The notes under the pieces: generated by a model | Told to the model about the DNA's origin: nothing | The model's input: the letters and a program-made list of their open reading frames with translations, nothing else | The model's database searches: none | In this document: piece after piece, positions 1-64,000 of the stretch | How the letters are laid out: each line of letters starts with the position of its first letter | Position numbering within the stretch: the stretch's first letter is position 1 | Program-made: the position numbers and the translations under genes | Assembly (NCBI RefSeq): GCF_020400825.1 | Contig: NZ_JAINVH010000012.1 | Location: 1-64,000 of the forward strand | Origin: Streptomyces sp. HPF1205 | GTDB taxonomy: Bacteria; Actinomycetota; Actinomycetes; Streptomycetales; Streptomycetaceae | DNA length: 64,000 nucleotides | Direction: 5' to 3'

Positions 1-1710
1 GCCCGTGTTGGTGACGGTGATGTCGGCGGTGAGGCCGCCCTGCCACTCGTTCTTGGTGTACGTGACCTTGCAGGCGCCCGAGCCGGTCCCGCCGGTCGTC
101 CCGCCGGTCGTGGTCCCGCCTGTCGTCGTACCGCCGGTCGTGGTGCCGCCTGTGGTCGTTCCGCCGGTGGTGGTTCCGCCGGTGGTGGTCCCGCCCGTGG
201 TGGTGCCGCCGGTTGTGGTGCCACCCGTGGTCGTTCCGCCCGTGGTGGTCCCGCCGGTTGTCGTCCCGCTGCCCGCGTGCAGTTGCACGACCACGACGGA
301 GTAGGCCGGCACGGTCTGGCTGGTCGAGCTGCCGGTCGTGGCCGAGGTGATCGAGGTGGCGTTCTTGGCGTAGGTGTAGACGGTCGGGGCGGCGGAGGAC
401 GGGGTGAAGTTGCTGTAGTTCAGCGAGACGGTGGCCGCGTTGTTGGGATCCTTGTTGATGAGCATGACGTCGACGTCGCCGTTGGCCTTCTTGACCGCGT
501 GCGCGCTGAGCAGGGAGGTGGAGCTGCTCGCCTTGACCAGGCTGTCACCGGCGGCGCCGAGCTTGCTGACCATCTCGGTGCCGTAGTACGGGGCGAAGGG
601 CGTGTTGAGCGCCGGTTCGCAGGAGGCCCCGCTGGACAGGACGCCGTAGTCGTTGTAGTCGCTGGCGCCGTCGACCGTGGTGACCTTGCTGCAGTCGGTG
701 CCGTTGTGCAGGGCCCACCAGTTGATGGAGAACGCGCCGTTCTCCATCCAGGTCAGGTACTCGTCCGGCGCGAACAGGCCGCTGGGCGCGGTGTCGTAGT
801 AGGAGTTGCCGTTGGCCTCGGTGACCGCGATGCCCACGTTCGCCGCGTTGCTGCCGGCGTACTGCTTGATCAGCGAGTGCAGCGTGTTCGCCATGCCGGG
901 GATCTCGGCCTGCGGCTTGCCCAGCATGTCGGCTTCGCCGTTGTTGTTCGGGTAGTGGTGCACGATCACGAAGTCGATCTTCGAGCCGGCGATGGACAGC
1001 ACGGTGTGGTTCCAGTCGGCCGTGTCACCGGACCCGGTGAGGCCGTCGGGCCAGTTGCCCGGGGTGGTCAGAACGGCGCCGACCTTGATGGTGGGGTCGA
1101 CGGCCTTCATCGCCGAGATGTACTGCACCAGGTTGTTGGCGTAGGTCGTGGCGCTGTGGCTGGAGTGGTGGTCGGTCTCCCAGGAGGAGCCGTACTCGCC
1201 GTTGCCGTAGACCTCGTTGCCGACCTCCCAGTACTTGACGCCGTAGCCCTTGGTCACGTTGGCGTACTTGACCCAGTCCGCGGCTTCCTGCGCCGTGCCG
1301 GTGCCGTAGTTGGCGGTGATGATCGGCTGCGCGTGCGCGGCCTTCACCGTGGCCATGTAGGTGTCGAAGTCGGTGTTGGGCGCGACGTAGCCGCCCTCGG
1401 TGGTGTTGGTCTGCCAGTGGTAGATGTCGGAGTACGAACCCCCGGGGTAGCGGACCGAGCCGAACCCGGCGGTGCTGATCAGACCGGGCATGGCCGAGCC
1501 GTTCATGTTCCCGTCGTACACGGCGACGTTCGTGCCGACGCCTGTGGCCGGGATCGTCGCCAGCTTCTGGCCTGCGTCGACCGAGACGCTCGCGCTGGTC
1601 GCGGCCGAGGCGCCCGACATGGCGGCCGTGCTCGCGCCGACGACGGCGAGGAGCACCGCCGCGGCGCAGGCGAGCGGACGATGCCGAAGGAAGTGAGCTG
1701 ATCTGCGCAT
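1..1710 (-). CDS. Secreted arabinofuranosidase-like glycoside hydrolase with C-terminal CBM2 (3' end outside window)
   Basis: Probably cleaves arabinose or xylose side chains of plant polysaccharides outside the cell. The ATG at 1710 follows GGAAGG at 5 nt. Residues 1-40 are a signal peptide (Arg/His start, Ala-rich core). The catalytic domain resembles clan GH-A arabinofuranosidases: VGNEV carries the likely acid/base E166 and TEANG the likely nucleophile E298. A Thr/Gly linker follows from about residue 480, and the visible end (GACKVTYT, EWQGG) looks like the start of a family 2 carbohydrate-binding module. The frame is open to position 1, so 570 residues are seen and the end lies outside. 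The substrate is inferred; the exact GH family was not checked. Confidence 0.85.
   Translation of the reverse strand, partial: MRRSAHFLRHRPLACAAAVLLAVVGASTAAMSGASAATSASVSVDAGQKLATIPATGVGTNVAVYDGNMNGSAMPGLISTAGFGSVRYPGGSYSDIYHWQTNTTEGGYVAPNTDFDTYMATVKAAHAQPIITANYGTGTAQEAADWVKYANVTKGYGVKYWEVGNEVYGNGEYGSSWETDHHSSHSATTYANNLVQYISAMKAVDPTIKVGAVLTTPGNWPDGLTGSGDTADWNHTVLSIAGSKIDFVIVHHYPNNNGEADMLGKPQAEIPGMANTLHSLIKQYAGSNAANVGIAVTEANGNSYYDTAPSGLFAPDEYLTWMENGAFSINWWALHNGTDCSKVTTVDGASDYNDYGVLSSGASCEPALNTPFAPYYGTEMVSKLGAAGDSLVKASSSTSLLSAHAVKKANGDVDVMLINKDPNNAATVSLNYSNFTPSSAAPTVYTYAKNATSITSATTGSSTSQTVPAYSVVVVQLHAGSGTTTGGTTTGGTTTGGTTTGGTTTGGTTTGGTTTGGTTTGGTTTGGTTTGGTTTGGTTGGTGSGACKVTYTKNEWQGGLTADITVTNTG
85..272 (-). 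repeat. 15-bp tandem repeat encoding the Thr-Thr-Thr-Gly-Gly linker
   Basis: About 12 imperfect copies of a 15-bp unit encode (TTTGG)n between the catalytic domain and the CBM2 of the secreted hydrolase. Such linkers are common in Streptomyces polysaccharidases. Copy number could vary between strains by slippage. Confidence 0.85.
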
Positions 1711-2072
1711 GGGGCCCTTCCGGGAGCTGTCATGTGGGTGTGCGGGAGTCCGCCGTACGGCTGACTCCCGGGGAACTGGGTCGGGCGACGGGTCGCGGGT
1801 CGCGGGCGGCGGCGCGTCCGTACCGGCGCCCGCCGATCGGCGGGCGCGTGCGTACGGCAGCGGTGACGGACCCGAGCCGGGGCAGGGGTGCCGGGACCGG
1901 GACTGCGCGCGCTCGCACCCGGCGACGGACGCGTGGCAGGGGTGTTCGGGGCTGGGTGCCGCGAGCCGGGCCGCCGGGGCGCCGCCGTCCGGAAGCGGGC
2001 GTGGCGCCGCCCGGCTCACCGCGCCGGCGCGCGCCTCAACGGCGTACGCGGGCCACGGTCGGGGCCTGTTTT

Positions 2073-2086
2073 TCGAAGCGCTTCAA
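2073..2086. promoter_or_regulatory. LacI-type operator candidate
   Basis: GAAGCGCTTC at 2075-2084 is a perfect palindrome with a central CG, the hallmark of LacI/GalR sugar-repressor sites; flanking T2073 and A2086 also pair. It lies about 365 bp upstream of the hydrolase start, far for simple repression, so a distant promoter or another role is possible. Confidence 0.45.
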
Positions 2087-2327
2087 CAGCTGCGAGATTG
2101 GGGCGTTCACGCAGTCTCCTTGCGGGTGTGGGGGGGTGACGAGCAAGGGTGGTGCGAGGGTGATGAGCGCAGGCAGCCCGAACGCGCAGATGCCGGTCTG
2201 CGGTTGCGGGCGGCTCGGTTCCGACTGCCGCAGGCTGCACCACCGTTCGGCCCCTGTCAACCCTCGGCGTCAATGGTGTCAGGTGAATCGCTTCCGTGCC
2301 CTCGCGGGCATGCTGTCGGTGATCGCC

Positions 2328-2347
2328 CGTCAACACGGTCGTTGACG
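2328..2347. promoter_or_regulatory. Perfect inverted repeat CGTCAAC-N6-GTTGACG
   Basis: Seven-base arms surround a 6-bp spacer, a 20-bp dyad of transcription-factor size. It sits in the non-coding region between the hydrolase and the downstream pseudogene. No regulator can be assigned. Confidence 0.4.
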
Positions 2348-2664
2348 CGGGTCGGGGCAGTCTGCTTGTCTCGATCCTCGCGCCGTTCAGCTTCCCGACT
2401 GCCGGATCGGGCGCCGCGCCGGAGCCCCGGCCGCACCGGCCGGACAGGGGCGGTGGCGCACCTCGTCACGGATCGCCTGTCGCGTACGGGACGACCGCCG
2501 CCGTCCCGCTCGCCCGCCTTCCCTCACCCGTTCCACCGGACGGCGACGGCGCCCCGGGGGCATGACGGCGATCCCCGGGGGCCGGGCGCTCGTCGTCCGT
2601 CGGTACGGACGACCGGGTCTCCCCGGGGACCCTGCGCCGCCGCTCTCGTGTTCCTCCGGCACGC

Positions 2665-2699
2665 GACCCCGCGGCGGCATGAGCCGCCGCCGCGGGGTC
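2665..2699. terminator. Hairpin terminator
   Basis: GACCCCGCGGCGGC at 2665-2678 pairs with the GC-rich arm ending at 2699 across a short ATGA loop. It overlaps the stop of the minus-strand B3/B4 pseudogene and would terminate that transcript. No T-run is seen, as is usual in Streptomyces. Confidence 0.65.
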
Positions 2700-3371
2700 A
2701 GGGAAGTGGCGCCGGGTCGGTGAGGAGAGCGGCGGCGCGGGCCGGAGCCCGGGCCACGGAGGCCGCGTCGATGCCGAGGACGACGCACCCCAGCAGGATC
2801 ACCCGCTCGTGTCGTGGGTGACCCGCTGGTGCACGCCGTCGCGGTGGTCGAGGAGCGACAGGACCCGCACGTCGTCGGCCAGGACGAGCCTGCCGGGATC
2901 CAGCCGCACGGACTCGTCCGCCCCCAGGGCGAGGAATTCCTCGCCTCCCTGGCTGGAGGTCAGCCGCACCTGCCCGGTCACCCGGTCCGCGTCGAACACG
3001 CCGAGCGCCGCCAGGTCGGCGACGGCGACGGCGTTGACCGCGTCCACCACCGGGTTGACGTGCGGCCAGGCGCCGGCTGGCTTGTTTGAGCAGCCCCCGG
3101 TCGATCAGCGCCTGGACCGACGGCGGGAAGCGGTCGGGGTCCACGCCGATCTCCTTGGAGAAGGCGCGGTACGCGGCCACCCGCGGATGGTCACGGATCT
3201 GTGCCCGGCTCCGGCCGTGCCACAGCTCGTGCTGAACGAGCCAGAGCCGGTCGGCGGCCTGCGCCGGCCGGCGCCGACCTCGACGGTGACGGTCGGCACC
3301 TCCACCCCCGGCAGGGCCGCCGACCCTGCCACGGGGACGGGCCGCGGCCGGGGCTCGGGCCTGTCCGTCAT
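2698..3371 (-). pseudogene. B3/B4 tRNA-binding-domain protein, broken by three frameshifts
   Basis: The conserved sequence is present but spread over frames. The ATG at 3371 (MTDRPEP) overlaps the preceding gene as ATGA. The start continues to VEVGAG, then the frame changes to DRLWLVQHELWHG and on to VAAYRAFSKEIG and DRGLLKQ. It changes again to NPVVDAVNAVAVADLAALG and LVLADDVRVLSLLDHRDGVH. A last change gives VILLGCVVLGIDAASV and the stop at 2698. Restored, it would be about 220 residues, like stand-alone B3/B4 proteins related to the PheT editing domain. Three indels in one gene, with neighbours intact, suggest real decay, though clustered base-calling errors cannot be excluded. Confidence 0.75.
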
Positions 3372-3694
3372 CTCACCGGCTCCCTGAACACGACGTGGTC
3401 CCCGATCCGCAGGTCCGCGGTCTCGGCCGTGACCAGCCGCTGCGTCTCGATGAGGATGTTGTAGTGGTTCGGGGCGTGGCACTCGTCGAATCCGGCCACC
3501 ACGCCGAGCAGCTTGCCGCCGAACCACACCTCGTCGCCGCGCTCGACGACCGCGGCGGCCTGGAAGCTCACGAAGCCGAGGAAGCCGACGGCGTCGATCC
3601 GCTGCCCGGGCACGGACGGACGCTCGGTGGTGCTGACCAGTCCGTGCACCTCGCCCGCCCGCACACAGCGCGAGGACCACGGGGACAGTGTCAT
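3368..3694 (-). CDS. Conserved hypothetical protein (possibly DUF6917)
   Basis: A 108-residue protein without signal peptide or membrane segment. It is rich in beta-strand-like stretches (GFLGFVSFQAAAVVERGD, EVWFGGKLLGVVAGFD) and has a HYNILI motif near the C-terminus. I associate it from memory with the DUF6917 family; function is unknown. Its stop overlaps the ATG of the B3/B4 pseudogene by 4 bp (ATGA), so the two were translationally coupled. It is the only intact member of this operon, and its N-terminus may be shortened because the gene before it is a fragment. Confidence 0.6.
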   Translation of the reverse strand: MTLSPWSSRCVRAGEVHGLVSTTERPSVPGQRIDAVGFLGFVSFQAAAVVERGDEVWFGGKLLGVVAGFDECHAPNHYNILIETQRLVTAETADLRIGDHVVFREPVR

Positions 3695-3975
3695 GCCCCG
3701 GTCGTCCGAGCCGTTCGGCCTCGCGGGTCAGCTCCGTCAGCCGGCGCAGCGACCCCGCGGCCCAGGCCCGCTCCGGCCGGCCGTCGCCCGGGTAGGACAT
3801 CACCCGCAGCCCCCGCGCGCCCAGGGCGTGCGCGGCGGCGGCCGAGCCGGCCAGGACGGCGAGTTCGGCGTCGAAGTCCTCGGCGACCGTACGCGACCAG
3901 TCGCCGATCGGGGTGTCCACGACGGGTGCGGTGAGCCCCGCTTCGGCCAGCGGCCCGGGCCCGCCGCATTTCCCG
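3691..3975 (-). pseudogene. Fragment of a sugar-phosphate isomerase/epimerase (xylose-isomerase-like TIM barrel)
   Basis: Reading from about 3975 gives LAEAGLTAPVVDTPIGDW, then DFDAELAVLAGSAAAAHALG and RGLRVMSYPGDG, then LRRLTELTREAERLG. This matches the central strands of AP-endonuclease-2/IolE-type TIM barrels (SPIGKW, LGAR-RVFSY, LAELAE-AG). There is no start codon in context, the N-terminal third and the C-terminal half are missing, and the frame runs into the next gene without a stop. This looks like a deletion remnant of the first gene of the old operon. Confidence 0.55.
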
Positions 3976-4142
3976 CGCCCGCGGGAATTCGGCCGGACAC
4001 GATTGTGTCGCCCGCGAAGTTGCCGCCGGAGTTCCTCTTCTGCCGCCGGAGCGGCGCACCGGTATTGCCGGTGCCGGGCGCGGTGACCCGGCCGGTGGCC
4101 GGGGAAATCGCCTGCCCCCGAAATGCCGGGCCGGCGCCGAGG
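3976..4142. other. Non-coding gap after trpF
   Basis: No recognisable protein. One minus-strand frame contains GNFAGDTIVSGRIPAG, which I could not assign and do not call a gene. Confidence 0.4.
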
Positions 4143-4886
4143 TCAGTGCGCGCGGGCGGGGCCGGTACGCCCCTTGGCGCGGGCGACGAAGTCGGCGATC
4201 AGCCGGTGGTCCTTCACCCCGCGCTCCGCCTCGACGCCGCTGGAGACGTCCACTCCCCACGGCCGGGCCGCCGCGATCGCGTGGGCCACGTTGTGCGGCG
4301 TGAGCCCGCCGGCCAGCATCCAGCGGCCGGCCGGCGGCGCCTCCCGCAGCGCCGACCAGTCCCAGCTCGCGCCCGACCCCGGCTCGGGCGAGTCGAGGAT
4401 CAGCAGGTCCTCGCCGTGGCTCCCGCAGGAGATGGAGCCGCCGGGCGCGGTGACGGACACGGCGGCGGCGGAGGCAGCGTCAGAAGCGGCAGCATCGGCA
4501 GCGGAGGCGGAGGCGGCGGAGAACGCGGAGGCGGAGGCGGAGGCGGCGGCGGACGCGGCGGAGGTGGCCCGTACCAGGACCAGCCCGCCGTCGCCGGCCG
4601 CTGCCTCCCGCAGTTCGGCGAACGCCCGCGGCGCGTGGTCGCCGTGCAACTGCACCGCCGCCACCCCCGCCGCCCGGACCTGCCGCAGCACGAGGTCCAG
4701 CGGCTCGTCACGGAAGACGGCAACGGTCAGCACGCCCTCGGGCACGAGCGCGACAAGGCCGCGCACCTGCTCCGGGGCGACCCGGCGGGGGCTGGCGGTG
4801 AGCACGAACCCCACCGCGTCGGCGCCCGCCTCCACCGCGGCCGCCACGTCGGCGGGCGTGCGCAGGCCGCAGATCTTCACGTACAC
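4143..4886 (-). CDS. trpF: Phosphoribosylanthranilate isomerase TrpF with an internal Ala/Ser-rich insertion
   Basis: Catalyses the Amadori rearrangement of phosphoribosylanthranilate to CdRP in tryptophan biosynthesis, in the cytoplasm. The GTG at 4886 lies 7 nt after GGAGG; a TTG at 4901 overlaps that site and is unlikely. The family marks are present: KICGL with the catalytic Cys, GFVLTASPRRV, AVFRDEP, QLHGD, LLILDS with the catalytic Asp, and the phosphate-binding LAGGLTPHNV and GVDVSSGVE. At 247 residues it exceeds the usual 200-215, the excess being a tract at about residues 107-155. No other trp gene is near. It is probably active because the tract lies in a loop. Confidence 0.92.
   Translation of the reverse strand: MYVKICGLRTPADVAAAVEAGADAVGFVLTASPRRVAPEQVRGLVALVPEGVLTVAVFRDEPLDLVLRQVRAAGVAAVQLHGDHAPRAFAELREAAAGDGGLVLVRATSAASAAASASASAFSAASASAADAAASDAASAAAVSVTAPGGSISCGSHGEDLLILDSPEPGSGASWDWSALREAPPAGRWMLAGGLTPHNVAHAIAAARPWGVDVSSGVEAERGVKDHRLIADFVARAKGRTGPARAH
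4446..4568 (-). repeat. Low-complexity Ala/Ser/Asp-coding tract inside trpF
   Basis: On the plus strand this is a run of imperfect GGCGGA/GGCAGC hexamers; on the coding strand it gives ASAAASASAS and similar. It separates the strand LVLVRA from LLILDS of the TIM barrel, so it expands one surface loop. The purine-rich strand also has many GG runs that could form a G-quadruplex. Confidence 0.8.
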
Positions 4887-4976
4887 GAGGGATACCTCCA
4901 AGGAACACGTCGCCCGTCGCGGGCAACGGTACGGGTGCGGGCGCCGTCCGTGCGGGCGGGGCGGCGCCCCGCCGGG

Positions 4977-5190
4977 TCACGCGCGGCCGTCGGCCGCCGC
5001 CGCGGGGACCGCCACGGCGGGCGGGCGCGGTCCGGCCGGCGGCGCGGGCGCGACCTCGGCCCGCCGTACCGCCCGGGAGAACAGGAACAGCGCGGCGCCG
5101 GTCGGCAGGCCGGCGGCGGTCACCGCCAGGGCCGCCCGCGGACCCAGCCCCCCGGCCGCGACCCCCGGCCGACCGGCGACCGTGTAAATC
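4977..5190 (-). pseudogene. C-terminal remnant of an MFS transporter
   Basis: The minus strand reads GVAAGGLGPRAALAVTAAG, then LPTGAALFLFSRAVRRAE and a Pro/Ala tail to TGA at 4977. This is the last transmembrane helix and tail typical of 12-helix drug-efflux transporters. No start or upstream helices exist; the remnant stops where the plus-strand isomerase-like gene begins. It looks like the surviving 3' end of a transporter gene after an insertion or replacement. Confidence 0.5.
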
Positions 5191-5228
5191 GCTGTCCGGT
5201 CACCGGAGCACGGTGATAGACACCCGGC

Positions 5229-6029
5229 GTGGAAAAGAATCTCGAGTTCCCCGACCTGCTACGACTGATCGATGAACGGTCGGCCGCGTTCCGTGCCGCG
5301 GTCGCCGCCGCGCCCAGTCTCGACGCACAGGTGCCGACCTGCCCCGACTGGACGCTGTTCGATCTGGTGAAGCACCTGGGTGGGGGAGACCGTTTCTGGG
5401 CCGCCATCGTCGCCGCGGGACCCGCCGACGCTCCTGCGGCCGAGGCCGGCGCCGCCCGCGCCGCTCTGGAAGTGCCGCGCGAGCGTGAGGCTTTGCTGCC
5501 CTGGCTGGCCGCGTCGACGCAGCTTCTGCTCAGCGCCTTGCGCGAGGCAGGACCGGAGAGCGGTTGCTGGACGTGGTGGCCCGCGTCGCAGTCACCGCGG
5601 ACCTCCGGCGGTGTCGCCCGGCACCGGGCCCAGGAGAGCGCGGTGCACGCGTACGACGCCCAGCTCACGGGGGGTGCCCCGCAGCCGCTGCCGGTCGAGG
5701 TGGCACTCGACGGTGTGGAGGAGTTCCTGTTCACCGTCTGCGGAACGCCGAGTGCCTGGCCGCACAAGCCCACGGCCTTCGACTTCCACGCCGTCGAGGG
5801 CCGCTCCTGGCGCCTCACGGTCGACGGCGACGGCGCACGCTCCGCCCGCATCCCCGCGCCCACTGCCGCGACCGGACAGGACTCGGACGCGGCCGGCGCC
5901 TCCGTCCATGGCACGGCCGGTGAGTTGGTCCTCTACCTGTACGACCGTATTCCGGCCGACTCCCTGCGCGTTGACGGAGACGCGGGGCTGCTCGACCTGC
6001 TCCGCGCCTGGGAGCCGGAGGAGAAGTAG
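5229..6029 (+). CDS. Maleylpyruvate isomerase family (MDMPI/DinB-like) protein
   Basis: A 266-residue protein that starts at GTG 5229. The N-terminal four-helix DinB-like domain is clear: LLRLIDERSAAFRAAV, then VPTCPDWTLFDLVKHLG with the metal-ligand His, and later GGVARHRAQESAVHAYDAQ with the His/Glu/His metal set. The C-terminal MDMPI domain includes RSWRLTVDGDG and GTAGELVLYLYDR. Family members are mycothiol-dependent isomerases or transferases, or have unknown substrates. It stands alone on the plus strand between two transporter remnants on the minus strand, suggesting it arrived by insertion. No substrate can be inferred. Confidence 0.82.
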   Translation: MEKNLEFPDLLRLIDERSAAFRAAVAAAPSLDAQVPTCPDWTLFDLVKHLGGGDRFWAAIVAAGPADAPAAEAGAARAALEVPREREALLPWLAASTQLLLSALREAGPESGCWTWWPASQSPRTSGGVARHRAQESAVHAYDAQLTGGAPQPLPVEVALDGVEEFLFTVCGTPSAWPHKPTAFDFHAVEGRSWRLTVDGDGARSARIPAPTAATGQDSDAAGASVHGTAGELVLYLYDRIPADSLRVDGDAGLLDLLRAWEPEEK

Positions 6030-6109
6030 GACGCGACGGGGGCGGCCCGGCGGCCGCGCTTCGTGCACGGCTTCCACACCGTCGTCCTGGGCTCGGCCCC
6101 TGAGCCCGG

Positions 6110-6601
6110 ACCGCTCGGTCGAAGGCCGGCCGCCGCAGCAGCGCCGGCGGCAGCATCGCCCGGTCCCCGCGCCGCCGCTCGACCGGAACCAGCGCGGCGA
6201 GCGCCGCCACGGCCACGACCGCGACCGCGACCGCGGCCGCGACGACCGGCGCCGACCCCGCGCCCGAACGCCCGCCCTGGATGAACGCGTACGTCAGCGC
6301 TGGCAGCACGCCGGGCAGGTCGCGGCCCGCGTCCCGGGGCGACCTGCTCTCCCGGACGACCGCCCCGGCCCAGGCCAGGGCGAGCAGCACGATCGGCACG
6401 TTGAGCAGGAAGACCGCCCGCCCGCCCGCCGAGGCCGTCGGCCGGCGCCCCGCCCCAGCAGCGGCCCCGCGGGCAGGGCCGGACCGCCGATCCCGGCCCA
6501 CACGCCGATGGCCTTCGCCCGCGCGGCCGCGTCGGGGAAGGCGCGGCCGACGATCGCCGGCGGCCCGCGCAATCCCGCGGCCGGACGACGAGGGACGCGG
6601 G
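6110..6601 (-). pseudogene. Internal fragment of an MFS (EmrB/QacA-type) transporter, frameshifted
   Basis: Reading from 6600 gives PPAIVGRAFPDAAARAKAIG and VWAGIGGPALPAGPLLG, the loop after helix 4 and helix 5 of 14-helix drug transporters. After a frameshift near 6430-6470 it continues RAVFLLNVPIVLLALAWAG, RDLPGVLPALTYAFIQGG, VVAAAVAVAVVAVAALAAL and MLPPALLRRPAFDRA. Helices 1-3 and the C-terminal third are missing. It abuts the ClC gene and is not functional. It differs in subfamily from the remnant at 4977-5190, so the two may come from different genes. Confidence 0.65.
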
Positions 6602-8428
6602 CTACCGCCGGACGCGGTTCCCGGTGCGGCGCGCGACCGCCGGGATGACGGTCACGATGTCGGGCGACGGCAGGATGCGCTGGCGGTGGTGCTCCTCGGT
6701 CAGGTCGTGCAGGCGCGCGTGGAGCAGGTCGGGCAGGGTGATCAGGCCGACCACGCGCCGCTCGTCGTCCAGGACCGGGGCACTGCTGAGCCGGTGTTCG
6801 GCGAACAGGTAGGCGACCTCGCGCAGCGTCTGGTGGGGACGCACGGCGGCCACGAGCGGGCGGGCGGCGTGCGCCGCGCGCAGCGGCCGTACGACCGAGG
6901 CGGTGTGCTCGCGCAGCCTGCGCAGCGAGGTGACGCCGACCGGTCCGCCGCGGCCGATCACCGGGTAGTGGGCCTGGCGGCGGCCGGCCGGGTCGCGTTC
7001 GAGCCGGGCCAGGAGTTCCTCGTCCACCTCGTCGTCCGCGGCCAGTGTCACCGGCGCGGGCCGCATGACCTCGTGCACGAAGAAGGTCTCCAGCGGGTCG
7101 GTGGAGTACTCGCGGGTCAGGTGCAGGCCGCGGCGGGCGATCTTCTCGGTGAGCACCGAGCGCCTGAGGACCAGCGCGGACAGCGCGTAGGCGGCCGTGG
7201 AGGAGATCAGCAGCGGCAGCAGCGCGCCCCAGGCGTGGGTGAGTTCCAGGGTGAACACCACTCCGGTGAGCGGGGAGCGCATCACCCCGCCGACGACGGC
7301 CGCCAGCCCGCACATCGCCCAGAAACCGGGGACGACCCGGGGGAAGAGCATGCCCTCCCAGGCGCCGAGCGCGCCGCCGATCATGAACACCGGGGCGAGG
7401 ACGCCGCCGGAGGTGCCCGAGCCGAGCGACAGGGCCCAGATCAGCGTCTTCACCACGAGGATGCCGACGATCAGCGAGAGCGTGGCGCGGCCGGTGAGCA
7501 GTTGGCCGATCACGTCGTAGCCGACGCCCAGGGCGCGGGGCTCGGCCAGGCCGCCCAGACCGATCACGGCCCCGCCGATGGCCGGCCACCACATCCAGTG
7601 GACCGGGAGCTTCGAGAAGCCGTCCTCGGCGCGGTAGACCAGCCAGGTCGCACCGACGGCGAGGGCCCCGCCGGTCAGCCCGGTGACGGTGGCCAGCGCC
7701 TCGGCCGCCGCGCCCACGTGCAGACCGGTGACGGGGACGGGGAAGACGGGGGCCGTGCCCAGCAGGAACCCGCGGCACACGGTGGCCACCGCGACGGACG
7801 CGGCCACGGGCACGAAGCTGCGCGGCCGCCATTCGAACAGCAGGAGCTCGACCGCCAGCAGCACCGCCGCCAGCGGGGAGTCGAACGTCGCCGCCATGCC
7901 CGCGGCGGCGCCGGCCACCAGCAGCGTCTTGCGTTCGTCGGCGGTCAGGCGCAGGAACTGCGCGAGCATCGAACCTATCGCGCCGCCGGTCATGATGATC
8001 GGGCCCTCGGCGCCGAACGGGCCGCCGGTGCCTATGCTGACCGCGGCCGAGACCGGCTTGAGCAGCGCCACCTTCGGGGACACCTTGCTGCCGCCGGTCA
8101 GGATCGCCTCGATCGCCTCGGGCATGCCGTGCCCGCGGATCTTCTCCGAGCCGTACCGGGCCATCAGCCCGACCACCAGTCCGCCGGCGACGGGCGCGCC
8201 GAGCACCAGCCACCACGGGTGGTGGACCCCGCCGGGAGCGGTGAGCGAGGCGTTCCAGCGCTGGTAGAACACCAGGTTGGTGACCAGCCCGATCAGCCGC
8301 AGCAGCGCCAGCGCGGCCACGGCGCCCGCGCCGCCCACCGGCAGCGACCACAGGGTGACCTTGAGCATGCGCGGGCGGACGGTGAAGTCGCCCAGGTGAG
8401 CGGCCCCGTGCGCCGCCTTCCCGGTCAC
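6602..8428 (-). CDS. ClC-family chloride channel/transporter with C-terminal CBS domains
   Basis: A 608-residue membrane protein that moves chloride (or chloride/proton). The selectivity-filter motifs are present: GTGGPFGAEGPIIMTGG (GxEGP) and GSGTSGGVLAPVFMIGG (GSGTSGG with GGxxxP-like helix start). About 10-12 membrane helices occupy residues 20-440. The C-terminal 150 residues carry two CBS motifs, FVHEVMRPAPVTL and LSSAPVLDDERRVVGLITL, which usually bind adenosine nucleotides. The GTG at 8428 overlaps the TGA of the MarR gene (GTGA), so it is translationally coupled and probably regulated by that repressor. Confidence 0.93.
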   Translation of the reverse strand: MTGKAAHGAAHLGDFTVRPRMLKVTLWSLPVGGAGAVAALALLRLIGLVTNLVFYQRWNASLTAPGGVHHPWWLVLGAPVAGGLVVGLMARYGSEKIRGHGMPEAIEAILTGGSKVSPKVALLKPVSAAVSIGTGGPFGAEGPIIMTGGAIGSMLAQFLRLTADERKTLLVAGAAAGMAATFDSPLAAVLLAVELLLFEWRPRSFVPVAASVAVATVCRGFLLGTAPVFPVPVTGLHVGAAAEALATVTGLTGGALAVGATWLVYRAEDGFSKLPVHWMWWPAIGGAVIGLGGLAEPRALGVGYDVIGQLLTGRATLSLIVGILVVKTLIWALSLGSGTSGGVLAPVFMIGGALGAWEGMLFPRVVPGFWAMCGLAAVVGGVMRSPLTGVVFTLELTHAWGALLPLLISSTAAYALSALVLRRSVLTEKIARRGLHLTREYSTDPLETFFVHEVMRPAPVTLAADDEVDEELLARLERDPAGRRQAHYPVIGRGGPVGVTSLRRLREHTASVVRPLRAAHAARPLVAAVRPHQTLREVAYLFAEHRLSSAPVLDDERRVVGLITLPDLLHARLHDLTEEHHRQRILPSPDIVTVIPAVARRTGNRVRR

Positions 8429-8913
8429 AGCGGCACCGGCCCGGGCAGTTCGGCCGCGTACGCCTCTCCGACCACCTCGTGGAACCGCGCGAGCGCCCGC
8501 ACGCCCTGCGCGCGCAAGACGGGGTCGATGCGCGACAGGATGCGGCCGAACTCCTCGCGCCGCCAGGCCAGGACGCGTTCCACCAGCGCGGCTCCCCGCG
8601 CGCTCAGCTCCAGGGTGACCACGCTGCGGTGGTGCGGGTCGCCGCCGCGCGTCACATGTCCCGAGGCGGCCAGCCGGTCGGCCAGCCGGGTGACCGAGGA
8701 GGCGCCCATGCCGAGGGTGTGCGCGACCTTGGAGGACGGGCAGCGCCCCAGGTCGCGCAACGCCAGGAGCACCCGCATCTGCGGGAGCGAGACACCTTCG
8801 CCTGCCGCGTCCAAGCTGTGCAGCGCCACACCGACCAGGTCCCGTGCGGCGCGCTGGAACGCCTGGATCTCCTCGTCCGTGGGGGCCCGGCCCCCGCTCG
8901 CGTTATTCACCAT
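8425..8913 (-). CDS. MarR-family transcriptional regulator
   Basis: A 162-residue winged-helix repressor. The HTH and wing are seen in LPQMRVLLALRDLGRC, SSKVAHTLGMGASSVTRLAD, RLAASGHVTRGGDPHHRS and VVTLELSARGAALVE, with dimerisation helices at both ends. The ATG at 8913 (MVNNASGG) is chosen; an earlier in-frame start would run through the operator at 8920-8940. It is first in a two-gene operon with the ClC channel. Autoregulation through the inverted repeat just upstream is likely. The ligand is unknown. Confidence 0.88.
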   Translation of the reverse strand: MVNNASGGRAPTDEEIQAFQRAARDLVGVALHSLDAAGEGVSLPQMRVLLALRDLGRCPSSKVAHTLGMGASSVTRLADRLAASGHVTRGGDPHHRSVVTLELSARGAALVERVLAWRREEFGRILSRIDPVLRAQGVRALARFHEVVGEAYAAELPGPVPL

Positions 8914-8919
8914 GGCCGA

Positions 8920-8940
8920 AGTATTGCAGAAGGCAACACT
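8920..8940. promoter_or_regulatory. Probable MarR operator
   Basis: AGTATTGC-AGAAG-GCAACACT is an inverted repeat with 7 of 8 arm bases matching, ending 7 bp before the MarR ATG. Size and position fit a MarR autoregulatory site. It may also influence the divergent AraC gene that starts at 9038. Confidence 0.6.
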
Positions 8941-9037
8941 TGTCGAAGGGTAGTGTTTGGGGCGCAAAGAAGCGCTGGGGGCTCGGCGCGCCGCGTGAGG
9001 GGCCCCGTCCGGTCCGGCGCTGTGGGATGGTGGTTGC

Positions 9038-9457
9038 GTGACTTTGGAGGACCTCGTCCGGCTGCGCCGGGCCCGTGACCTGATGGACCGCGACTACGCC
9101 CAGCCGCTGGACGTCCCCGCGCTGGCGCGCGTCGCCGTGATGTCGTCGGGCCACTTCTCCCGCAGCTTCCGCGCCGCCTTCGGGGAGACGCCCTACAGCT
9201 ACCTCATGACCCGCCGGATCGAGCGGGCCAAGGCGCTGCTGCGGCGCGGCGACCTGACGGTCACCGAGGTGTGCTTCGCGGTCGGCTGCACCTCGCTGGG
9301 ATCCTTCAGCTCCCGGTTCACCGAGCTGGTCGGTGAGAGCCCGAGCGCCTACCGGGCCCGCCGCCATGACGCGGGCGCCGCGATCCCGGCCTGCGTCGCC
9401 AAGATCCACACCCGTCCGTCGCGCAACGGCCGGGCGGAATCCGCTTCCCGCCCGTAG
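9038..9457 (+). CDS. AraC-family regulator (stand-alone DNA-binding domain)
   Basis: A 139-residue protein that is almost entirely the double-HTH AraC domain: LDVPALARVAVMSSGHFSRS with FRAAFGETPYSYLM, and LTVTEVCFAVGCTSLGSFSS followed by FTELVGESPSAYR. There is no ligand domain. The GTG at 9038 is the only sensible start. It is 10 bp upstream of a glyoxalase-fold gene; this AraC-VOC pairing recurs in Streptomyces and suggests that the regulator controls its neighbour. Confidence 0.9.
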   Translation: MTLEDLVRLRRARDLMDRDYAQPLDVPALARVAVMSSGHFSRSFRAAFGETPYSYLMTRRIERAKALLRRGDLTVTEVCFAVGCTSLGSFSSRFTELVGESPSAYRARRHDAGAAIPACVAKIHTRPSRNGRAESASRP

Positions 9458-9467
9458 CGTGGCAGGC

Positions 9468-9884
9468 ATGGAGATCAGGCTTCAGCAGTGCTTCATCGCC
9501 GTCGACGACCACGACAAGGCGCTCGCGTTCTACCGGGACGTGCTCGGCATGGAAGTGCGCAACGACGTGCAGTTCGAGGGGATGCGCTGGGTGACGGTGA
9601 GCTCGCCGTCCCAGCCCGACGTGGAGATCGTCCTCGAACCGCCCCTCGCGGACCCGAACGCCTCGCCCGCCGACCGGCAGGCCATGGCGGAGCTCCTCGC
9701 CAAGGGCATGCTGCGCGGTGTCATCTTCAGGACCGACGACTGCGACGCCACCTTCGAGCGCATCCGCGCCGCGGGCGGCGAGGTGCTCCAGGAGCCGATC
9801 GACCAGCCGTACGGCGTGCGCGACTGCGCCTTCCGCGACCCCGCCGGGAACCTCCTGCGCTTCAACCAGTCCCGCACCCGCTGA
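9468..9884 (+). CDS. VOC/glyoxalase-fold metalloprotein
   Basis: A 138-residue vicinal-oxygen-chelate protein with two beta-alpha-beta-beta-beta units: [20 protein letters not shown] with [19 protein letters not shown], and [20 protein letters not shown] with [18 protein letters not shown]. The ATG at 9468 is chosen; an upstream frame overlaps the AraC gene. Family members are glyoxalases, dioxygenases or antibiotic-binding proteins, so the substrate is not predictable. It is probably co-transcribed with the AraC gene. Confidence 0.88.
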
Positions 9885-10170
9885 CGCCGCCTCCCCTTTC
9901 CTGTTTCGGGTTTCCCGCCCGCCGGCGGTTCGCCGTCCGCCCGCCGATGCTCCGCCGTCCGCCCGCCGGCGGTCCGCCTCCCCGTTCCCGCCCGGGTCTG
10001 AAGGAAAACTGCGGCCCCGCTTAAGAAATGCTCGATGGACCGGGGGCGGCATCCTGCGGCAGATTGCTGGCGTCGGCAGCCGGGAACGTACCGGCCGCGG
10101 CCGGGTGACCGCCGCGAGGCGCGCTTCGGCCCGCCCTGCCGCGGTGGCGCGGACGACAGGAGCCGGGACG

Positions 10171-11199
10171 TTGCAGGCGTTGGTCAAGGACAAGGCGGAG
10201 CCGGGACTCGCGCTCGCCGAGGTGCCCGAGCCGGTCATCGGCCCCGGCGACGTACTCATCAAAGTGCTGCGCACCGGCATCTGCGGCACCGACCTGCACA
10301 TACGCGCCTGGGACGGATGGGCGCGGCAGGCGGTGCGGACGCCCCTGGTGGTCGGGCACGAGTTCGTCGGCGAGGTCGTCGACACCGGCCGGGACGTCAC
10401 CGACATCAAGCCCGGCGACCGGGTCAGCGGCGAAGGCCACCTGGTCTGCGGCAAGTGCCGCAACTGCCTGGCCGGGCGCCGCCACCTGTGCCGCGCGACG
10501 GTCGGCCTCGGCGTCGGCCGCGACGGTGCCTTCGCCGAGTACGTGGCCCTGCCCGCCTCGAACGTGTGGGTGCACCGGGTGCCGGTCGACCTGGACGTGG
10601 CCGCCATCTTCGACCCGTTCGGCAACGCCGTGCACACAGCCCTGGCCTTCCCCCTGGTCGGCGAGGACGTCCTGATCACCGGCGCCGGCCCGATCGGCCT
10701 GATGGCCGCCGCGGTGGCCCGCCACGCCGGCGCCCGCAACGTCGTGATCACCGACATCAGCGAGCAGCGGCTGGAACTGGCCCGCAAGGTCGGCGTCAGC
10801 CTGGCACTGAACGTGACCGGCGCGACGATCGCCGACGGCCAGCGCGAACTGGGCCTGCGCGAGGGCTTCGACATCGGCCTGGAGATGTCCGGCCACCCCG
10901 ACGCACTGCGCGACATGGTCGCCAACATGACGCACGGCGGCCGGATCGCCATGCTCGGCCTGCCCACCCAGGAGTTCCCGGTCGACTGGGCACGGATCGT
11001 CACATCGATGATCACCATCAAGGGGATCTACGGCCGCGAGATGTTCGAGACCTGGTACGCCATGTCGGTGCTGCTGGAGGGCGGCCTCGACCTCGCGCCC
11101 GTGATCACGGGCCGCTACGGCTTCCGCGACTACGAGGCCGCCTTCGACGACGCCGCGAGCGGCCAGGGCGGCAAGATCGTCCTCGACTGGACCGCCTGA
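10171..11199 (+). CDS. tdh: L-threonine 3-dehydrogenase
   Basis: Oxidises L-threonine to 2-amino-3-ketobutyrate with NAD+. A TTG at 10171 is the start, 8 nt after AGGAG; 342 residues, normal length. Zinc medium-chain dehydrogenase features: catalytic ligands in TGICGTDLH and GHEFVGEV, structural four-Cys lobe [16 protein letters not shown], Rossmann motif [19 protein letters not shown]. The RIAMLGLP and [12 protein letters not shown] motifs are typical of Tdh rather than sorbitol dehydrogenase. The next gene, kbl, takes the product, which settles the assignment. Confidence 0.95.
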
Positions 11200-11212
11200 C
11201 CGCCGCCCCGTC

Positions 11213-11262
11213 CGCAAGAACCCACGCAAGAACCCACGCAAGCACCCCACGCAAGCAACTGG
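11213..11262. repeat. Short tandem repeat between tdh and kbl
   Basis: Four head-to-tail copies of a 12-13 bp unit, CGCAAGAACCCA with variants, fill most of the 98-bp gap. They end before the kbl ribosome-binding site. They may be simple slippage, or may affect read-through into kbl. Confidence 0.75.
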
Positions 11263-11297
11263 CGCGAGCGACCCACGCCTCGAAAGGCAGGACCGAC

Positions 11298-12491
11298 ATG
11301 TTCGACTCCGTACGCGACGACCTGCGGGCCGGCCTGGAGGACATCCGCGCGGCCGGGCTGTACAAGCCCGAGCGCGTGATCGGCACCCCGCAGTCCGCGA
11401 CGGTGGCCGTGACCGCCGGCGGCCGCCCCGGCGAGGTCCTCAACTTCTGTGCGAACAACTACCTGGGCCTGGCCGACCACCCCGAGGTGGTCGCCGCCGC
11501 CCACGCCGGCCTGGAGCGCTGGGGCTACGGCATGGCGTCGGTGCGCTTCATCTGCGGCACCCAGGAGGTCCACAAGGAACTGGAGTCCCGCCTGTCGGCG
11601 TTCCTCGGTCAGGAGGACACGATCCTGTACTCCTCCTGCTTCGACGCCAACGGCGGGGTCTTCGAGACACTGCTCGACGAGCGGGACGCGGTCGTCTCCG
11701 ACGCGCTCAACCACGCGTCGATCATCGACGGCATCCGCCTGTCCAAGGCACGCCGCCTGCGCTACGCCAACCGCGACATGGCCGAGCTGGAGACCAGGCT
11801 CAAGGAGTGCCAGGACGCCCGGCGCCGCCTGATCGTAACCGACGGCGTGTTCTCCATGGACGGCTACGTGGCGCCGCTGCGCGAGATCTGCGACCTCGCC
11901 GACCGCTACGACGCCATGGTCATGGTCGACGACTCGCACGCGGTCGGCTTCGTCGGACCCACCGGCCGCGGCACCCCGGAGCTGCACGGCGTCATGGACC
12001 GCGTCGACATCGTCACCGGCACCCTGGGCAAGGCCCTCGGCGGCGCCTCCGGCGGCTACGTGGCCGCCCGCGCCGAGATCGTCGCCCTGCTGCGGCAGCG
12101 CTCGCGCCCGTACCTGTTCTCCAACACGCTCGCTCCCGTCATCGCCGCCGCCTCGCTGAAGGTCCTCGACCTGCTGGAGTCCGCGGGCGACCTGCGCGAG
12201 AAACTCGCCGCGAACACCGCGCTGTTCCGCCGAAGGATGGCCGCGGAGGGCTTCGACGTCCTGCCCGGCGACCACCCCATCGCGCCGGTCATGATCGGCG
12301 ACGCCGCCGAGGCCGGCCGCATGGCGGAGCTGCTGCTCGACCAGGGGGTGTACGTGATCGGCTTCTCGTACCCGGTCGTGCCGCACGGCAAGGCCCGCAT
12401 CCGCGTCCAGCTGTCGGCCGCCCACTCCACGGACGACGTCAACCGGGCGGTGGACGCCTTCGTCGCCGCACGGGCCCGCCTGGCGAACTGA
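11298..12491 (+). CDS. kbl: 2-amino-3-ketobutyrate CoA ligase (glycine C-acetyltransferase)
   Basis: PLP enzyme that splits 2-amino-3-ketobutyrate with CoA into glycine and acetyl-CoA, completing threonine breakdown begun by Tdh. 397 residues, normal length; ATG 11298 after AGGCAGGA. Alpha-oxoamine synthase motifs: [58 protein letters not shown], and the PLP-lysine motif [15 protein letters not shown]. It follows tdh by 98 bp on the same strand. A LysR gene lies downstream. Confidence 0.96.
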
Positions 12492-12581
12492 CGGCGGCGG
12501 GGGATCGGCGGGGGACCGGCGGCGGGGCGGGCGGCGGGGCGGGCGACCGGGCCGCCGTACCCGTCTGGGACAATCGTCCGC

Positions 12582-13664
12582 ATGATCGACGCACGGCGGC
12601 TGCACATCCTGCGTGCGGTGGCCGACCACCGCACCGTGACGGCCGCGGCCGCGGCGCTCTACCTCACCCCCTCCGCGGTCTCCCAGCAGCTCACCGCGCT
12701 GGAACAGGAGACCGGCCACCGGCTGGTCGAGCGCGGCGCGCGCGGGGTGCGGCTCACGGCGGCCGGCGAGATCCTGCTCGACCACACGCACGCGGTGCTC
12801 GCCCAACTGGAACGCGCGGAGGCCGAACTCGCCGCCTACGGCACGGGCGAGGCCGGCACGGTCACGGTCGCGTCGTTCGCCACCGGCATCGGCCTGGTTC
12901 TCGCCCCCGCCCTCGCCCGCCTCGCGCGGACCGCGCCCGGCATCCGGCTGAAGGTCCGCGATGCCGAGGGCGACGCCAGCCTGCCGATGGTGCTGGGCCG
13001 CCAGGTCGACATCGCGGTCGCGGTCGAGTACCGCGGCGCGCCCGGCGCCGGCGACCCGCGCCTGACGCATGTCCCGCTGTACGCCGAGCCCTTCGACGCG
13101 GTGCTGCCGGTCGCGCACGGGCTCGCGGGCCAGTCACGGGTGGCCCTGTCGGGACTCGCCGAGGACGAGTGGATCGGCCCGTACCCCGGCAACCCGTGTC
13201 ACGACGTCGTCGTGCTGGCCTGCGAGCACGCCGGGTTCCAGCCGCGTGTCGAGCACTCCTCCGACGACTTCCGTGCCGTCGTCGCCCTCGCCTCGGCGGG
13301 CGCGGGCGTGGCCCTGGTGCCGCGCTCGGCCCTGGCCGGCGTGGACCTGGCCGACGTGGTCGTCCGCCCCGTCGACGGCGTCGCCCCCACCCGCCGTGTC
13401 TTCGCGGCCGTCCGCCGCGGGGCCGAGGAACACCCGCTGATCCGCCCGGTGCTCGACGCTCTGCGAGAGGCGGCCCCGGTACGCACGGCCGTGTCCGGAA
13501 CGGGCGTCCCGGGAGCCGGCGTCTCGGGAGCAAGCCTGCCGGAAGCGGGCGTGCCCGGTGATGTGCTGTCCGAAGCAGGCGTGCCCGGTGATGTCCTGTC
13601 CGGCGACGGCGGTCCCGCCGTGGTCGCTCCCGCCGGGGGCCCGCCCGCGGGCCGGCACTCCTGA
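12582..13664 (+). CDS. LysR-family transcriptional regulator with a repetitive C-terminal tail
   Basis: ATG 12582. The N-terminal HTH is clear: RRLHILRAVADHRTVTAAAA with LTPSAVSQQLTALEQETGHR. The periplasmic-binding-like effector domain spans about residues 85-295. The last 60 residues form a low-complexity Gly/Val/Pro/Ser tail with a 10-residue repeat (EAGVPGDVLS), unusual for the family, which normally ends near residue 300. It stands 90 bp after kbl on the same strand and could be part of that transcript, but a target cannot be shown. Confidence 0.9.
   Translation: MIDARRLHILRAVADHRTVTAAAAALYLTPSAVSQQLTALEQETGHRLVERGARGVRLTAAGEILLDHTHAVLAQLERAEAELAAYGTGEAGTVTVASFATGIGLVLAPALARLARTAPGIRLKVRDAEGDASLPMVLGRQVDIAVAVEYRGAPGAGDPRLTHVPLYAEPFDAVLPVAHGLAGQSRVALSGLAEDEWIGPYPGNPCHDVVVLACEHAGFQPRVEHSSDDFRAVVALASAGAGVALVPRSALAGVDLADVVVRPVDGVAPTRRVFAAVRRGAEEHPLIRPVLDALREAAPVRTAVSGTGVPGAGVSGASLPEAGVPGDVLSEAGVPGDVLSGDGGPAVVAPAGGPPAGRHS
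13542..13601 (+). repeat. Two 30-bp tandem repeats in the LysR C-terminal tail
   Basis: Units at 13542-13571 and 13572-13601 differ at two positions and each encode EAGVPGDVLS. Shorter relatives (GAGVSG, GVPGAG) lie just upstream, so the tail appears to have grown by slippage. Confidence 0.85.
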
Positions 13665-13804
13665 CCCGGGCCAGGAGCGACGGGACGGGGTGCCGCTCGG
13701 CCGGTGGCGCCTCGCCGCGCGGCCGGCGACCGAGCGTCCCCGCCGGCCGGGAGGCGGAGCGTCGGGCACGGCGGGGCGCGGTGCCCGACGGTAGGGTTCG
13801 TGGC

Positions 13805-15001
13805 ATGCCGGAAGCCCCGCTCCGCCCCGTGCCGTTCGCCGCGCGGACCGGTCCCGCCGCCCTGGAGGACCTGCGGGCGCGGCTGCGCGCGACCCGCTGG
13901 CCGGACGCGCCCGAGGACGCCGGGTGGTCCCTCGGGACGGACCTCGCGTACCTGCGTGAGCTCGTCGCCTACTGGGCCGACGGGTTCGACTGGCCTGCGC
14001 AGGAGGAGACGCTCGGACGGCTCCCGCGCTTCCGGGTCCGGCTCGGCGGGCTGGGGATCCACTTCGCGCACGTCCGGGCGGCCGGTCCCGCCGGAGTCGC
14101 CATGCCGCTGGTCCTCAGCCACGGCTGGCCCGACTCGTTCTGGCGGTACGCGAAGGTCGTCCCGCTGCTCACCGACCCCGGCGCGCACGGCGCCGACCCC
14201 GCCGACGCGTTCGACGTGGTCGTTCCCGACATGCCGGGCTACGGGTACTCCGACCGCCCTACCGGGCGGCCGCTGGACTCCATCGCCGTCGCCGGGCTGT
14301 GGGCCGAACTCATGAGCGTCCTCGGCTACGAGCGGTTCGGCGCGGCGGGCGGCGACATCGGCAGCCACGTCAGCCGCTACCTCGCGCTCGACCACCCCGA
14401 CCGGGTCGTGGCCGTCCACCGCACCGACGCGGGCGTACCCGTCTTCACCGGTGACCCGGCCGACCTCGCGCCCGAGGAGAGGGCCCTGCTGGACGACGTC
14501 GCGGCCTGGGGCGCCGCGGAGGGCGCGTACGCGGCCGTGCACCGCACCAAGCCGCAGACCGCCGCCGTCGGCCTCACCGACTCCCCGGCCGGGCTCGCCG
14601 CGTGGATCGTGGAGAAGCTCCGCGCGTGGAGCGACTGCGGCGGCGACATCGAACGCAGCTTCACCAAGGACGAGATCCTCACCAACGTCACGATCTACTG
14701 GCTCACCGGCACCATCGCCTCCTCCATGCGGATGTACGGCGCGAACGGCGCGATCGCACCCGCGCAGCTCGCCCGCAGGGTCGAGGTGCCGTCCGGGTTC
14801 TCGCTCTTCCCCGGCGACCTCGTCCGCCCGCCCCGGGCCTGGCTGGAACGCACCACGAACCTCGTGCGGCTGACCGAACCGCCGCGCGGCGGCCACTTCG
14901 CGCCCTTCGAGGAGCCCGAGCTCTACGCACAGGAGTTGCGCGACTTCTTCCGCCCCTTCCGCACCGCCTGGGCACAGGCGCGGGCAGAGGCACCGGCGTA
15001 G
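13805..15001 (+). CDS. Epoxide hydrolase (microsomal-type alpha/beta hydrolase)
   Basis: 398 residues, starting at ATG 13805. The N-terminal EHN domain (about 1-110) covers the fold, including LRARLRATRWPDAPEDAGW. The core has the oxyanion motif LSHGWPDSFW, the nucleophile Asp in GAAGGDIGSHVS, and the catalytic His in GGHFAPFEEPE. This arrangement is typical of bacterial EPHX1-like hydrolases that open epoxides to diols in the cytoplasm. It is monocistronic and converges on the YrdB-like gene. A second member of this family lies at 62505-63602. Confidence 0.92.
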   Translation: MPEAPLRPVPFAARTGPAALEDLRARLRATRWPDAPEDAGWSLGTDLAYLRELVAYWADGFDWPAQEETLGRLPRFRVRLGGLGIHFAHVRAAGPAGVAMPLVLSHGWPDSFWRYAKVVPLLTDPGAHGADPADAFDVVVPDMPGYGYSDRPTGRPLDSIAVAGLWAELMSVLGYERFGAAGGDIGSHVSRYLALDHPDRVVAVHRTDAGVPVFTGDPADLAPEERALLDDVAAWGAAEGAYAAVHRTKPQTAAVGLTDSPAGLAAWIVEKLRAWSDCGGDIERSFTKDEILTNVTIYWLTGTIASSMRMYGANGAIAPAQLARRVEVPSGFSLFPGDLVRPPRAWLERTTNLVRLTEPPRGGHFAPFEEPELYAQELRDFFRPFRTAWAQARAEAPA

Positions 15002-15025
15002 GCCCCGGCGGGCCGGCCGAACGCG

Positions 15026-15042
15026 GGCGGCGGACCGCCGCC
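15026..15042. terminator. Short hairpin between convergent genes
   Basis: GGCGGCGG-A-CCGCCGCC lies in the 43-bp gap between the epoxide hydrolase and the minus-strand YrdB-like gene. It could terminate both transcripts. Confidence 0.45.
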
Positions 15043-15044
15043 GG

Positions 15045-15437
15045 TCAGGACGCGACCGGGGTCCTGCCGCGGAACGTCTCCGCCGCGGCCGTGTTGGCCA
15101 CCACGACGACCGCCATGGCGACGGCGGCGGCGGGATGCCCCACCCCGTACAGCGCCGCCGCACCGCCGCCCAGCACCACCGCCTTGACGAGGAGCACCAG
15201 CGGCAGCCCCGGCCGCAGCCGGGCCCTGGGCGCGGCGAACAACGCCCACAGCACGATGGCCGCCAGCGGCGCTCCCAGGCCGAGCAGGACCCGCGCGAGC
15301 AGCCCGTGGCCGGTGGCGAATCCCCACCATCCCAAGGCCGCCAGCGCGGCCAGTTCGAGGAGGAACGCCAGGAACTCGTTGGCGGCGAACCACGGCCGGC
15401 CGTCGATCACGACCGGGGTTCGCGGGTCTGTCGGCAT
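15045..15437 (-). CDS. YrdB/DUF2568-family small membrane protein
   Basis: 130 residues, ATG 15437. Four predicted membrane helices: NEFLAFLLELAALAALGWWG, LLARVLLGLGAPLAAIVLWA, LPLVLLVKAVVLGGGAAAL and AAAVAMAVVVVANTAAAE. The pattern NEFLAFLLELAALAALGWWG and ALFAAPRARLR matches YrdB-family proteins as I recall them. Function is unknown. It is monocistronic on the minus strand. Confidence 0.75.
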   Translation of the reverse strand: MPTDPRTPVVIDGRPWFAANEFLAFLLELAALAALGWWGFATGHGLLARVLLGLGAPLAAIVLWALFAAPRARLRPGLPLVLLVKAVVLGGGAAALYGVGHPAAAVAMAVVVVANTAAAETFRGRTPVAS

Positions 15438-15573
15438 GGCGCTCGTCCCGGTCCTCTCCGCAGGATGGTGCGTGGGTACGGCGTGCGGCCGAGCCGCACG
15501 CGTCGCATGATCGCGACGGGCCCCTGTATACCGCATCCTTGCCCCGGGCGTCCGCCCGGCGGGAAAGACGTGA

Positions 15574-15597
15574 GAGGGCGGCCGCCGGGCCGCCCTC
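15574..15597 (-). terminator. Terminator of the GAPDH gene
   Basis: GAGGGCGGC at 15574-15582 pairs perfectly with GCCGCCCTC at 15589-15597 across a 6-nt loop, 17 bp after the gap stop codon. Confidence 0.75.
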
Positions 15598-15613
15598 CTT
15601 GCCTGCGCGCAGG

Positions 15614-16612
15614 TCAGTGCGCGGCGAGCAGTTCCAGCGTGTCGACGACGCGGTTCGAGAAGCCCCACTCGTTGTCGTACCAGGCGACGACCTTGACGTG
15701 GCGCCCGTCGACGCGGGTCAGCGCCGAGTCGAAGATCGACGAGGCCGGGTTGCCGGTGATGTCGGACGACACCAGGGCGTCCTGCGAGTACTCCAGGATC
15801 CCGGCCAGCGGTCCCTGCGCGGCCGCGCGGTAGGCCTCCAGCACCTCGTCGCGCGTCACGTCCCGGGCGACGGTGGTGTTGAGCTCGACGATCGAGCCCA
15901 CCGGCACCGGCACGCGGATCGAGTCGCCCGACAGCTTGCCGTCGAGGTTCGGCAGCACGAGGCCGATCGCCTTGGCGGCGCCCGTCGTGGTCGGCACGAT
16001 GTTGACGGCGGCGGCGCGGGCGCGGCGGGCGTCGCGGTGCGGGCCGTCCTGCAGGTTCTGCTCCTGCGTGTAGGCGTGCACGGTCGTCATGAAGCCGTGC
16101 TCGATCCCGGCCAGTTCGTCGAGCACGAAGGCCAGCGGCGCGAGCGCGTTGGTCGTGCAGGACGCGTTGGACACGACGGTGTGCCGGGCCGGGTCGTACG
16201 CGTCGGTGTTGACGCCGAGGGCGAGCGTGACGTCGGCCCCGTCCGACGGCGCGCTGACCAGCACCTTCCGCGCACCCGCGGCCAGGTGGGCGCGGGCGGC
16301 CTTGGCCGAGGTGAAGCGGCCGGTCGACTCCAGCGCGATGTCCACGCCCAGGTCGGCCCACGGCAGCCGGCCCGGCTCGCGCTCGGCGAGCACCTTGATG
16401 CGCCGGCCGTCCACCACCAGGGTGTCCCCCTCGGCGCTCACCGGGCGGCCGAGCCGGCCGGCGGTGGTGTCGAAGGCGAGCAGCCGCGCGAGGGCGGCCG
16501 GCTCGGTGAGGTCGTTGACGGCCACGACCTCCAGGTCGCTGCCGCGTTCCAGCATGGCGCGCAGGACATTGCGTCCGATGCGGCCGAATCCGTTGATGGC
16601 GATGCGAGTCAT
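15614..16612 (-). CDS. gap: Glyceraldehyde-3-phosphate dehydrogenase (type I)
   Basis: Interconverts glyceraldehyde-3-phosphate and 1,3-bisphosphoglycerate with NAD. 332 residues; ATG 16612 follows GAAGGGA. NAD-binding INGFGRIGRNVLRAM, active-site SNASCTTNALAP with the catalytic Cys, AYTQEQNLQDGPHRDARRAR, GAAKAIGLVLPNLDGKLSG and YDNEWGFSNRVVDTLELL are all present. No other glycolytic gene is adjacent, so it may be an additional paralogue outside the main gap-pgk-tpi cluster. A GlxA-type regulator lies directly upstream on the same strand. Confidence 0.96.
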   Translation of the reverse strand: MTRIAINGFGRIGRNVLRAMLERGSDLEVVAVNDLTEPAALARLLAFDTTAGRLGRPVSAEGDTLVVDGRRIKVLAEREPGRLPWADLGVDIALESTGRFTSAKAARAHLAAGARKVLVSAPSDGADVTLALGVNTDAYDPARHTVVSNASCTTNALAPLAFVLDELAGIEHGFMTTVHAYTQEQNLQDGPHRDARRARAAAVNIVPTTTGAAKAIGLVLPNLDGKLSGDSIRVPVPVGSIVELNTTVARDVTRDEVLEAYRAAAQGPLAGILEYSQDALVSSDITGNPASSIFDSALTRVDGRHVKVVAWYDNEWGFSNRVVDTLELLAAH

Positions 16613-16716
16613 GAGTTGTGTCCCTTCGTTCGCCACCAGGTTCGCCCGAGGCGGCGGCGCGCGGCCCCGGCGAGAGCGCCATGGTTCGCAAGGATCGCGC
16701 CACGCCCGGCGGGCCG

Positions 16717-17673
16717 CTACTCGCCCTTGGTGAAGGTCCGCCGGTACTCGCTGGGCGTGGTGCCCAGCAGGCGCTGGAAGTGCAGCCGCAGATTCGTGCC
16801 CGTGCCCAGACCGACGTCGGCGGCGATCCGCTCGACGCTGCGCCCGGAGCGCTCCAGCAGCTCACGCGCCAGGTCGACCCGGGCACGCATCACCCACTGC
16901 ATCGGGGTGTACCCGGTGTCCTCCACGAAGCGCCGGGAGAACGTGCGCGGCGACACCGCCGCGTGCCTGGCCAGCAGTTGCAGCGTCAGGGGCTCCCCGA
17001 GCCGGTGCAGCGCCCACTCCCGGGTGGCGGCGAACCGCTCGCCGAGCGGTTCCGGCACGCTGCGCGGCACGTACTGGGCCTGGCCGCCGCTGCGGTACGG
17101 GGCCGCGACCAGGCGCCGGGCCGCGTGGTTCGACGCGGCCACCCCGAGGTCGGCGCGCAGGATGTGCAGGCACAGGTCGATTCCCGAGGCCGCCCCCGCC
17201 GACGAGAGCACACCGCCCTCGTCCACGAACAGGACGTTCTCGTCGACGCGTACCAGCGGGTGCTTCGCCGCGAGCGCCCGCGTGTAGTGCCAGTGCGTCG
17301 TCGCCCGCCTGCCGTCCAGCAGTCCGGTGGCGGCGAGCGCGAACGCCCCGGTGGAGATGGCCGCCAGCCGCGCGCCCCGCGCGTGCGCGGCGACCAGCGC
17401 GTCCACCACGGCGGGCGGCGGATCCTCGCGGTCGGGGAACCGGTAGCCGGGGATGAAGACGAGTTCGGCCCAGGCCAGCGCGTCCAGGCCGTGGGCGACG
17501 TGGTACGACAGCCCGTCGCCGCCGGTCACGAGCCCGGCGGCCGCACCGCACACCCGCACCTCGTACGGCATGCTCGCGCGCGTGCTGAAGACCTGCGCGG
17601 GGATGCCGACGTCGAGGGGCTTGGCTCCTTCGAGGACGAGGACGGCGACGCGATGCAGACGGGAGGCGGCCAC
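16717..17673 (-). CDS. GlxA-type AraC regulator (DJ-1/PfpI domain plus AraC HTH)
   Basis: 318 residues, GTG 17673. The N-terminal DJ-1/PfpI-like domain (about 1-190) includes VAVLVLEGAKPLDVGIPAQV, LVFIPGYRFPDRE and AAISTGAFALAATGLLDG; the Cys of true DJ-1 enzymes is replaced (STGAF), so it is probably a ligand sensor. The C-terminal AraC domain has LTLQLLARHAAVSPRTFSRR, TGYTPMQWVMRARVD and VERIAADVGLGTGTNLRLHF. It lies 104 bp upstream of gap on the same strand and may control it. Effector unknown. Confidence 0.9.
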   Translation of the reverse strand: MAASRLHRVAVLVLEGAKPLDVGIPAQVFSTRASMPYEVRVCGAAAGLVTGGDGLSYHVAHGLDALAWAELVFIPGYRFPDREDPPPAVVDALVAAHARGARLAAISTGAFALAATGLLDGRRATTHWHYTRALAAKHPLVRVDENVLFVDEGGVLSSAGAASGIDLCLHILRADLGVAASNHAARRLVAAPYRSGGQAQYVPRSVPEPLGERFAATREWALHRLGEPLTLQLLARHAAVSPRTFSRRFVEDTGYTPMQWVMRARVDLARELLERSGRSVERIAADVGLGTGTNLRLHFQRLLGTTPSEYRRTFTKGE

Positions 17674-17917
17674 GGGACCACGGTACGTGCGGTCGGGGGC
17701 GCGTTGCCGGGCCGGGCGGGCCGAAGCCGCACCCGAGGCCGACGGCGGTCCGCCGGCCCCGGCACACCGACGGGACGAGGAGCACCGACGGAGCGAGCAG
17801 CACCGGACGACCGGCGAACCCGGCCGGCCGGAGTGCCTCGCGTTCGGGCCGGAATGTCACTCGATCGCGCCGGGGAAACGGCGCTGCATGTGATCGGCCC
17901 GACACGGCGTGGTAGAT

Positions 17918-17931
17918 GTCGGAATACCGAC
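17918..17931. promoter_or_regulatory. Inverted repeat GTCGG-AATA-CCGAC upstream of the Rieske gene
   Basis: A perfect 5-bp-arm dyad ending 56 bp before the Rieske ATG, in a stretch less GC-rich than its surroundings. It could be an operator or overlap the promoter. Confidence 0.35.
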
Positions 17932-17987
17932 GCGCGCCTTTTTCCGGCGCCACGGTCCCGCATGTTCCTGCGCAAGGGAGAAACCGC

Positions 17988-19139
17988 ATGCCCGAGACAC
18001 AGCCAGCCGCGGACGGAACGGTTGTGGCCGGGCGGACCGGCGAACTCGGCCTTCCCCGCGACGAGCCTTCCGTGCCCGACCTCCGCCGTATCGGGATCGA
18101 CCCGGATTTCTGGTATCCCGTCGCCCTGTCCGGGGACGTGAAGGCGAACAAGACGCGCGCCACCGCGTTCGCGGGCGAGCGGATCGTTCTGTACCGCGGC
18201 GCGAGCGGCAGCGTGCAGGCCCTGGAGGACCGGTGCGCCCACCGCCAGGTGCCGCTGAGCAAAGGCGTCGTGGAGGGCGACACGCTCCGCTGCTGCTACC
18301 ACGCCTGGGCCTACCGCGGGAACGGCCGGATCTCGCAGATCCCCTATCTGCCCAAAGGCGTCGACCGGCCGCCGCGCGGGGTGCGCGCCTACCCCGTCCG
18401 CGAGGAATACGGCCTGGTCTTCGTCTTTCCCGGTGACCCGGGGAAGGCGGAAACGACTCCGCTGCCCGCGCTGCCGCTGTACGCCTCCCGCGCACACCGG
18501 ACGATGACCTTCTCGCGGATCGTGCGGTGCCACTACTCGTTCATGCACGAAAATCTGCTCGACATGAACCACCAGTTCCTGCACCGCGGCATTCTCGGTA
18601 CCATCCAGCCCGAACTGCTCGGGTACGACGCGGGTCCGAATTCCGTGGAGGCCCGCTACCTCTTCAGCCATGCCGGGGGGAAGAAGGACCGCGGCGCCGG
18701 CCTGCTCGCCGCCGAGAAAATGGGCGGTGGCGATTCCCCCGACGCCGTGACCATCCGCACCGAATACCCCTACCAGGTGCTCCAGTTGGTCCGTGAGGAG
18801 GGCGAAGCCCCCACCTTCTCCCTGTGGGCCGCCTACGTGCCGGCGGACGCCGAGCAGCGCACCTGCCACGTCTACGGCCTCCTGATGATCCGCAAGCCGC
18901 CGGTCCCGGGGGCGCTCGGCCTCGCCTGGCCGTTCATCCGCCGCTTCACCGAGCGGGTGTTCGCCGAGGACCGGATGGTGGTCGAGGCCGAGCAGCGCGC
19001 CTGGGACGAGCAGGGCGAGGACTGGAACAACGAGGTCTTCCCGCTCATCCTCGACGTCCGGAAAATGCTGCGCGCCAACGGCGTCCCCCTGGCGCCGCAA
19101 TCCGTGCTGTGCCGGTTCGGGACGGCCGCCACCCACTGA
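17988..19139 (+). CDS. Rieske [2Fe-2S] non-haem iron oxygenase, alpha subunit-like
   Basis: 383 residues; ATG 17988 after AAGGGAG. The Rieske cluster motif is complete: CAHRQVPLSKG and CCYHAWAY supply two Cys and two His. The catalytic domain has the mononuclear iron motif NLLDMNHQFLHRG. Such enzymes hydroxylate or demethylate aromatic or lipophilic substrates using electrons from a separate reductase; no reductase or ferredoxin gene is adjacent. It appears monocistronic and is followed by a ROK regulator with its own promoter region. The substrate is unknown. Confidence 0.88.
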   Translation: MPETQPAADGTVVAGRTGELGLPRDEPSVPDLRRIGIDPDFWYPVALSGDVKANKTRATAFAGERIVLYRGASGSVQALEDRCAHRQVPLSKGVVEGDTLRCCYHAWAYRGNGRISQIPYLPKGVDRPPRGVRAYPVREEYGLVFVFPGDPGKAETTPLPALPLYASRAHRTMTFSRIVRCHYSFMHENLLDMNHQFLHRGILGTIQPELLGYDAGPNSVEARYLFSHAGGKKDRGAGLLAAEKMGGGDSPDAVTIRTEYPYQVLQLVREEGEAPTFSLWAAYVPADAEQRTCHVYGLLMIRKPPVPGALGLAWPFIRRFTERVFAEDRMVVEAEQRAWDEQGEDWNNEVFPLILDVRKMLRANGVPLAPQSVLCRFGTAATH

Positions 19140-19202
19140 GCGGCGCCGGGCGGCGGGCGCGCCGGGCGCGTGAAGCCGAACCGGACCCCCTCCCGGTGAC
19201 TC

Positions 19203-19229
19203 CTTCTTTTCTTGCGCGACGAAAAGAAG
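19203..19229. promoter_or_regulatory. Perfect long inverted repeat upstream of the ROK gene
   Basis: CTTCTTTTC at 19203-19211 and GAAAAGAAG at 19221-19229 form 9-bp perfect arms around a 9-bp spacer. The AT-rich arms stand out against the GC-rich background, about 90 bp before the ROK start. It is probably the operator for the ROK regulator; a hairpin terminator for the Rieske gene is the alternative. Confidence 0.6.
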
Positions 19230-19316
19230 TATGGGATGGTCTGTGGTGCGGCACCAACTCAGGTGCGGGCCAGGGGGTTTCGGGCCCATGCCCGGGCTCG
19301 AAGGGGGGAGGGGTCA

Positions 19317-20579
19317 ATGGCGGTGAACCGGAGGTTCGTCCTGCCGGGAGAGGCGGGCGCCGGCGGACAGGGCGGCCGGGCCGGCACCGACAGCACCCGT
19401 ACGAGCGTTTTCGCGGCCATCCTGGCCGAAGGGAGCCTGTCGCGGGGCGATGTCGCCGACCTGCTCGGGGTCGCCCCCTCCACGGTCACCAAGGCGGTCA
19501 CGCCACTGCTGGCCGACGGCTACCTGGAGGAGACCGACGCCGCCCGGACACCGGCGCCGAGCCTGGGCCGGCCCAGCAAGCGCCTGCGGGTCAACAAGGC
19601 GCGGCACGCCGCCATCGGCGTCAAGATCTGCCAGGACCGGCTGATAGGTGTGCTGACCAACCTGCGCACCGAGATCATGGACCACCGTCTCGTGCGACTC
19701 CCCGAGCACTCGCCCGGCGCCGTGCTGGACGCCGTATGCGAACTGGCCGCGACGCTGGCCGCCTCCGCCCCGGCCGACCCCGATCACGTGCTGGGCATCG
19801 GCGTCGGCCTCAGCGGCCACGTCGACGCCGAACAGCGCACCAGCCGCCATTCGGCGCTGCTGGGCTGGAACGACGTCGACGTCGCAGGCGAGGTCGGCCG
19901 CCGCACCGGCCTGCCCACCGTCGTCGGCAACGACGTCAACGCGCTCGTGGTCGGACAGCGGTGGTTCGGCCCGGCGCGGGACTGCGCCTCGTTCGCCGTG
20001 GTCACGGTCGGCGCCGGCATCGGGTGCGGGCTGTTCCTCAACGGCGGCCTCTACACCGGCACGTCCGGCATGGCGGGCGAGATCGGCCACGTCCCCGTAC
20101 AGCCCGACGGGCCGGTCTGCAACTGCGGCAGGCGCGGCTGCCTCGAAGCCGTCGCCTCCTACGACGCGGTGCTGCGCGCGATCGAGGCGCGCGGCGGACC
20201 CCGCTGCCACGACATCGACGAGGCCATCGACCTGGCGCGCCGCGGGACCGGTCCGGACGCGGCAGCCGCAGCGGCGGCGTTCGCCGAGGCCGGCGGCGCG
20301 CTCGGCCGGGCCCTGGCGTGGCTCTACAACATGCTCAACCCCGAGAAACTGATCATCGCGGGCGAAGGGGTCAAGGCCCAGGCGCTGTTCCGGCCGAGCA
20401 TGACCGAGGCCGTGCGCGCCCACACCTTCTCCACCGCTGCCCGCGACTGCGACGAGACCACCATCCTCATCGACGACACCGACTGGGCCCGCGGCGCGGC
20501 CTGCCTGGTCATCGACGCCGCGATCGGCGCACTGGAACTGGGCCCCCGGACACCGGGGGCACCGGCGGCCCGGCCATGA
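19317..20579 (+). CDS. ROK-family transcriptional regulator
   Basis: 420 residues. ATG 19317 follows a strong AGGGGGGAGGGG site. The N-terminal winged HTH is seen in LSRGDVADLLGVAPSTVTKA and LLADGYLEE (about residues 40-90). The ROK sugar-kinase-like domain follows, with GIGVGLSGHVD, GNDVNALVVGQRWFG and the zinc motif CNCGRRGCLEAVASY. ROK regulators respond to sugars or sugar phosphates. Its stop is within 30 bp of the start of a GH15 glucosidase gene, so the pair likely forms a sugar-responsive operon, possibly autoregulated through the repeat at 19203-19229. Confidence 0.92.
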   Translation: MAVNRRFVLPGEAGAGGQGGRAGTDSTRTSVFAAILAEGSLSRGDVADLLGVAPSTVTKAVTPLLADGYLEETDAARTPAPSLGRPSKRLRVNKARHAAIGVKICQDRLIGVLTNLRTEIMDHRLVRLPEHSPGAVLDAVCELAATLAASAPADPDHVLGIGVGLSGHVDAEQRTSRHSALLGWNDVDVAGEVGRRTGLPTVVGNDVNALVVGQRWFGPARDCASFAVVTVGAGIGCGLFLNGGLYTGTSGMAGEIGHVPVQPDGPVCNCGRRGCLEAVASYDAVLRAIEARGGPRCHDIDEAIDLARRGTGPDAAAAAAAFAEAGGALGRALAWLYNMLNPEKLIIAGEGVKAQALFRPSMTEAVRAHTFSTAARDCDETTILIDDTDWARGAACLVIDAAIGALELGPRTPGAPAARP

Positions 20580-20608
20580 GGCCGCACGACAGGACGAAGG
20601 AGCCAACG

Positions 20609-21715
20609 TTGACGGTCCACCGGTCCCACCGGTCCCACCGGTCCTACGACGCCACCACCGCCGGCCTCGTCCGGCACAGCCTCGCCGTACTCCGCGACGG
20701 CCGGCACCCCTCCGGCGCCTACGTCGCCTGCCCGAACTACCCGACGTACCAGTACGCGTGGCTGCGCGACGGCTCCTTCTGCGCCTATGCCGCGGACCTT
20801 TGGGGCGAGCGCGAGGAAGCGGCCGCCTTCCACCGGTTCGTCGCCCGTACGGTGCTGCGCCATCTCGGCCGGGAGGCGGACTCCGGGCGGGCGGAGGCGG
20901 ACCTGCGGCTGCCCACCCGCTACACCCTGACCGGGGAGTTCGAGCCGGCCGGCGCGCAGGCGTGGCCCAACTTCCAGCTCGACGGCTACGGGACCTGGCT
21001 GTGGGCCCTGCGCGACCACCGGGCGCGCGGCGGGGTGCTGGACGACGAGATCCTGCGGGCCGCCGGCCGCACCGCCGACTACCTCGACGCCACCTGCGCC
21101 CTGCCCTGCTACGACTGCTGGGAGGAGTACGGCGACCGGCGGCACACCTCCACGCTCGCCACGCTCGTCGCCGGGCTGGAAGCCGCCGCCGAACTGCTCG
21201 GCCGGCCCGCCCTGTCCGACCGGGCCGCGGGGCTGCGCGCGGAACTCGACTCCGCCGCACACCTGGGCGACGCCGGCTACATCAAACACGACGCGAGCGG
21301 CGGGGTCGACGCCAGCCTCCTGTGGCTGGCCCTTCCCTTCGGCGTGGTCGCCCCCGACGACCCGCGCATGACGGCGACGGCCGAGCGCATCGGCGCCGAA
21401 CTGACGGGCCCCGGCGGGGGAATCCGGCGCTACCTCGGTGACGAGTTCTACGGCGGCGGGGAGTGGATCCTGCTCACCGCCTGGTGGGGCTGGTACCGCG
21501 CCGCCCTCGGCGACCGGGAGGGCGCGCTGCGAGCCGCGCGGTGGATCGAGGCCGCCGCCACGGAATCCGGTGACCTGCCGGAACAGCTGACCGCCACCCC
21601 GCAGTTCGCCGACCGGGTGGAACCCTGGACCCGCAGATGGGGGCCCGTGGCGACGCCCCTGCTGTGGTCCCACGCGATGTACCTGGTCCTGGCCGACGCC
21701 CTCGCGCGGCTCTGA
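20609..21715 (+). CDS. Glycoside hydrolase family 15 (glucoamylase-like)
   Basis: About 368 residues of an (alpha/alpha)6 GH15 fold with YQYAWLRDGSFCAYAADLWG, WPNFQLDGYGTWLWALRDH, CYDCWEEYGDRRHTSTLATL (WEE with the likely general acid) and GEWILLTAWWGWYRAALG. Two starts are possible: ATG 20576, overlapping the ROK stop (ATGA), and TTG 20609, 6 nt after GAAGGAG; the latter is preferred for its ribosome site. There is no signal peptide, so it probably acts in the cytoplasm on small alpha-glucosides such as isomaltose-type sugars. The family normally has an extra N-terminal domain that is absent here. Confidence 0.85.
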   Translation: MTVHRSHRSHRSYDATTAGLVRHSLAVLRDGRHPSGAYVACPNYPTYQYAWLRDGSFCAYAADLWGEREEAAAFHRFVARTVLRHLGREADSGRAEADLRLPTRYTLTGEFEPAGAQAWPNFQLDGYGTWLWALRDHRARGGVLDDEILRAAGRTADYLDATCALPCYDCWEEYGDRRHTSTLATLVAGLEAAAELLGRPALSDRAAGLRAELDSAAHLGDAGYIKHDASGGVDASLLWLALPFGVVAPDDPRMTATAERIGAELTGPGGGIRRYLGDEFYGGGEWILLTAWWGWYRAALGDREGALRAARWIEAAATESGDLPEQLTATPQFADRVEPWTRRWGPVATPLLWSHAMYLVLADALARL

Positions 21716-21806
21716 CCGGCCGCGAGCGGCCTGCGACCGGTCACAGGCCACCGGTCGCCGACCGGACGTATCCGATATTCCACGACTGTCCGACGGGAAG
21801 CCACAA

Positions 21807-22016
21807 GTGGGCGGCAACGACTCACGGCGATCCCCGGGTCCGCTTCCGGGGGCGCGCACCTTACTGATACTGCTCCTCTCCGTCCTCACCGGGATCACCG
21901 CGGGGGTGCTGGCCTGTCTGGGCGGCCAGCCCTGGTCGCTGTCGGTCCTGGCCGGCGGCGGCGCCTCGGCGGCCGCCGTCACCTTCTTCGACCGGTTCAT
22001 CCCGACCGGCCGCTGA
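21807..22016 (+). CDS. Small two-helix membrane protein with a TTA codon
   Basis: 69 residues; GTG 21807 after GGAAG. Two hydrophobic helices, LLILLLSVLTGITAGVLACL and SLSVLAGGGASAAAVTFF, follow a short Arg-rich N-terminus. Leu19 is encoded by TTA (21861-21863), the only in-frame TTA I found in a gene of this window. In Streptomyces, TTA is read by the developmentally regulated bldA tRNA, so this protein is probably made late in growth. It lies between the GH15 gene and the SpoIIE phosphatase. Function unknown. Confidence 0.65.
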   Translation: MGGNDSRRSPGPLPGARTLLILLLSVLTGITAGVLACLGGQPWSLSVLAGGGASAAAVTFFDRFIPTGR

Positions 22017-22194
22017 GGCCGGGCGCCGAACCGGGGGCCCGCGAGCCGCGCCGTGACCACGGGCCGGCCGCCGCTGCGCACCCACGTACCGGCGCGGGCC
22101 GGCCGCCGCGGTCACCGTCCCCGCGCGCCCTGCGGCCCTCCGGCATACTGAAGGCGCGGACACAAGGGATGAATCGAGCGCTGGACGGTCGCCG

Positions 22195-24381
22195 ATGCCG
22201 GGCCACACAGCCGGGGGAACAGCCACGACCGGGGCCCGGCGGGTGCTCGACGGACTACTGCTCGAAACCATGCGGGGACTCGGCGCGCACGGCGCGGCCC
22301 TGTACCGGATGAAGCGGGACGAACGGCTGCTCGTCCTCGACACGGGGGCCGGTGTGCCGCCCCGGCTGGCCGCGCCCCTGGCCCGCCTGAGGGTACCGCC
22401 CGGGACCGGCCCGGACTCCTGCGGCGACCCGGTGGTCGACGCGGTGCGGAAACGGCGGCTGGTGTGGGTCGGCCCCGACCCGGAACTCGCCCGGCGCTAC
22501 CCGAAGGCCGCGCTGGTCCTCCCGCACCGCTTCGCCCTGGCCGTCCAGCCCCTCCTCGCCGACGACACCGCGTGGGGCGCCCTGCTGCTCGTGTGGCCCG
22601 CCCGGCGCCCCTCACGGCTGAGCCCGGACGAGCGGGCCCGGATCGAGGCCGCGGGCGAGAGCCTGCTGTGGGTACTGCGGCAGGCGGACGCGAGCGGGGA
22701 GCCGCTGCCCCTGCCGGAACGGGCACACCTGCTGCTCACGCCCCCGAGCCCCGACCGGCCCCCTTCCGGCGGGCCGACGGCCACGGACGTGTGCGACCGC
22801 CTACCCCAGGCCACCTTCGCGCTGGACCCCGACGGGCGGATCACCTTCCTCGACCGGTCGGCCGCCGACATCATGGCCGGGAGTCCCGCGACCCTGCTGG
22901 GCCGCCGCCCCTGGGAAGCCGTGCCCTGGCTCGACGACCCGCTCCACGAGAACCGCTACCGCGAAGCCGTCTTCAGCCAGCAGCCGACATCCTTCACCGC
23001 CGTACGCCCCCGGGCCGGCGGCGAGGACACCCTGGTCTTCGAGCTGTTCCCCGACCCCTCCGGCATCACCGTCCGCGTCACGCCCCGCGGCGACGGGCCC
23101 GCCCGCGCGGCCGCCGGACCGCCCCGGGAGGCCACCCGCCCCGCCCCGCTCCGCCTGGAGACGCTCCACCACCTGCTGTACCTGGCCGGCAGCCTCAGCG
23201 AGGCCGTGGGCGTGCGGGACGTGATCGACCTGGTGACGGACCGCCTCCTGCCGGCCTTCGGGGCACAGGCCCTCGCCCTGTACGTACCCGAGGCGGGCCG
23301 GGTACGGGTGCTGAGCAACCGCGGCTTCCGCCAGGAACTCGTCGACCGGATCAACGGCTCCCCCCTCGACTGGCCCGCGCCCGGCGTCCTGGGGCTGACC
23401 ACCGGCGAACCGTCCTTCTTCTCCTCCCGCGAGGAACTGGCCCGCTCCTACCCCGCCCGCGCCGCCGTCCGCGACGGCATGGCGGCATGGGCCTTCCTGC
23501 CGCTGATCGTGGCCGGCCGCCCGGTCGGCACCTGCGTACTCGGGTACGACGGCCCCCGCCCGTTCAGCGGCGAGGAGCGCGTGGTGCTCACCTCCTTCAG
23601 CGGCCTCGTGGCCCAGGTCCTGGACCGGGCACGGCTGTACGACGCGCGGCACCAGCTCGCGCACGCCCTCCAGGAGGGCCTCCTGCCCCACCGACTCCCC
23701 GCCGTGCCGGGCCTCCGGGCCGCCGCCCGCTACCTGCCCGCCGGCCACGGCATGGACATCGGCGGCGACTTCTACGACCTCATCCGCATCGGGAGCACCG
23801 ACGTCGCCGCCGTCATCGGCGACGTCCAGGGCCACAACGTGACGGCCGCCGCCCACATGGGGCGGGTCCGGACCACCGTCCAGGCATACGCGGCCGCCGG
23901 CGCGCCGCCCGGCGAGGTCCTCACCCGTACCAACCGCCTTGTCACCGGCCTCGACACGGACCTCCTCACCAGTTGCCTGTACGTGCACCTCGACCTGGCC
24001 GGGCAGCGCGCCCACCTGGCCAGCGCCGGTCATCTGCCGCCCCTGCTGTGCCGCCCCGGGCGGTCCGCCGAGGTCATGGACATCACCCCGGGTCTGCTGC
24101 TCGGGGTGGATCCCGCGGCCACCTATCCGACCACCACGATCGCCCTGCCTCCGGGGGCGGTGCTCACCCTGTACACCGACGGGCTCATCGAGACGCCGGG
24201 CGCCGACATCGACGCGGCGACCACGGCGCTCGCCGCGGTCCTCGCCCGGCACGTCGGCGGCCGGGCACCGGACCTGGACCGCCTCGCCGACGAACTGATC
24301 TCCCACGCCCGCTCCTCGGGCACCCGCACGGACGACACCGCGCTGCTCCTGGTGCGCGCGGACGGGACGCGCGGACAGTGA
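22195..24381 (+). CDS. GAF-PAS-GAF-SpoIIE protein phosphatase
   Basis: 728 residues, ATG 22195. An N-terminal GAF-like domain (about 10-165), a PAS domain (about 200-290, LPQATFALDPDGRITFLDRS), a second GAF (about 320-480) and a C-terminal PP2C/SpoIIE domain (about 485-725). The phosphatase motifs are present: AARYLPAGHGMDIGGDFYDL, AAVIGDVQGHNVTAAAHMG, LASAGHLPPLL, LYTDGLIETPG and RTDDTALLLV, with Asp metal ligands. Such proteins dephosphorylate anti-anti-sigma factors in response to signals bound by GAF/PAS. No anti-sigma partner is adjacent. Confidence 0.93.
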   Translation: MPGHTAGGTATTGARRVLDGLLLETMRGLGAHGAALYRMKRDERLLVLDTGAGVPPRLAAPLARLRVPPGTGPDSCGDPVVDAVRKRRLVWVGPDPELARRYPKAALVLPHRFALAVQPLLADDTAWGALLLVWPARRPSRLSPDERARIEAAGESLLWVLRQADASGEPLPLPERAHLLLTPPSPDRPPSGGPTATDVCDRLPQATFALDPDGRITFLDRSAADIMAGSPATLLGRRPWEAVPWLDDPLHENRYREAVFSQQPTSFTAVRPRAGGEDTLVFELFPDPSGITVRVTPRGDGPARAAAGPPREATRPAPLRLETLHHLLYLAGSLSEAVGVRDVIDLVTDRLLPAFGAQALALYVPEAGRVRVLSNRGFRQELVDRINGSPLDWPAPGVLGLTTGEPSFFSSREELARSYPARAAVRDGMAAWAFLPLIVAGRPVGTCVLGYDGPRPFSGEERVVLTSFSGLVAQVLDRARLYDARHQLAHALQEGLLPHRLPAVPGLRAAARYLPAGHGMDIGGDFYDLIRIGSTDVAAVIGDVQGHNVTAAAHMGRVRTTVQAYAAAGAPPGEVLTRTNRLVTGLDTDLLTSCLYVHLDLAGQRAHLASAGHLPPLLCRPGRSAEVMDITPGLLLGVDPAATYPTTTIALPPGAVLTLYTDGLIETPGADIDAATTALAAVLARHVGGRAPDLDRLADELISHARSSGTRTDDTALLLVRADGTRGQ

Positions 24382-24569
24382 CGGCGAACCGGCGCGGGCA
24401 AGGAGTGCCCGCCGGCCCGCCGGTCCGCTCAGCCGGACAGGAACGACGAAGCGTCTCCGCGACCGGCACGGATGCCGGAACGCCGGAAGTTACGCCCCGA
24501 CGCGGGCCGTGTGCTCCGCGACACCTCGTGCGCACCGCGACGCCGCGGGGTACGGCTGCCGCGGTCGGC

Positions 24570-25094
24570 TCACCGGCGTGCGGGTGCCGCTCCGGGCGCG
24601 ACCCCGCACGCCGCCCCGGCCAGGGCGAGTGCCACGGCGTCCTCGGCCAGCGCGGCGGGCCAGTCGGGGCGGCCGTCGCGGGCGGCCAGGGCGCGCCAGC
24701 GGGCGCCGGCGAACGCAGCGCCGAGGGCCGCCACGGCGCCGACCGCGGCCGTCGCGGCGAGTGTCAGGGCCGGCGTGTTCCGGTCCGGCCGCCGTCCGTC
24801 GTGCGCGGCGCCGCGCGAGGCGAGCACGGTGGCCGCGAAACCGCCGGCGGCCATCCGCAGCCCCAGAGGCCCGGCACCCAGCCGGCTGGGGACGACGGGC
24901 CATTTGTCCGCCGCCAGTTCGGCCGCGGACAGCACCGCCGTGCCGACGGTGACCCGTGTCCCGCCCAGTGCCGCGGCGGGCCGCGACGTCTCGGCCGGGC
25001 CGACGGTCAGTGCCGCCGCGGCCACGCCCAGTTGGCTGCGGAGCCCCGACACCGCGCCGATCAGCGCGGCCGCGCTCAGCGCACGGGCGGTCAC
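24570..25094 (-). CDS. Putative membrane protein (DUF4126-like)
   Basis: 174 residues; GTG 25094 overlaps the TGA of the preceding gene (GTGA), so the two are coupled. Small-residue-rich helices occur at SAAALIGAVSGLRSQLGVAA, LRMAAGGFAATVLA, LTLAATAAVGAVAALGAAF and LAEDAVALALAGAACGVA. The pattern SGLRSQLG and DKWPVVPSR resembles DUF4126-type proteins as I recall them. Function unknown. Confidence 0.6.
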   Translation of the reverse strand: MTARALSAAALIGAVSGLRSQLGVAAAALTVGPAETSRPAAALGGTRVTVGTAVLSAAELAADKWPVVPSRLGAGPLGLRMAAGGFAATVLASRGAAHDGRRPDRNTPALTLAATAAVGAVAALGAAFAGARWRALAARDGRPDWPAALAEDAVALALAGAACGVAPGAAPARR

Positions 25095-25447
25095 AGGGCA
25101 TCCCTCCCCGGGTTCGCGACGGCGCCCCGGGCGATCAGCTCGTAGACGAAACGCCGGACCCCGGCCCAGCGGCCGGACCATGCGGCGGCCCGGACACGCG
25201 CCCGGTCCCACTCGGGCGGCGCCGAGGCCGCGGCGCAGCCGGCCGACGGCGCGGGCCACGCCCCGGCCGGCTCCACGCCGCCGCAATCGCCGTCCCGGCC
25301 GCGAACGCCGACACCGCCGTCTCGCGCCACGGCGTCCGCCAAGTGCTCCAGGGTTGCGAACGGCCGCCCGTCCGCCACCACGTCCGCGTACCCCGTCGCC
25401 GTCGAGGCGGTCGTGCCGCCCGCTCCGGCCGGCTTCCCGCTGGTCAT
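25091..25447 (-). CDS. Hypothetical protein
   Basis: 118 residues from ATG 25447, with GAGG 6 nt upstream; another ATG lies at 25459. The middle is Gly/Ala-rich; the ends look folded: ATGYADVVADGRPFATLEHL and AAWSGRWAGVRRFVYELIAR. I recognise no family. It is coupled by a 4-bp overlap to the downstream membrane-protein gene, which is the main support for it being real. Confidence 0.5.
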   Translation of the reverse strand: MTSGKPAGAGGTTASTATGYADVVADGRPFATLEHLADAVARDGGVGVRGRDGDCGGVEPAGAWPAPSAGCAAASAPPEWDRARVRAAAWSGRWAGVRRFVYELIARGAVANPGRDAL

Positions 25448-25797
25448 CGTTCGCCTCATGCCCGGCGCATGCCCACCGCGGCGGACCCGACACCTGGCAC
25501 CGACGGCGGCCCGGCCACGGGCCCCGACGGCGCCGTACGGACGCCTCCCGCCGACGGTGGCGTGGCGCTGTACGGACGCCTCCAAGGAGGGCGGGACCGG
25601 CGACGGTGAGGCGCGGCGGGGCCTGAGCCGCGGCGCTCCACCGGGGTGGGGCGCTCTGCCGAGCAGCGGACCGCGGGCGTCGCGCTCCACGACCCCGACG
25701 GCCGGATCCGGGCCGGCGCCTCGCGAGGCGCCCCGGCCCCGCACGGTCCGCGCCCTACCCGGTCCGCGCCCCCGTACCCGCGGACGTCACGGGTGCC
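25448..25797. other. Intergenic region with direct repeats
   Basis: No convincing gene. It contains two copies of GTACGGACGCCTCC (25535-25548 and 25570-25583, 35 bp apart) and a palindrome at 25715-25732. The repeated element could be a paired regulatory site or a duplication. Confidence 0.45.
25715..25732 (-). terminator. Palindromic hairpin after the DUF1990-like gene
   Basis: GGCGCCTCGCGAGGCGCC is an uninterrupted 18-bp palindrome, 65 bp beyond the stop codon of the minus-strand DUF1990-like gene. It is a likely terminator. Confidence 0.5.
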
Positions 25798-26532
25798 TCA
25801 GGCCGCGGTGGACAGCGTCGGCCAGGTGTCCCGGTCGAGCCGCCGGGTGGCGATGTGCACCCCGTCCACCAGCCGGCCGTCGCAGGTCGCGACGACGGCG
25901 AGGCAGAACCGCACCCACATGTTGAGCTGGATCTCCTTGGCCAGGCGCAGGCGCGAGTAGAGCAGGTCCACCAGGCGACTGCCCGCGCGCGCCCACAGCT
26001 CGATCTCGAACACGAGCAGGCCGCCGTCCCGGCGGGCACGGAAATGCACCTGACCGGCCTCCATGTGGCCGCGCAGGGTCGCCAGGTGCAGCGAGGTGGC
26101 GTCGCGGTGGACGACCCTGACCGGCCCGTTCCACGGTCCCGGCACCTCCACCAGGAATTCGTCCCCCACCTCCACGCCCGCGGCGCCGAGCTCGCCGGTA
26201 CGGATGTCGACCACCTCCAGGGGCACGAAATGCCGGAAGTCACGGCAGACCCGGTCGATGAGCCGGACGGGGTCGAGGCCCGACGCGGCGACACGTACCC
26301 GGAAGCGGCGGTGGAACAAGGGCCCGTAGCCGTCGTCCGGCAGCTGCAGCCGCTCGTCCGCCGTGCCGGGGGGCAGCCGCGGCGGCAGGTCCGCCTCGTC
26401 ACCCGGGCGCTCACCGCCGCGGTGCAGGGGAGTGGTCTCCCACAGGTACCGCCAGGAGACCAGCACGCTGCCCAGCAGCCACCGCGCCACCACCGCGAGC
26501 GCCCGCGGCCGATGCGATCGCGACACGTCCAT
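25798..26532 (-). CDS. DUF1990-like protein (minus-strand copy)
   Basis: 244 residues, ATG 26532. After a basic N-terminus and a hydrophobic stretch (LAVVARWLLGSVLVSWRYLW) there is a compact domain: YGPLFHRRFRVRVAASGLD, FVPLEVVDIRTGELGA, GDEFLVEVPGPWNGPVRVV, THLATLRGHMEAG-type strand and GGLLVFEIELWARAGSRLVD. This resembles DUF1990 proteins, START-like folds of unknown function. A related gene lies on the plus strand at 26848-27570; the two flank a small membrane-protein gene and an AT-rich divergent promoter. Confidence 0.7.
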   Translation of the reverse strand: MDVSRSHRPRALAVVARWLLGSVLVSWRYLWETTPLHRGGERPGDEADLPPRLPPGTADERLQLPDDGYGPLFHRRFRVRVAASGLDPVRLIDRVCRDFRHFVPLEVVDIRTGELGAAGVEVGDEFLVEVPGPWNGPVRVVHRDATSLHLATLRGHMEAGQVHFRARRDGGLLVFEIELWARAGSRLVDLLYSRLRLAKEIQLNMWVRFCLAVVATCDGRLVDGVHIATRRLDRDTWPTLSTAA

Positions 26533-26627
26533 ATGCCTTCACATGAGTAGATCGACATAAAAGGGTATGAATCTGTGTATATCAGTTCATGATGCTGTTG
26601 ACGCGGAACGACGATCAGGGAGGCACC
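26533..26627. promoter_or_regulatory. AT-rich divergent promoter region
   Basis: This 95-bp interval separates the minus-strand DUF1990-like gene from the plus-strand small gene. It is strikingly AT-rich for the window (for example CATAAAAGGGTATGAATC) and contains a TTGACG at about 26599. A shared promoter for both directions is likely. Confidence 0.5.
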
Positions 26628-26840
26628 GTGGTGGTCCGGCTGCTGCGGCTCGCGGGTGTGCGGGGCGCTTACCTGCACCTCGGCTCGCTCGGCGCGATCG
26701 CCCTGTGCCTGACGCTGTGGGTGCGCGCCAAGACCGTCGACCAGGAGCAGCGGGGCAACGCCGAGCGGCGCGCGCTGTTCGTCGGCCTGTGGCCCCCCAC
26801 GATGTGGCTCATCGGCGACTCGATCGAGAAGCGCGGGTGA
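26628..26840 (+). CDS. Small protein with one membrane helix
   Basis: About 70 residues from GTG 26628 (or 26631) after AGGGAGG; an upstream ATG at 26589 lacks a good ribosome site. It contains LHLGSLGAIALCLTLWVRAK and RALFVGLWPPTMWLIGDSIE. The stop is 8 bp before the start of the plus-strand DUF1990-like gene, so they are co-transcribed. No family recognised. Confidence 0.6.
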   Translation: MVVRLLRLAGVRGAYLHLGSLGAIALCLTLWVRAKTVDQEQRGNAERRALFVGLWPPTMWLIGDSIEKRG

Positions 26841-26847
26841 AGCGCGG

Positions 26848-27570
26848 GTGAGCCACGGGGCCTTCGGGCGGCTCGACGCCGTACGCCTCTGGAGGGACCT
26901 CGCCGACGCGCCCGTCAACTACAGCGTCGGCGAGGTGCGCCGCCCGGCCTGGACCATCGACACCCACCGCGCCGCACTGCCGGCCGAGCGCCCCGGCCCG
27001 CCGCAGCCGGGAGGATGCTGGGAACGCGCCTGCTCGCTCGTCCGCGACTACGAGTTCTCGCCACCGGAGATCGTCCGCGCGCTGTACGACCCGGCCGCCC
27101 CGCTCCTCGGCCGCGACATGCTGCTGCAGGGCCGCTTCCACGGCATGCACTTCTACTGCGGGGTGCGCGTCACCGAGGTCGTCGACGAGGTGCGGGACAA
27201 CGGGGACCGCGTGTGGGGATGGGCCTACCAGACCCTGCAGGGCCATCTGGAGCGCGGCAAGGTCACCTACGAAGTGGTCAAACGCCAGAGCACCGGCGAG
27301 GTCGCGTTCGTCGTCTCCAGCCACGCGCAGGGCGCCCCCACCCTGGACCGCTTCACCTTCCTCGGCTGGCGCCTGTTCGGCCGCCGCACACAACTGCGGT
27401 TCTACCGCCGCTGCCGGCAGCGCCTGCGCGACTTCGTCGAGGCCGCGCTGCGCGGCGACCCCCGCCCGCCGGGCCCCGCCGAGCGGCTCGGCCCGCTGGT
27501 GTGGGCGCCCTCGGACGCCAGGACCCACCGCCGGGACGCCCTCGCGATCCGCCGGATCGCCCCCGGCTGA
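26848..27570 (+). CDS. DUF1990-family protein (plus-strand copy)
   Basis: 240 residues, GTG 26848. It shows the DUF1990 pattern well: VNYSVGEVRRPAWTIDTHRA, CWERACSLVRDYEFSPPEIV, LLGRDMLLQGRFHGMHFYCG, VWGWAYQTLQGHLERGKVTY, TGEVAFVVSSHAQGA and LFGRRTQLRFYRRCRQRLRD. The fold is START-like and function is unknown; it may bind a lipid or other hydrophobic ligand. It is in an operon with the small membrane-protein gene and close to its divergent relative. Confidence 0.78.
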   Translation: MSHGAFGRLDAVRLWRDLADAPVNYSVGEVRRPAWTIDTHRAALPAERPGPPQPGGCWERACSLVRDYEFSPPEIVRALYDPAAPLLGRDMLLQGRFHGMHFYCGVRVTEVVDEVRDNGDRVWGWAYQTLQGHLERGKVTYEVVKRQSTGEVAFVVSSHAQGAPTLDRFTFLGWRLFGRRTQLRFYRRCRQRLRDFVEAALRGDPRPPGPAERLGPLVWAPSDARTHRRDALAIRRIAPG

Positions 27571-27710
27571 TTCCCCGGCTGATCCCCCGTACGATCCGGC
27601 CCCCGCAGTGTGACGGGGCGTGAGTCGCCGGTGAAAACCTCGTGGCAGCGGTGTCGGTGGTACGGCATATCCTGCACCCGACGATCACGCGGTACCAGGG
27701 GAGGGGCGTC

Positions 27711-28700
27711 ATGCTCGGCAGGCTGTTCGGCAGGGACGGCGGGAGGAGACCGGAGGCGGATCCGCACGCCCTTCCGGTCCCGCGCAGGCAGAAGAACGGG
27801 ATGTACACGCTGCGCGCGCTGGGGGACACGCGGGTGCTCGCGCTGACCGACGCGGTGCGTGCGAACGACTGGGCGGCTTTCAAGGCGGCGCTGGCGCCCT
27901 TCGACCTCGGCCGCGACCACCACGTCCTCAGCGAACTGGCGGACCTGGGCGGCGTGCAGAACTGGATCGTCGACGCCGCCAAGGACGACGAGGAGCACCG
28001 GGCCACGGCCCTGCTGGTGTCCGGCGCGCGCTACATCGAGTGGGGATGGGAGGCGCGCACCGGCGCGTACGCCAAGAACGTCACGCGGGAGCAGTGGCGG
28101 CTCTTCCACGAGCGGCTGGACATCGCCGAGGAGCAGTTGCTCGAAGCCGCCGAGCTGCGGCCGCGGTGGGTCACACCATGGCGCCGCCTGCTCACCTCCG
28201 GCCGCGGCATGTCCCTGGGACCGGTCGTCAACGAGACGCGGCGCGACGCCGCCCTGCGCCGGGACCCACTGGACCTGGCGACCCACGTGGAGTGGGTGTC
28301 GTACCTCCAGCCGCGGTGGAGCGGAAAGCCCGGCCAGGCCCTGGCCTTCGCCCGCGACGCCTTCGCCCGCGCCCCGCAGGGCCACGGCCTCGGCTGCGTC
28401 ATCGCCGCCGCCCACATCGAGGAGTGGGTCGAGTCCGACCGGGGGGACAGCCTGAAGAACCCGCGCGTACAGGCCGAGTTGCGGGAGGCGGCCGAACACA
28501 GCATCCTCCACCCGGACTACGTGCGCGCCCCGGGCTGGCAGCGCGACTTCAACCTGTTCGCCATGGCCCTGTCGCTCGCGGGAGAGCGCAGGACGGCCCG
28601 GCGCGTCTTCCAGGCACTGGACGGTGCCTTCACCAGAGGGCCCTGGCGCTACTTCGCCCAGCCGGAAGAACAGTTCCTCCGCTTCCAAGCCCGCGCCTGA
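27711..28700 (+). CDS. Helical-repeat protein preceding the HSP90 gene
   Basis: 329 residues; ATG 27711 after GGGGAGGGG. All-helical, TPR-like sequence: VLALTDAVRANDWAAFKAAL, RLDIAEEQLLEAAELRPRWV, KPGQALAFARDAFARAPQGH, WQRDFNLFAMALSLAGERRT and ARRVFQALDGAFTRGPWRYF. It has no signal or membrane segment. It resembles DUF4034-type proteins, a weak assignment. The HSP90-family gene follows after 62 bp and the large TPR gene after that, so it is probably the first gene of a chaperone-linked operon. Confidence 0.7.
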   Translation: MLGRLFGRDGGRRPEADPHALPVPRRQKNGMYTLRALGDTRVLALTDAVRANDWAAFKAALAPFDLGRDHHVLSELADLGGVQNWIVDAAKDDEEHRATALLVSGARYIEWGWEARTGAYAKNVTREQWRLFHERLDIAEEQLLEAAELRPRWVTPWRRLLTSGRGMSLGPVVNETRRDAALRRDPLDLATHVEWVSYLQPRWSGKPGQALAFARDAFARAPQGHGLGCVIAAAHIEEWVESDRGDSLKNPRVQAELREAAEHSILHPDYVRAPGWQRDFNLFAMALSLAGERRTARRVFQALDGAFTRGPWRYFAQPEEQFLRFQARA

Positions 28701-28762
28701 GCGCGCGCCCGTCCCGGCCCGCCGGCTGTCGCCAGCCGCCCTTCCCAACCCCGGACTGCCCG

Positions 28763-30613
28763 ATGACTTCGCACGACAACGCCGCCGACCTCCCCGGCGC
28801 CGCCGACCGCACCTTCCAGGTGGACCTGCGCGGCCTGGTCGACCTGCTGTCCCACCACCTCTACTCCAGCCCCCGCGTCTACCTGCGCGAACTCCTGCAG
28901 AACGCCGTGGACGCGCTCACTGCCCGGCACGCCCTCGAACCGGCCGCCGCCACCGCCGCCTTCGGCATCCGCCTGTACGCCGACGGCTCGGTCGTACGCG
29001 TCGAGGACGACGGCATCGGCCTGACCGAGGCCGACGTGCACACCTTCCTCGCCACCATCGGCCGCAGCAGCAAGCGCGCCGAGCGGATCGCCGAGCAACG
29101 CGCGGACTTCATCGGCCAGTTCGGCATCGGCCTGCTGTCCTGCTTCCTGGTCGCCGACGAGATCCACGTCCTCAGCCGCAGCGCCCGCACTCCCGACGCG
29201 CCCGCGGTGGAATGGCGCGGACGCGGCGACGGCAGCTACACCGTCCGCACCCTGCCCGCCTCCGCCCACCCCCGGGCCGGCACCACGGTCAGCCTGACAC
29301 CGCGCGCCGACGCCGGCGAGTGGACCCGGCCGGCCCAGGTCCACGCGCTGGCCCGGCACTTCGGCTCCCTGCTGCGCCACCCGGTGACGTTCGACGACGG
29401 TACGCGCGGCCCGGCCGCCCGCGTCAACCCCGAGCCCGCGCCCTGGGCCGTCGGCCACCCCACGCCGGGCGCCCGCTCCCGCGCGCTGGCCGCCTACGGC
29501 GAGGAGGTCTTCGGCTTCACGCCTCTGGACACCATCGAGCTCGACCTGCCGGCCGTGGGCCTGCGAGGCATCGCCTGCGTCCTGCCCGACACGGTTCCCC
29601 CCGGACGCCGCCACGGCCACCGCGTGCACGTCAAAGGCATGCTGCTGTCCGAACAGGCCGAGGAGATCCTCCCGGACTGGGCGTTCTTCGTCCGCTGCGT
29701 CGTCGACGCCGAGAGCCTCCGTCCGACCGCCTCGCGCGAGGCGCTGTACGAGGACGACACCCTCGCCGCCGTCCGCGACGCCCTCGCCGAGCGTCTGCGC
29801 GGCTGGATGTCCCGCGCCGCCGCCAGCGACCCGGACCTGCTGGCCCGCTTCCTGCAGGCCCACCACCTGGCGGTGAAGTCGCTCGCGGTGCACGACGACG
29901 AGATCCTGCGGATGCTGCTGCCGTGGCTGCCCTTCGAGACCACCGACGGGCACACCACCCTTGACGAGTTCGCGCGCACCCACCGCACCGTGCTGGTGAC
30001 GTCGAGCGTGGAGGAGTTCCGGCAGGTCGCCGCGATCGCCTCGGCCGCAGGACTCGGCGTCGTCAACGGCGGCTACACCTACGACCGGCAACTCGTCCAC
30101 CGGCTGCCCGAGGTCAGGCCGCAGACCACCGTCGCCGACCTCGACCCCGCGACCCTCACCGCCCACCTCGACCCCGTCGACCGGGAGACGGAACTGGCCG
30201 CGGCCGCCTACCTGGCCATGGCCCGCGACGCCCTCGCCGTCTTCGACTGCGACGTCGCCCTGCGCACGTTCCAGCCCGCCTCCGCCCCGGCGCTGCTCGT
30301 CGACAGCCGGGAGGCCCGCCACGAGCGCACCCGCTCCCAGCTCGCCCGCGAGCAGGAGGGCGGCCTGTGGGGCGACATCCTCGGCGCGCTGCGCCAGGAG
30401 GCGCCACGCGCCCAGCTGATCCTCAACCAGCTCAACCCGCTGGTCCGCACCGCCGTCGCCATCGACGAGCCCGAGCTGGCCCGTACCAGCGCCGAAGCCC
30501 TCTACGGGCAGGCCGCGATGCTGTCCCGGCGCCCGCTGCGGCCCGCCGAGTCGAGCCTGATCAACCGCTCCTTCCTCGACCTTCTCGCCCACGCCCTGCG
30601 CAAGGACCGCTGA
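28763..30613 (+). CDS. HSP90-family (HtpG-like) ATPase chaperone
   Basis: 616 residues, ATG 28763. The N-terminal GHKL ATPase has all boxes: LRELLQNAVDAL (catalytic Glu and Mg-binding Asn), VEDDGIGL and GQFGIGLLSCFLVADE. The middle domain has KGMLLSEQAEEILPDWAFFV and LRPTASREALYEDD, corresponding to the conserved segment before the catalytic Arg loop. The C-terminal third diverges from classical HtpG. It is cytosolic, with no signal peptide. It sits between two genes for TPR-like proteins and its stop is 2 bp from the next start, so it works with them by inference. Confidence 0.9.
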   Translation: MTSHDNAADLPGAADRTFQVDLRGLVDLLSHHLYSSPRVYLRELLQNAVDALTARHALEPAAATAAFGIRLYADGSVVRVEDDGIGLTEADVHTFLATIGRSSKRAERIAEQRADFIGQFGIGLLSCFLVADEIHVLSRSARTPDAPAVEWRGRGDGSYTVRTLPASAHPRAGTTVSLTPRADAGEWTRPAQVHALARHFGSLLRHPVTFDDGTRGPAARVNPEPAPWAVGHPTPGARSRALAAYGEEVFGFTPLDTIELDLPAVGLRGIACVLPDTVPPGRRHGHRVHVKGMLLSEQAEEILPDWAFFVRCVVDAESLRPTASREALYEDDTLAAVRDALAERLRGWMSRAAASDPDLLARFLQAHHLAVKSLAVHDDEILRMLLPWLPFETTDGHTTLDEFARTHRTVLVTSSVEEFRQVAAIASAAGLGVVNGGYTYDRQLVHRLPEVRPQTTVADLDPATLTAHLDPVDRETELAAAAYLAMARDALAVFDCDVALRTFQPASAPALLVDSREARHERTRSQLAREQEGGLWGDILGALRQEAPRAQLILNQLNPLVRTAVAIDEPELARTSAEALYGQAAMLSRRPLRPAESSLINRSFLDLLAHALRKDR

Positions 30614-30615
30614 CG

Positions 30616-33600
30616 ATGCCGACCGCACTCCAGACCACAGACGAGCTGTACCAGGCGCTGAGCGACAACGACCAGCGCCCCTTCGGCCGTGCCCGCACCG
30701 TCGCCGCGGAGGAACTCCTGGAGGCCGCCGAGCAGTTCGACGAGCCGGCCGCGCTGGTCCGGGCCCTCCTCGAACTGCAGAAGGCCTATACCTACGGGTC
30801 CGAGCCCCGCAAATCGCCCGTCGTGTTCGCCCGCCTGCTGAGCCTCTTCGACGAGCGGCCCGACGTCTTCGACGAGAGCCTGCGGCACCAGGTGTTCTGG
30901 CGCTTCAAGTGGGTCGCCAACGCCCTGCGCCAGCTGCCCGAGATGCCGCTGGAGAACATCCAGCGGTGGCTGACGCAGATGCGCGAGCGCTACGAGGAGG
31001 CCGGCCTGGGCCTGCAGCCCTACTACGGGCAGGCCTACCAGCTCGCCGCCCACGTCGGCGACGACTGCGCCCTGGCCTACGAGTTGTGGGCGGCCCGCAG
31101 CCGCACCCCGCTCAGCGACTGCGAGGCCTGCGAGATCTGCGAGCGCGCCCTGTACCACCTCACCGCCGGCGACGACGAGCGGGCGCTGGAGAGCTGGGAG
31201 CCGGTCCTGGCGGGGAAGGCGTCGTGCCGGGAGGAGCCGGCCCGTTCCATCTCCCACGCCCTGCTGCCCCTCCTCCGCACCGGCAGCGCCGACCGGGCCC
31301 GCGAACTGCACCTGACCGGATACCGCGGCTGCCGCCGCGACCCCTCGATGTCCGGGGAGGTGGGCCGGCACCTGGAGTTCTGCGCGCTGACCGGCAACGA
31401 GGCCCGCGGGCTGGAACTGCTCGCCGAGAACCGCGGCCTTTTCGACGAGGTCGAGTCCCCGCTGGACATGTTCGACTTCCTGACCGGCGTCGAGGTCCTG
31501 CTCCAGCGCGTCGAGGCGCTCGGCCACGGCGACCTGCCCGCCGCCGGATACGCCGGCCGCGCCTGGTCGGTCGCCGGCCTGCGCGCCGAGGTGCGGCGCA
31601 ACGCCGACGACCTGGCCGCCCGCTTCGACGCCCGCAACAAGACCACGGCCCACACCGACCGGCGCAGGGCCCGACTGGAGCGCGCCCCGCTGCTGGAGGC
31701 GCTGGAGCTCACCCTGCGCACCCGTACCCTGCAGGACGTGGTCCCCGCCGCCCCGGCGGTCCCGGCCGCCGGTTCCGCCCCGCGTGAGGCCGCCGCGGTC
31801 CCCGAGGCCCTGCCCGAACTCATCCTGCGGGCACGCGCCCTGGAAGAACAGGCGCACCCGGACGCCGACGCGTACTGGGCCCGGCTGCGCGCCCTGCTCG
31901 CCGCCCCGGACTACGCCCACCCCGACGACCCGGCCGTGGGCCCGCTCGCACGGCTGCGCGCGGACCTGCTGGCCGACGAGGCGAGCCGGGCGCACACGAA
32001 GGAGGAGTACGCCGCCGCGGCCGCCCTCTACACGCAGGCCGCGTACCTGTACGACGAGGCGGCAGAGCGGGGAGCAGCCGCGCTCGCCCGCGGCTGCGCG
32101 CTGCTGGCCGAGGCGGAGAAGCCCGCGGAGCGGGACGGCGGGGCCGAGGGAGAGCGACGGGCACCGGCCGCCGGGGCGGAAGCTCCCGAGGGCCGGGTCC
32201 CCGAGGCGCAGGTCCCCGCGGACCGGGCCCCGGAGGCGCAGTCCCCCGAAGCGCAGTCCCCCGAAGCGCAGGCCGCGGGAGCGGGGGCCGCCGACGCCCA
32301 GGCGGCACAAGCGCAGGCCGCGCAAGCCAGGGCCGCCGCGCTGACTGGCGCCCACGCCGCGGTGGTCCGCCTGCAGCAGGACACGCCGGACCTCGCCCCG
32401 TACCAGGAGGCCCGCCTGCTGCGGCTGCGGGCGACGGCGCTCGGCCTGCGGCTCCAGACGGTCCGCAGCGAGGAACACGCCGCCCCGGCGTTCGCCGAGG
32501 TGGACCTGCTGGAGGAGTTCGCCACCCGGCACGGCGTCGTCAGCCAGATCTCCGGCGCCCGGCTGCTGCGGGCCACGACGTACGCCGTCGTCGGCGACCT
32601 GCCCGCCGCGCGGACCGAGATCGACGGCCTCCTCGGCAGGCTCAAGGAACACGGCCCCGCCTGGCACCTGCCCCGCGCGCTCGGACTGCGCGGCCGGCTC
32701 CAGCTCGGCCTGGGCGACGCGCCGGCCGGGCACGCCGATCTGACCGAGGCCCTGCGGCTGGCCGCCGACTGGCCCTCCGAGACGTCGTATACCTCCCGCC
32801 TCCACGCCGACCTGGCGGAGGCGTGCATGCGTCTGGGCCGTCCCGAGGAGGCGCTGCGGCACCTGACGCGCTCGGCGGAGCTCGACTTCCGCGAGGGCAG
32901 CCGCGTCGAGGCGTTCTGCACCTACAGCAACGCCGCCCAGCTCAGCCTCGACCTGGGCCGCGTCGAGGACAGCATCGCCCTGCTGGACTCCCTGCTGGCC
33001 GAACCGGACGCGGCCGCAGGGGACGTGGACGACCGGCTTGTGGCCCAGCTGCGCCTGACCCGCGCCCGAGCGCTGCACGCGGGGGAGGACCTCAAGGCCG
33101 CCACGGCGGAGTTCGTCGCGCTCGCCGCCGAGTCGGCGGGCTGGGACGACGACCCGGGCAGCCACGCCATGATCGCCGCCGAGACGGCGGTGCTCCTGGG
33201 CGAGGCCGGCGAGTTCGGCCGGGCCCGCGAGGCCGTGGACCAGGCCCTGGCCGCGCACACGCGGGCTCCCCGCTACGAGCAGATCAGCAACTGCCTGCGC
33301 GAACTCGCCCGCCTCCAGGCCGAGCATGAGGGTTCCGACGGCCTCGCCGGGGCCCTCACCTTCCTCGACGACGCCGGCCGGGTCGCCGACGAGGCCCGCG
33401 CGGCCGGCGTCGAGGCGCGCGGCCGGTCCCTGGACACCGCTTTGGCGTACGAGCACGGCCGGGTCAACGCGTACGCCGGTGCCTACGAGGACGCCCTGGC
33501 CGCGCTGGACAAGGCCCTCGGCCTGCTCGGCGAGCCGGGGCCGCAGGACGAGCGCGTCACCGAGTGGGCCGAGTGCGTCCGCCTGGCCGGCGTCGTGGAG

Positions 33601-33735
33601 GGCCTCTACCTCAAGCGCGCCGCGCCCGCCCTTTCCCGGCTCGACGCGGCGGTCACCCGCCTGGCCGCCATGGGCCGCACCGAGGAGGCCAAGCCGCTCA
33701 CCTCGGTGGCGAGCCGGCTGCGCGACCAGAAGTAG
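30616..33735 (+). CDS. Large TPR protein downstream of HSP90
   Basis: 1039 residues, ATG 30616, 2 bp after the HSP90 stop. It is almost wholly helical with many TPR-like pairs: EECAAAAALYTQ-type helix at 460, LPAARTEIDGLLGRLKEHG, PAGHADLTEALRLAADWPSE, RPEEALRHLTRSAELDFREG, AYEDALAALDKALGLLGE. A charged low-complexity linker (EAQSPEAQSPEAQAAG) near residues 530-570 divides it into two halves. There is no enzymatic domain. In eukaryotes TPR proteins are HSP90 co-chaperones; a similar role here is inference from the operon only. Confidence 0.85.
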   Translation: MPTALQTTDELYQALSDNDQRPFGRARTVAAEELLEAAEQFDEPAALVRALLELQKAYTYGSEPRKSPVVFARLLSLFDERPDVFDESLRHQVFWRFKWVANALRQLPEMPLENIQRWLTQMRERYEEAGLGLQPYYGQAYQLAAHVGDDCALAYELWAARSRTPLSDCEACEICERALYHLTAGDDERALESWEPVLAGKASCREEPARSISHALLPLLRTGSADRARELHLTGYRGCRRDPSMSGEVGRHLEFCALTGNEARGLELLAENRGLFDEVESPLDMFDFLTGVEVLLQRVEALGHGDLPAAGYAGRAWSVAGLRAEVRRNADDLAARFDARNKTTAHTDRRRARLERAPLLEALELTLRTRTLQDVVPAAPAVPAAGSAPREAAAVPEALPELILRARALEEQAHPDADAYWARLRALLAAPDYAHPDDPAVGPLARLRADLLADEASRAHTKEEYAAAAALYTQAAYLYDEAAERGAAALARGCALLAEAEKPAERDGGAEGERRAPAAGAEAPEGRVPEAQVPADRAPEAQSPEAQSPEAQAAGAGAADAQAAQAQAAQARAAALTGAHAAVVRLQQDTPDLAPYQEARLLRLRATALGLRLQTVRSEEHAAPAFAEVDLLEEFATRHGVVSQISGARLLRATTYAVVGDLPAARTEIDGLLGRLKEHGPAWHLPRALGLRGRLQLGLGDAPAGHADLTEALRLAADWPSETSYTSRLHADLAEACMRLGRPEEALRHLTRSAELDFREGSRVEAFCTYSNAAQLSLDLGRVEDSIALLDSLLAEPDAAAGDVDDRLVAQLRLTRARALHAGEDLKAATAEFVALAAESAGWDDDPGSHAMIAAETAVLLGEAGEFGRAREAVDQALAAHTRAPRYEQISNCLRELARLQAEHEGSDGLAGALTFLDDAGRVADEARAAGVEARGRSLDTALAYEHGRVNAYAGAYEDALAALDKALGLLGEPGPQDERVTEWAECVRLAGVVEGLYLKRAAPALSRLDAAVTRLAAMGRTEEAKPLTSVASRLRDQK

Positions 33736-33754
33736 CGGCGCGCCCCACCGCTCC

Positions 33755-33782
33755 GGGGCGGCCCCCTACCCGGGGCCGCCCC
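33755..33782. terminator. Terminator of the HSP90 operon
   Basis: GGGGCGGCCCC at 33755-33765 pairs perfectly with GGGGCCGCCCC at 33772-33782 across a 6-nt loop, 20 bp after the TPR gene stop. It lies between convergent genes and can serve both. Confidence 0.8.
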
Positions 33783-33872
33783 TCGCGCGTCCGGCCCGCC
33801 TACTCGTCCACCGCCCGCGCGTCCGGCCCCGTAACCGGCCCGACCTGGTCCCGGCCGGCAGGGCCTTGGCCG

Positions 33873-34619
33873 TCAGCGCCAGGGTTCGCCGGAAGCGAGG
33901 CGGGTCAGCCATTCCATGAGAAGCAGGTGCTCGCCCGGGGTGAGGGCGAGCCTGTCCCCGGCCTCGTCCAGCAGTGCCTTCAAGGCCACGGCGTGCCGGG
34001 CACCGCGGGCGGCCCGGGAGTCCTCGGCCCGCCCGCCGGGCTCCGCCGGCGTGACCAGGGCGGCCAGCACGGCTTCTCGGGTGTTCCGCGACAGATCCTC
34101 GTATTCGGCGAGTCGGCCGGCCTCCTGGGCCCCGATCAGCGTGACGGTCACGCCGATGCCGGTGGCGTGGATCATCTCCGCCGCCGCGGCCACGCCCATG
34201 CGCAGCCGGCCTGCCTCGGCGACCCGGGTCACCAGCCGCAGCAGGACTTCGTAGGCCTCGCTCATCGCAGCGGCGTTCCCGCCGGGGCGATGCTCGGTGT
34301 ACAGGAGCCGGTACACGGCCGGGTTGGCGAGGCCGAAGGCCACGTGCAGGTCCCAGCCCCGGCGCAGTTGCTCCAGCGGGTCATCGCCGGCCAGGTTGGC
34401 ATGCTTCTCGGCGAGATAGGCGGTGAGGCCGTGCCGGGCCACCTCGTCGAGCAGGCCCTGCATGTCGCCGAACTGCCGGTAGATCGTCTGTGCCTGGACT
34501 CCTGCGGCAGCGCTGACGGAGCGGGTGGAGACCGCCTCCCGTCCACCCTCGGCCAGCAGGTCGGCCGCTGCCCGCAGGATGCGGTCGCGCGGCTGCGGGG
34601 TCGTGTCGGTCACTGTCAT
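33873..34619 (-). CDS. TetR-family regulator
   Basis: 248 residues, ATG 34619. The HTH is RILRAAADLLAEGGREAVST, RSVSAAAGVQAQTIYRQFGD. The ligand domain has VAFGLANPAVYRLLYTEHRP, like the TetR_C group often controlling oxidoreductases. It is divergent from two SDR genes starting at 35191, and GTTATCG motifs occur near both promoters, so it probably represses itself and the SDR genes. Confidence 0.9.
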   Translation of the reverse strand: MTVTDTTPQPRDRILRAAADLLAEGGREAVSTRSVSAAAGVQAQTIYRQFGDMQGLLDEVARHGLTAYLAEKHANLAGDDPLEQLRRGWDLHVAFGLANPAVYRLLYTEHRPGGNAAAMSEAYEVLLRLVTRVAEAGRLRMGVAAAAEMIHATGIGVTVTLIGAQEAGRLAEYEDLSRNTREAVLAALVTPAEPGGRAEDSRAARGARHAVALKALLDEAGDRLALTPGEHLLLMEWLTRLASGEPWR

Positions 34620-34656
34620 GCAATCAATGCTAACGCTTAGATGTGATCGGCATAGT

Positions 34657-34663
34657 GTTATCG
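34657..34663. promoter_or_regulatory. GTTATCG half-site at the TetR promoter
   Basis: GTTATCG here equals one arm of the perfect dyad at 35102-35116; the second arm is degenerate. It is 38 bp upstream of the TetR ATG, a plausible autoregulatory site. Confidence 0.4.
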
Positions 34664-35101
34664 ATGATGCCTAAAATATGTGAGCGATGATCCGGTCTCG
34701 GCGGGGTGACGCGTCATCACGGTCAAGAGAAACGAGAGCTGGTCGTCGGCCGCCGGGAGGCCGCCTCAGGCGGCATCGAGCCAGCTCTGGGTGCCCGCCG
34801 CGGCGGGAACGCCACCCGGCGGGAACGCCCAGGATCGCGAGCCGTCGAGCCGGACGCGGTGGCCCCGGGTCGCCGCCGCCGCGGCGTGTGCCCTCGTCAT
34901 CGCCGACCTGGCTCACGTCCCCACCGGTCGGTCACATGGCGTACGGGAAGCCCGTAAAGCGGCCGGTCGGGGTCAGGGCGGACCTCGAAAGCGGTGCGGG
35001 GCAGGAGCTCGTTGTGCGGAGGGTCACCGGCCCTCACTCCCCGCCCGCTCGACGTTGTTATCAACGCTCACGTCAATCTGTTGTCGACGATCGCATGCCG
35101 T

Positions 35102-35116
35102 GTTATCGTCGATAAC
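35102..35116. promoter_or_regulatory. Perfect 15-bp dyad GTTATCG-T-CGATAAC (TetR operator candidate)
   Basis: A perfect palindrome with one central base, 75 bp upstream of the first SDR gene. TetR proteins typically bind 15-20 bp dyads of this sort, and a TetR gene is divergent. Confidence 0.6.
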
Positions 35117-35190
35117 GTCAAAGCGTCAACAGTGATGACGGCCCGCCGCTAGCGGGCGGCGCCGTCACATCGAATGAAGGACTGGTCACC

Positions 35191-35928
35191 ATGACGGACA
35201 CCAACACCCGCGTCGCGCTGGTCACCGGCGGCACCGGCGGCATCGGCCTCGCCGTCACCCACCGCCTGGCCAAGGACGGCTACGCCGTCGCCGTGCACTA
35301 CGCGGGCAACAAGGCCAAGGCGGACGAAGCGGTGGCGGCCATCACGGCCCAGGGCGGCAAGGCCATCGCCGTTCGCGGCGACGTGGCCGACGAGGAGGCC
35401 ATGGCCGCGGCCTTCGACGCCACCGAGTCGGAGTTCGGCGGCATCGACGTCGTGGTCAACACGGCGGGCATCATGCTCCTGTCGCCCATCGCCACGCTCG
35501 ATCTGGACGACCTGGACCGCATGCACCGCACCAACATCCGCGGCACCTTCGTCGTCTCCCAGCAGGCGGCCCGGCGGCTGCGTCGCGGCGGCGCCCTGAT
35601 CAACCTGTCCTCGTCGCTCACCCGGCTCCAGTTCCCCACCTACGGGGCCTACGCCGCGAGCAAGGGCGCCGTCGAGGCGATGACCCTGGTGCTCGCCCGC
35701 GAGATGCGCGGCAAAGACATCACCGTCAACGCGGTCGCGCCCGGCCCCACCGCCACCCCGCTGTTCCTCGAGGGCAAGGACCAGGCCGCGCTCGACAACC
35801 TCGCGAAGGCGGCCCCGCTGGAGCGCATCGGCACACCTGAGGACATCACCGAGACCATCGCCTTCCTGGCCGGCCCGGCGCGGTGGATCAACGGCCAGAC
35901 CGTCTACGCCAACGGCGGCATCGTCTGA
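35191..35928 (+). CDS. Short-chain dehydrogenase/reductase (FabG-like)
   Basis: 245 residues, ATG 35191 after GAAGGACTGG. Classical SDR: cofactor motif TGGTGGIGLAV, NTAGI, catalytic Ser in LSSSLTR, YGAYAASKGAVEAM with Tyr and Lys, and the C-terminal WINGQTVYANGGIV of the FabG/3-ketoacyl reductase type. HYAGNKAKAD after the second strand suggests NADPH. The substrate is unknown. It is probably controlled by the divergent TetR and followed 123 bp later by a second SDR gene. Confidence 0.93.
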   Translation: MTDTNTRVALVTGGTGGIGLAVTHRLAKDGYAVAVHYAGNKAKADEAVAAITAQGGKAIAVRGDVADEEAMAAAFDATESEFGGIDVVVNTAGIMLLSPIATLDLDDLDRMHRTNIRGTFVVSQQAARRLRRGGALINLSSSLTRLQFPTYGAYAASKGAVEAMTLVLAREMRGKDITVNAVAPGPTATPLFLEGKDQAALDNLAKAAPLERIGTPEDITETIAFLAGPARWINGQTVYANGGIV

Positions 35929-36051
35929 CCTCCGTCCCACGCCCGACGGGCGGCATACGCGGCCGGCCCCCGGCCCCCGGCCCGAGCGGTCCCACCCCTC
36001 ATCCGCAGTCATCCCCCCAGCAACCTGCCTTCGCGAACCAGGAGTTACCCC

Positions 36052-36951
36052 ATGAGCAACATCGTCGTCATCACTGGCGCATCCAGCGGCTTCGGCGCCC
36101 TGACCGCCCGCGCCCTCGCGGACACCGGCAACACCGTCTACGCCGGCATGCGCGAGACCTCCGGCCGCAACGCGCCGCAGGTACAGGCCGCCGCCGACTA
36201 CGCCAAGGAGCACGGAGTCGACCTGCGCTCCATCGAACTGGACGTCAACTCCGACGACTCCGTCGACTCGGCGATCAAGCAGGTGATCGAGGAGCACGGC
36301 CGTATCGACGTCGTGATCCACAACGCCGGTCACATGGTCACCGGGCCCGCCGAGGCCTTCACCCCCGAGCAGTTCGCCGAGCTCTACGACATCAACGTGC
36401 TCTCCACGCAGCGGGTCAACCGCGTCGTGCTTCCGCATCTGCGCGAGGCCGGCCGCGGCCTGGTCGTCTGGGTCTCCAGCTCCAGTGTCAAGGGCGGCAC
36501 CCCGCCGTACCTGGCCCCGTACTTCGCGGCCAAGGCCGCGATGGACTCCCTCGCGGTCAGCTACGCCGGTGAGCTGGCCCGCTGGGGTGTGGAGACCTCG
36601 ATCGTGGTGCCCGGCTCCTTCACCAGCGGCACCAACCACTTCGCCCACTCCGGTCACCCGGCCGACGGCGCCGTCGAGGCGGAGTACGAGACCAAGTACC
36701 CGGGCCTGCTCCAGCAGGTCTCCCAGAAGCTCGCCGCGCTCGCCCCGCAGGGCGCGGAGGCCTCGCTGGTCTCCGACGAGATCGCCCGCATCGTGGCTCT
36801 GCCCGAGGGCGAGCGCCCCTACCGCGTGCACATCGACCCGGCGAACGACGGCTCCGAGGAGGTCTCGAAGGTCGCCGACCGGATCCGCCGCGAGTTCCTC
36901 ACCCGCATCGACCTGGCGGACCTACTGACCGCGCACCCGGCAGGCAAGTGA
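36052..36951 (+). CDS. Short-chain dehydrogenase/reductase
   Basis: 299 residues; ATG 36052 after AGGAG. Cofactor motif TGASSGFGALTARALAD, DVNSDDSVDSAI, IHNAGHM, catalytic Ser in WVSSSSVKG, and YLAPYFAAKAAMDSLAVSYA where Tyr-x-x-x-Lys is YFAAK. A longer C-terminal region (about 190-299) is typical of SDRs acting on larger substrates. It is distinct from the first SDR (under 30% similar by eye). It is probably in the same TetR-controlled transcript, ending at the hairpin at 36969. Confidence 0.92.
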   Translation: MSNIVVITGASSGFGALTARALADTGNTVYAGMRETSGRNAPQVQAAADYAKEHGVDLRSIELDVNSDDSVDSAIKQVIEEHGRIDVVIHNAGHMVTGPAEAFTPEQFAELYDINVLSTQRVNRVVLPHLREAGRGLVVWVSSSSVKGGTPPYLAPYFAAKAAMDSLAVSYAGELARWGVETSIVVPGSFTSGTNHFAHSGHPADGAVEAEYETKYPGLLQQVSQKLAALAPQGAEASLVSDEIARIVALPEGERPYRVHIDPANDGSEEVSKVADRIRREFLTRIDLADLLTAHPAGK

Positions 36952-36968
36952 CGGGGCGCGCCATCGGG

Positions 36969-36998
36969 CGAGGGGCCGACCCGCCGGTCGGCCCCTCG
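36969..36998 (+). terminator. Strong terminator after the SDR pair
   Basis: CGAGGGGCCGAC and GTCGGCCCCTCG form a perfect 12-bp stem with a CCGCCG loop, 17 bp after the stop codon. Confidence 0.85.
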
Positions 36999-37247
36999 CC
37001 CGTTCGCCGGCACGGCCTGAGCCTCGCTGCCGATGTCACGTCCCGGCCGCGGTCCGCTCACCGGTGCCGGCGTGTCAGGTCCGCGGCTCCTGGGCCCCCG
37101 CGCCGGGCCCGGTGGCATGCGGCACGGGCCGGCAGGACCAGGGTGTCCCACGGGGGCGAGCCGGCCGCCCCGCGCGTGAAGGTGGTCCGGAAGGCGGTTC
37201 TGCGACACGGGCAGAGGCCGCGCACCGGACGGCAGGAGTGGTCGGAC

Positions 37248-37943
37248 ATGGCGAGGATCCTTTTCGTGGTGTCGGGAGCGACGTACTGGGTGCTCAAGGA
37301 CGGCACCAGGTACGCGACGGGTTACTGGGCCGAGGAGTTCGCGGCCCCGTACAAGGCCCTGACGGAGGCGGGACACGAGGTCGTGGTCGCCACACCGGGC
37401 GGTGTGACGCCGAACGTGGACATGATGAGCCTGCGCCCCTCGATGGCCGGCGGTGAGCAGGGAGCGCTGGAGCTGGAGGCCATCATCCGCTCCGCCGAGG
37501 TCATGCGCAGACCGCTGCAGCTGTCGGACGTGCGGCTGGAGGACTACGACGCGGTGTACCTGCCCGGTGGGCACGGTCCCATGTCGGACCTGTGGCTGGA
37601 CGCCGACGCGGGCCGCATCCTGACGGCGCAGCTGGCCTCGGGCAAGCCGCTGGCGATCGTGTGCCACGCTCCGGCGGCGATTCTGGCCACCCGGATCCAC
37701 GGCCGGTCGCCCTTCCAGGGGTACCGGATCACCTGCTTCACCGACGAGGAGGAAGAGGCGGTGGGGCTGGCCTCCAAGGCGCCGTGGCTCCTGGAGACGG
37801 AGCTGAAGGAGAAGATCGGCGTCGAGTTCAGCCGCGGCGAGATCTGGAAGCCGTACATGGTGGAGGACCGCAACCTGATCACCGGGCAGAACCCGGCATC
37901 CGCCGCGATCGTCGCGGAGCGGCTGCTGAAGCTGCTGGCGTAG
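37248..37943 (+). CDS. DJ-1/PfpI family protein (Hsp31/YhbO-like)
   Basis: 231 residues; ATG 37248, 9 nt after GGCAGGAG. The fold starts ILFVVSGATYWVLKDG, with GYWAEEFAAPYKALTEAGHE, VYLPGGHGPMSDLW and the nucleophile elbow LAIVCHAPAAILA, where the Cys is catalytic in glyoxalase III/chaperone members. The length and WAEE motif fit the type-1 glutamine-amidotransferase-like Hsp31 group. It likely deals with glyoxals or damaged proteins. It is monocistronic. Confidence 0.9.
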   Translation: MARILFVVSGATYWVLKDGTRYATGYWAEEFAAPYKALTEAGHEVVVATPGGVTPNVDMMSLRPSMAGGEQGALELEAIIRSAEVMRRPLQLSDVRLEDYDAVYLPGGHGPMSDLWLDADAGRILTAQLASGKPLAIVCHAPAAILATRIHGRSPFQGYRITCFTDEEEEAVGLASKAPWLLETELKEKIGVEFSRGEIWKPYMVEDRNLITGQNPASAAIVAERLLKLLA

Positions 37944-37984
37944 CACCGCCGCACCGCCGCACCGCCGCCACCGCCGCCACCGCG

Positions 37985-38191
37985 GCAAGCCTGCAGAACG
38001 GGTGGGGCCAGGCCTCGGCCTACGGACTGAACGTCACGAACAATCCGGCCACTCCGGGCATCACCACGACCGGTGGCGTGACCTGGAACAGCTGGTCCGA
38101 CGTCGCCGCCAGAATCGCCCTCCTGCTGTACAGGACCGCGAGCGTCCCCAACGGTGGCAGCAGTTCGAACTGGTCCCACGACGAACTCTGA
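37985..38191 (+). other. Orphan coding-like fragment without a start
   Basis: One frame reads ASLQNGWGQASAYGLNVTNN, then GITTTGGVTWNSWSDVAARI and ALLLYRTASVPNGGSSSNWS to a TGA at 38189-38191. The composition (Asn, Tyr, Trp, Thr) is protein-like and unlike the usual GC-rich non-coding frames, but there is no start codon. It may be the 3' end of a lost secreted-protein gene. No family recognised. Confidence 0.35.
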
Positions 38192-38192
38192 A

Positions 38193-38237
38193 CCCCGGAA
38201 CTCCGAACTCCGGAACTCCGAATCCCGGAACTCCGAA
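38193..38237. repeat. Three tandem 15-bp repeats
   Basis: Units CCCCGGAACTCCGAA, CTCCGGAACTCCGAA and TCCCGGAACTCCGAA lie directly after the orphan fragment; they differ only in the first two bases. Each contains a TCCGGA-like dyad. Confidence 0.85.
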
Positions 38238-38348
38238 CAACGCCCGGGGTTCACCGGCCTTCGCCCCGACGGACGCCCCCGCAGGGCGCTCCGCCGAGGC
38301 GAAGGCCGCGTTCGCGCAACGGCCGCACCTGCGAGTGCGCCGGCCGTG

Positions 38349-39215
38349 CTACCGGCCGTTCAGCCGCTCGTTCAGCGTGTCAAGTGTCGGCCACGGAGGA
38401 CCATCGCGCAGCGCGAGCAGGAGTGCCTCTCCGAACCGCCTCCCGTTCGGGAACCGGTCGCCGCGGTCCCAGCGCCACGCGGCGACCATCGCGAGGACGA
38501 GTTCCCGGCACTCGTCCAGCAGCCCTTGGTCGAGGCCCGGGTAGCGCTCACGGACCGCCTCGGGGACATGGGCGAGATCGAACTCGACCGGTCCGCGGCA
38601 GCACGTCTCGAAGTCGATGAACAACGGCCCGTTGTCCGTGCTGAGCACATTGCCCGGATGCGGCTCGCCGTGCAGCAGTTGCTCCGCGGCGCCGCGGTCC
38701 TCGATCGCCCGTCGCAGGCCCGCCAGTCTGCCGCCGAGGAAGACGCGGTCCGCGTCGGCGAGTTCCGGCGAGCGTTCCGGGTCGGCGACGATGCCCTCCG
38801 CGTACGCGATCCGGTCGGTGAACCGCGGGCCCGCCACATCGACCTCGCGCATGCCGGCGTGCAGCCGCTCAAGCGCCTTGGCGTAATCGGCCGGTGGGAC
38901 ATGACGTGCCGCGGGCTCGTAGTAGGTCCACAGCGTCACGGCGAAGCCGTCGCGCACGTACACGCGTGGGTCCGCCCGCGGCTCCAAAGGACACACCGGC
39001 CACCCGCCCTCGGCGAGCCGCCCGGCGAGCTCGACCTCGAACCGCGCGACCTCTTGCCCCGCGTGGGCGATCCGGGCGAAGACGTCGCACGGCGTCAACC
39101 GCACGGCCAGCTTGTTGGAGTTGTGGAGCACGACCGCGTCGCCGACCGGCAGGCCGAGTGATGCGGCGACCGACATCGCGGCCGCCACCGCACGAGCGGC
39201 ATCGGACATCTCCAT
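38349..39215 (-). CDS. Aminoglycoside-phosphotransferase-fold kinase
   Basis: 288 residues from ATG 39215; an in-frame ATG at 39209 is the alternative. The APH/choline-kinase fold is shown by VVLHNSNKLAVRL (lysine strand), LHGEPHPGNVLSTDNGPLFI (Brenner motif, Glu for the usual Asp in HGD) and IDFETCCRGPVEFDLAHVPE (the DFG equivalent is DFE). Family members phosphorylate small molecules including antibiotics; nothing points to a specific drug. It is monocistronic on the minus strand. Confidence 0.85.
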   Translation of the reverse strand: MEMSDAARAVAAAMSVAASLGLPVGDAVVLHNSNKLAVRLTPCDVFARIAHAGQEVARFEVELAGRLAEGGWPVCPLEPRADPRVYVRDGFAVTLWTYYEPAARHVPPADYAKALERLHAGMREVDVAGPRFTDRIAYAEGIVADPERSPELADADRVFLGGRLAGLRRAIEDRGAAEQLLHGEPHPGNVLSTDNGPLFIDFETCCRGPVEFDLAHVPEAVRERYPGLDQGLLDECRELVLAMVAAWRWDRGDRFPNGRRFGEALLLALRDGPPWPTLDTLNERLNGR

Positions 39216-39490
39216 TCCCCGCACCTTGCCACACCGGCCACCGTCGGTCGCCCCCCATGTGCGCGTCGGGCACGGGTCGCCGGGAGCTCGCACGGCACCG
39301 CCGCCGTACCGCCCCGCGGACGGAGGAGCGCGTTCGGCCCTGGGAGGCGGTGTCCGGGCCGCGGATGGACGGGGACCGGCCCGGGACAACGTGGCCGCGG
39401 GCGCGCTGTCGGTGCGCCGCGCCGCGGACCCGCCGCCCGCCCGCCCGGCCCCCCGTATCGAACCGTTGAGGAATCGGAGCCCGGCCCGGG

Positions 39491-40375
39491 TCATGGCGTA
39501 CGGGCGTCCGCGGCGGGCTTGAGCACCTCCCTGCACCAGGTCCTGAAGTCCGTCGGTGTCGGGTCGGCGCTCGCCCAGTCCTCGTCGTAGATGCCGTGGT
39601 CCTGCGCGGCGAACGCCTCGGTCAGGTCCTGGATCGCCTGGTCGCCGGCGCCCTGGGAGCGCAGGAGCGACACGTAGCCGTCCATGCCCATGCGGCGGTA
39701 GGCGACCGGACGGCCGAGTTCCTGGCCGATCACCTCGGCCATGCCGTCGGGCGTCAGCCGGTCGGGGCCGAACACCGGTGTGTTCTCCTGCCCGGTCCAG
39801 GACAGGTCGGTGAGGAGGCCGGCGGCCACGCCGGCGATGTCCTTGGTCGCGATCGTCGCCAGCGGCAGGTCGCCCGCCCAGGTCAGGTAGAACGCGCCCT
39901 GCTCGCATATGGTGTCGAGCTGCCGCAGGAGGTTCTCCATGTAGTACGGCATGGACAAGGCCCGGTAGGCCGCACCCGACCGGCTCAGTACGGCGTCCAT
40001 CGCGAAGGCCGCCGAGAGAACTCCTGCCGGGTCGGGCCAGCCGTGTCCGGCGCTGGAGACCCCGACGACGTGCCCGATGTCGTGGCGGGCGACGGCTGCT
40101 GCTGCTGCCCGGGCGAATCGCAGATAGTGCGCCTGCGCGCTCGGTGCCCGCGGGTTCGGCGGGACGAGCCAGAACAGCGCCTCGGCGCCGGGCAGCGCCT
40201 CGTCGAGCACGGCCGGGTCGTCGTGCGGGCCGACGACGGTCTCGACCCGCTCGCGGACCGAGTCGTCCAGGCGCGAGGCGTCCCGGGCGATGACCCGGAC
40301 CTTCCGGCCCTGGTCGAGCAACCGGCGGATCAGCTGACCGCCGATCTGTCCCGTCGGCGTGGTTACCACGATCAT
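39491..40375 (-). CDS. NmrA-family NAD(P)-binding protein
   Basis: 294 residues. ATG 40375 lies 5 nt after GGAGG; upstream in-frame codons are ignored. Atypical SDR: IVVTTPTGQIGGQLIRRLLD carries the nucleotide motif, followed by RVIARDASRL, ALFWLVPPN and VVGVSSAGHGWP. The catalytic Tyr/Lys pair of classical SDRs is not conserved. NmrA proteins sense NADP or act as quinone/azo reductases. It is divergent from a TetR gene with an inverted repeat between, and probably repressed by it. Confidence 0.9.
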   Translation of the reverse strand: MIVVTTPTGQIGGQLIRRLLDQGRKVRVIARDASRLDDSVRERVETVVGPHDDPAVLDEALPGAEALFWLVPPNPRAPSAQAHYLRFARAAAAAVARHDIGHVVGVSSAGHGWPDPAGVLSAAFAMDAVLSRSGAAYRALSMPYYMENLLRQLDTICEQGAFYLTWAGDLPLATIATKDIAGVAAGLLTDLSWTGQENTPVFGPDRLTPDGMAEVIGQELGRPVAYRRMGMDGYVSLLRSQGAGDQAIQDLTEAFAAQDHGIYDEDWASADPTPTDFRTWCREVLKPAADARTP

Positions 40376-40392
40376 CGAAGCCTCCATAACAT

Positions 40393-40410
40393 GAACCTGA
40401 ACTCCGGTTC
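40393..40410. promoter_or_regulatory. Operator candidate GAACC-N8-GGTTC
   Basis: A perfect 18-bp dyad in the 84-bp space between divergent NmrA and TetR genes. Position and size fit a TetR operator that would govern both. Confidence 0.6.
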
Positions 40411-40459
40411 CGAAAATGTAGACGTGGCCTCCCCGCGTCGTCAACTACAGTCAGTGGTC

Positions 40460-41020
40460 ATGACCGCTCCCGAACGCCCGCTGCGCGCCGACGCCCGGCG
40501 CAACCGCGAAGCCGTCCTCGACGCCGCCGGCGAGCTTTTCGCCCAGCGGGGCGACGCCGTGCAGATGGACGAGATCGCCGAGCGCGCCGGTCTGGGCGTC
40601 GGCACCCTCTACCGCCACTTCGCCGACAAGCAGGCACTCCTGGCGGCGATCATCGGCCGCCGGTTCGAGGCGATGACGGCACTCGCCCGCGCCGCCGACG
40701 AGGCGGACGACCCCTGGACGGCCTTCGAGACACTGCTCTACGGCTACCTGGAATCCGCCGAGGCCGACGCCGCGTTCCGCTTCGCCCTCCTCGGCCCCGG
40801 GGAACCGCGCTGGACCGACATTGCCGCGGAGAAGACGGACCTCTCGGCGATCACCGAACGCGTCGTGCGCCGCGCCGTCGACGCCGGCCGCCTGCGTGCG
40901 GACTTCCACGGCGACGATTTCGTCCTCATCACCCGCGGCGCCATGGCGAACATGACCTGCACCGGCGACTGGCGCAGGCACGTCACGCTGCTGCTGGAGG
41001 GCATCCGCCGCGAACGCTGA
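40460..41020 (+). CDS. TetR-family regulator
   Basis: 186 residues, ATG 40460. HTH: REAVLDAAGELFAQRGDAVQ with MDEIAERAGLGVGTLYRHFA and DKQALLAAI. The C-terminal domain (FETLLYGYLESAEADAAFRF, LITRGAMANMTCTGDWRRHV) belongs to the group often found beside NmrA or oxidoreductase genes. It is probably a repressor of the divergent NmrA gene through the dyad at 40393-40410. Confidence 0.92.
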   Translation: MTAPERPLRADARRNREAVLDAAGELFAQRGDAVQMDEIAERAGLGVGTLYRHFADKQALLAAIIGRRFEAMTALARAADEADDPWTAFETLLYGYLESAEADAAFRFALLGPGEPRWTDIAAEKTDLSAITERVVRRAVDAGRLRADFHGDDFVLITRGAMANMTCTGDWRRHVTLLLEGIRRER

Positions 41021-41096
41021 CCGGGCGAACGCGGCGCACGCCCTCGGCGTCCGCCGCCGCCGTCCCCGTTCCCCTGTCCCCGTCCCCCTCCACCGG

Positions 41097-41555
41097 TCAG
41101 GTGAGTTGTTCGGCCAGGGCGAGGACGATGCCGCCGGGGCCGCGCAGGTAGGCGAGCCGGTGGCTGTTCTCGTAACTCACGATGTCGCCGAGGAGTTCGG
41201 CGCCGTGCGGTTCGAGGCGGCCCACGACGTCCTGGATGTCGGTGACGGCGAACATGACGCGGTGGGCGCCGAGCGCGTAGACCGGGACGAGTTGGTCGCC
41301 GCTCGGGCTCGCCGGCCTGTGGTACTTGGTCAGTTCGATCCGCCCGGAGCCGTCCGGGGTGCGCATCATGGCGATGTCCGTCAGCACGGCGTCGAGCCCG
41401 ATGAGGCGGTCCACCACGCTGCCCTCCAGCGTTGCCTCCCCCTCCAGCTCCATCCCGAGTTCGGTGAAGAACGCTTTGGCCGCGTCGAGGTCGTCGACGA
41501 CGACGGCGACGTTGTCCATCCGCTGGAGCGTGCCGCGCTGCCCGGTGCCGGTCAT
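41097..41555 (-). CDS. VOC-family (glyoxalase-like) protein
   Basis: 152 residues; ATG 41555 after AGGAG. RMDNVAVVVDDLDAAKAFFT with ELGMELEGEATLEG, RIELTKYHRPA and VMFAVTDIQDVVGRLEPHGA form the two VOC modules, with LAYLRGPGGIVLALAEQL closing. Substrate unknown. It lies 84 bp downstream of the CGNR regulator on the same strand and is likely co-transcribed with it. Confidence 0.88.
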   Translation of the reverse strand: MTGTGQRGTLQRMDNVAVVVDDLDAAKAFFTELGMELEGEATLEGSVVDRLIGLDAVLTDIAMMRTPDGSGRIELTKYHRPASPSGDQLVPVYALGAHRVMFAVTDIQDVVGRLEPHGAELLGDIVSYENSHRLAYLRGPGGIVLALAEQLT

Positions 41556-41639
41556 GATGATCTCCTGTGAGCGACTCGTGGTCCTGGTCGTGTCCGCGTC
41601 GCGCCGCGGTGCGAGTGCTCCGCGACCGGGGCGGGTCCG

Positions 41640-42152
41640 TCATCCGGCCGCGGCGGGGTGGGTGCGCTGGTAGTGGCGTCTGGCCTTCATCCTGTTTCCG
41701 CACACCGCCATGGAGCACCAACGGGCCTTGTTGGTCTTGCTGCGGTCGAGGAGGAACAGCCGGCACTCCGGGTTGGCGCAGGGCCGCAGCCGCCCCGGCA
41801 CGGTCGCCTGCAGCGCGCTCCACGCCATGACCGCCTCCACCGCCATCCGTCGCGGCGCGGGTGCCCGCAGTTCCCAGTCGACCCCGGCGGGGGAGACGCG
41901 GGGGCGGGAGACGACGTCGTCGAGCAGGGGCGTCAGGGACGTGGCCGGCTGACTGCCGCGTACGACGCCCTGCAGGATGTCGCGCGCCCGCAGCAGGTGG
42001 CGCCGCTCCTCCGCGCCGCCGGTGCCGCCGTGCGCCTTCTGCCAGGCCCTGGCCGCCTCGGGGTCCGCCAGCAGGTCCTGGACCAGCCCGTTGACCACCG
42101 GAGTGCTGTTCAGCAGCTCCAGCAGCGCGTCCTGCCGCTCTCGGTCGTCCAC
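41640..42152 (-). CDS. CGNR zinc-finger (ABATE) regulator
   Basis: 170 residues; GTG 42152 after GGAGG. The C-terminal zinc finger is CANPECRLFLLDRS followed by ARWCSMAVCGNRMKARRHYQ, giving four Cys and the CGNR signature. The N-terminal stress-sensing (ABATE) region (about 1-115) has no enzymatic motif. Such proteins are putative transcriptional regulators found next to detoxification enzymes, which fits the VOC gene downstream. A second member is at 47058-47717. Confidence 0.88.
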   Translation of the reverse strand: MDDRERQDALLELLNSTPVVNGLVQDLLADPEAARAWQKAHGGTGGAEERRHLLRARDILQGVVRGSQPATSLTPLLDDVVSRPRVSPAGVDWELRAPAPRRMAVEAVMAWSALQATVPGRLRPCANPECRLFLLDRSKTNKARWCSMAVCGNRMKARRHYQRTHPAAAG

Positions 42153-42386
42153 CCCGCGCGCCTCCTAACCAGGTCAATTCCTTTCACAGGTTACAGCAGC
42201 CTGGTTTTGCGCCACCGGGTAGTGGCCGGGCCCGTGCGGCGGCACGACTCCTCGCTGTCGGCGATCCACGTACCGGCGAACCGGACCGGCATGCGTCGGC
42301 GCAGCGGTTCGGCGAACGGCATCCGCTCGGGCAGCGGGCCGGAGGCAGGACCCCGGCCGGGGAGGGACAGGTGGGGTGAGGCCGGC

Positions 42387-43322
42387 TCAGGTCATGTCAG
42401 GTTTCGGGCCGGCCGCCGCCGATGTGCGGCCCTCGGGGCGGCCGGGTGCGCTCGGTCGGCCCACGGACCTTTCGAGGAAGCGGCGGATGACGGCGACGGC
42501 GTCGTCCAAGTGGCTTTCGAGCAGGAAGTGCCCGCCGTCGAGCAGGCAGATCTCGGCGCCCGGGGCGTCCTGGGCGAAGGCCAGCGCTCCCTCGGGACCG
42601 AAGATCTCGTCGTTGCGGCCCCAGACGGCCAGCAGCGGGACCCGGCTGTCGCGCAGATAGGCGTGCAGCTTCGGGTACAGGGGGAGATTGCCGGCGTAGT
42701 CGGCGAACAGCGCGAGCTGCACCAGGTCGTTGCCCGGGCGTGACAGCAGCGCGAAATCGTGGTGCCAGGTGTCGGGGCTGACCAGGCTCTCGTCCGGCAC
42801 GCCGTGCAGGTACTGCCAGCGGGTGACCTCCAGGGTCAGCGCCTGGCGCACCCCCGCCTCGGTCCGGGCGTTCGGCTCCTGCCAGTAGGCGCGCACCGGC
42901 TTCCAGAACTCCTCGGTGAGACCCGCCTCGTAGCCGTTGCCGTTCTGGGTGATGATCGCCGTGATGGCGGCCGGGTCCGCCAGGGCCAGGCGCCAGCCGA
43001 CGGGGGCCCCGTAGTCCTGCACGTACATCGCGTACCGGGTCACCCCGAGCTGATCCAGCAGCCCCGCGGTCAGGTCCGCCAGGGCGTCGAAGGTGTAGTC
43101 GAACTCGTCCGCCGGCGGTGCGTCGGACAGGCCGAAGCCCAGGTGATCGGGGGCGATCACGTGGTACCGGTCGGCCAGCGACGGGATGAGGTTCCGGAAC
43201 ATGAACGAGCTCGTGGGGAAGCCGTGCAGCAGCACGACGGTGGGTGCGTCCTTCGGCCCGGCCTCCCGGTAGAACAGCCGCTGCCCGCGGACGGTCGCGT
43301 AACGGTGGTGGATGGTCGTCAT
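42387..43322 (-). CDS. Alpha/beta hydrolase (haloalkane dehalogenase/epoxide hydrolase-like)
   Basis: 311 residues, ATG 43322. LLHGFPTSSFMFRNLIPSLA (oxyanion HGFP), DHLGFGLSDAP, the nucleophile elbow YVQDYGAPVGWRLA with Asp rather than Ser, and LLDGGHFLLESHLDD with the catalytic His. An Asp nucleophile and HGFP point to dehalogenase or epoxide hydrolase chemistry. A 30-residue Pro/Gly tail is extra. The upstream region has two AACC/GGTT inverted repeats. Confidence 0.88.
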   Translation of the reverse strand: MTTIHHRYATVRGQRLFYREAGPKDAPTVVLLHGFPTSSFMFRNLIPSLADRYHVIAPDHLGFGLSDAPPADEFDYTFDALADLTAGLLDQLGVTRYAMYVQDYGAPVGWRLALADPAAITAIITQNGNGYEAGLTEEFWKPVRAYWQEPNARTEAGVRQALTLEVTRWQYLHGVPDESLVSPDTWHHDFALLSRPGNDLVQLALFADYAGNLPLYPKLHAYLRDSRVPLLAVWGRNDEIFGPEGALAFAQDAPGAEICLLDGGHFLLESHLDDAVAVIRRFLERSVGRPSAPGRPEGRTSAAAGPKPDMT

Positions 43323-43363
43323 CTCGTTCTCCGCTCGGTGTCAGGTCGGCCGGCGCCGACATC

Positions 43364-43447
43364 TAACCGGTATGGCTTCGTTCAGTGGTTACGTGAAAAA
43401 GTCAACACGGATCTCTCTAACCTGTCAACCGGTCTATGGCGGTTAGA
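43364..43447. promoter_or_regulatory. Two AACC/GGTT inverted repeats upstream of the hydrolase
   Basis: TAACC (43364-43368) pairs with GGTTA (43387-43391), and TCTAACC (43416-43422) pairs with GGTTAGA (43441-43447). They lie 40-125 bp upstream of the hydrolase ATG. Repeated arms of the same sequence suggest two sites for one regulator. Confidence 0.45.
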
Positions 43448-43507
43448 TTGCCTGTGAGGGAAAACGCGAAGGCTTTCCGGCGCCGATGCGGTGTCCCGGC
43501 CGGTTGG

Positions 43508-43577
43508 CACGGCCGGTTCGCACGGCCGGTTCGCACGGCCGGTTCGCACGGCCGGTTCCGGTTCACGGCCGGTTTCG
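43508..43577. repeat. 13-bp direct repeats (CACGGCCGGTTCG)
   Basis: Four contiguous copies (43508-43559, the last with one change) and a fifth diverged copy at 43564-43577. Each holds the palindrome CGGCCG. There are no spacers, so this is not CRISPR. Confidence 0.85.
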
Positions 43578-43627
43578 CGGCAGCACCGGCATCTGAGGGC
43601 CGAGGAGGTCGAACGGCCGACCGGGAC

Positions 43628-43655
43628 ACCGATCACGGATCACCGATCACGGATC
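43628..43655. repeat. 14-bp direct duplication (ACCGATCACGGATC)
   Basis: Two perfect adjacent copies, each an imperfect dyad around GATCACGGATC, 78 bp after the end of the MerR gene. Confidence 0.75.
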
Positions 43656-43732
43656 ATCCGGCGGGGCCTGCCCGGGGGCCGACTCCCGGCACCTGGGCGC
43701 CGGACGCGGCTGAGGTGCGCGCGGGGGCGGTC

Positions 43733-44755
43733 TCAGGCGGAGGGCGCGGTCAAGGCGGTGCTGAGCCAGGTGTGGGCGGCGCCGGGGGTGGCGGGGGATC
43801 CGGAGAGCTCAGCGGTCAGGGCCCAGTAGCGGTCGACGCGGGGCTCCGAGGTGAGCAGGACGGCGAGGCGTCGGCGGAAGGCGGGGGTGTCCCGGGGAGT
43901 GTCGGGGTGGGCGCGGGCGTGGGCGGCGACGAAGCAGTCGAGCGCGTCGCCGGGGCCGGGCGGGCGGCCGGTGCGTACATGGGGCGCGGCCAGGGCGAAC
44001 GCCTCCATCAGGCCCGGATAGAGGACCTCGGGCCGCCAGCCGCTGCCGGGGCGGTGGGCGACGGGCTGGCTCTTGTCCGCCTCCGGGCGGATCTCGGCGA
44101 CCAGCGCGTGCAGCCGCGCGAAGGCCAGCACGTGCGCCGGGGCAGGGTCGGCCGGAAGCTGCGGCACGGCCCGGTCGACGATCCGGTCGGTCAGCGCGGC
44201 CGGCAGCCGCGCCGGACGCAGCCACTGCCGCCAGAAGCGGGCCAGCGGGGCCGTGGTCGGCGCCGCCGCCACCGAGGCGACCAGCCCGAGCCGCTGGGCG
44301 AGTTCACCCGGCGTCGCGGGCTCGTGCAGCAGACGCAGGGCCGCCTCCTGCCAGCGCAGCACGGCCAGCCGGGAGCCGACCTCGCGCAGTCGGCGGGCGA
44401 GGGCGTCTTCCAGGACGGAGGTCTGTGCCCGCGCGGGTACGGCCGGGGGTACGCCGGTGTGTGCGGCCGCGCGGACGCTCCCGTCCGGGCCCCCGGCCGC
44501 GTCCCGCGCCGTTTCCTGCGCCTCGTCCTGCGCCGCCAGGACGCGCTCTATCTGCGGCAGTGGCAGGTCCAGGGCGCGCAGGGAGCGGATCAGGCGCAGA
44601 CGGTCGAGCGCGCCGGGGCCGTAGAGGCGGTGGCCACCGTGGGTGCGGGCCGTCTCGGGCAGGAGGCCGCGGTCGGAGTAGAAGCGGACCGTCTTGACGG
44701 TGACACCGGCCAGGGCGGCGAGTTCGCCGATGCTGCACAACCCGTCGCGGGCCAC
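43733..44755 (-). CDS. MerR-family regulator with long effector domain
   Basis: 340 residues; GTG 44755, 7 nt after GGAGG. The N-terminal domain is typical: CSIGELAALAGVTVKTVRFY and SDRGLLPETARTHGGHRLYG, then the recognition of RLRLIRSLRALDLPLPQIER. The remaining 230 residues are a helical effector domain without a Cys metal site, so a metal sensor is unlikely. A 22-bp dyad spans the promoter between this gene and the divergent hydrolase, as expected for MerR activators that untwist an elongated spacer. Confidence 0.88.
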   Translation of the reverse strand: MARDGLCSIGELAALAGVTVKTVRFYSDRGLLPETARTHGGHRLYGPGALDRLRLIRSLRALDLPLPQIERVLAAQDEAQETARDAAGGPDGSVRAAAHTGVPPAVPARAQTSVLEDALARRLREVGSRLAVLRWQEAALRLLHEPATPGELAQRLGLVASVAAAPTTAPLARFWRQWLRPARLPAALTDRIVDRAVPQLPADPAPAHVLAFARLHALVAEIRPEADKSQPVAHRPGSGWRPEVLYPGLMEAFALAAPHVRTGRPPGPGDALDCFVAAHARAHPDTPRDTPAFRRRLAVLLTSEPRVDRYWALTAELSGSPATPGAAHTWLSTALTAPSA

Positions 44756-44759
44756 GCTT

Positions 44760-44781
44760 GAACCTCCCTCCGGGGGAGTTC
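44760..44781. promoter_or_regulatory. MerR operator dyad
   Basis: GAACCTCCC and GGGGAGTTC form an inverted repeat (GAACxTCCC type) with a TCCG centre, 5 bp upstream of the MerR start and 58 bp from the divergent hydrolase start. The layout fits a MerR-controlled divergent promoter. Confidence 0.6.
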
Positions 44782-44839
44782 CTAGCGTACCGGTGAGCAG
44801 GTCCCAACGAGGTTCACCGCAGGGTGAGGAGGGGTGTTC

Positions 44840-46447
44840 ATGACATCCACGACGGCGTTCGTACTGGTCCCGGGCGCGCATACGGGCGGCTGGGTGTGGG
44901 AGGCGGTGGCCGGGGCGCTGCGGGCGCAGGGCGCGCACGCGTACCCGGTGACGTTGACGGGGATGGGCGAGGGCCACGTGCCCGGCGGTCCGGGGCCCGC
45001 GGCCACCACGGGCCCGGGGCCGGACCTGGAGACGCACATCCAGGACATCGTGCGGCTGGTCGACTCGATCACGGCCTCCCGGGTCGTGCTCGTCGGTCAC
45101 TGCTACGGCGTCCACCCCATGCTCGCCGCCGCCGGGCGGCGCCCGGGGCGGGTCGACCGCCTCGTCTTTGTCGACACCGCCGTACCGGCGGACGGCGCCT
45201 TGCCGCTGGAGCTGCTGCCCGACCGGGCGCTGCGGCAGCGGCCGGCCGCCGAGACGGCGGGCGGCGCGACGGTGGAGGCGGCGTCGGCGCAGGACGGTGC
45301 CGCGCTGCCCTCCAGGACCCCGGCCGGCGCCGCCGCGCCCCCCGCCGACTGGGCCCGCTGGGGCAGCACCGCCGGTGTCCCCGAGGAAGCCCTGGCCGAA
45401 CTGGCCCACCGCGCCGTGCCCCAGCCCGCCCGTACTTTCACCCAGCCGCTGCGCACCGGCGAGGCCGCCCGCGGCGTGCCGACCACGGGCGTGCTGTGCA
45501 CCGCCAACGGGTCGAGCATCGCCCTCGTGCAGTCCCTGGTCCGGCTCGGTGACCCGCGACTGCGGGAACTGGCCGACCCGCGGGTGGGCTTCTTCGAACT
45601 GGACACCGGGCACTGGCCGATGCTGTCCGCCCCCGCCGAACTGGCCCGGGTGCTGCGCCGGGCGGCCGCCGGCGAGGGACACCGCCTGACGCCCGCGGGC
45701 GAGGAACCGCCCGGGCACCTGCGGCCGTTCCTGCTCGACGTACCCCAAGCGGCCGGCGCCCCCGCCGTCACCCGGGAGCGCGTCGGCAACGTCGACCTGT
45801 ACATGTCCGGGGACGGCGATCCGCGACCCGCGGTCGTGTTCGTGCACGGCGGCCCCGTTCCGGCGGGCGCCCGGCCGACTCCGCGGGACTGGCCGGTGTT
45901 CACGGGGTACGGCCGGCACGTCGCCGCGAGCGGGGGAATCGGGGTCACGTTCGACCACACGCTGCACGACCTGGGGGACTACGAACGGGCGGCCGGCGAC
46001 GTGGCGGCGGCGGTGGACCTGGTGCGGGTCCACCCGCGGGTGGACCCGGAGCGGGTCGCGCTGTGGTTCATGTCCGCGGGGGGCCTGCTCGCGGCGGACT
46101 GGCTGGCCGGACCCCCGCCGTGGCTGCGCTGCGTGGCCGCCTCCTACCCCGTGCTCGCCCCCCTCCCGGGCTGGGGCCTGGCGGACACCCGCTTCCGGCC
46201 CGCGGTCGCCGTCCGGAAGGCGGGCCGACTGCCCGTCGTGCTCACCCGGGTCGAACTGGAGCGCCCCGAAATCGCCGCCACCGTAGCGGAGTTCCTCGCC
46301 GCGGCCACCGACTGCGGCGCCGATGTCGACGTCATCGACGTGCCGGGGGCCCGCCACGGCTTCGAGTCCTTGGACCACACGGAACCGGCCCGCCGGGCGG
46401 TCGAGCGGGGGGTGCGCACGGTCCTGGCGCATCTGCGGTCCTCGTAG
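44840..46447 (+). CDS. Double alpha/beta hydrolase fusion
   Basis: 535 residues; ATG 44840 after GAGGAGGGG. Two hydrolase domains in one chain. The N-terminal one (1 to about 280) starts AFVLVPGAHTGGWVWEAVAG and has the elbow VLVGHCYGVHPM, with Cys88 at the usual Ser position, and FFELDTGHWPMLS with the His. The C-terminal one (about 290-535) has VVFVHGGPVPAG, the elbow LWFMSAGGLLAADWL with Ser412, and DVPGARHGFESLD with the His, like dienelactone hydrolases. Substrates are unknown. It is divergent from MerR with the dyad between. Confidence 0.85.
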   Translation: MTSTTAFVLVPGAHTGGWVWEAVAGALRAQGAHAYPVTLTGMGEGHVPGGPGPAATTGPGPDLETHIQDIVRLVDSITASRVVLVGHCYGVHPMLAAAGRRPGRVDRLVFVDTAVPADGALPLELLPDRALRQRPAAETAGGATVEAASAQDGAALPSRTPAGAAAPPADWARWGSTAGVPEEALAELAHRAVPQPARTFTQPLRTGEAARGVPTTGVLCTANGSSIALVQSLVRLGDPRLRELADPRVGFFELDTGHWPMLSAPAELARVLRRAAAGEGHRLTPAGEEPPGHLRPFLLDVPQAAGAPAVTRERVGNVDLYMSGDGDPRPAVVFVHGGPVPAGARPTPRDWPVFTGYGRHVAASGGIGVTFDHTLHDLGDYERAAGDVAAAVDLVRVHPRVDPERVALWFMSAGGLLAADWLAGPPPWLRCVAASYPVLAPLPGWGLADTRFRPAVAVRKAGRLPVVLTRVELERPEIAATVAEFLAAATDCGADVDVIDVPGARHGFESLDHTEPARRAVERGVRTVLAHLRSS

Positions 46448-46525
46448 GGCCCGACCCGGAGCGCACGACATCGACCCCGGCGGGGAACGGGGTCGTGCGA
46501 CCGTGCCCGACCCCGGCGGGTGCGG

Positions 46526-47068
46526 TCAGCGCGCTCCGAGGCCGTTCAGGAAGGTGTCGACGACGAGGTCGGCGGCTTGCGCGGGGCTCAGGTGCGGCAT
46601 CTGCCGCGCGACGAGGTGCATGAGCTGCGGCAGCAGCGCGGCGGCCCAGCCCTCCGGTGACGCGGGGCGCAGCACGCCCTCGTCGGTGGCCCGTTGGAGG
46701 AAGCGGTCGACCTCGCGCCGCGACACCTCACGCCGCTCCCGGACGGCGTCGTCGGCGAGCATGCGGGTGAGGTCGACGGGCCACATGCGGTTGACCGCGA
46801 TGATGTTCTCCACGTAGCGGTGCAGGGCGACGGCGACGGGCGCCTCGCGCAGCCGCGCGTCCTCGATGGCCCGCTCGATGGCCTCCAGCCGCGACACGTA
46901 GATCGCGGCGAGCAGGTCCTCGCGGGAGGCGAACCGCCGGTACACCGTACGCCGGTCCACGCCGGCCTCGGCGGCGATGCTCGCGATGCTCGCGCCCGGA
47001 TCGGAGGCGAGCATGCGCGCCCCGGTGGTCAGGACCGCTTCCAGGTTGCGCGCCGCGTCAGCTCTCAC
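46526..47068 (-). CDS. TetR-family regulator
   Basis: 180 residues, GTG 47068. HTH: NLEAVLTTGARMLASDPGAS, IASIAAEAGVDRRTVYRRFA, SREDLLAAIY. The ligand domain is ordinary. Its start overlaps the end of the CGNR gene by 11 bp on the same strand, so the two regulators are co-transcribed and coupled. The target is unknown. Confidence 0.9.
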   Translation of the reverse strand: MRADAARNLEAVLTTGARMLASDPGASIASIAAEAGVDRRTVYRRFASREDLLAAIYVSRLEAIERAIEDARLREAPVAVALHRYVENIIAVNRMWPVDLTRMLADDAVRERREVSRREVDRFLQRATDEGVLRPASPEGWAAALLPQLMHLVARQMPHLSPAQAADLVVDTFLNGLGAR

Positions 47069-47717
47069 GCGGCTCAGTGTAGTCGGCGTGAAACATCAGG
47101 CGTCTACTGTCCCGCCGATGTGGCGCGGTGGACGGCACGCACCCGAAGGACCGCGCCCCCCAGGCACCGGCGGGCGTGTTCTTCTTGCGGGCGCGGTAGG
47201 CGGCGGCTTTGATCTTGTTTCCGCAGGATTCCATGCCGCACCATTGGCGGCGCATGCCGCGGGAGCGGTCGATGTAGACGCGGGTGCATTCGGGGTTGCT
47301 GCATTCCTTGAGGAGGGGTACGTCGGGTCCGCTGAGGAGTTCGACGGCCTGGCGGGCGACGGTGGCCAGTGCTTCTTCCGGTGTGGCCGAGGTGCGGCGG
47401 CCGTTCGGGGTGAGCTGCGGTACGGCGGCGGGTTTGCGGGCCGCGGCGTTGAGCACGTCCAGGGCCCGCGGCTGGTAGTCCTCGCCGAGTCGGCGGGCGG
47501 TGACCAGGCTGTAGATGGCTTCTCGTACGGTCACTGCCTGGTCGACGTCCGCCTGGCGGCTGGGGGCGAGTGCGTCGACGATTCCGGCTTCCAGGTACCA
47601 GGCGTCCAGCCGGTCCGGTGCCGCGAACATCTCGAAGCGCGTCGATCGCCTGGCCCGCAGGGTCGCGGCGAAGTCCAGCGCCGGGTGGTCGCAGACGAAG
47701 ACATGGGTGAGATTCAT
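47058..47717 (-). CDS. CGNR zinc-finger (ABATE) regulator
   Basis: 219 residues, ATG 47717. ABATE domain: VCDHPALDFAATLRARRSTR and AVTVREAIYSLVTARRLGED. The zinc finger is CSNPECTRVYIDRS and RQWCGMESCGNKIKAAAYRA, with Lys in place of the final Arg of CGNR. The C-terminal 40 residues after the finger look extra and include the overlap with TetR, so the true stop region may have been extended. It is the first gene of a two-regulator operon. Confidence 0.85.
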   Translation of the reverse strand: MNLTHVFVCDHPALDFAATLRARRSTRFEMFAAPDRLDAWYLEAGIVDALAPSRQADVDQAVTVREAIYSLVTARRLGEDYQPRALDVLNAAARKPAAVPQLTPNGRRTSATPEEALATVARQAVELLSGPDVPLLKECSNPECTRVYIDRSRGMRRQWCGMESCGNKIKAAAYRARKKNTPAGAWGARSFGCVPSTAPHRRDSRRLMFHADYTEPRES

Positions 47718-47780
47718 GTCACCATTTTGACAGGTGATGGTAGGGGCGGCAACGGGCCGCTGCTGACGGGAAGCACGGAA

Positions 47781-48572
47781 TCACCGGCGCGCGGCCCTGG
47801 GCTCGGGCCGGCCCGAGGCGCGGCCCTGGGCGGTCCCGCCCTCGTCGGGCCCTTCTGACCCGCCGGGCTCGCCTGGCTCGTCCGCAGCGTCGAGCGTGTC
47901 GTCGAGCTCGTCGAACTCGTCGAGCCACTGGGGGTGGTGGCGCCGCGCCCACGCGCGGCTGACGAAGCCGGTGCGCATGCCCGGCGCCGTCTCCGGGTCC
48001 GCGTAGGCCTTCCGGACGTGGCCGGCCAGGACGATCACGATCGCCCAGGCGAGGAAGTCGTGGATGAAGATCGCGCTGGTGCGGGAGACGGAAGGCAGCA
48101 GGCCCATGAACCACATGAGCAGGCCGGTGGCCATCATCACCAGCACCGCGCCGGCGATCCAGCCCGCGTAGAGCTTCTGGCCGGCGTTGAACTTGCCCGC
48201 CGGACGCACCCGCGGCGAGCGCGTACGCCTCAGGGCGGCTCGCAGCCACTGCCGGTCGTACGGCGCGAAGCGGTTCAGCCGCCGCAGGTCCGCCCGGAAG
48301 GCGGGGGAGAGCAGGCCGAGGAGGGCCGGCAGCGGCAGCGCGATGCCCGACCACTCGTGCACGGTGACCATCAGGGTCCGCCGCCCGACGAGCTGGGCGA
48401 GCGGCCCCAGGTACAGGCAGGCCGCGGTGACCAGGCACAGCAGCATCAGCAGGCCGGTGCTCCGGTGCACCATGCGCTCGGCCCGGCTGAACCGCCGGAT
48501 CCGGCCCGCGTGTTCAGCCCTGGACGCCGCCGTCGTTCTTGTCCGCTCCGTCGAGCCAGCCGTCGATGTCAT
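47781..48572 (-). CDS. Membrane cytochrome b partner of the molybdopterin enzyme
   Basis: About 263 residues from ATG 48572, which overlaps the upstream gene by 58 bp; a later ATG near 48473 is possible. Four membrane helices: TGLLMLLCLVTAACLYLGPL, WSGIALPLPALLGLLS, LYAGWIAGAVLVMMATGLLM and FIHDFLAWAIVIVLAGHVRK. His residues in MVHRSTG, VTVHEWSG, FIHDF and AGHVR are placed like the haem ligands of cytochrome b561/formate-dehydrogenase gamma proteins. It would pass electrons to or from the Tat-exported oxidoreductase. The Asp/Glu/Gly-rich tail is low-complexity. Confidence 0.85.
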   Translation of the reverse strand: MTSTAGSTERTRTTAASRAEHAGRIRRFSRAERMVHRSTGLLMLLCLVTAACLYLGPLAQLVGRRTLMVTVHEWSGIALPLPALLGLLSPAFRADLRRLNRFAPYDRQWLRAALRRTRSPRVRPAGKFNAGQKLYAGWIAGAVLVMMATGLLMWFMGLLPSVSRTSAIFIHDFLAWAIVIVLAGHVRKAYADPETAPGMRTGFVSRAWARRHHPQWLDEFDELDDTLDAADEPGEPGGSEGPDEGGTAQGRASGRPEPRAARR

Positions 48573-49242
48573 AACCACGCTCCTCCCAGTACCCGGGGAC
48601 GACCGTGTCGGTGACCGAGATGCCGGACAGCCACTTGGCCGACTTGTAGAAGTACATCGGGGCCGCGTACAACCGCACCGGACCGCCGTGCGCATGGCTG
48701 ATCGGCTTGTCCTGCATCTGCAGGGCCACCAGCATGTCCGGCCGGCGGGCCTGGTCCAGGGTGAGGTTCTCGGAGTAGGCCCCGTCGAAACAGGTGAAGC
48801 GCAGCGCCCTGCCCCGCGGGCGCACACCCACCGCGTCCAGCAGGTCCGACAGCCTCACCCCGGTGAAGGGCGTGTTCGGTACCCGCCACCCGTCCGTGCA
48901 CTGCACGTCGTGCACCACCCGCGTCTGCGGCATCGCCCGCAGGTCGGCCAGCCGCAGCGTCATCGGCCTGTCGACCAGTCCGGAGATCCGCAGCGTGTAG
49001 TCCGTCTCGTCCTTGTGCGGTACGGACCCGACGACGCTGTAGTAGCGGAAGCCGCCCGGATTCGGCAGCAGGCCGCTGAGACCCGTCGGGTCGGCCTGCG
49101 AGGCCTTGGCCAAGAACGCGTCCCAGCCGCGCTGCAGGGGCGGCGCGGCGGCGAGCCCCGCCACCCCGAGCCCCAGCATGCCCAGCATCGCCCGCCGCCC
49201 TACCGGCGGCCCCTCGGCTCCTGCCTTCGGCCGGTCTGCCAT
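48514..49242 (-). CDS. Tat-exported molybdopterin-dependent oxidoreductase (sulfite-oxidase/YedY fold)
   Basis: 242 residues, ATG 49242. A twin-arginine signal (GRRAMLGMLGLGVAGLAAAP) indicates export folded with cofactor. The core has DYTLRISGLVDRPMTLRLAD, VVHDVQCTDGWRVPNTPFTG with the Mo-coordinating Cys, RFTCFDGAYSENLTLDQA, and HAHGGPVRLYAAPMYFYKSA with KWLSGISVTD. This is the sulfite-oxidase-like fold of YedY/MsrP relatives. The substrate is unknown; repair of oxidised methionine is one option. Its cytochrome b partner follows with overlap. Confidence 0.9.
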   Translation of the reverse strand: MADRPKAGAEGPPVGRRAMLGMLGLGVAGLAAAPPLQRGWDAFLAKASQADPTGLSGLLPNPGGFRYYSVVGSVPHKDETDYTLRISGLVDRPMTLRLADLRAMPQTRVVHDVQCTDGWRVPNTPFTGVRLSDLLDAVGVRPRGRALRFTCFDGAYSENLTLDQARRPDMLVALQMQDKPISHAHGGPVRLYAAPMYFYKSAKWLSGISVTDTVVPGYWEERGYDIDGWLDGADKNDGGVQG

Positions 49243-49878
49243 CGTCCGCGCTCCTTCCCGGGCCCTGGTGAGCCACATGTGCTCAACGGGCGGACATTCC
49301 TCGTGAGCGCCCGTGCCGCACCGCGCGACACCATGACAGTCACTTATTGAACTGGTGACGAGTATTGGCTCTCGCGGGCCGGGCGTCAAGGCGGGTCCGC
49401 ACCCGCTCCACCTCCCGAGCAGCCGAAACGCCCGTCGGCGGGCCGACGGGCGCCTGCCGGCGGCAGCCGCACGGCACCGCGGTCACCGAACGGGCACACC
49501 CGAGGGGGTCGGGCCGGGGGAGGACCGCGCGGACGCCGCGACGTGTCGTGCGCGATGCAGTCGAATGGCTTAGGCGTGCGACGCCGGGCGCGGGTCCGTG
49601 GCGCGCCCCACAGCGCCGAATCGGTTCCTGACCAGCCACTTCCCGCGGCAAAGGCCGCAATGCGCCCGGCCGTTCGCCCTCGGTCGCCGGGCTGCGCGGC
49701 AGACCGCCGGCGGACCGTCATGTGACGGATGCCACCGGCCCGGCCCGTGGGCGAGGGTGTGGCCATGGCCGCCCACGCGGCCCGTACGACACGTCAAGCA
49801 CATGACGCATATGAAGCCGTGAAGCATGTGAACACATGTCTTCGGCAACGGCAGTTCCGTCCCAGGAAGGGGTTTTTC
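49243..49878. other. 636-bp divergent intergenic region with CACATG/CATGTG elements
   Basis: It lies between the molybdopterin-enzyme gene and the secreted esterase. No gene is supported. The motif CATGTG/CACATG recurs: a palindrome CACATGTG at 49274-49281, a copy near 49718, and CATGTG-AA-CACATG at 49825-49838, 40 bp before the esterase start. A possible minus-strand promoter segment (TTATTGAACTGG) is near 49344. Confidence 0.5.
49825..49838. promoter_or_regulatory. Dyad CATGTG-AA-CACATG upstream of the esterase
   Basis: A perfect 6-bp-arm inverted repeat 41 bp before the GTG of the secreted esterase; the same half-site occurs at two other places in this intergenic region. Confidence 0.45.
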
Positions 49879-50724
49879 GTGGTCAGCATCAAGGGTGTCA
49901 AGCGCAAGCGGCTGGTGACGAGCGCGTTCGTGACCGCCGCGGCCGGGGCCGCCGCCTTCGGCACCTTCGCCGTGAGCGCGAACGCGAACGCCGCTGTCCC
50001 GGCGCACCCGGTCCACCGGCCGACCATCGTCCTCGAACACGGCGCCTTCGCCGACGCCTCCAGCTGGAACGGCGTGATCGAGAAGCTGCGGGCGGACGGC
50101 TACCCGGTCGTCGCCGCCGCCGACCCGCTGCGCGGCCCCGGCGCCGACGCCGCCTCCCTGCGCAGCCTCCTCCACCACATCCAGGGCCCCAAGATCCTCG
50201 TGGGGCACTCCTACGGCGGCTCGGTGATCAGCGAGGCCGGGGCGAACGACCCCGAGGTCAAGGCGCTGGTCTACGTCGCCGCCTTCCTCCCGGCCCCGGG
50301 CGAGACGGCACTGGGCCTGACGAACAAGTACCCCGGCTCCACCCTCCCCGACGCCCTGGACCCGGTCCCGTTCACGACCCCCGACGGCGCCACCGGCACC
50401 GACCTCTACATCCAGCAGGACAAGTTCCACCACCAGTTCGCCGCCGACGTGCCCGCCGACCAGGCGGCCCTCATGGCGGCCGAGCAGCGGCCCATCGCCC
50501 AGTCCGCACTGGAGGAGCCGGCCACGGCCGCCGCCTGGCAGAGCAAGCCCAGCTGGGACGTCATCACCACCGAGGACCTCAACATCCCGCCCGCCGTGCA
50601 GCGGTTCATGGCCGAACGCGCCCACGCCCACACCACCGAGGTGGCCGCCTCGCACTCCGTCGCGGTCTCCCACCCCGGTCTCGTCGCCCGCGTGATCGAG
50701 GAGGCCGCGCGCGCCACCCGGTGA
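49879..50724 (+). CDS. Secreted alpha/beta hydrolase (EstC/salicylate-esterase-like)
   Basis: 281 residues; GTG 49879 follows AGGAAGGGG. Signal peptide: KRKRLVTSAFVTAAAGAAA, with cleavage after SANANA. The hydrolase has IVLEHGAFADASSWNGVIEK, the nucleophile elbow ILVGHSYGGSVISEAG with Ser, and TEVAASHSVAVSHP with the His. It resembles extracellular esterases with the EHGAFADASSW motif, of unknown substrate. It is monocistronic with a strong terminator downstream. Confidence 0.9.
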   Translation: MVSIKGVKRKRLVTSAFVTAAAGAAAFGTFAVSANANAAVPAHPVHRPTIVLEHGAFADASSWNGVIEKLRADGYPVVAAADPLRGPGADAASLRSLLHHIQGPKILVGHSYGGSVISEAGANDPEVKALVYVAAFLPAPGETALGLTNKYPGSTLPDALDPVPFTTPDGATGTDLYIQQDKFHHQFAADVPADQAALMAAEQRPIAQSALEEPATAAAWQSKPSWDVITTEDLNIPPAVQRFMAERAHAHTTEVAASHSVAVSHPGLVARVIEEAARATR

Positions 50725-50771
50725 TCCGGACCCGGCCTGCCGCATGTCAGCCGCGGCACGCCGGGCCCCGC

Positions 50772-50820
50772 GACGGCTCGCCCCCCTCGCCGCCCACGAG
50801 GCCGAGGGGGGCGAGCCGTC
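50772..50820 (+). terminator. Strong terminator after the esterase
   Basis: GACGGCTCGCCCCCCTCG (50772-50789) pairs perfectly with CGAGGGGGGCGAGCCGTC (50803-50820): 18-bp stem, 13-nt loop. Confidence 0.85.
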
Positions 50821-50998
50821 CCCGTACGCTCGACGTCCCCGCCGCCGGCCCCGTCCCGGCCGCACCGGCAGCCCCCCGGCACACACCTACCGGTGGGTGA
50901 GCCCGCGTCATACGCCGGCGGGGCCCGCATACCGACGGCGGACGTGCGCCTGGACGGCTGCGGCGCACACACACGCGCGCCCCTGGCAAGCTGAACCC

Positions 50999-51643
50999 AT
51001 GGCTGCTTCAACGACACACAGGTCCATGGCCGCTCGCGTCGAGGAACTCCTGGCGCCCGGAGGTGCGCTGCCCATCGTCGCCGCCGGCGATCCGGTGCTG
51101 CGGGGCGCCGCCGAGCCGTACGACGGCCAGTTCGACGACGCGCTGCTCGACCGGTTCGTGGCCGCGCTGCGCGAGACGATGCACGCGGCCCCCGGGGTGG
51201 GCCTGGCGGCGCCCCAGGTCGGCATCCCGCTGAGCATCGCGGTGATGGAGGACCCGGCCCCCGGATCCCCGGAGGTGCTCGCGGCGCGGGAACGCGCCCC
51301 CCTGCCGTTCCGGGTGCTGGTCAACCCCTCGTACCAGGCCGAGGGGGACGCCAAGGCGGCGTTCTTCGAGGGGTGCCTGAGCGTGCCCGGCTGGCAGGCG
51401 GTCGTCGCCCGGCACGCCCGGATACGGCTGCGGGGGCAGGACGAGCGCGGCCGCGCGATCGACGAGGTCCTCACCGGCTGGCCGGCGCGCATCGTCCAGC
51501 ACGAGACCGACCACCTGCGCGGCACCCTCTACCTGGACCTGGCCCTCACCCGGTCGCTGTCCAGCAACGAGGCGGTGGCGGAGCACTGGTCGCAGCCCAC
51601 CCCCGAGACGGCCGCCCGTGCCCTGGGCTTCGACCTGCCCTGA
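50999..51643 (+). CDS. def: Peptide deformylase
   Basis: Removes the formyl group from the N-terminal methionine of new proteins, using a metal ion. 214 residues, ATG 50999. The three motifs are intact: GVGLAAPQVG, EGCLSVPGW with the metal Cys, and QHETDHLRGTLY with two His and the catalytic Glu. The N-terminus is about 30 residues longer than the shortest deformylases. It stands alone, not next to fmt, so it is probably one of several Streptomyces paralogues; some confer tolerance to actinonin-like inhibitors. Confidence 0.95.
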   Translation: MAASTTHRSMAARVEELLAPGGALPIVAAGDPVLRGAAEPYDGQFDDALLDRFVAALRETMHAAPGVGLAAPQVGIPLSIAVMEDPAPGSPEVLAARERAPLPFRVLVNPSYQAEGDAKAAFFEGCLSVPGWQAVVARHARIRLRGQDERGRAIDEVLTGWPARIVQHETDHLRGTLYLDLALTRSLSSNEAVAEHWSQPTPETAARALGFDLP

Positions 51644-51808
51644 CCGCTCCCGCCGTCCGCGTCGCGCCCGGCCCGGCGCCGCCTGGCAGCCGGCGCCGGG
51701 CGGGCGTCGTGTCCGGCGTCCCGGGAGCCGCCGCCGCACGGGGCTCGCCTGACGCCGCGGCAGGGCGCGGCGGGGCGGGGCGCGCACGCGGCAGGCGCGG
51801 CCCGCGCG

Positions 51809-52831
51809 TCATCCGGCCGCGCCGCCGGAGCGCGGGTCGGCCGGCGGCGCGGACTCGTGGAACCAGCCGCGCTGCGCGGCCAGCGCCGCCGCCTGGAAAC
51901 GGGTGGCCGCGCCCAGGTCGGTCAGCAGCCGGTGGATGCGACGCTGCGTGGTGCGCTGACTCCAGCCCTGGGCACGGGCGATGGCCGTGTCCGTACAGCC
52001 GGAACCGAGCAGCGTCAGCAGCGCGCGCGTCTCGGCGTCGGGCCGGCCCGGGCGCTCGTCCGCCGGGCCCGCGCCGGTCAGCGGCGCCGCCCGCTCCCAC
52101 TCGGCCTCGAACAGCGCCTCCAGCGCCGCCAGCATCGGCGAACGGTGGATCAGGTAGGCCGCCGCATGCCCGCCGGGCGCCAGACTGAACGGGATCACCG
52201 CGGCCTGGTCGTCCCCGATCACCAGCTTCAGCGGCAACTGCGCGCGCACCCTGGCCTGTTCGCCGGTCCGTACGCTGGGCAGGATGTCGGTCTCCAGCCG
52301 CCCCGGCCAGGCCACCGCCGCCCGGTCGTAGATCACCCGGTGGACGACGCCGACCCGCTGCCGCCGTACCTGCGTGTGCAGGTTGCTGCCGGGACGGTCG
52401 ACGTACGGGGGCCGGTCGAACGCGCGGACCTGGCGGCGCGAACCGTCGGTGAGCCGGTGCACCGCCGCGCTGATGTCCTCGCGGTCGGTGAGCAGTTCCA
52501 CCGCGATGTCGGGATCGCTGATGCGCAGCGCCTCGCGGTGGGACTCGGCGAGCCGCCGCACCAGGGAGCGTGCCGCGTCCAGCCGGTGCTCGCGCTCCTG
52601 GATGAGCGCGGTGAGCGCGACATCCGGCGCCGCCGCGCTGAAACGCGGCGGGCGGCCCGCGGCCCGCGTCGCGAGCCCGTCCCTGACCATCGCGGACAGC
52701 AGCCGCCCCGTCGCGTTCACGGACAGGCCGCACGCGGCGGCAAGTTGCGCGGCGGTGCCGCGCGGCAGACCCACCAAGGCGGTGTACACCCTTTGTGTTT
52801 CCGCGGTGAGTCCGACGACCTCGAATTCCAT
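51809..52831 (-). CDS. TrmB/LuxR-type transcriptional regulator
   Basis: 340 residues, ATG 52831. The N-terminus is a TrmB-like winged helix (LTAETQRVYTALVGLPRGTA, AQLAAACGLSVNATGRLLSA). The C-terminus has a LuxR-like HTH (RALLTLLGSGCTDTAIARAQ, GWSQRTTQRRIHRLLTDLGA). The central part is probably a ligand domain. It is divergent from the S8-like protease gene with a 185-bp gap, and such regulators often sit beside secreted subtilases in Streptomyces, so it probably controls that gene. Confidence 0.85.
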   Translation of the reverse strand: MEFEVVGLTAETQRVYTALVGLPRGTAAQLAAACGLSVNATGRLLSAMVRDGLATRAAGRPPRFSAAAPDVALTALIQEREHRLDAARSLVRRLAESHREALRISDPDIAVELLTDREDISAAVHRLTDGSRRQVRAFDRPPYVDRPGSNLHTQVRRQRVGVVHRVIYDRAAVAWPGRLETDILPSVRTGEQARVRAQLPLKLVIGDDQAAVIPFSLAPGGHAAAYLIHRSPMLAALEALFEAEWERAAPLTGAGPADERPGRPDAETRALLTLLGSGCTDTAIARAQGWSQRTTQRRIHRLLTDLGAATRFQAAALAAQRGWFHESAPPADPRSGGAAG

Positions 52832-53016
52832 GCGTACTCCGGTCTTTCCTGGCCACCGGCCGCCACCTGGCGGAAGCCGGCCACGCCGCAATCTTGCGCC
52901 CCCTGCGCGCCGGTTGGCATCTTCCCCCTGAGACAAGGGGCGTTGTCCTGCGCGGATGCACGCGGGCCCACGTCCCTGTCGCATATGCGCACCTGTTCGC
53001 CACCGGAAGGCCTTCC

Positions 53017-56000
53017 ATGCCGCGTGCCCTTGCCAGGGGACCCCGCCCGCCCGCCCGCCCGGCCCGTCTCGCCGCCGTGCTGCTGCTCACCGTGGCCTGC
53101 GCCGCGGCCGCCGTGCCCGCCACGGCGGCGCCGCCGCCCGTACGGACCCCGCTCGACACCGCCCCCGCCGGGCAGGCGCCCGCACCGCCCCGGCAGCGCC
53201 AAGGCGTGGTGCCCGGACAGGTGCTGGTCACCCTCGACGCGGACACCGCCGTCACCGGTGCGCCGCTGCCCGGCACACGCCTTTCCGCCCGCACCCCGCA
53301 CACCAGCAGCCCCGCCCTGGACGCGGCGCTGCGCGCGGTCGGCGCCACCTCGCTGCGGCCGCTGGTCGCGCGCACCGACCCGGCGGTCTCCCGCAGCTAC
53401 GTGGTGCAGACCCGCGAGCACGACTCGGCGTCCGCCGCGCTCGCCCTGCAGCGCGCGCCCGGTGTCGCGTACGCCGAGCCCGACCGCTACGTGAACACCA
53501 TGAACACCGGGGCCCGGCCGCTGCCGCGCGCCGCGCTCGCGGCGTACCCGCGCACCGCCCCCCGTACGGCCGCCGCGGACGACGGCGCCGACAACGGCGC
53601 CGGCGACGGCGCGATACCCGGCAACGCCGCCCTCACCACCTCCTCGCAGGCGCTGCTCAACGCCGGCGGCGTGGACGCGGTCGGCGCCTTCTCCCTGCTG
53701 CAGGGCCGCTACGGCCAGCAGCCCGGCACCGGCGAGACCATCACCAACGTCTCCATCGGCGACCTCACCGACCAGTCGATGGCCGACGCGGGCGACGCCT
53801 ACGTCCAATCGAACGGACCGACGACGGTCCTGAAGGACGGTCAGCGCTACCTCGACCTGCCGTCGATGCCGCTGATCCCGACGTACGTCGCCGAGGACAC
53901 CGGCGGCCTGGACGGCGCCGCGGCCACCGAGAACCAGGACCCCGCGCTCGACGAGGTGCTGCTCGACTTCGGTGTCATGGCACCGCTGGCCCACGACCGG
54001 CAGCGCCCGCAGGCCACCGGCAGCGGCTGGACCGACCTGCTGGGCATCGCCCCCGGCGCCGACTACCGGCTGGTCGTGCCGCAGCAGCCCACCACCGACC
54101 GGATCGCCGGCGCCCTGCTGGCCGCCGCCCACCAGTCGCCGCGCCCGGACGTCATCACCGCCAGCCTCGGCTTCGGCACCGACGCGCAGGGCTTTCCCGG
54201 CCGCTACCTGGAGGACGACCCGGTGATCCGCGCGGTCGTCGCGTCCATCGTGCGCGAGGGCGTGGTCGTGTCCATCTCCTCCAACGACGGCACCCGGCTG
54301 TACACCCCGGCCCCGGTCGGCCCCGACGGCGGCAGCACGCCGACCGACCTGGCCACCGACCCGCGGCGCACCACCACCATCGACGACGACGCGCTGTCCA
54401 CGACGCCGTCCCTGGTGCCCGACAGCGGCGCGATCGCCGCCGGCGGCAGCACCCTGGACGACACGCTGGCCGCGGGCCCGGGCGGCGACGCCACCACCGC
54501 CGAAACCAGGATCAGCGGCTTCGGCTCGTTCTCCTCCGGCTTCGGCAGTCGCGTGGACCTGTCCGCGCCCAGCGACAACGTCCTCGCGTTCTCGCACTCC
54601 GCCGGCGGCGGCCCGCAGGACGTGGACGTCTCCCTCAACGGCGGCACGTCCGCCTCCGCCCCGGAGATCGCCGCAGCGGCGGCCGTGGTGCTCCAGTCCG
54701 GCCGCCTCGGCGGACACCCGCTCACCCCGGCCCAGGTGCGGCAGATCCTCGTGCGCACCGGCCGCGCCGTCCCCACCCCGCCGCAGATCGACCGCGAACT
54801 GCACGTGGGCCCGCAGATCGACGTGGCCGCGGCCGCCCGGCGCGCCCTCGGCGACGCGCCCGGCACCGGCGGCGCGCCCGCGATCGTACGGCTCGCGGTC
54901 GCCCACCGCGTCACCATCGGCGGGCTCGGCGGCTCCTTCCTGGAGGCCGGCGACCCGAACCGGATCGACCTCGGCGACCGGGCCTCCGGCGGCACCGGCG
55001 AGGGACTGGTCGGGCCGGTCACCTTCGCCGCCGACGTCACCGGACTGACCGGCCCCGCCCGCTACACCCTCACCGTGGGCTCCACCGTCTTCCGCTCCGA
55101 CTCGCCCGCGATCCGCGTCACCCCCACCCAGCTCCTGACCGCCGCCGGGCTGCCGGTCGCCGCGACCGCCGACCGCCAGGTCACCGTCACCTACCGGGTG
55201 CTGACCGACGGCCGCACCCGCGCGGCCACCACCCGTACCCTCACCGTCGGCCCCAGCGACGGCACGTACGCAGAGGCGACCGCGCCGCGCGCCCCGGCCA
55301 CCGTCGCCGCCGGCCGGCCGGTCACCGTCTCCTACGACCTGACCGGCGTCGCCGGCACGTCCTCGCCGCAGCTCGTGGTGTCCACCGCCGGCCACTGGAA
55401 CCCCACGCTGGCGCCGCTGTTCACCGCCGCCTGGCACCAGGAACTGACCGCCGCCAAGGGCACGGTGACCATCCCGGCCGACGCCTTCACCGGCGGCGGG
55501 CTCTACGGCATCGGCATCGCCCAGTCCGGCTTCGGCGGCAACCCCAAGAACGTCGTGTACGGCGAGTTCGCGCCGGTCCGCGTGGTCGGCGGCGCTGCCT
55601 CGGACCGGCCGGCCGCGCCGCTGCTCACCGGCGTGGACCCCGTACCCGGCCACACCGCGGAAGCCACCCGCGCCGCATCCGGGTTCACGCTGCGCTACGA
55701 CGTACGGCAGGTGCCGGGGGCGCGCGGCGCGGAGGTGGAGTTCTCCTCCCCGGCGCCCACCCGGTTCGGCTCGCTGAACACCTTCACCAACGCCAACGGC
55801 ACCCGCCTCGACGACGACGGCGTCGACAGCCCCTCGGTGCTCCACCGGGTGCTCGCCGGCACCTCCGGCTCGGTGCGCATGGACGCGGCCGCACTCGGCC
55901 TGACCGGCTCGGACCTGTACGGGGTGCGCCTGCTCGCCCTCGACCGGGACGGCCGGATCACCGGGCAGGCGTCCCCGGTCTCCTCGCTGGCCTTCGACGA

Positions 56001-57039
56001 CGGCCTCGCCCCCGGCAACGCCACCGTGAGCGGCTTCGCCGCGGCCGGCGACCACTCGGTCGCGGCCCTGGCCCTGCCCTCGGGCGGCTCGCAGGTCCGG
56101 CACTACGCGACCGCGACCGGCGGCTACGGCGCCGTCATCACCTCCGACCCGGTCCCCGGCTCGGACTACGAGGTGGTGGGCGCCACCGCGGACCGGGTGC
56201 TGCTCGCCCACCGCACCGCGCCCGGCGGCGACGTGCGGTTCGAGACGTGGGACACCGCCACCGACACGCTCGTCGGCACCGCCGCGCCGGCCGCGGGGGA
56301 CACCTACGTCACCGGCCGGGTGGACACCGTCCACCGCCGGGGCGACCTGCTCCTGCGGGACGCCGGCAAGGCCGACCAGGTGCTCACGGTCGACCTGGCC
56401 ACCGGAACCGCGGGCGAGCCGATACCCGCCGATCCCGCACAGACGCCGGCCGGCACGTACGGCCTGCTGGCCGTCGACTCCTCCACCGGGCAGGTCTTCC
56501 TGGCCAAGCAGGCGGGACCGTTCAACTGCCTCGGCTCGGTCACCGTGGCCCGGGTCGACCCGGTCGCGCGGACCGTGGCGCCCGCCGGCACGGCCTCCGG
56601 CTGCGGCCACGGCCTCGCCTCGGACGGCTCGGGGTCGCTGTACGACCTGTCGGCCACCGAGATCAGCGTGAACATCGTCCCGACCGGGGTGCTCGGCGTG
56701 CTGGACGAACCGACGGGCACCGCCACCGGCTCGGTCACCGTCCGGCTGGGCAAGCCGTCCGGGCTCGCCGTGGACGGCCCGCACCACATCGCCGTCGTCT
56801 CGTACCCGACCCCGGTCGGCACCCCCTACTTCGGGGCTGGCATGTACGTCCCGGACAACAACGCCACCGGCCGGCTCGTGGTCGTGGACCTCACCACCGG
56901 CACCGTGATCCGCACCCTGCCCGGCTTCTCGGTGGGCACCCACGGCGGAGCGGAGAACGCGATCCAGCTCGACCCGGCGACGCGGACCGGCTGGACCTTC
57001 GGCCCGGACGACGCGCAGATCCAGCAGTTCTCCTATTAG
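53017..57039 (+). CDS. Large secreted subtilisin-like (S8) protease
   Basis: 1340 residues, ATG 53017. Signal peptide RLAAVLLLTVACAAAAVPAT with cleavage near ATAA. An inhibitor-like prodomain (VPGQVLVTLDADTAV, VVQTREHDSASAALALQRAP, VAYAEPDRYV) ends near residue 170. The catalytic domain has the Asp strand TITNVSIGDLTDQ, LLGIAPGADYRLVVPQQ, PDVITASLGFG and NGGTSASAPEIAAAAA with Ser545. The usual His motif (GTHVAG) is not recognisable; APLAHDRQ is the nearest. C-terminal beta-rich domains (about 650-1340) include a propeller-like end. Probably extracellular degradation of proteins. Confidence 0.85.
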   Translation: MPRALARGPRPPARPARLAAVLLLTVACAAAAVPATAAPPPVRTPLDTAPAGQAPAPPRQRQGVVPGQVLVTLDADTAVTGAPLPGTRLSARTPHTSSPALDAALRAVGATSLRPLVARTDPAVSRSYVVQTREHDSASAALALQRAPGVAYAEPDRYVNTMNTGARPLPRAALAAYPRTAPRTAAADDGADNGAGDGAIPGNAALTTSSQALLNAGGVDAVGAFSLLQGRYGQQPGTGETITNVSIGDLTDQSMADAGDAYVQSNGPTTVLKDGQRYLDLPSMPLIPTYVAEDTGGLDGAAATENQDPALDEVLLDFGVMAPLAHDRQRPQATGSGWTDLLGIAPGADYRLVVPQQPTTDRIAGALLAAAHQSPRPDVITASLGFGTDAQGFPGRYLEDDPVIRAVVASIVREGVVVSISSNDGTRLYTPAPVGPDGGSTPTDLATDPRRTTTIDDDALSTTPSLVPDSGAIAAGGSTLDDTLAAGPGGDATTAETRISGFGSFSSGFGSRVDLSAPSDNVLAFSHSAGGGPQDVDVSLNGGTSASAPEIAAAAAVVLQSGRLGGHPLTPAQVRQILVRTGRAVPTPPQIDRELHVGPQIDVAAAARRALGDAPGTGGAPAIVRLAVAHRVTIGGLGGSFLEAGDPNRIDLGDRASGGTGEGLVGPVTFAADVTGLTGPARYTLTVGSTVFRSDSPAIRVTPTQLLTAAGLPVAATADRQVTVTYRVLTDGRTRAATTRTLTVGPSDGTYAEATAPRAPATVAAGRPVTVSYDLTGVAGTSSPQLVVSTAGHWNPTLAPLFTAAWHQELTAAKGTVTIPADAFTGGGLYGIGIAQSGFGGNPKNVVYGEFAPVRVVGGAASDRPAAPLLTGVDPVPGHTAEATRAASGFTLRYDVRQVPGARGAEVEFSSPAPTRFGSLNTFTNANGTRLDDDGVDSPSVLHRVLAGTSGSVRMDAAALGLTGSDLYGVRLLALDRDGRITGQASPVSSLAFDDGLAPGNATVSGFAAAGDHSVAALALPSGGSQVRHYATATGGYGAVITSDPVPGSDYEVVGATADRVLLAHRTAPGGDVRFETWDTATDTLVGTAAPAAGDTYVTGRVDTVHRRGDLLLRDAGKADQVLTVDLATGTAGEPIPADPAQTPAGTYGLLAVDSSTGQVFLAKQAGPFNCLGSVTVARVDPVARTVAPAGTASGCGHGLASDGSGSLYDLSATEISVNIVPTGVLGVLDEPTGTATGSVTVRLGKPSGLAVDGPHHIAVVSYPTPVGTPYFGAGMYVPDNNATGRLVVVDLTTGTVIRTLPGFSVGTHGGAENAIQLDPATRTGWTFGPDDAQIQQFSY

Positions 57040-57040
57040 T

Positions 57041-57086
57041 CCGGATACGGGGTCAGCCCGGATACGGGGTCAGCCCGGATACGGGG
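57041..57086. repeat. 17-bp tandem repeats after the protease gene
   Basis: CCGGATACGGGGTCAGC occurs at 57041-57057 and 57058-57074, with a partial copy to 57086, starting 2 bp after the protease stop codon and leading into the terminator. Confidence 0.85.
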
Positions 57087-57088
57087 AC

Positions 57089-57124
57089 GCGCGGGCCGGG
57101 ACGGGAGACCGTCCCGGCCCGCGC
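57089..57124. terminator. Very strong terminator between convergent genes
   Basis: GCGCGGGCCGGGACGG and CCGTCCCGGCCCGCGC make a 16-bp perfect stem with a GAGA loop. It serves the protease gene and probably the convergent LuxR gene. Confidence 0.85.
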
Positions 57125-57205
57125 ACGGCTCGTGCGAGGGCGCGGCCGGCAGCGGGCCCTGACCGGTCTCGTGCACCTTCGCCCTCGGACTCCTCGCGCC
57201 TGCCC

Positions 57206-58102
57206 TCAAGGGGCGTCGTCGTCCGCGTCGAAGGCGGCGAGCGCGTCGCGCAGGGCCGCCAGCAGCAGGAGTTCCCGGCTCGCGGCCGGCAGACTGGTGA
57301 CACGCGTGGCGAACAGCCCCTGCAGCCGGTCGGTGAGGGGCAGGACGGCGGGCATCGCCGCCGGCGTCGTGCGCTGTTCGCGGGTCAGCGCCGCGGGCAA
57401 CTCCACCAGCGCGAGGGGGTTCCCGCGCGCCTCGGCAGCGATCCGGCGCCGCACGGACGGGGGGACATCCGGGTGCGCGCGGCTCAGCAACGTGGCGGAC
57501 GCGGCCTCGTCCAGCGGTCGCAGGCGGTGCTCGGTGAGGCCGCCGGCCTCGAAGAAGCTGTCCGAGCCGCTGCGGCAGGCGGCGAGCAGGCCGATGTCGC
57601 TGCCGACCAGCCGCCGCGCCACGAAACCCAGTACCGAGGTGGTCGCCCGGTCCAGCCACGGCACGTCGTCGACCAGGAGCAGCAGCGGCGACCGCGCGGC
57701 GACCGCCCGCAGCAGGAGCAGGACGGCGGTGGAGGTCAGCAGGCGGTCGGGCGCCGGCCCGCTGCCGACGCCGACCGCGACGCGCAGCGCGTCACGGTGC
57801 AAGGGGTCGAGGACGTCGAAGGAGTCGAAGAGCGGGACGAGCAGCTGGTTGAGACCGGCGAAGGCGATGTCCGCCTCGAACTGGACGCCCGCCGCCCTCA
57901 GTACGCAGACCCCGCGCTCGGCCGCGTCCGCCGCCACCGCGTCGAGCAGCGCGGTCTTGCCCACCCCCGCCTCGCCCGTCAGCAGCAGGGCCGCGCCCCG
58001 GACCGCCGAGTCGTCGAAGAACGAGCGGACGAACTCCAGGTCCGCCTCCCTGCCGATCGGCGGCGTGGCGGCGGGACGCAGCGGGAGGTGCCTATAGTCC
58101 AC
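57206..58102 (-). CDS. Truncated LuxR-family ATPase regulator (N-terminal part only)
   Basis: 298 residues; GTG 58102 after GGGAGG. It aligns end to end with the first third of the 928-residue LuxR protein at 59669-62455: LTGEAGVGKTALLDAVAADA (P-loop), FEADIAFAGLNQLLVPLFDS, LLLLVDDVPWLDRATTSVLG (Walker B) and NPLALVELPAALTREQRTTP. It stops at DADDDAP, without the helical sensor region or HTH. It therefore cannot bind DNA and is probably a pseudogene or a dominant-negative remnant. Low confidence that it is functional. Confidence 0.75.
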   Translation of the reverse strand: MDYRHLPLRPAATPPIGREADLEFVRSFFDDSAVRGAALLLTGEAGVGKTALLDAVAADAAERGVCVLRAAGVQFEADIAFAGLNQLLVPLFDSFDVLDPLHRDALRVAVGVGSGPAPDRLLTSTAVLLLLRAVAARSPLLLLVDDVPWLDRATTSVLGFVARRLVGSDIGLLAACRSGSDSFFEAGGLTEHRLRPLDEAASATLLSRAHPDVPPSVRRRIAAEARGNPLALVELPAALTREQRTTPAAMPAVLPLTDRLQGLFATRVTSLPAASRELLLLAALRDALAAFDADDDAP

Positions 58103-58624
58103 CGGACTGCCTCCCACGGCGCAGGCGCGAGGAGAGCGCGATACCGCCTCCCGGCCCTCGGTGCACTGACGTTCGACTCCTCGTGTCATGCGACCACCCG
58201 CCCGCAAGGAATGTCCGGATTTCCGCGGTCACGCGGGCCGCGGGCGCGGTGTCCCGCGGCCGGACGGTCGACGCGGCCGCCGTTCCCCCGCTCCGCGCGG
58301 CGCTTCGTCCGGGCGCGGGCGCCCGCCGGGCACCGTCGAATGACCGATGCGGTACGCGGCCGCGCGCGGCAGCATGGTGGTGCCCACCCCGGGCAGTCAG
58401 GTGTGACCCCACCGGACACGTGCCGGACACGTGCCGGGCGGGAACGGCCGGGCAGGGTGTCCGCCACGTGTGTCCCCTGTGCGTCCTGTGCATGTGCATC
58501 GTGTGTGCTCCGTGTGTGCGCCGTGGGTGTCCTGGGTGCCGGGTCGGGCACGCCGGCCGCCACCCGGCGGTCGGCGGTGGCATGGGGTGGGCGGCGGGCG
58601 TCCGACGAGAGGAGATCCGACGTG
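58103..58624. other. Intergenic region with TG-rich low-complexity sequence
   Basis: 522 bp between the divergent truncated LuxR gene and the YccA-like gene. No gene recognised. 58412-58433 holds two copies of CCGGACACGTG; 58455-58560 is a run of GTGTGT/CTGTGC-type sequence, unusual for this genome and possibly a slippage product. Confidence 0.5.
58412..58433. repeat. Two copies of CCGGACACGTG
   Basis: Adjacent 11-bp direct repeats, each with the dyad CACGTG, about 190 bp upstream of the YccA-like start. They could be a paired binding site. Confidence 0.6.
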
Positions 58625-59536
58625 ATGGGTGTCGAGCAGCGTGCGCTGGGAAGCAGCAATCCGGTGCTGGCCCGGCACGGGCACAAGCGCGGGAGCGGGC
58701 GGAAGACCGCCGCGTGGGATCCGCCGGCCGAGGTCCGCGTGGGAGCCCGCCGGATCGGAGCGGACGAGGCCGCGCGCCATGGCGCGGACCATGGCGCGGA
58801 CCAGGTCCACCGGCCTTCGGCCGGCCCGTCGCCGAACCGGGTCGGCGACCTGATGACCATGGACGCCGTCACCGTCCGCACGGCCCCGGCACTGGCCACG
58901 GCCCTGCTCGCTGCGGTCCTGACCTGGATCGTTCCGCCGGTCGACCCGCAACGCTCCGGTCTGTCGTACGCTGTCGCCTGCGTCGCCGGTCTGCCGGCCG
59001 CGCTCCTGGTGGTCCTCCAGTGCCGCGGGCTGCGGCCGTCGCCCGCGCTGGTGTTCCCCTTCGCCGCGTCCGAGGGCGCCTTCCTCGGCCTGCTCGCGAA
59101 CACCGCCTCGGCGCAGGTCGCACCGGGTGTCTTCGACCACCTCGTCCTCGGCACCATGGCGGGCTGCGCGGGCGTGGTGGCCGCCTACCGCCTGCACCTG
59201 ATCCGGGTGGCCCGCCGCCCCCGCGGCTACGTACTGGCCGGGCAGATGGGCATGGTGTTCCTGATGGCGGCCGACACGCTGTTCTCCGTCCTGACGCGGA
59301 CGGACGGTCTCGGCTTCCGCGGCGGCGCCCTCGGCGTCCTCACCGGGCCGGCGGGCCTCGTCCTCGGCACGTCCTTCGCCGTACTCCACTTCCGGCAGGT
59401 CGAGGAAGGCATCAACCACGGCACGGCCCGCCGGAACACCTGGGGCGTGGTGTTCGGACTCGCCTTGACCCCGGCCTGGCTGTACGTGGAGACCTTGCGC
59501 CTGTTCACGCTCGTGGAACCGGAGGACCTGTACTGA
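58625..59536 (+). CDS. Bax inhibitor-1/YccA-family membrane protein
   Basis: 303 residues; ATG 58625 (GTG 58622 also possible) after GAGGAG. The opening LGSSNPVLARHG is the family signature, followed by a 60-residue Arg/Gly/Asp-rich linker and at least six membrane helices: TAPALATALLAAVLTWIV, SGLSYAVACVAGLPAALLVV, VFDHLVLGTMAGCAGVVAAY and others. Members interact with membrane proteases such as FtsH or act as ion channels; the role here is unknown. It lies between the two LuxR paralogues. Confidence 0.85.
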   Translation: MGVEQRALGSSNPVLARHGHKRGSGRKTAAWDPPAEVRVGARRIGADEAARHGADHGADQVHRPSAGPSPNRVGDLMTMDAVTVRTAPALATALLAAVLTWIVPPVDPQRSGLSYAVACVAGLPAALLVVLQCRGLRPSPALVFPFAASEGAFLGLLANTASAQVAPGVFDHLVLGTMAGCAGVVAAYRLHLIRVARRPRGYVLAGQMGMVFLMAADTLFSVLTRTDGLGFRGGALGVLTGPAGLVLGTSFAVLHFRQVEEGINHGTARRNTWGVVFGLALTPAWLYVETLRLFTLVEPEDLY

Positions 59537-59668
59537 ACGGGAGCCCGGACGCGGCCACCGGGAAGCGGCCGCCGAATCCCTGCGTACGCGCGTGCGAGCA
59601 CGCGGCCACCCGGCCGGGGCCGGTGTACCGTGTGGAAAGGCGCACGTCGCAGCAGGGAAGGAAGCCCG

Positions 59669-62455
59669 ATGAACGCCGTGGACCGCCCGGTCCGCACCGT
59701 CCCGGAGCGGTTGATCGGCAGAGACGGGGACCTGGAGTTCATCAGATCCCACTTCAACGGCTCGCCGGTCCACGGTGCGGCGCTGCTGCTGTCGGGCGAG
59801 GCCGGCATCGGCAAGACCGCTCTGCTCAACGCTGTGGCCGCCGAGGCGGCGCAGGCAGGCGACCGGGTGCTGCGGGCGAGCGGTGTGGAGTTCGAGGCGG
59901 ACATCGCGTACGCGGGCCTCAACCAGCTCCTCGTCCCGCTCTTCGACTCCTTCGACCGGCTCGAACCCGCCCACCGGGACGCGCTGCGCGTCGCGGTGGG
60001 CATCGGCGGCGGCCCGCCTCCCGGCCGTCTCCTGGTCTCCACCGCGACCCTGCTGCTGTTGCGTCTGATGGCCGAGGACAACGCGCTGCTCGTCGTGGTC
60101 GACGACCTGCCGTGGATGGACCGGGCCACCCTCTCGGTTCTCGGCTTCGTCGCCCGGCGGCTCGTCGGCAGCCGCGTCGGCTTCCTCGCGGCCTCCCGGC
60201 TCGCCTCGGACAGCTTCTTCGAGTCGAGCGGTCTGACCGAGTACCGCCTGGGTCCGCTGGACGACGCGTCGTCGGCCGAGCTGCTCGTCCGCACGTATCC
60301 CGGAATGTCGCCGGCGGTCCGCCGCCGCCTCGCGTCGGAGGCACGGGGCAATCCGCTCGCCCTCGCGGAGCTGCCCGCCGCTCTCGACGGCGACCAGCTC
60401 GCGGCCCGGGTGGGCCTGCCGTCCGTACTGCCGCTGGGCGAGCGCCTCCAGGCGCTGTTCGCGTCCCGGGTGGCGGAACTGCCCGAGGCGACCCGGGACA
60501 TGCTGCTCGTCGCCGCGCTCGACGGGACCGGCGACCTCAGCACGATCGAGGCCGCCGTGGCGGGCCGGGCCGGCGTGCGGGACCTCGGTCCCGCCGAGCA
60601 CGACCGGCTGGTCACCGTCTCCGGCGAGCCGCGGCGGCTGTCGTTCCAGCACCCGCTGATCGGCTCCGCGGTGGTGGCACAGGCGGGCGCGGCGGACCGC
60701 CGATGGGCGCACCAGGCGCTCGCCGACGTCACGCACGACCGGCCCGAACGCCGCGCCTGGCACCTCGGCGAAGCGACGTTCGCGCCGGACGAGAACGTCG
60801 CGGCCCAACTGGAACAGGCCGCGCGGCTGTGTCTGCGGCGCGGCGACGCGATCGGCGCGATGACGGCGCTCACCCGTGCCGCCGGGCTCAGTCCCGCCGC
60901 GGCCGACCAGGGGCGGCGGCTGGCGGAGGCCGCCTACATCGGCGTCGACGCGGGCGGTGAACTGGCGGGCGCGTCCCGGCTGCTGGCCGGCTCCCGACGG
61001 GCCGATCCCACCGGCCGCGGGTCCCTGTACGCGGCGGCGGCCGCTTCCTTCCTGCTCATCAACGAAGAGGGCGACATCGACACCGCCCACAGGCTGCTGG
61101 ACGGCGCGATCGAGGCCGGCGACCACGGCTACGACGCCCGCGACCCGGCTCTCGTCGAGGCTCTGTTCACCCTGTCCATGCTCTGCTTCTACAGCGGTGA
61201 GCCGGGCAAGTGGCAGTCCGTGCTCCGGGTCCTGGACCGGCTCAGCCCCGCGCCGCCCGAGCTGCTGTGGGCGTGCATGCAGACCTACGGCGACCCGGCC
61301 CGCACCGGCGCCGCGGGAGTGCGGGTCCTCGACAGGCTGCTGACCGACCTCGGCAGCGACCCGAACCTCCTCCTGCGCATCGGCACCACCTCCGCCTTCG
61401 TGGACCGGCTGGCCGCGTTCCGGGAGGCGAACGAGCGCCTGGCCGAACGCGGCCGGTCCGGCGCCACCCCGGTCCGCTGGCATCTGGCGGCGCTGATGCA
61501 CCTGTGCCTGGACTACTACGCGGCGGGCCGCTGGGCCGAGGCAACGAGCCTGGCGGACGAGGGCCTCGTCCTGGTGCAGGAGCACGGCTACCGCTTCTTC
61601 GCCTGCTGCTTGCAATGGGTACAGGCCCTCGTGGCGGCGGCCCGGGGCGACATCGCGGTGAACGCCGCGCTGGCCCAGGAGATCGTCACGTGGGCGTCCC
61701 CCCGCGGAGCCCACGGCGTGGCGCGCTTCGCCGACCACGCGAGGGCGCTGGCGGCGGTGGGCAGTGGCGACTTCGAGACGGCGTACCGGTACGGTGCGGC
61801 GCTGAGTGCGCCGGGGACGATCGCGCCGTACGTTCCGCACGCGCTGTGGGGCACGATGGATCTGGTGGAGGCGGCCGTGCGCACCGGCCGGGACGCGGAG
61901 GCCGCCGCGCACGTGGCGGCGATGCGGGAGTCCGCGATGGGCGCGCTCTCCCCCCGCCTGAACATTCTGCTGCTGGCGTCCGAGGCCCTCACCACCCCCG
62001 GCGACGAGGCGTTCGCGCTGTTCGACCAGGCGCTGGCCCAGCCCGGGCATTGGCCCTTCGAAACCGCGCGCGTCCACCTCTTCTACGGCGAACGCCTGCG
62101 CCGCCGGCGCGTGACGAGGCGGGCTCGTGAGCACCTGTCCGCGGCGCTGGAGGCGTTCGAACGCCTCGGTGCGGCCCCCTGGGCGTCCCGTGCGGCGGCC
62201 GAGCTGCGCGCCGCGGGCCACACCACGCCGACCGCCCCGGCACCCGGGCGCGTGTCGCTGACGGCTCAGGAACGGGAGATCGCGACACTGGCCGCCACCG
62301 GGCTGACCAACAAGCAGATCGCCGAGCGGCTGTTCCTGTCCCACCGGACCGTCGGCACCCACCTGTACCAGATCTATCCCAAACTCGGCATCACCTCCCG
62401 GGCCGCGCTGCGGGACGCGCTGACCGCCCTCGACCCGCCACAGGACGACGGCTGA
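59669..62455 (+). CDS. LuxR-family regulator with AAA/NB-ARC-like ATPase (LAL type)
   Basis: 928 residues; ATG 59669 after GGAAGGAAG. LAL layout: ATPase at about 20-330 with GEAGIGKT (P-loop) and LLVVVDDLPWMDRATLSVLG (Walker B), a helical-repeat region to about 850, and a C-terminal LuxR HTH (LTAQEREIATLAATGLTNKQ, IAERLFLSHRTVGTHLYQIY). It is a cytoplasmic activator that needs ATP and an inducer, as MalT and many antibiotic-cluster activators do. It is preceded by the YccA-like gene on the same strand. Its N-terminal third is duplicated at 57206-58102. Confidence 0.93.
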   Translation: MNAVDRPVRTVPERLIGRDGDLEFIRSHFNGSPVHGAALLLSGEAGIGKTALLNAVAAEAAQAGDRVLRASGVEFEADIAYAGLNQLLVPLFDSFDRLEPAHRDALRVAVGIGGGPPPGRLLVSTATLLLLRLMAEDNALLVVVDDLPWMDRATLSVLGFVARRLVGSRVGFLAASRLASDSFFESSGLTEYRLGPLDDASSAELLVRTYPGMSPAVRRRLASEARGNPLALAELPAALDGDQLAARVGLPSVLPLGERLQALFASRVAELPEATRDMLLVAALDGTGDLSTIEAAVAGRAGVRDLGPAEHDRLVTVSGEPRRLSFQHPLIGSAVVAQAGAADRRWAHQALADVTHDRPERRAWHLGEATFAPDENVAAQLEQAARLCLRRGDAIGAMTALTRAAGLSPAAADQGRRLAEAAYIGVDAGGELAGASRLLAGSRRADPTGRGSLYAAAAASFLLINEEGDIDTAHRLLDGAIEAGDHGYDARDPALVEALFTLSMLCFYSGEPGKWQSVLRVLDRLSPAPPELLWACMQTYGDPARTGAAGVRVLDRLLTDLGSDPNLLLRIGTTSAFVDRLAAFREANERLAERGRSGATPVRWHLAALMHLCLDYYAAGRWAEATSLADEGLVLVQEHGYRFFACCLQWVQALVAAARGDIAVNAALAQEIVTWASPRGAHGVARFADHARALAAVGSGDFETAYRYGAALSAPGTIAPYVPHALWGTMDLVEAAVRTGRDAEAAAHVAAMRESAMGALSPRLNILLLASEALTTPGDEAFALFDQALAQPGHWPFETARVHLFYGERLRRRRVTRRAREHLSAALEAFERLGAAPWASRAAAELRAAGHTTPTAPAPGRVSLTAQEREIATLAATGLTNKQIAERLFLSHRTVGTHLYQIYPKLGITSRAALRDALTALDPPQDDG

Positions 62456-62504
62456 CACCCGGCGCCCGTGCGCTCGCCCGGTACGCACCGCAGGCGGCGG
62501 CCGG

Positions 62505-63602
62505 TCAGCGCAGCTTGCGGAAACTGGCACGCAGGTCATGGATCCACGCCTCGGGGTTCTCGTACGGACCGAAGTGACCGCCCTTCTCGTGGACGTTCAC
62601 GTCGCGGACGTCCGCGTAGAAGCGGCCGCCGCCGTTCTCGAAGATCTCGATCCGCTCCTCGGGCGTCCGCGCGCCGGGGGAGGGGTCTCCCAGCAGGAAG
62701 GTGAAGCCGGCCGGCGCCCGCACGTACGGCGTCTTGTCGTCGACCGGCACCGCCGGGTACAGGCCGGCGTTCTTGTAGGCGCGGATCGAGGAGCCGATGG
62801 CCTCGTTGACCCGGAAGAGGGTGGCGAAGGTGAGGATGTCGTCGGCGGGCCGGCCGGCGTCGAAGTCGGCGTTGCGGTCGCTCCAGGTCCGGTAGCGCTT
62901 CAGGATCCAGGCGAGCATGCCGGCCGGGGAGTCGTTCAGGCCGTGGGTGAGCGTCTGGCCGTCGAGCAGGTGGGCCGCCACGTGCGAGACGTAGATGTTG
63001 TTGCGCCGGACGAGCCGGGCGCGCTCGGCGGGGGGAAGGTCCTCGGTTTGCTGACCGCCCGTCAGATCCCAGGCCCGGTCGCCCTGGAACATCGCGGGCG
63101 GCATCTCGTTGCCCAGGTGGACGCCGTAGAGGGAATCGGCGTACTTGTGGCCCATCCGCGCGCCCACCAGGGCCCCGTAGTCCGCCGCGCCGATCCCGTA
63201 CCTCCCGTACCCGAGCACCTCGGTCATCAGGCTGTGGAACCGGTCCGCCATGGTCACGTAGTTCTCCCTCGGGTTCGTCAGCGGCGTGGAGAAGCCGAAG
63301 CCGGGCAGCGAGGGAACGACGACGTCGAAGGCGTCGGCGGGGTAGCCGCCGAAGGCCGCCGGGTCGGTGAGGGGCCCGATGACCTTGTGCCAGTGCTGGG
63401 GGCCCCAGGGCCATCCGTGTCCCAGCAGCAGGGGGATAGGGGCGGGCCCCTTGCCCCGTTCGTGGATGAAGTGCACCGGGGTGCCGCCGACGTCCACCCG
63501 GTGCCGGGCGAAGCCGTTCAGCGGCGTCTCGGCGGCGCGCCAGTCGAAGCCGTCGGCCTGTGGTGCGGGGTGGACGTGCGCCGGCTCAGGATTGGACGAC
63601 AT
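62505..63602 (-). CDS. Epoxide hydrolase (EPHX1-like)
   Basis: 365 residues, ATG 63602. FDWRAAETPLNGFARHRVDV starts the covering domain, shorter than in the homologue at 13805. The core has LLGHGWPWGPQHWHKVIG, VVVPSLPGFGFS, the nucleophile Asp in GIGAADYGALVGARM, and HEKGGHFGPYENPEAW with the His. It opens epoxides, or is a JH-epoxide-hydrolase-like enzyme. A TetR gene lies upstream on the same strand, with a dyad in between, and probably represses it. Confidence 0.9.
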   Translation of the reverse strand: MSSNPEPAHVHPAPQADGFDWRAAETPLNGFARHRVDVGGTPVHFIHERGKGPAPIPLLLGHGWPWGPQHWHKVIGPLTDPAAFGGYPADAFDVVVPSLPGFGFSTPLTNPRENYVTMADRFHSLMTEVLGYGRYGIGAADYGALVGARMGHKYADSLYGVHLGNEMPPAMFQGDRAWDLTGGQQTEDLPPAERARLVRRNNIYVSHVAAHLLDGQTLTHGLNDSPAGMLAWILKRYRTWSDRNADFDAGRPADDILTFATLFRVNEAIGSSIRAYKNAGLYPAVPVDDKTPYVRAPAGFTFLLGDPSPGARTPEERIEIFENGGGRFYADVRDVNVHEKGGHFGPYENPEAWIHDLRASFRKLR

Positions 63603-63603
63603 G

Positions 63604-63644
63604 GTCCAATTCTGACGCCTCAAAATCGGACCGTCAAGTCCAAT
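63604..63644. promoter_or_regulatory. TetR operator candidate between TetR and epoxide hydrolase
   Basis: ATCGGAC-CGTCAA-GTCCAAT at 63625-63644 is an inverted repeat (6 of 7 arm bases), and a further GTCCAAT half-site lies at 63604-63610. It covers the space just upstream of the epoxide hydrolase ATG. Confidence 0.55.
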
Positions 63645-63657
63645 CCTGCTCGGTGGG

Positions 63658-64000
63658 TTACGCGGCGCCCGTGGTGACGGGCCGCAGCGGGGCGATCGCC
63701 GCCGTGAGGGAGGCCTTCAGGTATTCCGTGCGTCCGGTGGTCTGGAGCAGGACGACGCCGCCCTGGACCGCGGCCAAAATGCTCCGGGCCCGCTCGCGCG
63801 ACTCCTCCTCGTCCTCCTCGGCCTGGGACGCCATGGCCCGCACGCCTCGCAGCAGGGCCCGCTCCCACTCGTCGAACAGGGCCAGCACGACCGCGCCGGC
63901 CTGGGCCGACGACTTTCCCAGCTCGGTGGTGAGGCTGCCGAGGGGGCAGCGCCGTCCCAGTTCCGTGTAGTGGTCCAGCACCGCCTGCCGCCAGTCCTGC
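63658..64000 (-). CDS. TetR-family regulator, C-terminal part (5' end outside window)
   Basis: 114 residues are visible from the right edge to the stop at 63658. QAVLDHYTELGRRCPLGSLT and AIQGGVVLLQTTGRTEY-type sequence (AAVQGGVVLLQTTGRTEYLK) match the C-terminal ligand domain of TetR/AcrR regulators of the RCPLGSL type. The HTH lies beyond position 64000. The gene is upstream of the epoxide hydrolase on the same strand. Confidence 0.8.
   Translation of the reverse strand, partial: QDWRQAVLDHYTELGRRCPLGSLTTELGKSSAQAGAVVLALFDEWERALLRGVRAMASQAEEDEEESRERARSILAAVQGGVVLLQTTGRTEYLKASLTAAIAPLRPVTTGAA

Follow-up and report, generated by a model that had tools for sequence, protein, structure and literature searches.

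A conserved fusion of two alpha/beta hydrolase domains beside a dedicated MerR regulator in Streptomyces sp. HPF1205 and its relatives, with loss of the nucleophile serine in the first domain

The hydrolase gene and its surroundings

Analysis of a 64,000-nt stretch of the Streptomyces sp. HPF1205 genome (contig NZ_JAINVH010000012.1, positions 1 to 64,000; hereafter the window) located a fused two-domain alpha/beta hydrolase gene on the plus strand at 44840..46447. The gene encodes 535 aa in an open frame that runs from an ATG start to the stop codon, which is included in the coordinates, and a likely ribosome-binding site, GAGGAGG (44826..44832, +), lies 7 nt 5' of the ATG. The sequence-only reading had recognized two hydrolase motif sets in this single frame, GHCYG with Cys88 and MSAGG with Ser412, and this architecture was borne out by Pfam, which matched Abhydrolase_6 at aa 7-270 (8.3e-18, above the cut-off) and both DLH (2.6e-5) and Peptidase_S9 (3.1e-5) in the second half, again above the cut-offs. 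AlphaFold2 likewise predicted two alpha/beta-hydrolase folds for the window protein (mean pLDDT 80.8 with 26 aligned sequences), and the model of a homologue (L080) reached a mean pLDDT of 84.5. Domain 1 (aa 1-287; 44840..45700, +) was delimited on the basis of Pfam, the AlphaFold2 model, a fold match and the survey of position 88 described below, and comprises an Abhydrolase_6 fold that has lost its nucleophile Ser. Domain 2 (aa 309-535; 45764..46444, +), for which the fold match covers aa 308-535, is a BD-FAE/DLH/S9-like serine hydrolase fold with weak Pfam matches to BD-FAE, DLH and Peptidase_S9; both domain borders are approximate. Among 77 members of the family (63 fused, 14 unfused), the profile matches of domain 1 at E 0.001 included Abhydrolase_6/_1, with PF12697 (Abhydrolase_6) present in 71.

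Divergently oriented, on the minus strand at 43733..44755, lies the gene for a 340-aa MerR-family regulator (GTG start, stop included; PF13411, MerR_1, 1.2e-18), for which no Pfam or PDB match was obtained after approximately residue 90 at the thresholds used. The gap between the two genes contains a MerR-type promoter/operator facing the hydrolase, in which TTGAAC and TAGCGT are separated by a 19-bp dyad spacer (44758..44788, +). The 22-bp dyad that had been noted next to a divergent MerR gene was recovered inside this promoter as an imperfect palindrome (44760-44781), and similar elements recur at homologues of the fusion.

Four neighbouring genes were considered as members of a wider operon: a single-domain alpha/beta hydrolase (42387-43322, -) with haloalkane-dehalogenase-like profile matches below the cut-offs, a TetR regulator (46526-47068, -) and an ABATE/CGNR zinc-finger regulator (47058-47717, -), both assigned by Pfam and lying downstream of and convergent with the fused hydrolase, and a gene at 48514-49389. 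A search at E 1e-20 and coverage >60%, which included the 53 loci L031-L083 with flanks of mostly 6-8 kb (some shortened by contig ends), revealed no counterpart of any of the four beside the fusion in loci L031 and above, and a wider operon was therefore rejected. In the neighbouring single-domain hydrolase the elbow reads QDYG and puts an Asp at the nucleophile position. A role in anti-phage defence was also rejected, as the fused hydrolase gave no PADLOC match at E 0.01; the MerR matched a single PADLOC model, the 60-residue mad1, which was taken as a generic HTH match.

Distribution of the fusion and its regulatory element

Genome searches for homologues with the same fusion yielded 89 distinct single-frame entries containing both domains, window included, after removal of nine duplicates defined by identical last 200 residues. 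The 88 further entries rule out a sequencing error as the origin of the fusion, and the joined arrangement described by the sequence-only reading can be regarded as genuine. Domain 1 was complete enough to count in 83 of them, which together with the window form the 84 rows underlying the counts below. The remaining five of the 89 rows (L144, L079, L044, L096, L095) were left out because their domain-1 part was cut, lay in another frame or was poorly aligned; the motif residue is still visible in three of them, as Cys in L044 and as Gly in L079 and L095. In L044 and L079, domain 1 is divided between two reading frames, reflecting frameshifts or assembly errors. The entry L082, which is ended by a contig end, has Gly at position 88.

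In an evenly drawn sample of 150 genomes from the family of the window, 68 were matched at E 1e-40, two of which (G320 and G383) have a single-domain match alone. Across 394 genomes of the class, 30 were matched at E 1e-30; two-domain matches were restricted to the window's own family, and the other families carry domain-1-like or domain-2-like genes singly. A domain-1 tree of the 84 fused proteins and 36 unfused relatives, the latter being the nearest ones retrieved, set all fused proteins apart by a single branch with an SH-aLRT of 91, which is not among the well-supported branches (hereafter starred), and gave long-branch warnings for L122 and three others. As the fused proteins lie on one side of this branch, a single fusion event would be the simplest reading of the tree. 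No title dealing with the fusion or its MerR was found in the literature searched (open-licence PMC; titles and abstract starts), although such work may exist.

A relative of the MerR was divergently encoded within 500 bp in 75 of the 84 fusion loci, window included. Five further loci (L146-L149, L152) have a MerR of the same group at a distance of 2.6-4.8 kb with other genes intervening, three (L130, L138, L142) have no close MerR nearby, their genomes having less closely related copies elsewhere (41-45% over the C-terminal part), and the 17.5-kb locus L070 contains no MerR of this group. The operator is kept in eight of these nine loci without an adjacent MerR, L142 being the one without a match to the search pattern. 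In five relatives, L168-L172, intervening genes separate the fused hydrolase from the MerR. Four of these (L168-L171) have a 280-aa protein there that resembles a helix-turn-helix regulator by eye, a 174-aa partner also being listed in two of the four, and L172 has different genes in this place; throughout L168-L172 the operator remains next to the hydrolase.

Elements similar to the window operator lie upstream of the homologues in the fusion loci. The exact operator pattern, TTGAAYCTCC-N6-GGGAGTTC, was present in 18 of 61 genomes, once each and just upstream of the fusion gene, and a reversed control pattern had no match in the same 61 genomes. The fusion itself is carried by 19 of the 61; in the nineteenth genome (G001, locus L033) the right arm reads GAGCTC. 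The recurrence of similar elements at homologues, together with exact matches in 18 genomes and none for the control, leads to the conclusion that the dyad is not due to chance. As the exact pattern occurs at a single site per genome and nowhere else in the 61 genomes, a wider regulon was rejected and the MerR, judged by this pattern, seems to serve one promoter. Overall, these results support the view that the fusion of two hydrolases beside a dedicated MerR is real and conserved.

Active-site positions of the two domains

The domain-2 nucleophile Ser412 in the motif MSAGG (codon at 46073..46075, +) was found in all 83 readable rows of the fused alignment, one row showing X, and the catalytic histidine His506 (46355..46357, +) in 83 of 84. 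Within the oxyanion motif HGGP, His336 is present in 83 of 84 rows and Gly337, Gly338 and Pro339 are present in all 84. Four stand-alone homologues (L103, L104, L106, L048) are 51-60% identical to domain 2 and differ from the window fusion in being encoded by genes of their own in other families, where the surrounding 12.7-kb stretches gave no match to domain 1 or to the MerR group of the fusion; Ser and the oxyanion GGP are invariant across 46 aligned domain-2 rows that include these four. By its conserved residues, domain 2 (Ser412-His506) is probably the hydrolytic half of the protein, an esterase.

The nucleophile-elbow position of domain 1, occupied in the window by Cys88 (codon TGC, 45101..45103, +; motif GHCYG), was Gly in 31, Asp in 27, Cys in 24 and Glu in two of the 84 fused proteins, window included, and Ser in none, versus Ser88 combined with Gly12 in all 36 unfused relatives examined. 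The codons used (GAC 27, TGC 22, TGT 2, GGC 22, GGG 6, GGT 3, GAG 2) are TGC or GGC in 44 of the 84 genes, one base from the Ser codon AGC, yet Ser is absent. A tree of the 84 rows, built leaving out the columns concerned, required 21 changes at position 88 on the best topology, none of them to Ser. The starred branches (24 of 81) alone forced five changes for Asp88, one each for Cys88 and Glu88, and six each for Gly88 with and without an acid at position 12. The sequence-only reading had assigned the nucleophile role in domain 1 to Cys88. Since Cys is not conserved across the fused family, with Gly, Asp or Glu in its place in 60 of the 84 proteins and mostly the same type of regulator and operator beside these variants too, this assignment is not supported and a conserved Cys nucleophile is ruled out. 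Going by the alignment, Cys88 is one of several replacements for the lost Ser.

Other residues of domain 1 are strictly maintained: His87, Cys220, Gly224, Gly257, His258 and Trp259 were identical in 84 of 84 fused proteins, His258 (codon at 45611..45613, +) being the probable catalytic histidine. Asp112 (45173..45175, +), the probable catalytic acid after strand 6, was found in 83 of 84 fused proteins and in 35 of the 36 unfused relatives, the last of which has Glu. At the strand-7 position 223, which aligns with an Asp of 8hfw, 60 of the 84 fused proteins carry Asn. As the near unfused Ser relatives also have no acid on strand 7 and do have Asp112, the latter appears the likelier acid partner of His258. 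Simple Nei-Gojobori counting on 51 pairs that are >78% identical and share sequences gave, for the 40 closest pairs, a median dN/dS of 0.42 in domain 1 against 0.30 in domain 2, values that are probably inflated in these GC-rich genomes. Domain 1 is thus under purifying selection, weaker than that acting on domain 2; its faster evolution would equally fit a domain under relaxed constraint or one whose role is purely structural.

A second position changes in step with position 88. At the oxyanion-loop position 12, where the window protein has Gly12 (codon at 44873..44875, +), an acid (Glu 16, Asp 6) was found in 22 of the 31 Gly88 proteins and in none of the 53 others. Cys, Asp or Glu therefore stands at position 88 or 12 in 75 of the 84 fused proteins and at both in none. 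In the other nine, which combine Gly88 with Gly12, inspection of the listing by eye revealed no third acid elsewhere; an ionisable side chain at 88 or 12 is thus not obligatory. A Pagel test of dependence between the two positions, run with our own code on IQ-TREE and FastTree topologies under three root settings, gave likelihood ratios of 47-53 at 4 degrees of freedom, with several fits reaching boundary rates. For the acid at position 12 against 32 control columns drawn at random from 221 variable columns, the ratio was at most 11.8; ten of these control fits were slightly negative, down to -4.7, and the optimisation is accordingly rough. A stricter independent-pairs test on the starred branches was not significant (6 pairs, on average 3.2 in the same direction and 0 opposed, median p 0.25).

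Proposed function and comparison with known systems

With a probability of roughly 0.6, we favour a reading in which a MerR-induced domain-2 esterase is fused to a nucleophile-less fold that would perform non-hydrolytic catalysis or ligand binding. The MerR would bind its operator, which by the exact pattern is apparently the sole copy per genome, and in response to a small molecule would re-align the 19-bp-spaced promoter and switch on the fused hydrolase, an induction that we infer from the promoter layout and the behaviour of the MerR family. Domain 2 would then cleave an ester-like bond through Ser412 and His506, and domain 1, as a descendant of a serine hydrolase, would act on or hold the same compound with no covalent intermediate on a serine. 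It could do so by general acid-base chemistry, for which the decarboxylase methylketone synthase 1 (MKS1) provides an example with this fold, or by keeping the ligand in place for domain 2, a pure binding role being nearly as likely as catalysis. The groups at hand would be His258 and Asp112, together with Cys, Asp or Glu at position 88 or, in the Gly88 proteins, mostly Glu or Asp at position 12.

A more specific version can be put forward tentatively. After one fusion, Ser may have been given up for good in favour of a noncovalent reaction that uses an ionisable group either at the elbow (Cys, Asp or Glu) or in the oxyanion loop (Glu or Asp at position 12), with hydrolysis left to the attached serine esterase. 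The active site would then have been rewired repeatedly under one conserved MerR switch, with 21 changes on the best tree and fewer on firm branches.

Among the alternatives, a noncatalytic domain 1, i.e. a pseudo-hydrolase that serves the domain-2 esterase as a ligand-binding, lid, stabilising or oligomerisation domain, deserves serious consideration even if we hold it to be the less probable case. Such a role would agree with the lower constraint on domain 1, with the nine proteins that have neither a candidate nucleophile nor an acid at positions 88 and 12, and with Ser in 36 of 36 unfused relatives examined versus 0 of 84 fused proteins. However, the retention of His258, Cys220 and Trp259 in every fused protein and of Asp112 in all except one is more than a scaffold requires, and so is the covariation of positions 88 and 12 within the active site.

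Covalent catalysis by domain 1 is harder to reconcile with the data in either of the forms considered. A two-step hydrolase, in which a DLH-like Cys88 would act before the Ser of domain 2, can point to the location of Cys88 at the nucleophile elbow, to the conserved His258 and Asp112, and to the occurrence of Cys in 24 of the 84 proteins, including a starred clade of seven from the window's own genus. Against this, the majority of the family has another residue beside mostly the same regulator and operator type, the window protein itself has as its partner in the tree L129, which carries Gly88 (support 87, on a branch that is not starred), and domain 1 matches Abhydrolase_6, not DLH. That a Cys nucleophile performs a first step is hence unlikely for the family and would be conjectural for the window protein; a Cys-His-Asp triad may occur in the 24 Cys88 proteins, and the fusion may still be a two-step enzyme acting on one induced substrate. 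We are similarly doubtful of a nucleophile that differs by clade, namely Asp or Glu88 as in epoxide hydrolases and haloalkane dehalogenases, a DLH-like Cys88, or the acid at position 12 in the Gly88 clade. The mutually exclusive presence of Cys, Asp or Glu at the two positions in 75 proteins and the likeness of the Asp88 elbow to GH-D-x-G, the Asp-nucleophile motif of epoxide hydrolases, speak for such switching, but nine proteins have no such residue, 21 switches of nucleophile on the best tree would have taken place under one conserved regulator type, and a residue of the oxyanion loop seems poorly placed for in-line attack. Finally, a decaying domain 1 in which position 88 is free to drift for lack of function would explain the variability of this position and the higher dN/dS, but is already disfavoured and very improbable in view of a dN/dS well below 1, many invariant domain-1 residues, 84 open frames, the absence of Ser although 44 of 84 codons are a single base from it, and the covariation with position 12.

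Loss of the hydrolase nucleophile is already known from single cases such as MKS1. The fused family adds 84 natural versions, set in largely similar regulatory surroundings, that carry Gly, Asp, Cys or Glu versus Ser in 36 of 36 unfused relatives examined, and a second active-site position changes along with them. This is an unusually rich collection of naturally replaced active-site residues, on which one can test how an alpha/beta hydrolase turns into a non-hydrolase. The lost Ser of domain 1 hints at unusual chemistry or a binding role, and a MerR with its exact operator pattern at one promoter per genome offers a direct route to the inducer and from there to the substrate.

The preferred reading, an induced esterase joined to a nucleophile-less partner, can be set against several known systems. 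The closest listed solved folds for domain 1 include 8hfw, 7wwf, SABP2, MKS1 (3sty, 3stt), hydroxynitrile lyases and PytH (Z ~21-24 for the last four), and those for domain 2 include TTL, PsEst3 and a ferulic acid esterase, with Z in the 20-24 range over both domains. HSL-type esterases (EstDL136, brefeldin A esterase) gave the best Foldseek rows for the whole window model, and the ferulic acid esterase 7z2u and PsEst3 align to domain 2 with Z ~21; at ~15-22% identity to the window protein, HSL-type and ferulic acid esterases share the fold and do not imply the substrate. DLH (PF01738) matches domain 2 of the window weakly, just above the cut-off, and is absent from the four families matched by domain 1 at E 0.001 in the 77 members. 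Whereas the nucleophile of classical DLH is a Cys, domain 2 has Ser. The Asp elbow of epoxide hydrolases and haloalkane dehalogenases differs from the Cys88 of the window protein and has its equivalent in the 27 fused proteins with Asp at this position.

SABP2 and related plant methylesterases as well as hydroxynitrile lyases, which are among the closest listed domain-1 folds, were also found by the profile search. The triad of hydroxynitrile lyases has a Ser, and in contrast to these SABP2/MES-HNL-type hydrolases, the Ser of the GxSxG motif is absent from domain 1 in 84 of 84 fused proteins. The review PMC11644291 gives Ser-His-Asp/Glu as the typical triad of the superfamily. A different kind of relative is found in Streptomyces jumonjinensis (L083:6907-8786), where a homologue of domain 1 neighbours a MerR gene of the fusion's group and a similar dyad lies between the two; it differs from the fusion in having Ser88 and Gly12 and in the absence of domain 2 from its 12-kb locus. 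This may represent a possible pre-fusion arrangement; the nearest unfused relative of the fused clade in the domain-1 tree is L102 (support 90), not L083.

MKS1, a single-domain protein that is not known to be accompanied by a MerR, shares the fold of domain 1 (3stt, 3sty) at ~19-20% identity over the match. As in MKS1, the Ser at the nucleophile place has been lost from domain 1 and the His has been kept; the differences are that MKS1 is a plant protein with Ala at the nucleophile place and that domain 1 offers a series of Cys, Asp, Gly and Glu. In tomato MKS1, according to the same review (PMC11644291), Ser-His-Asp has become Ala-His-Asn and the enzyme decarboxylates 3-keto acids. The entry 3sty is, by its title, the T18A mutant of MKS1, and arithmetic on the alignment ends suggests that Thr18 corresponds to position 12 of domain 1, the place where most Gly88 proteins carry Glu or Asp. 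By analogy, we regard MKS1 as the best precedent for domain 1 on the same fold, and a putative decarboxylase-like domain would combine naturally with an esterase.
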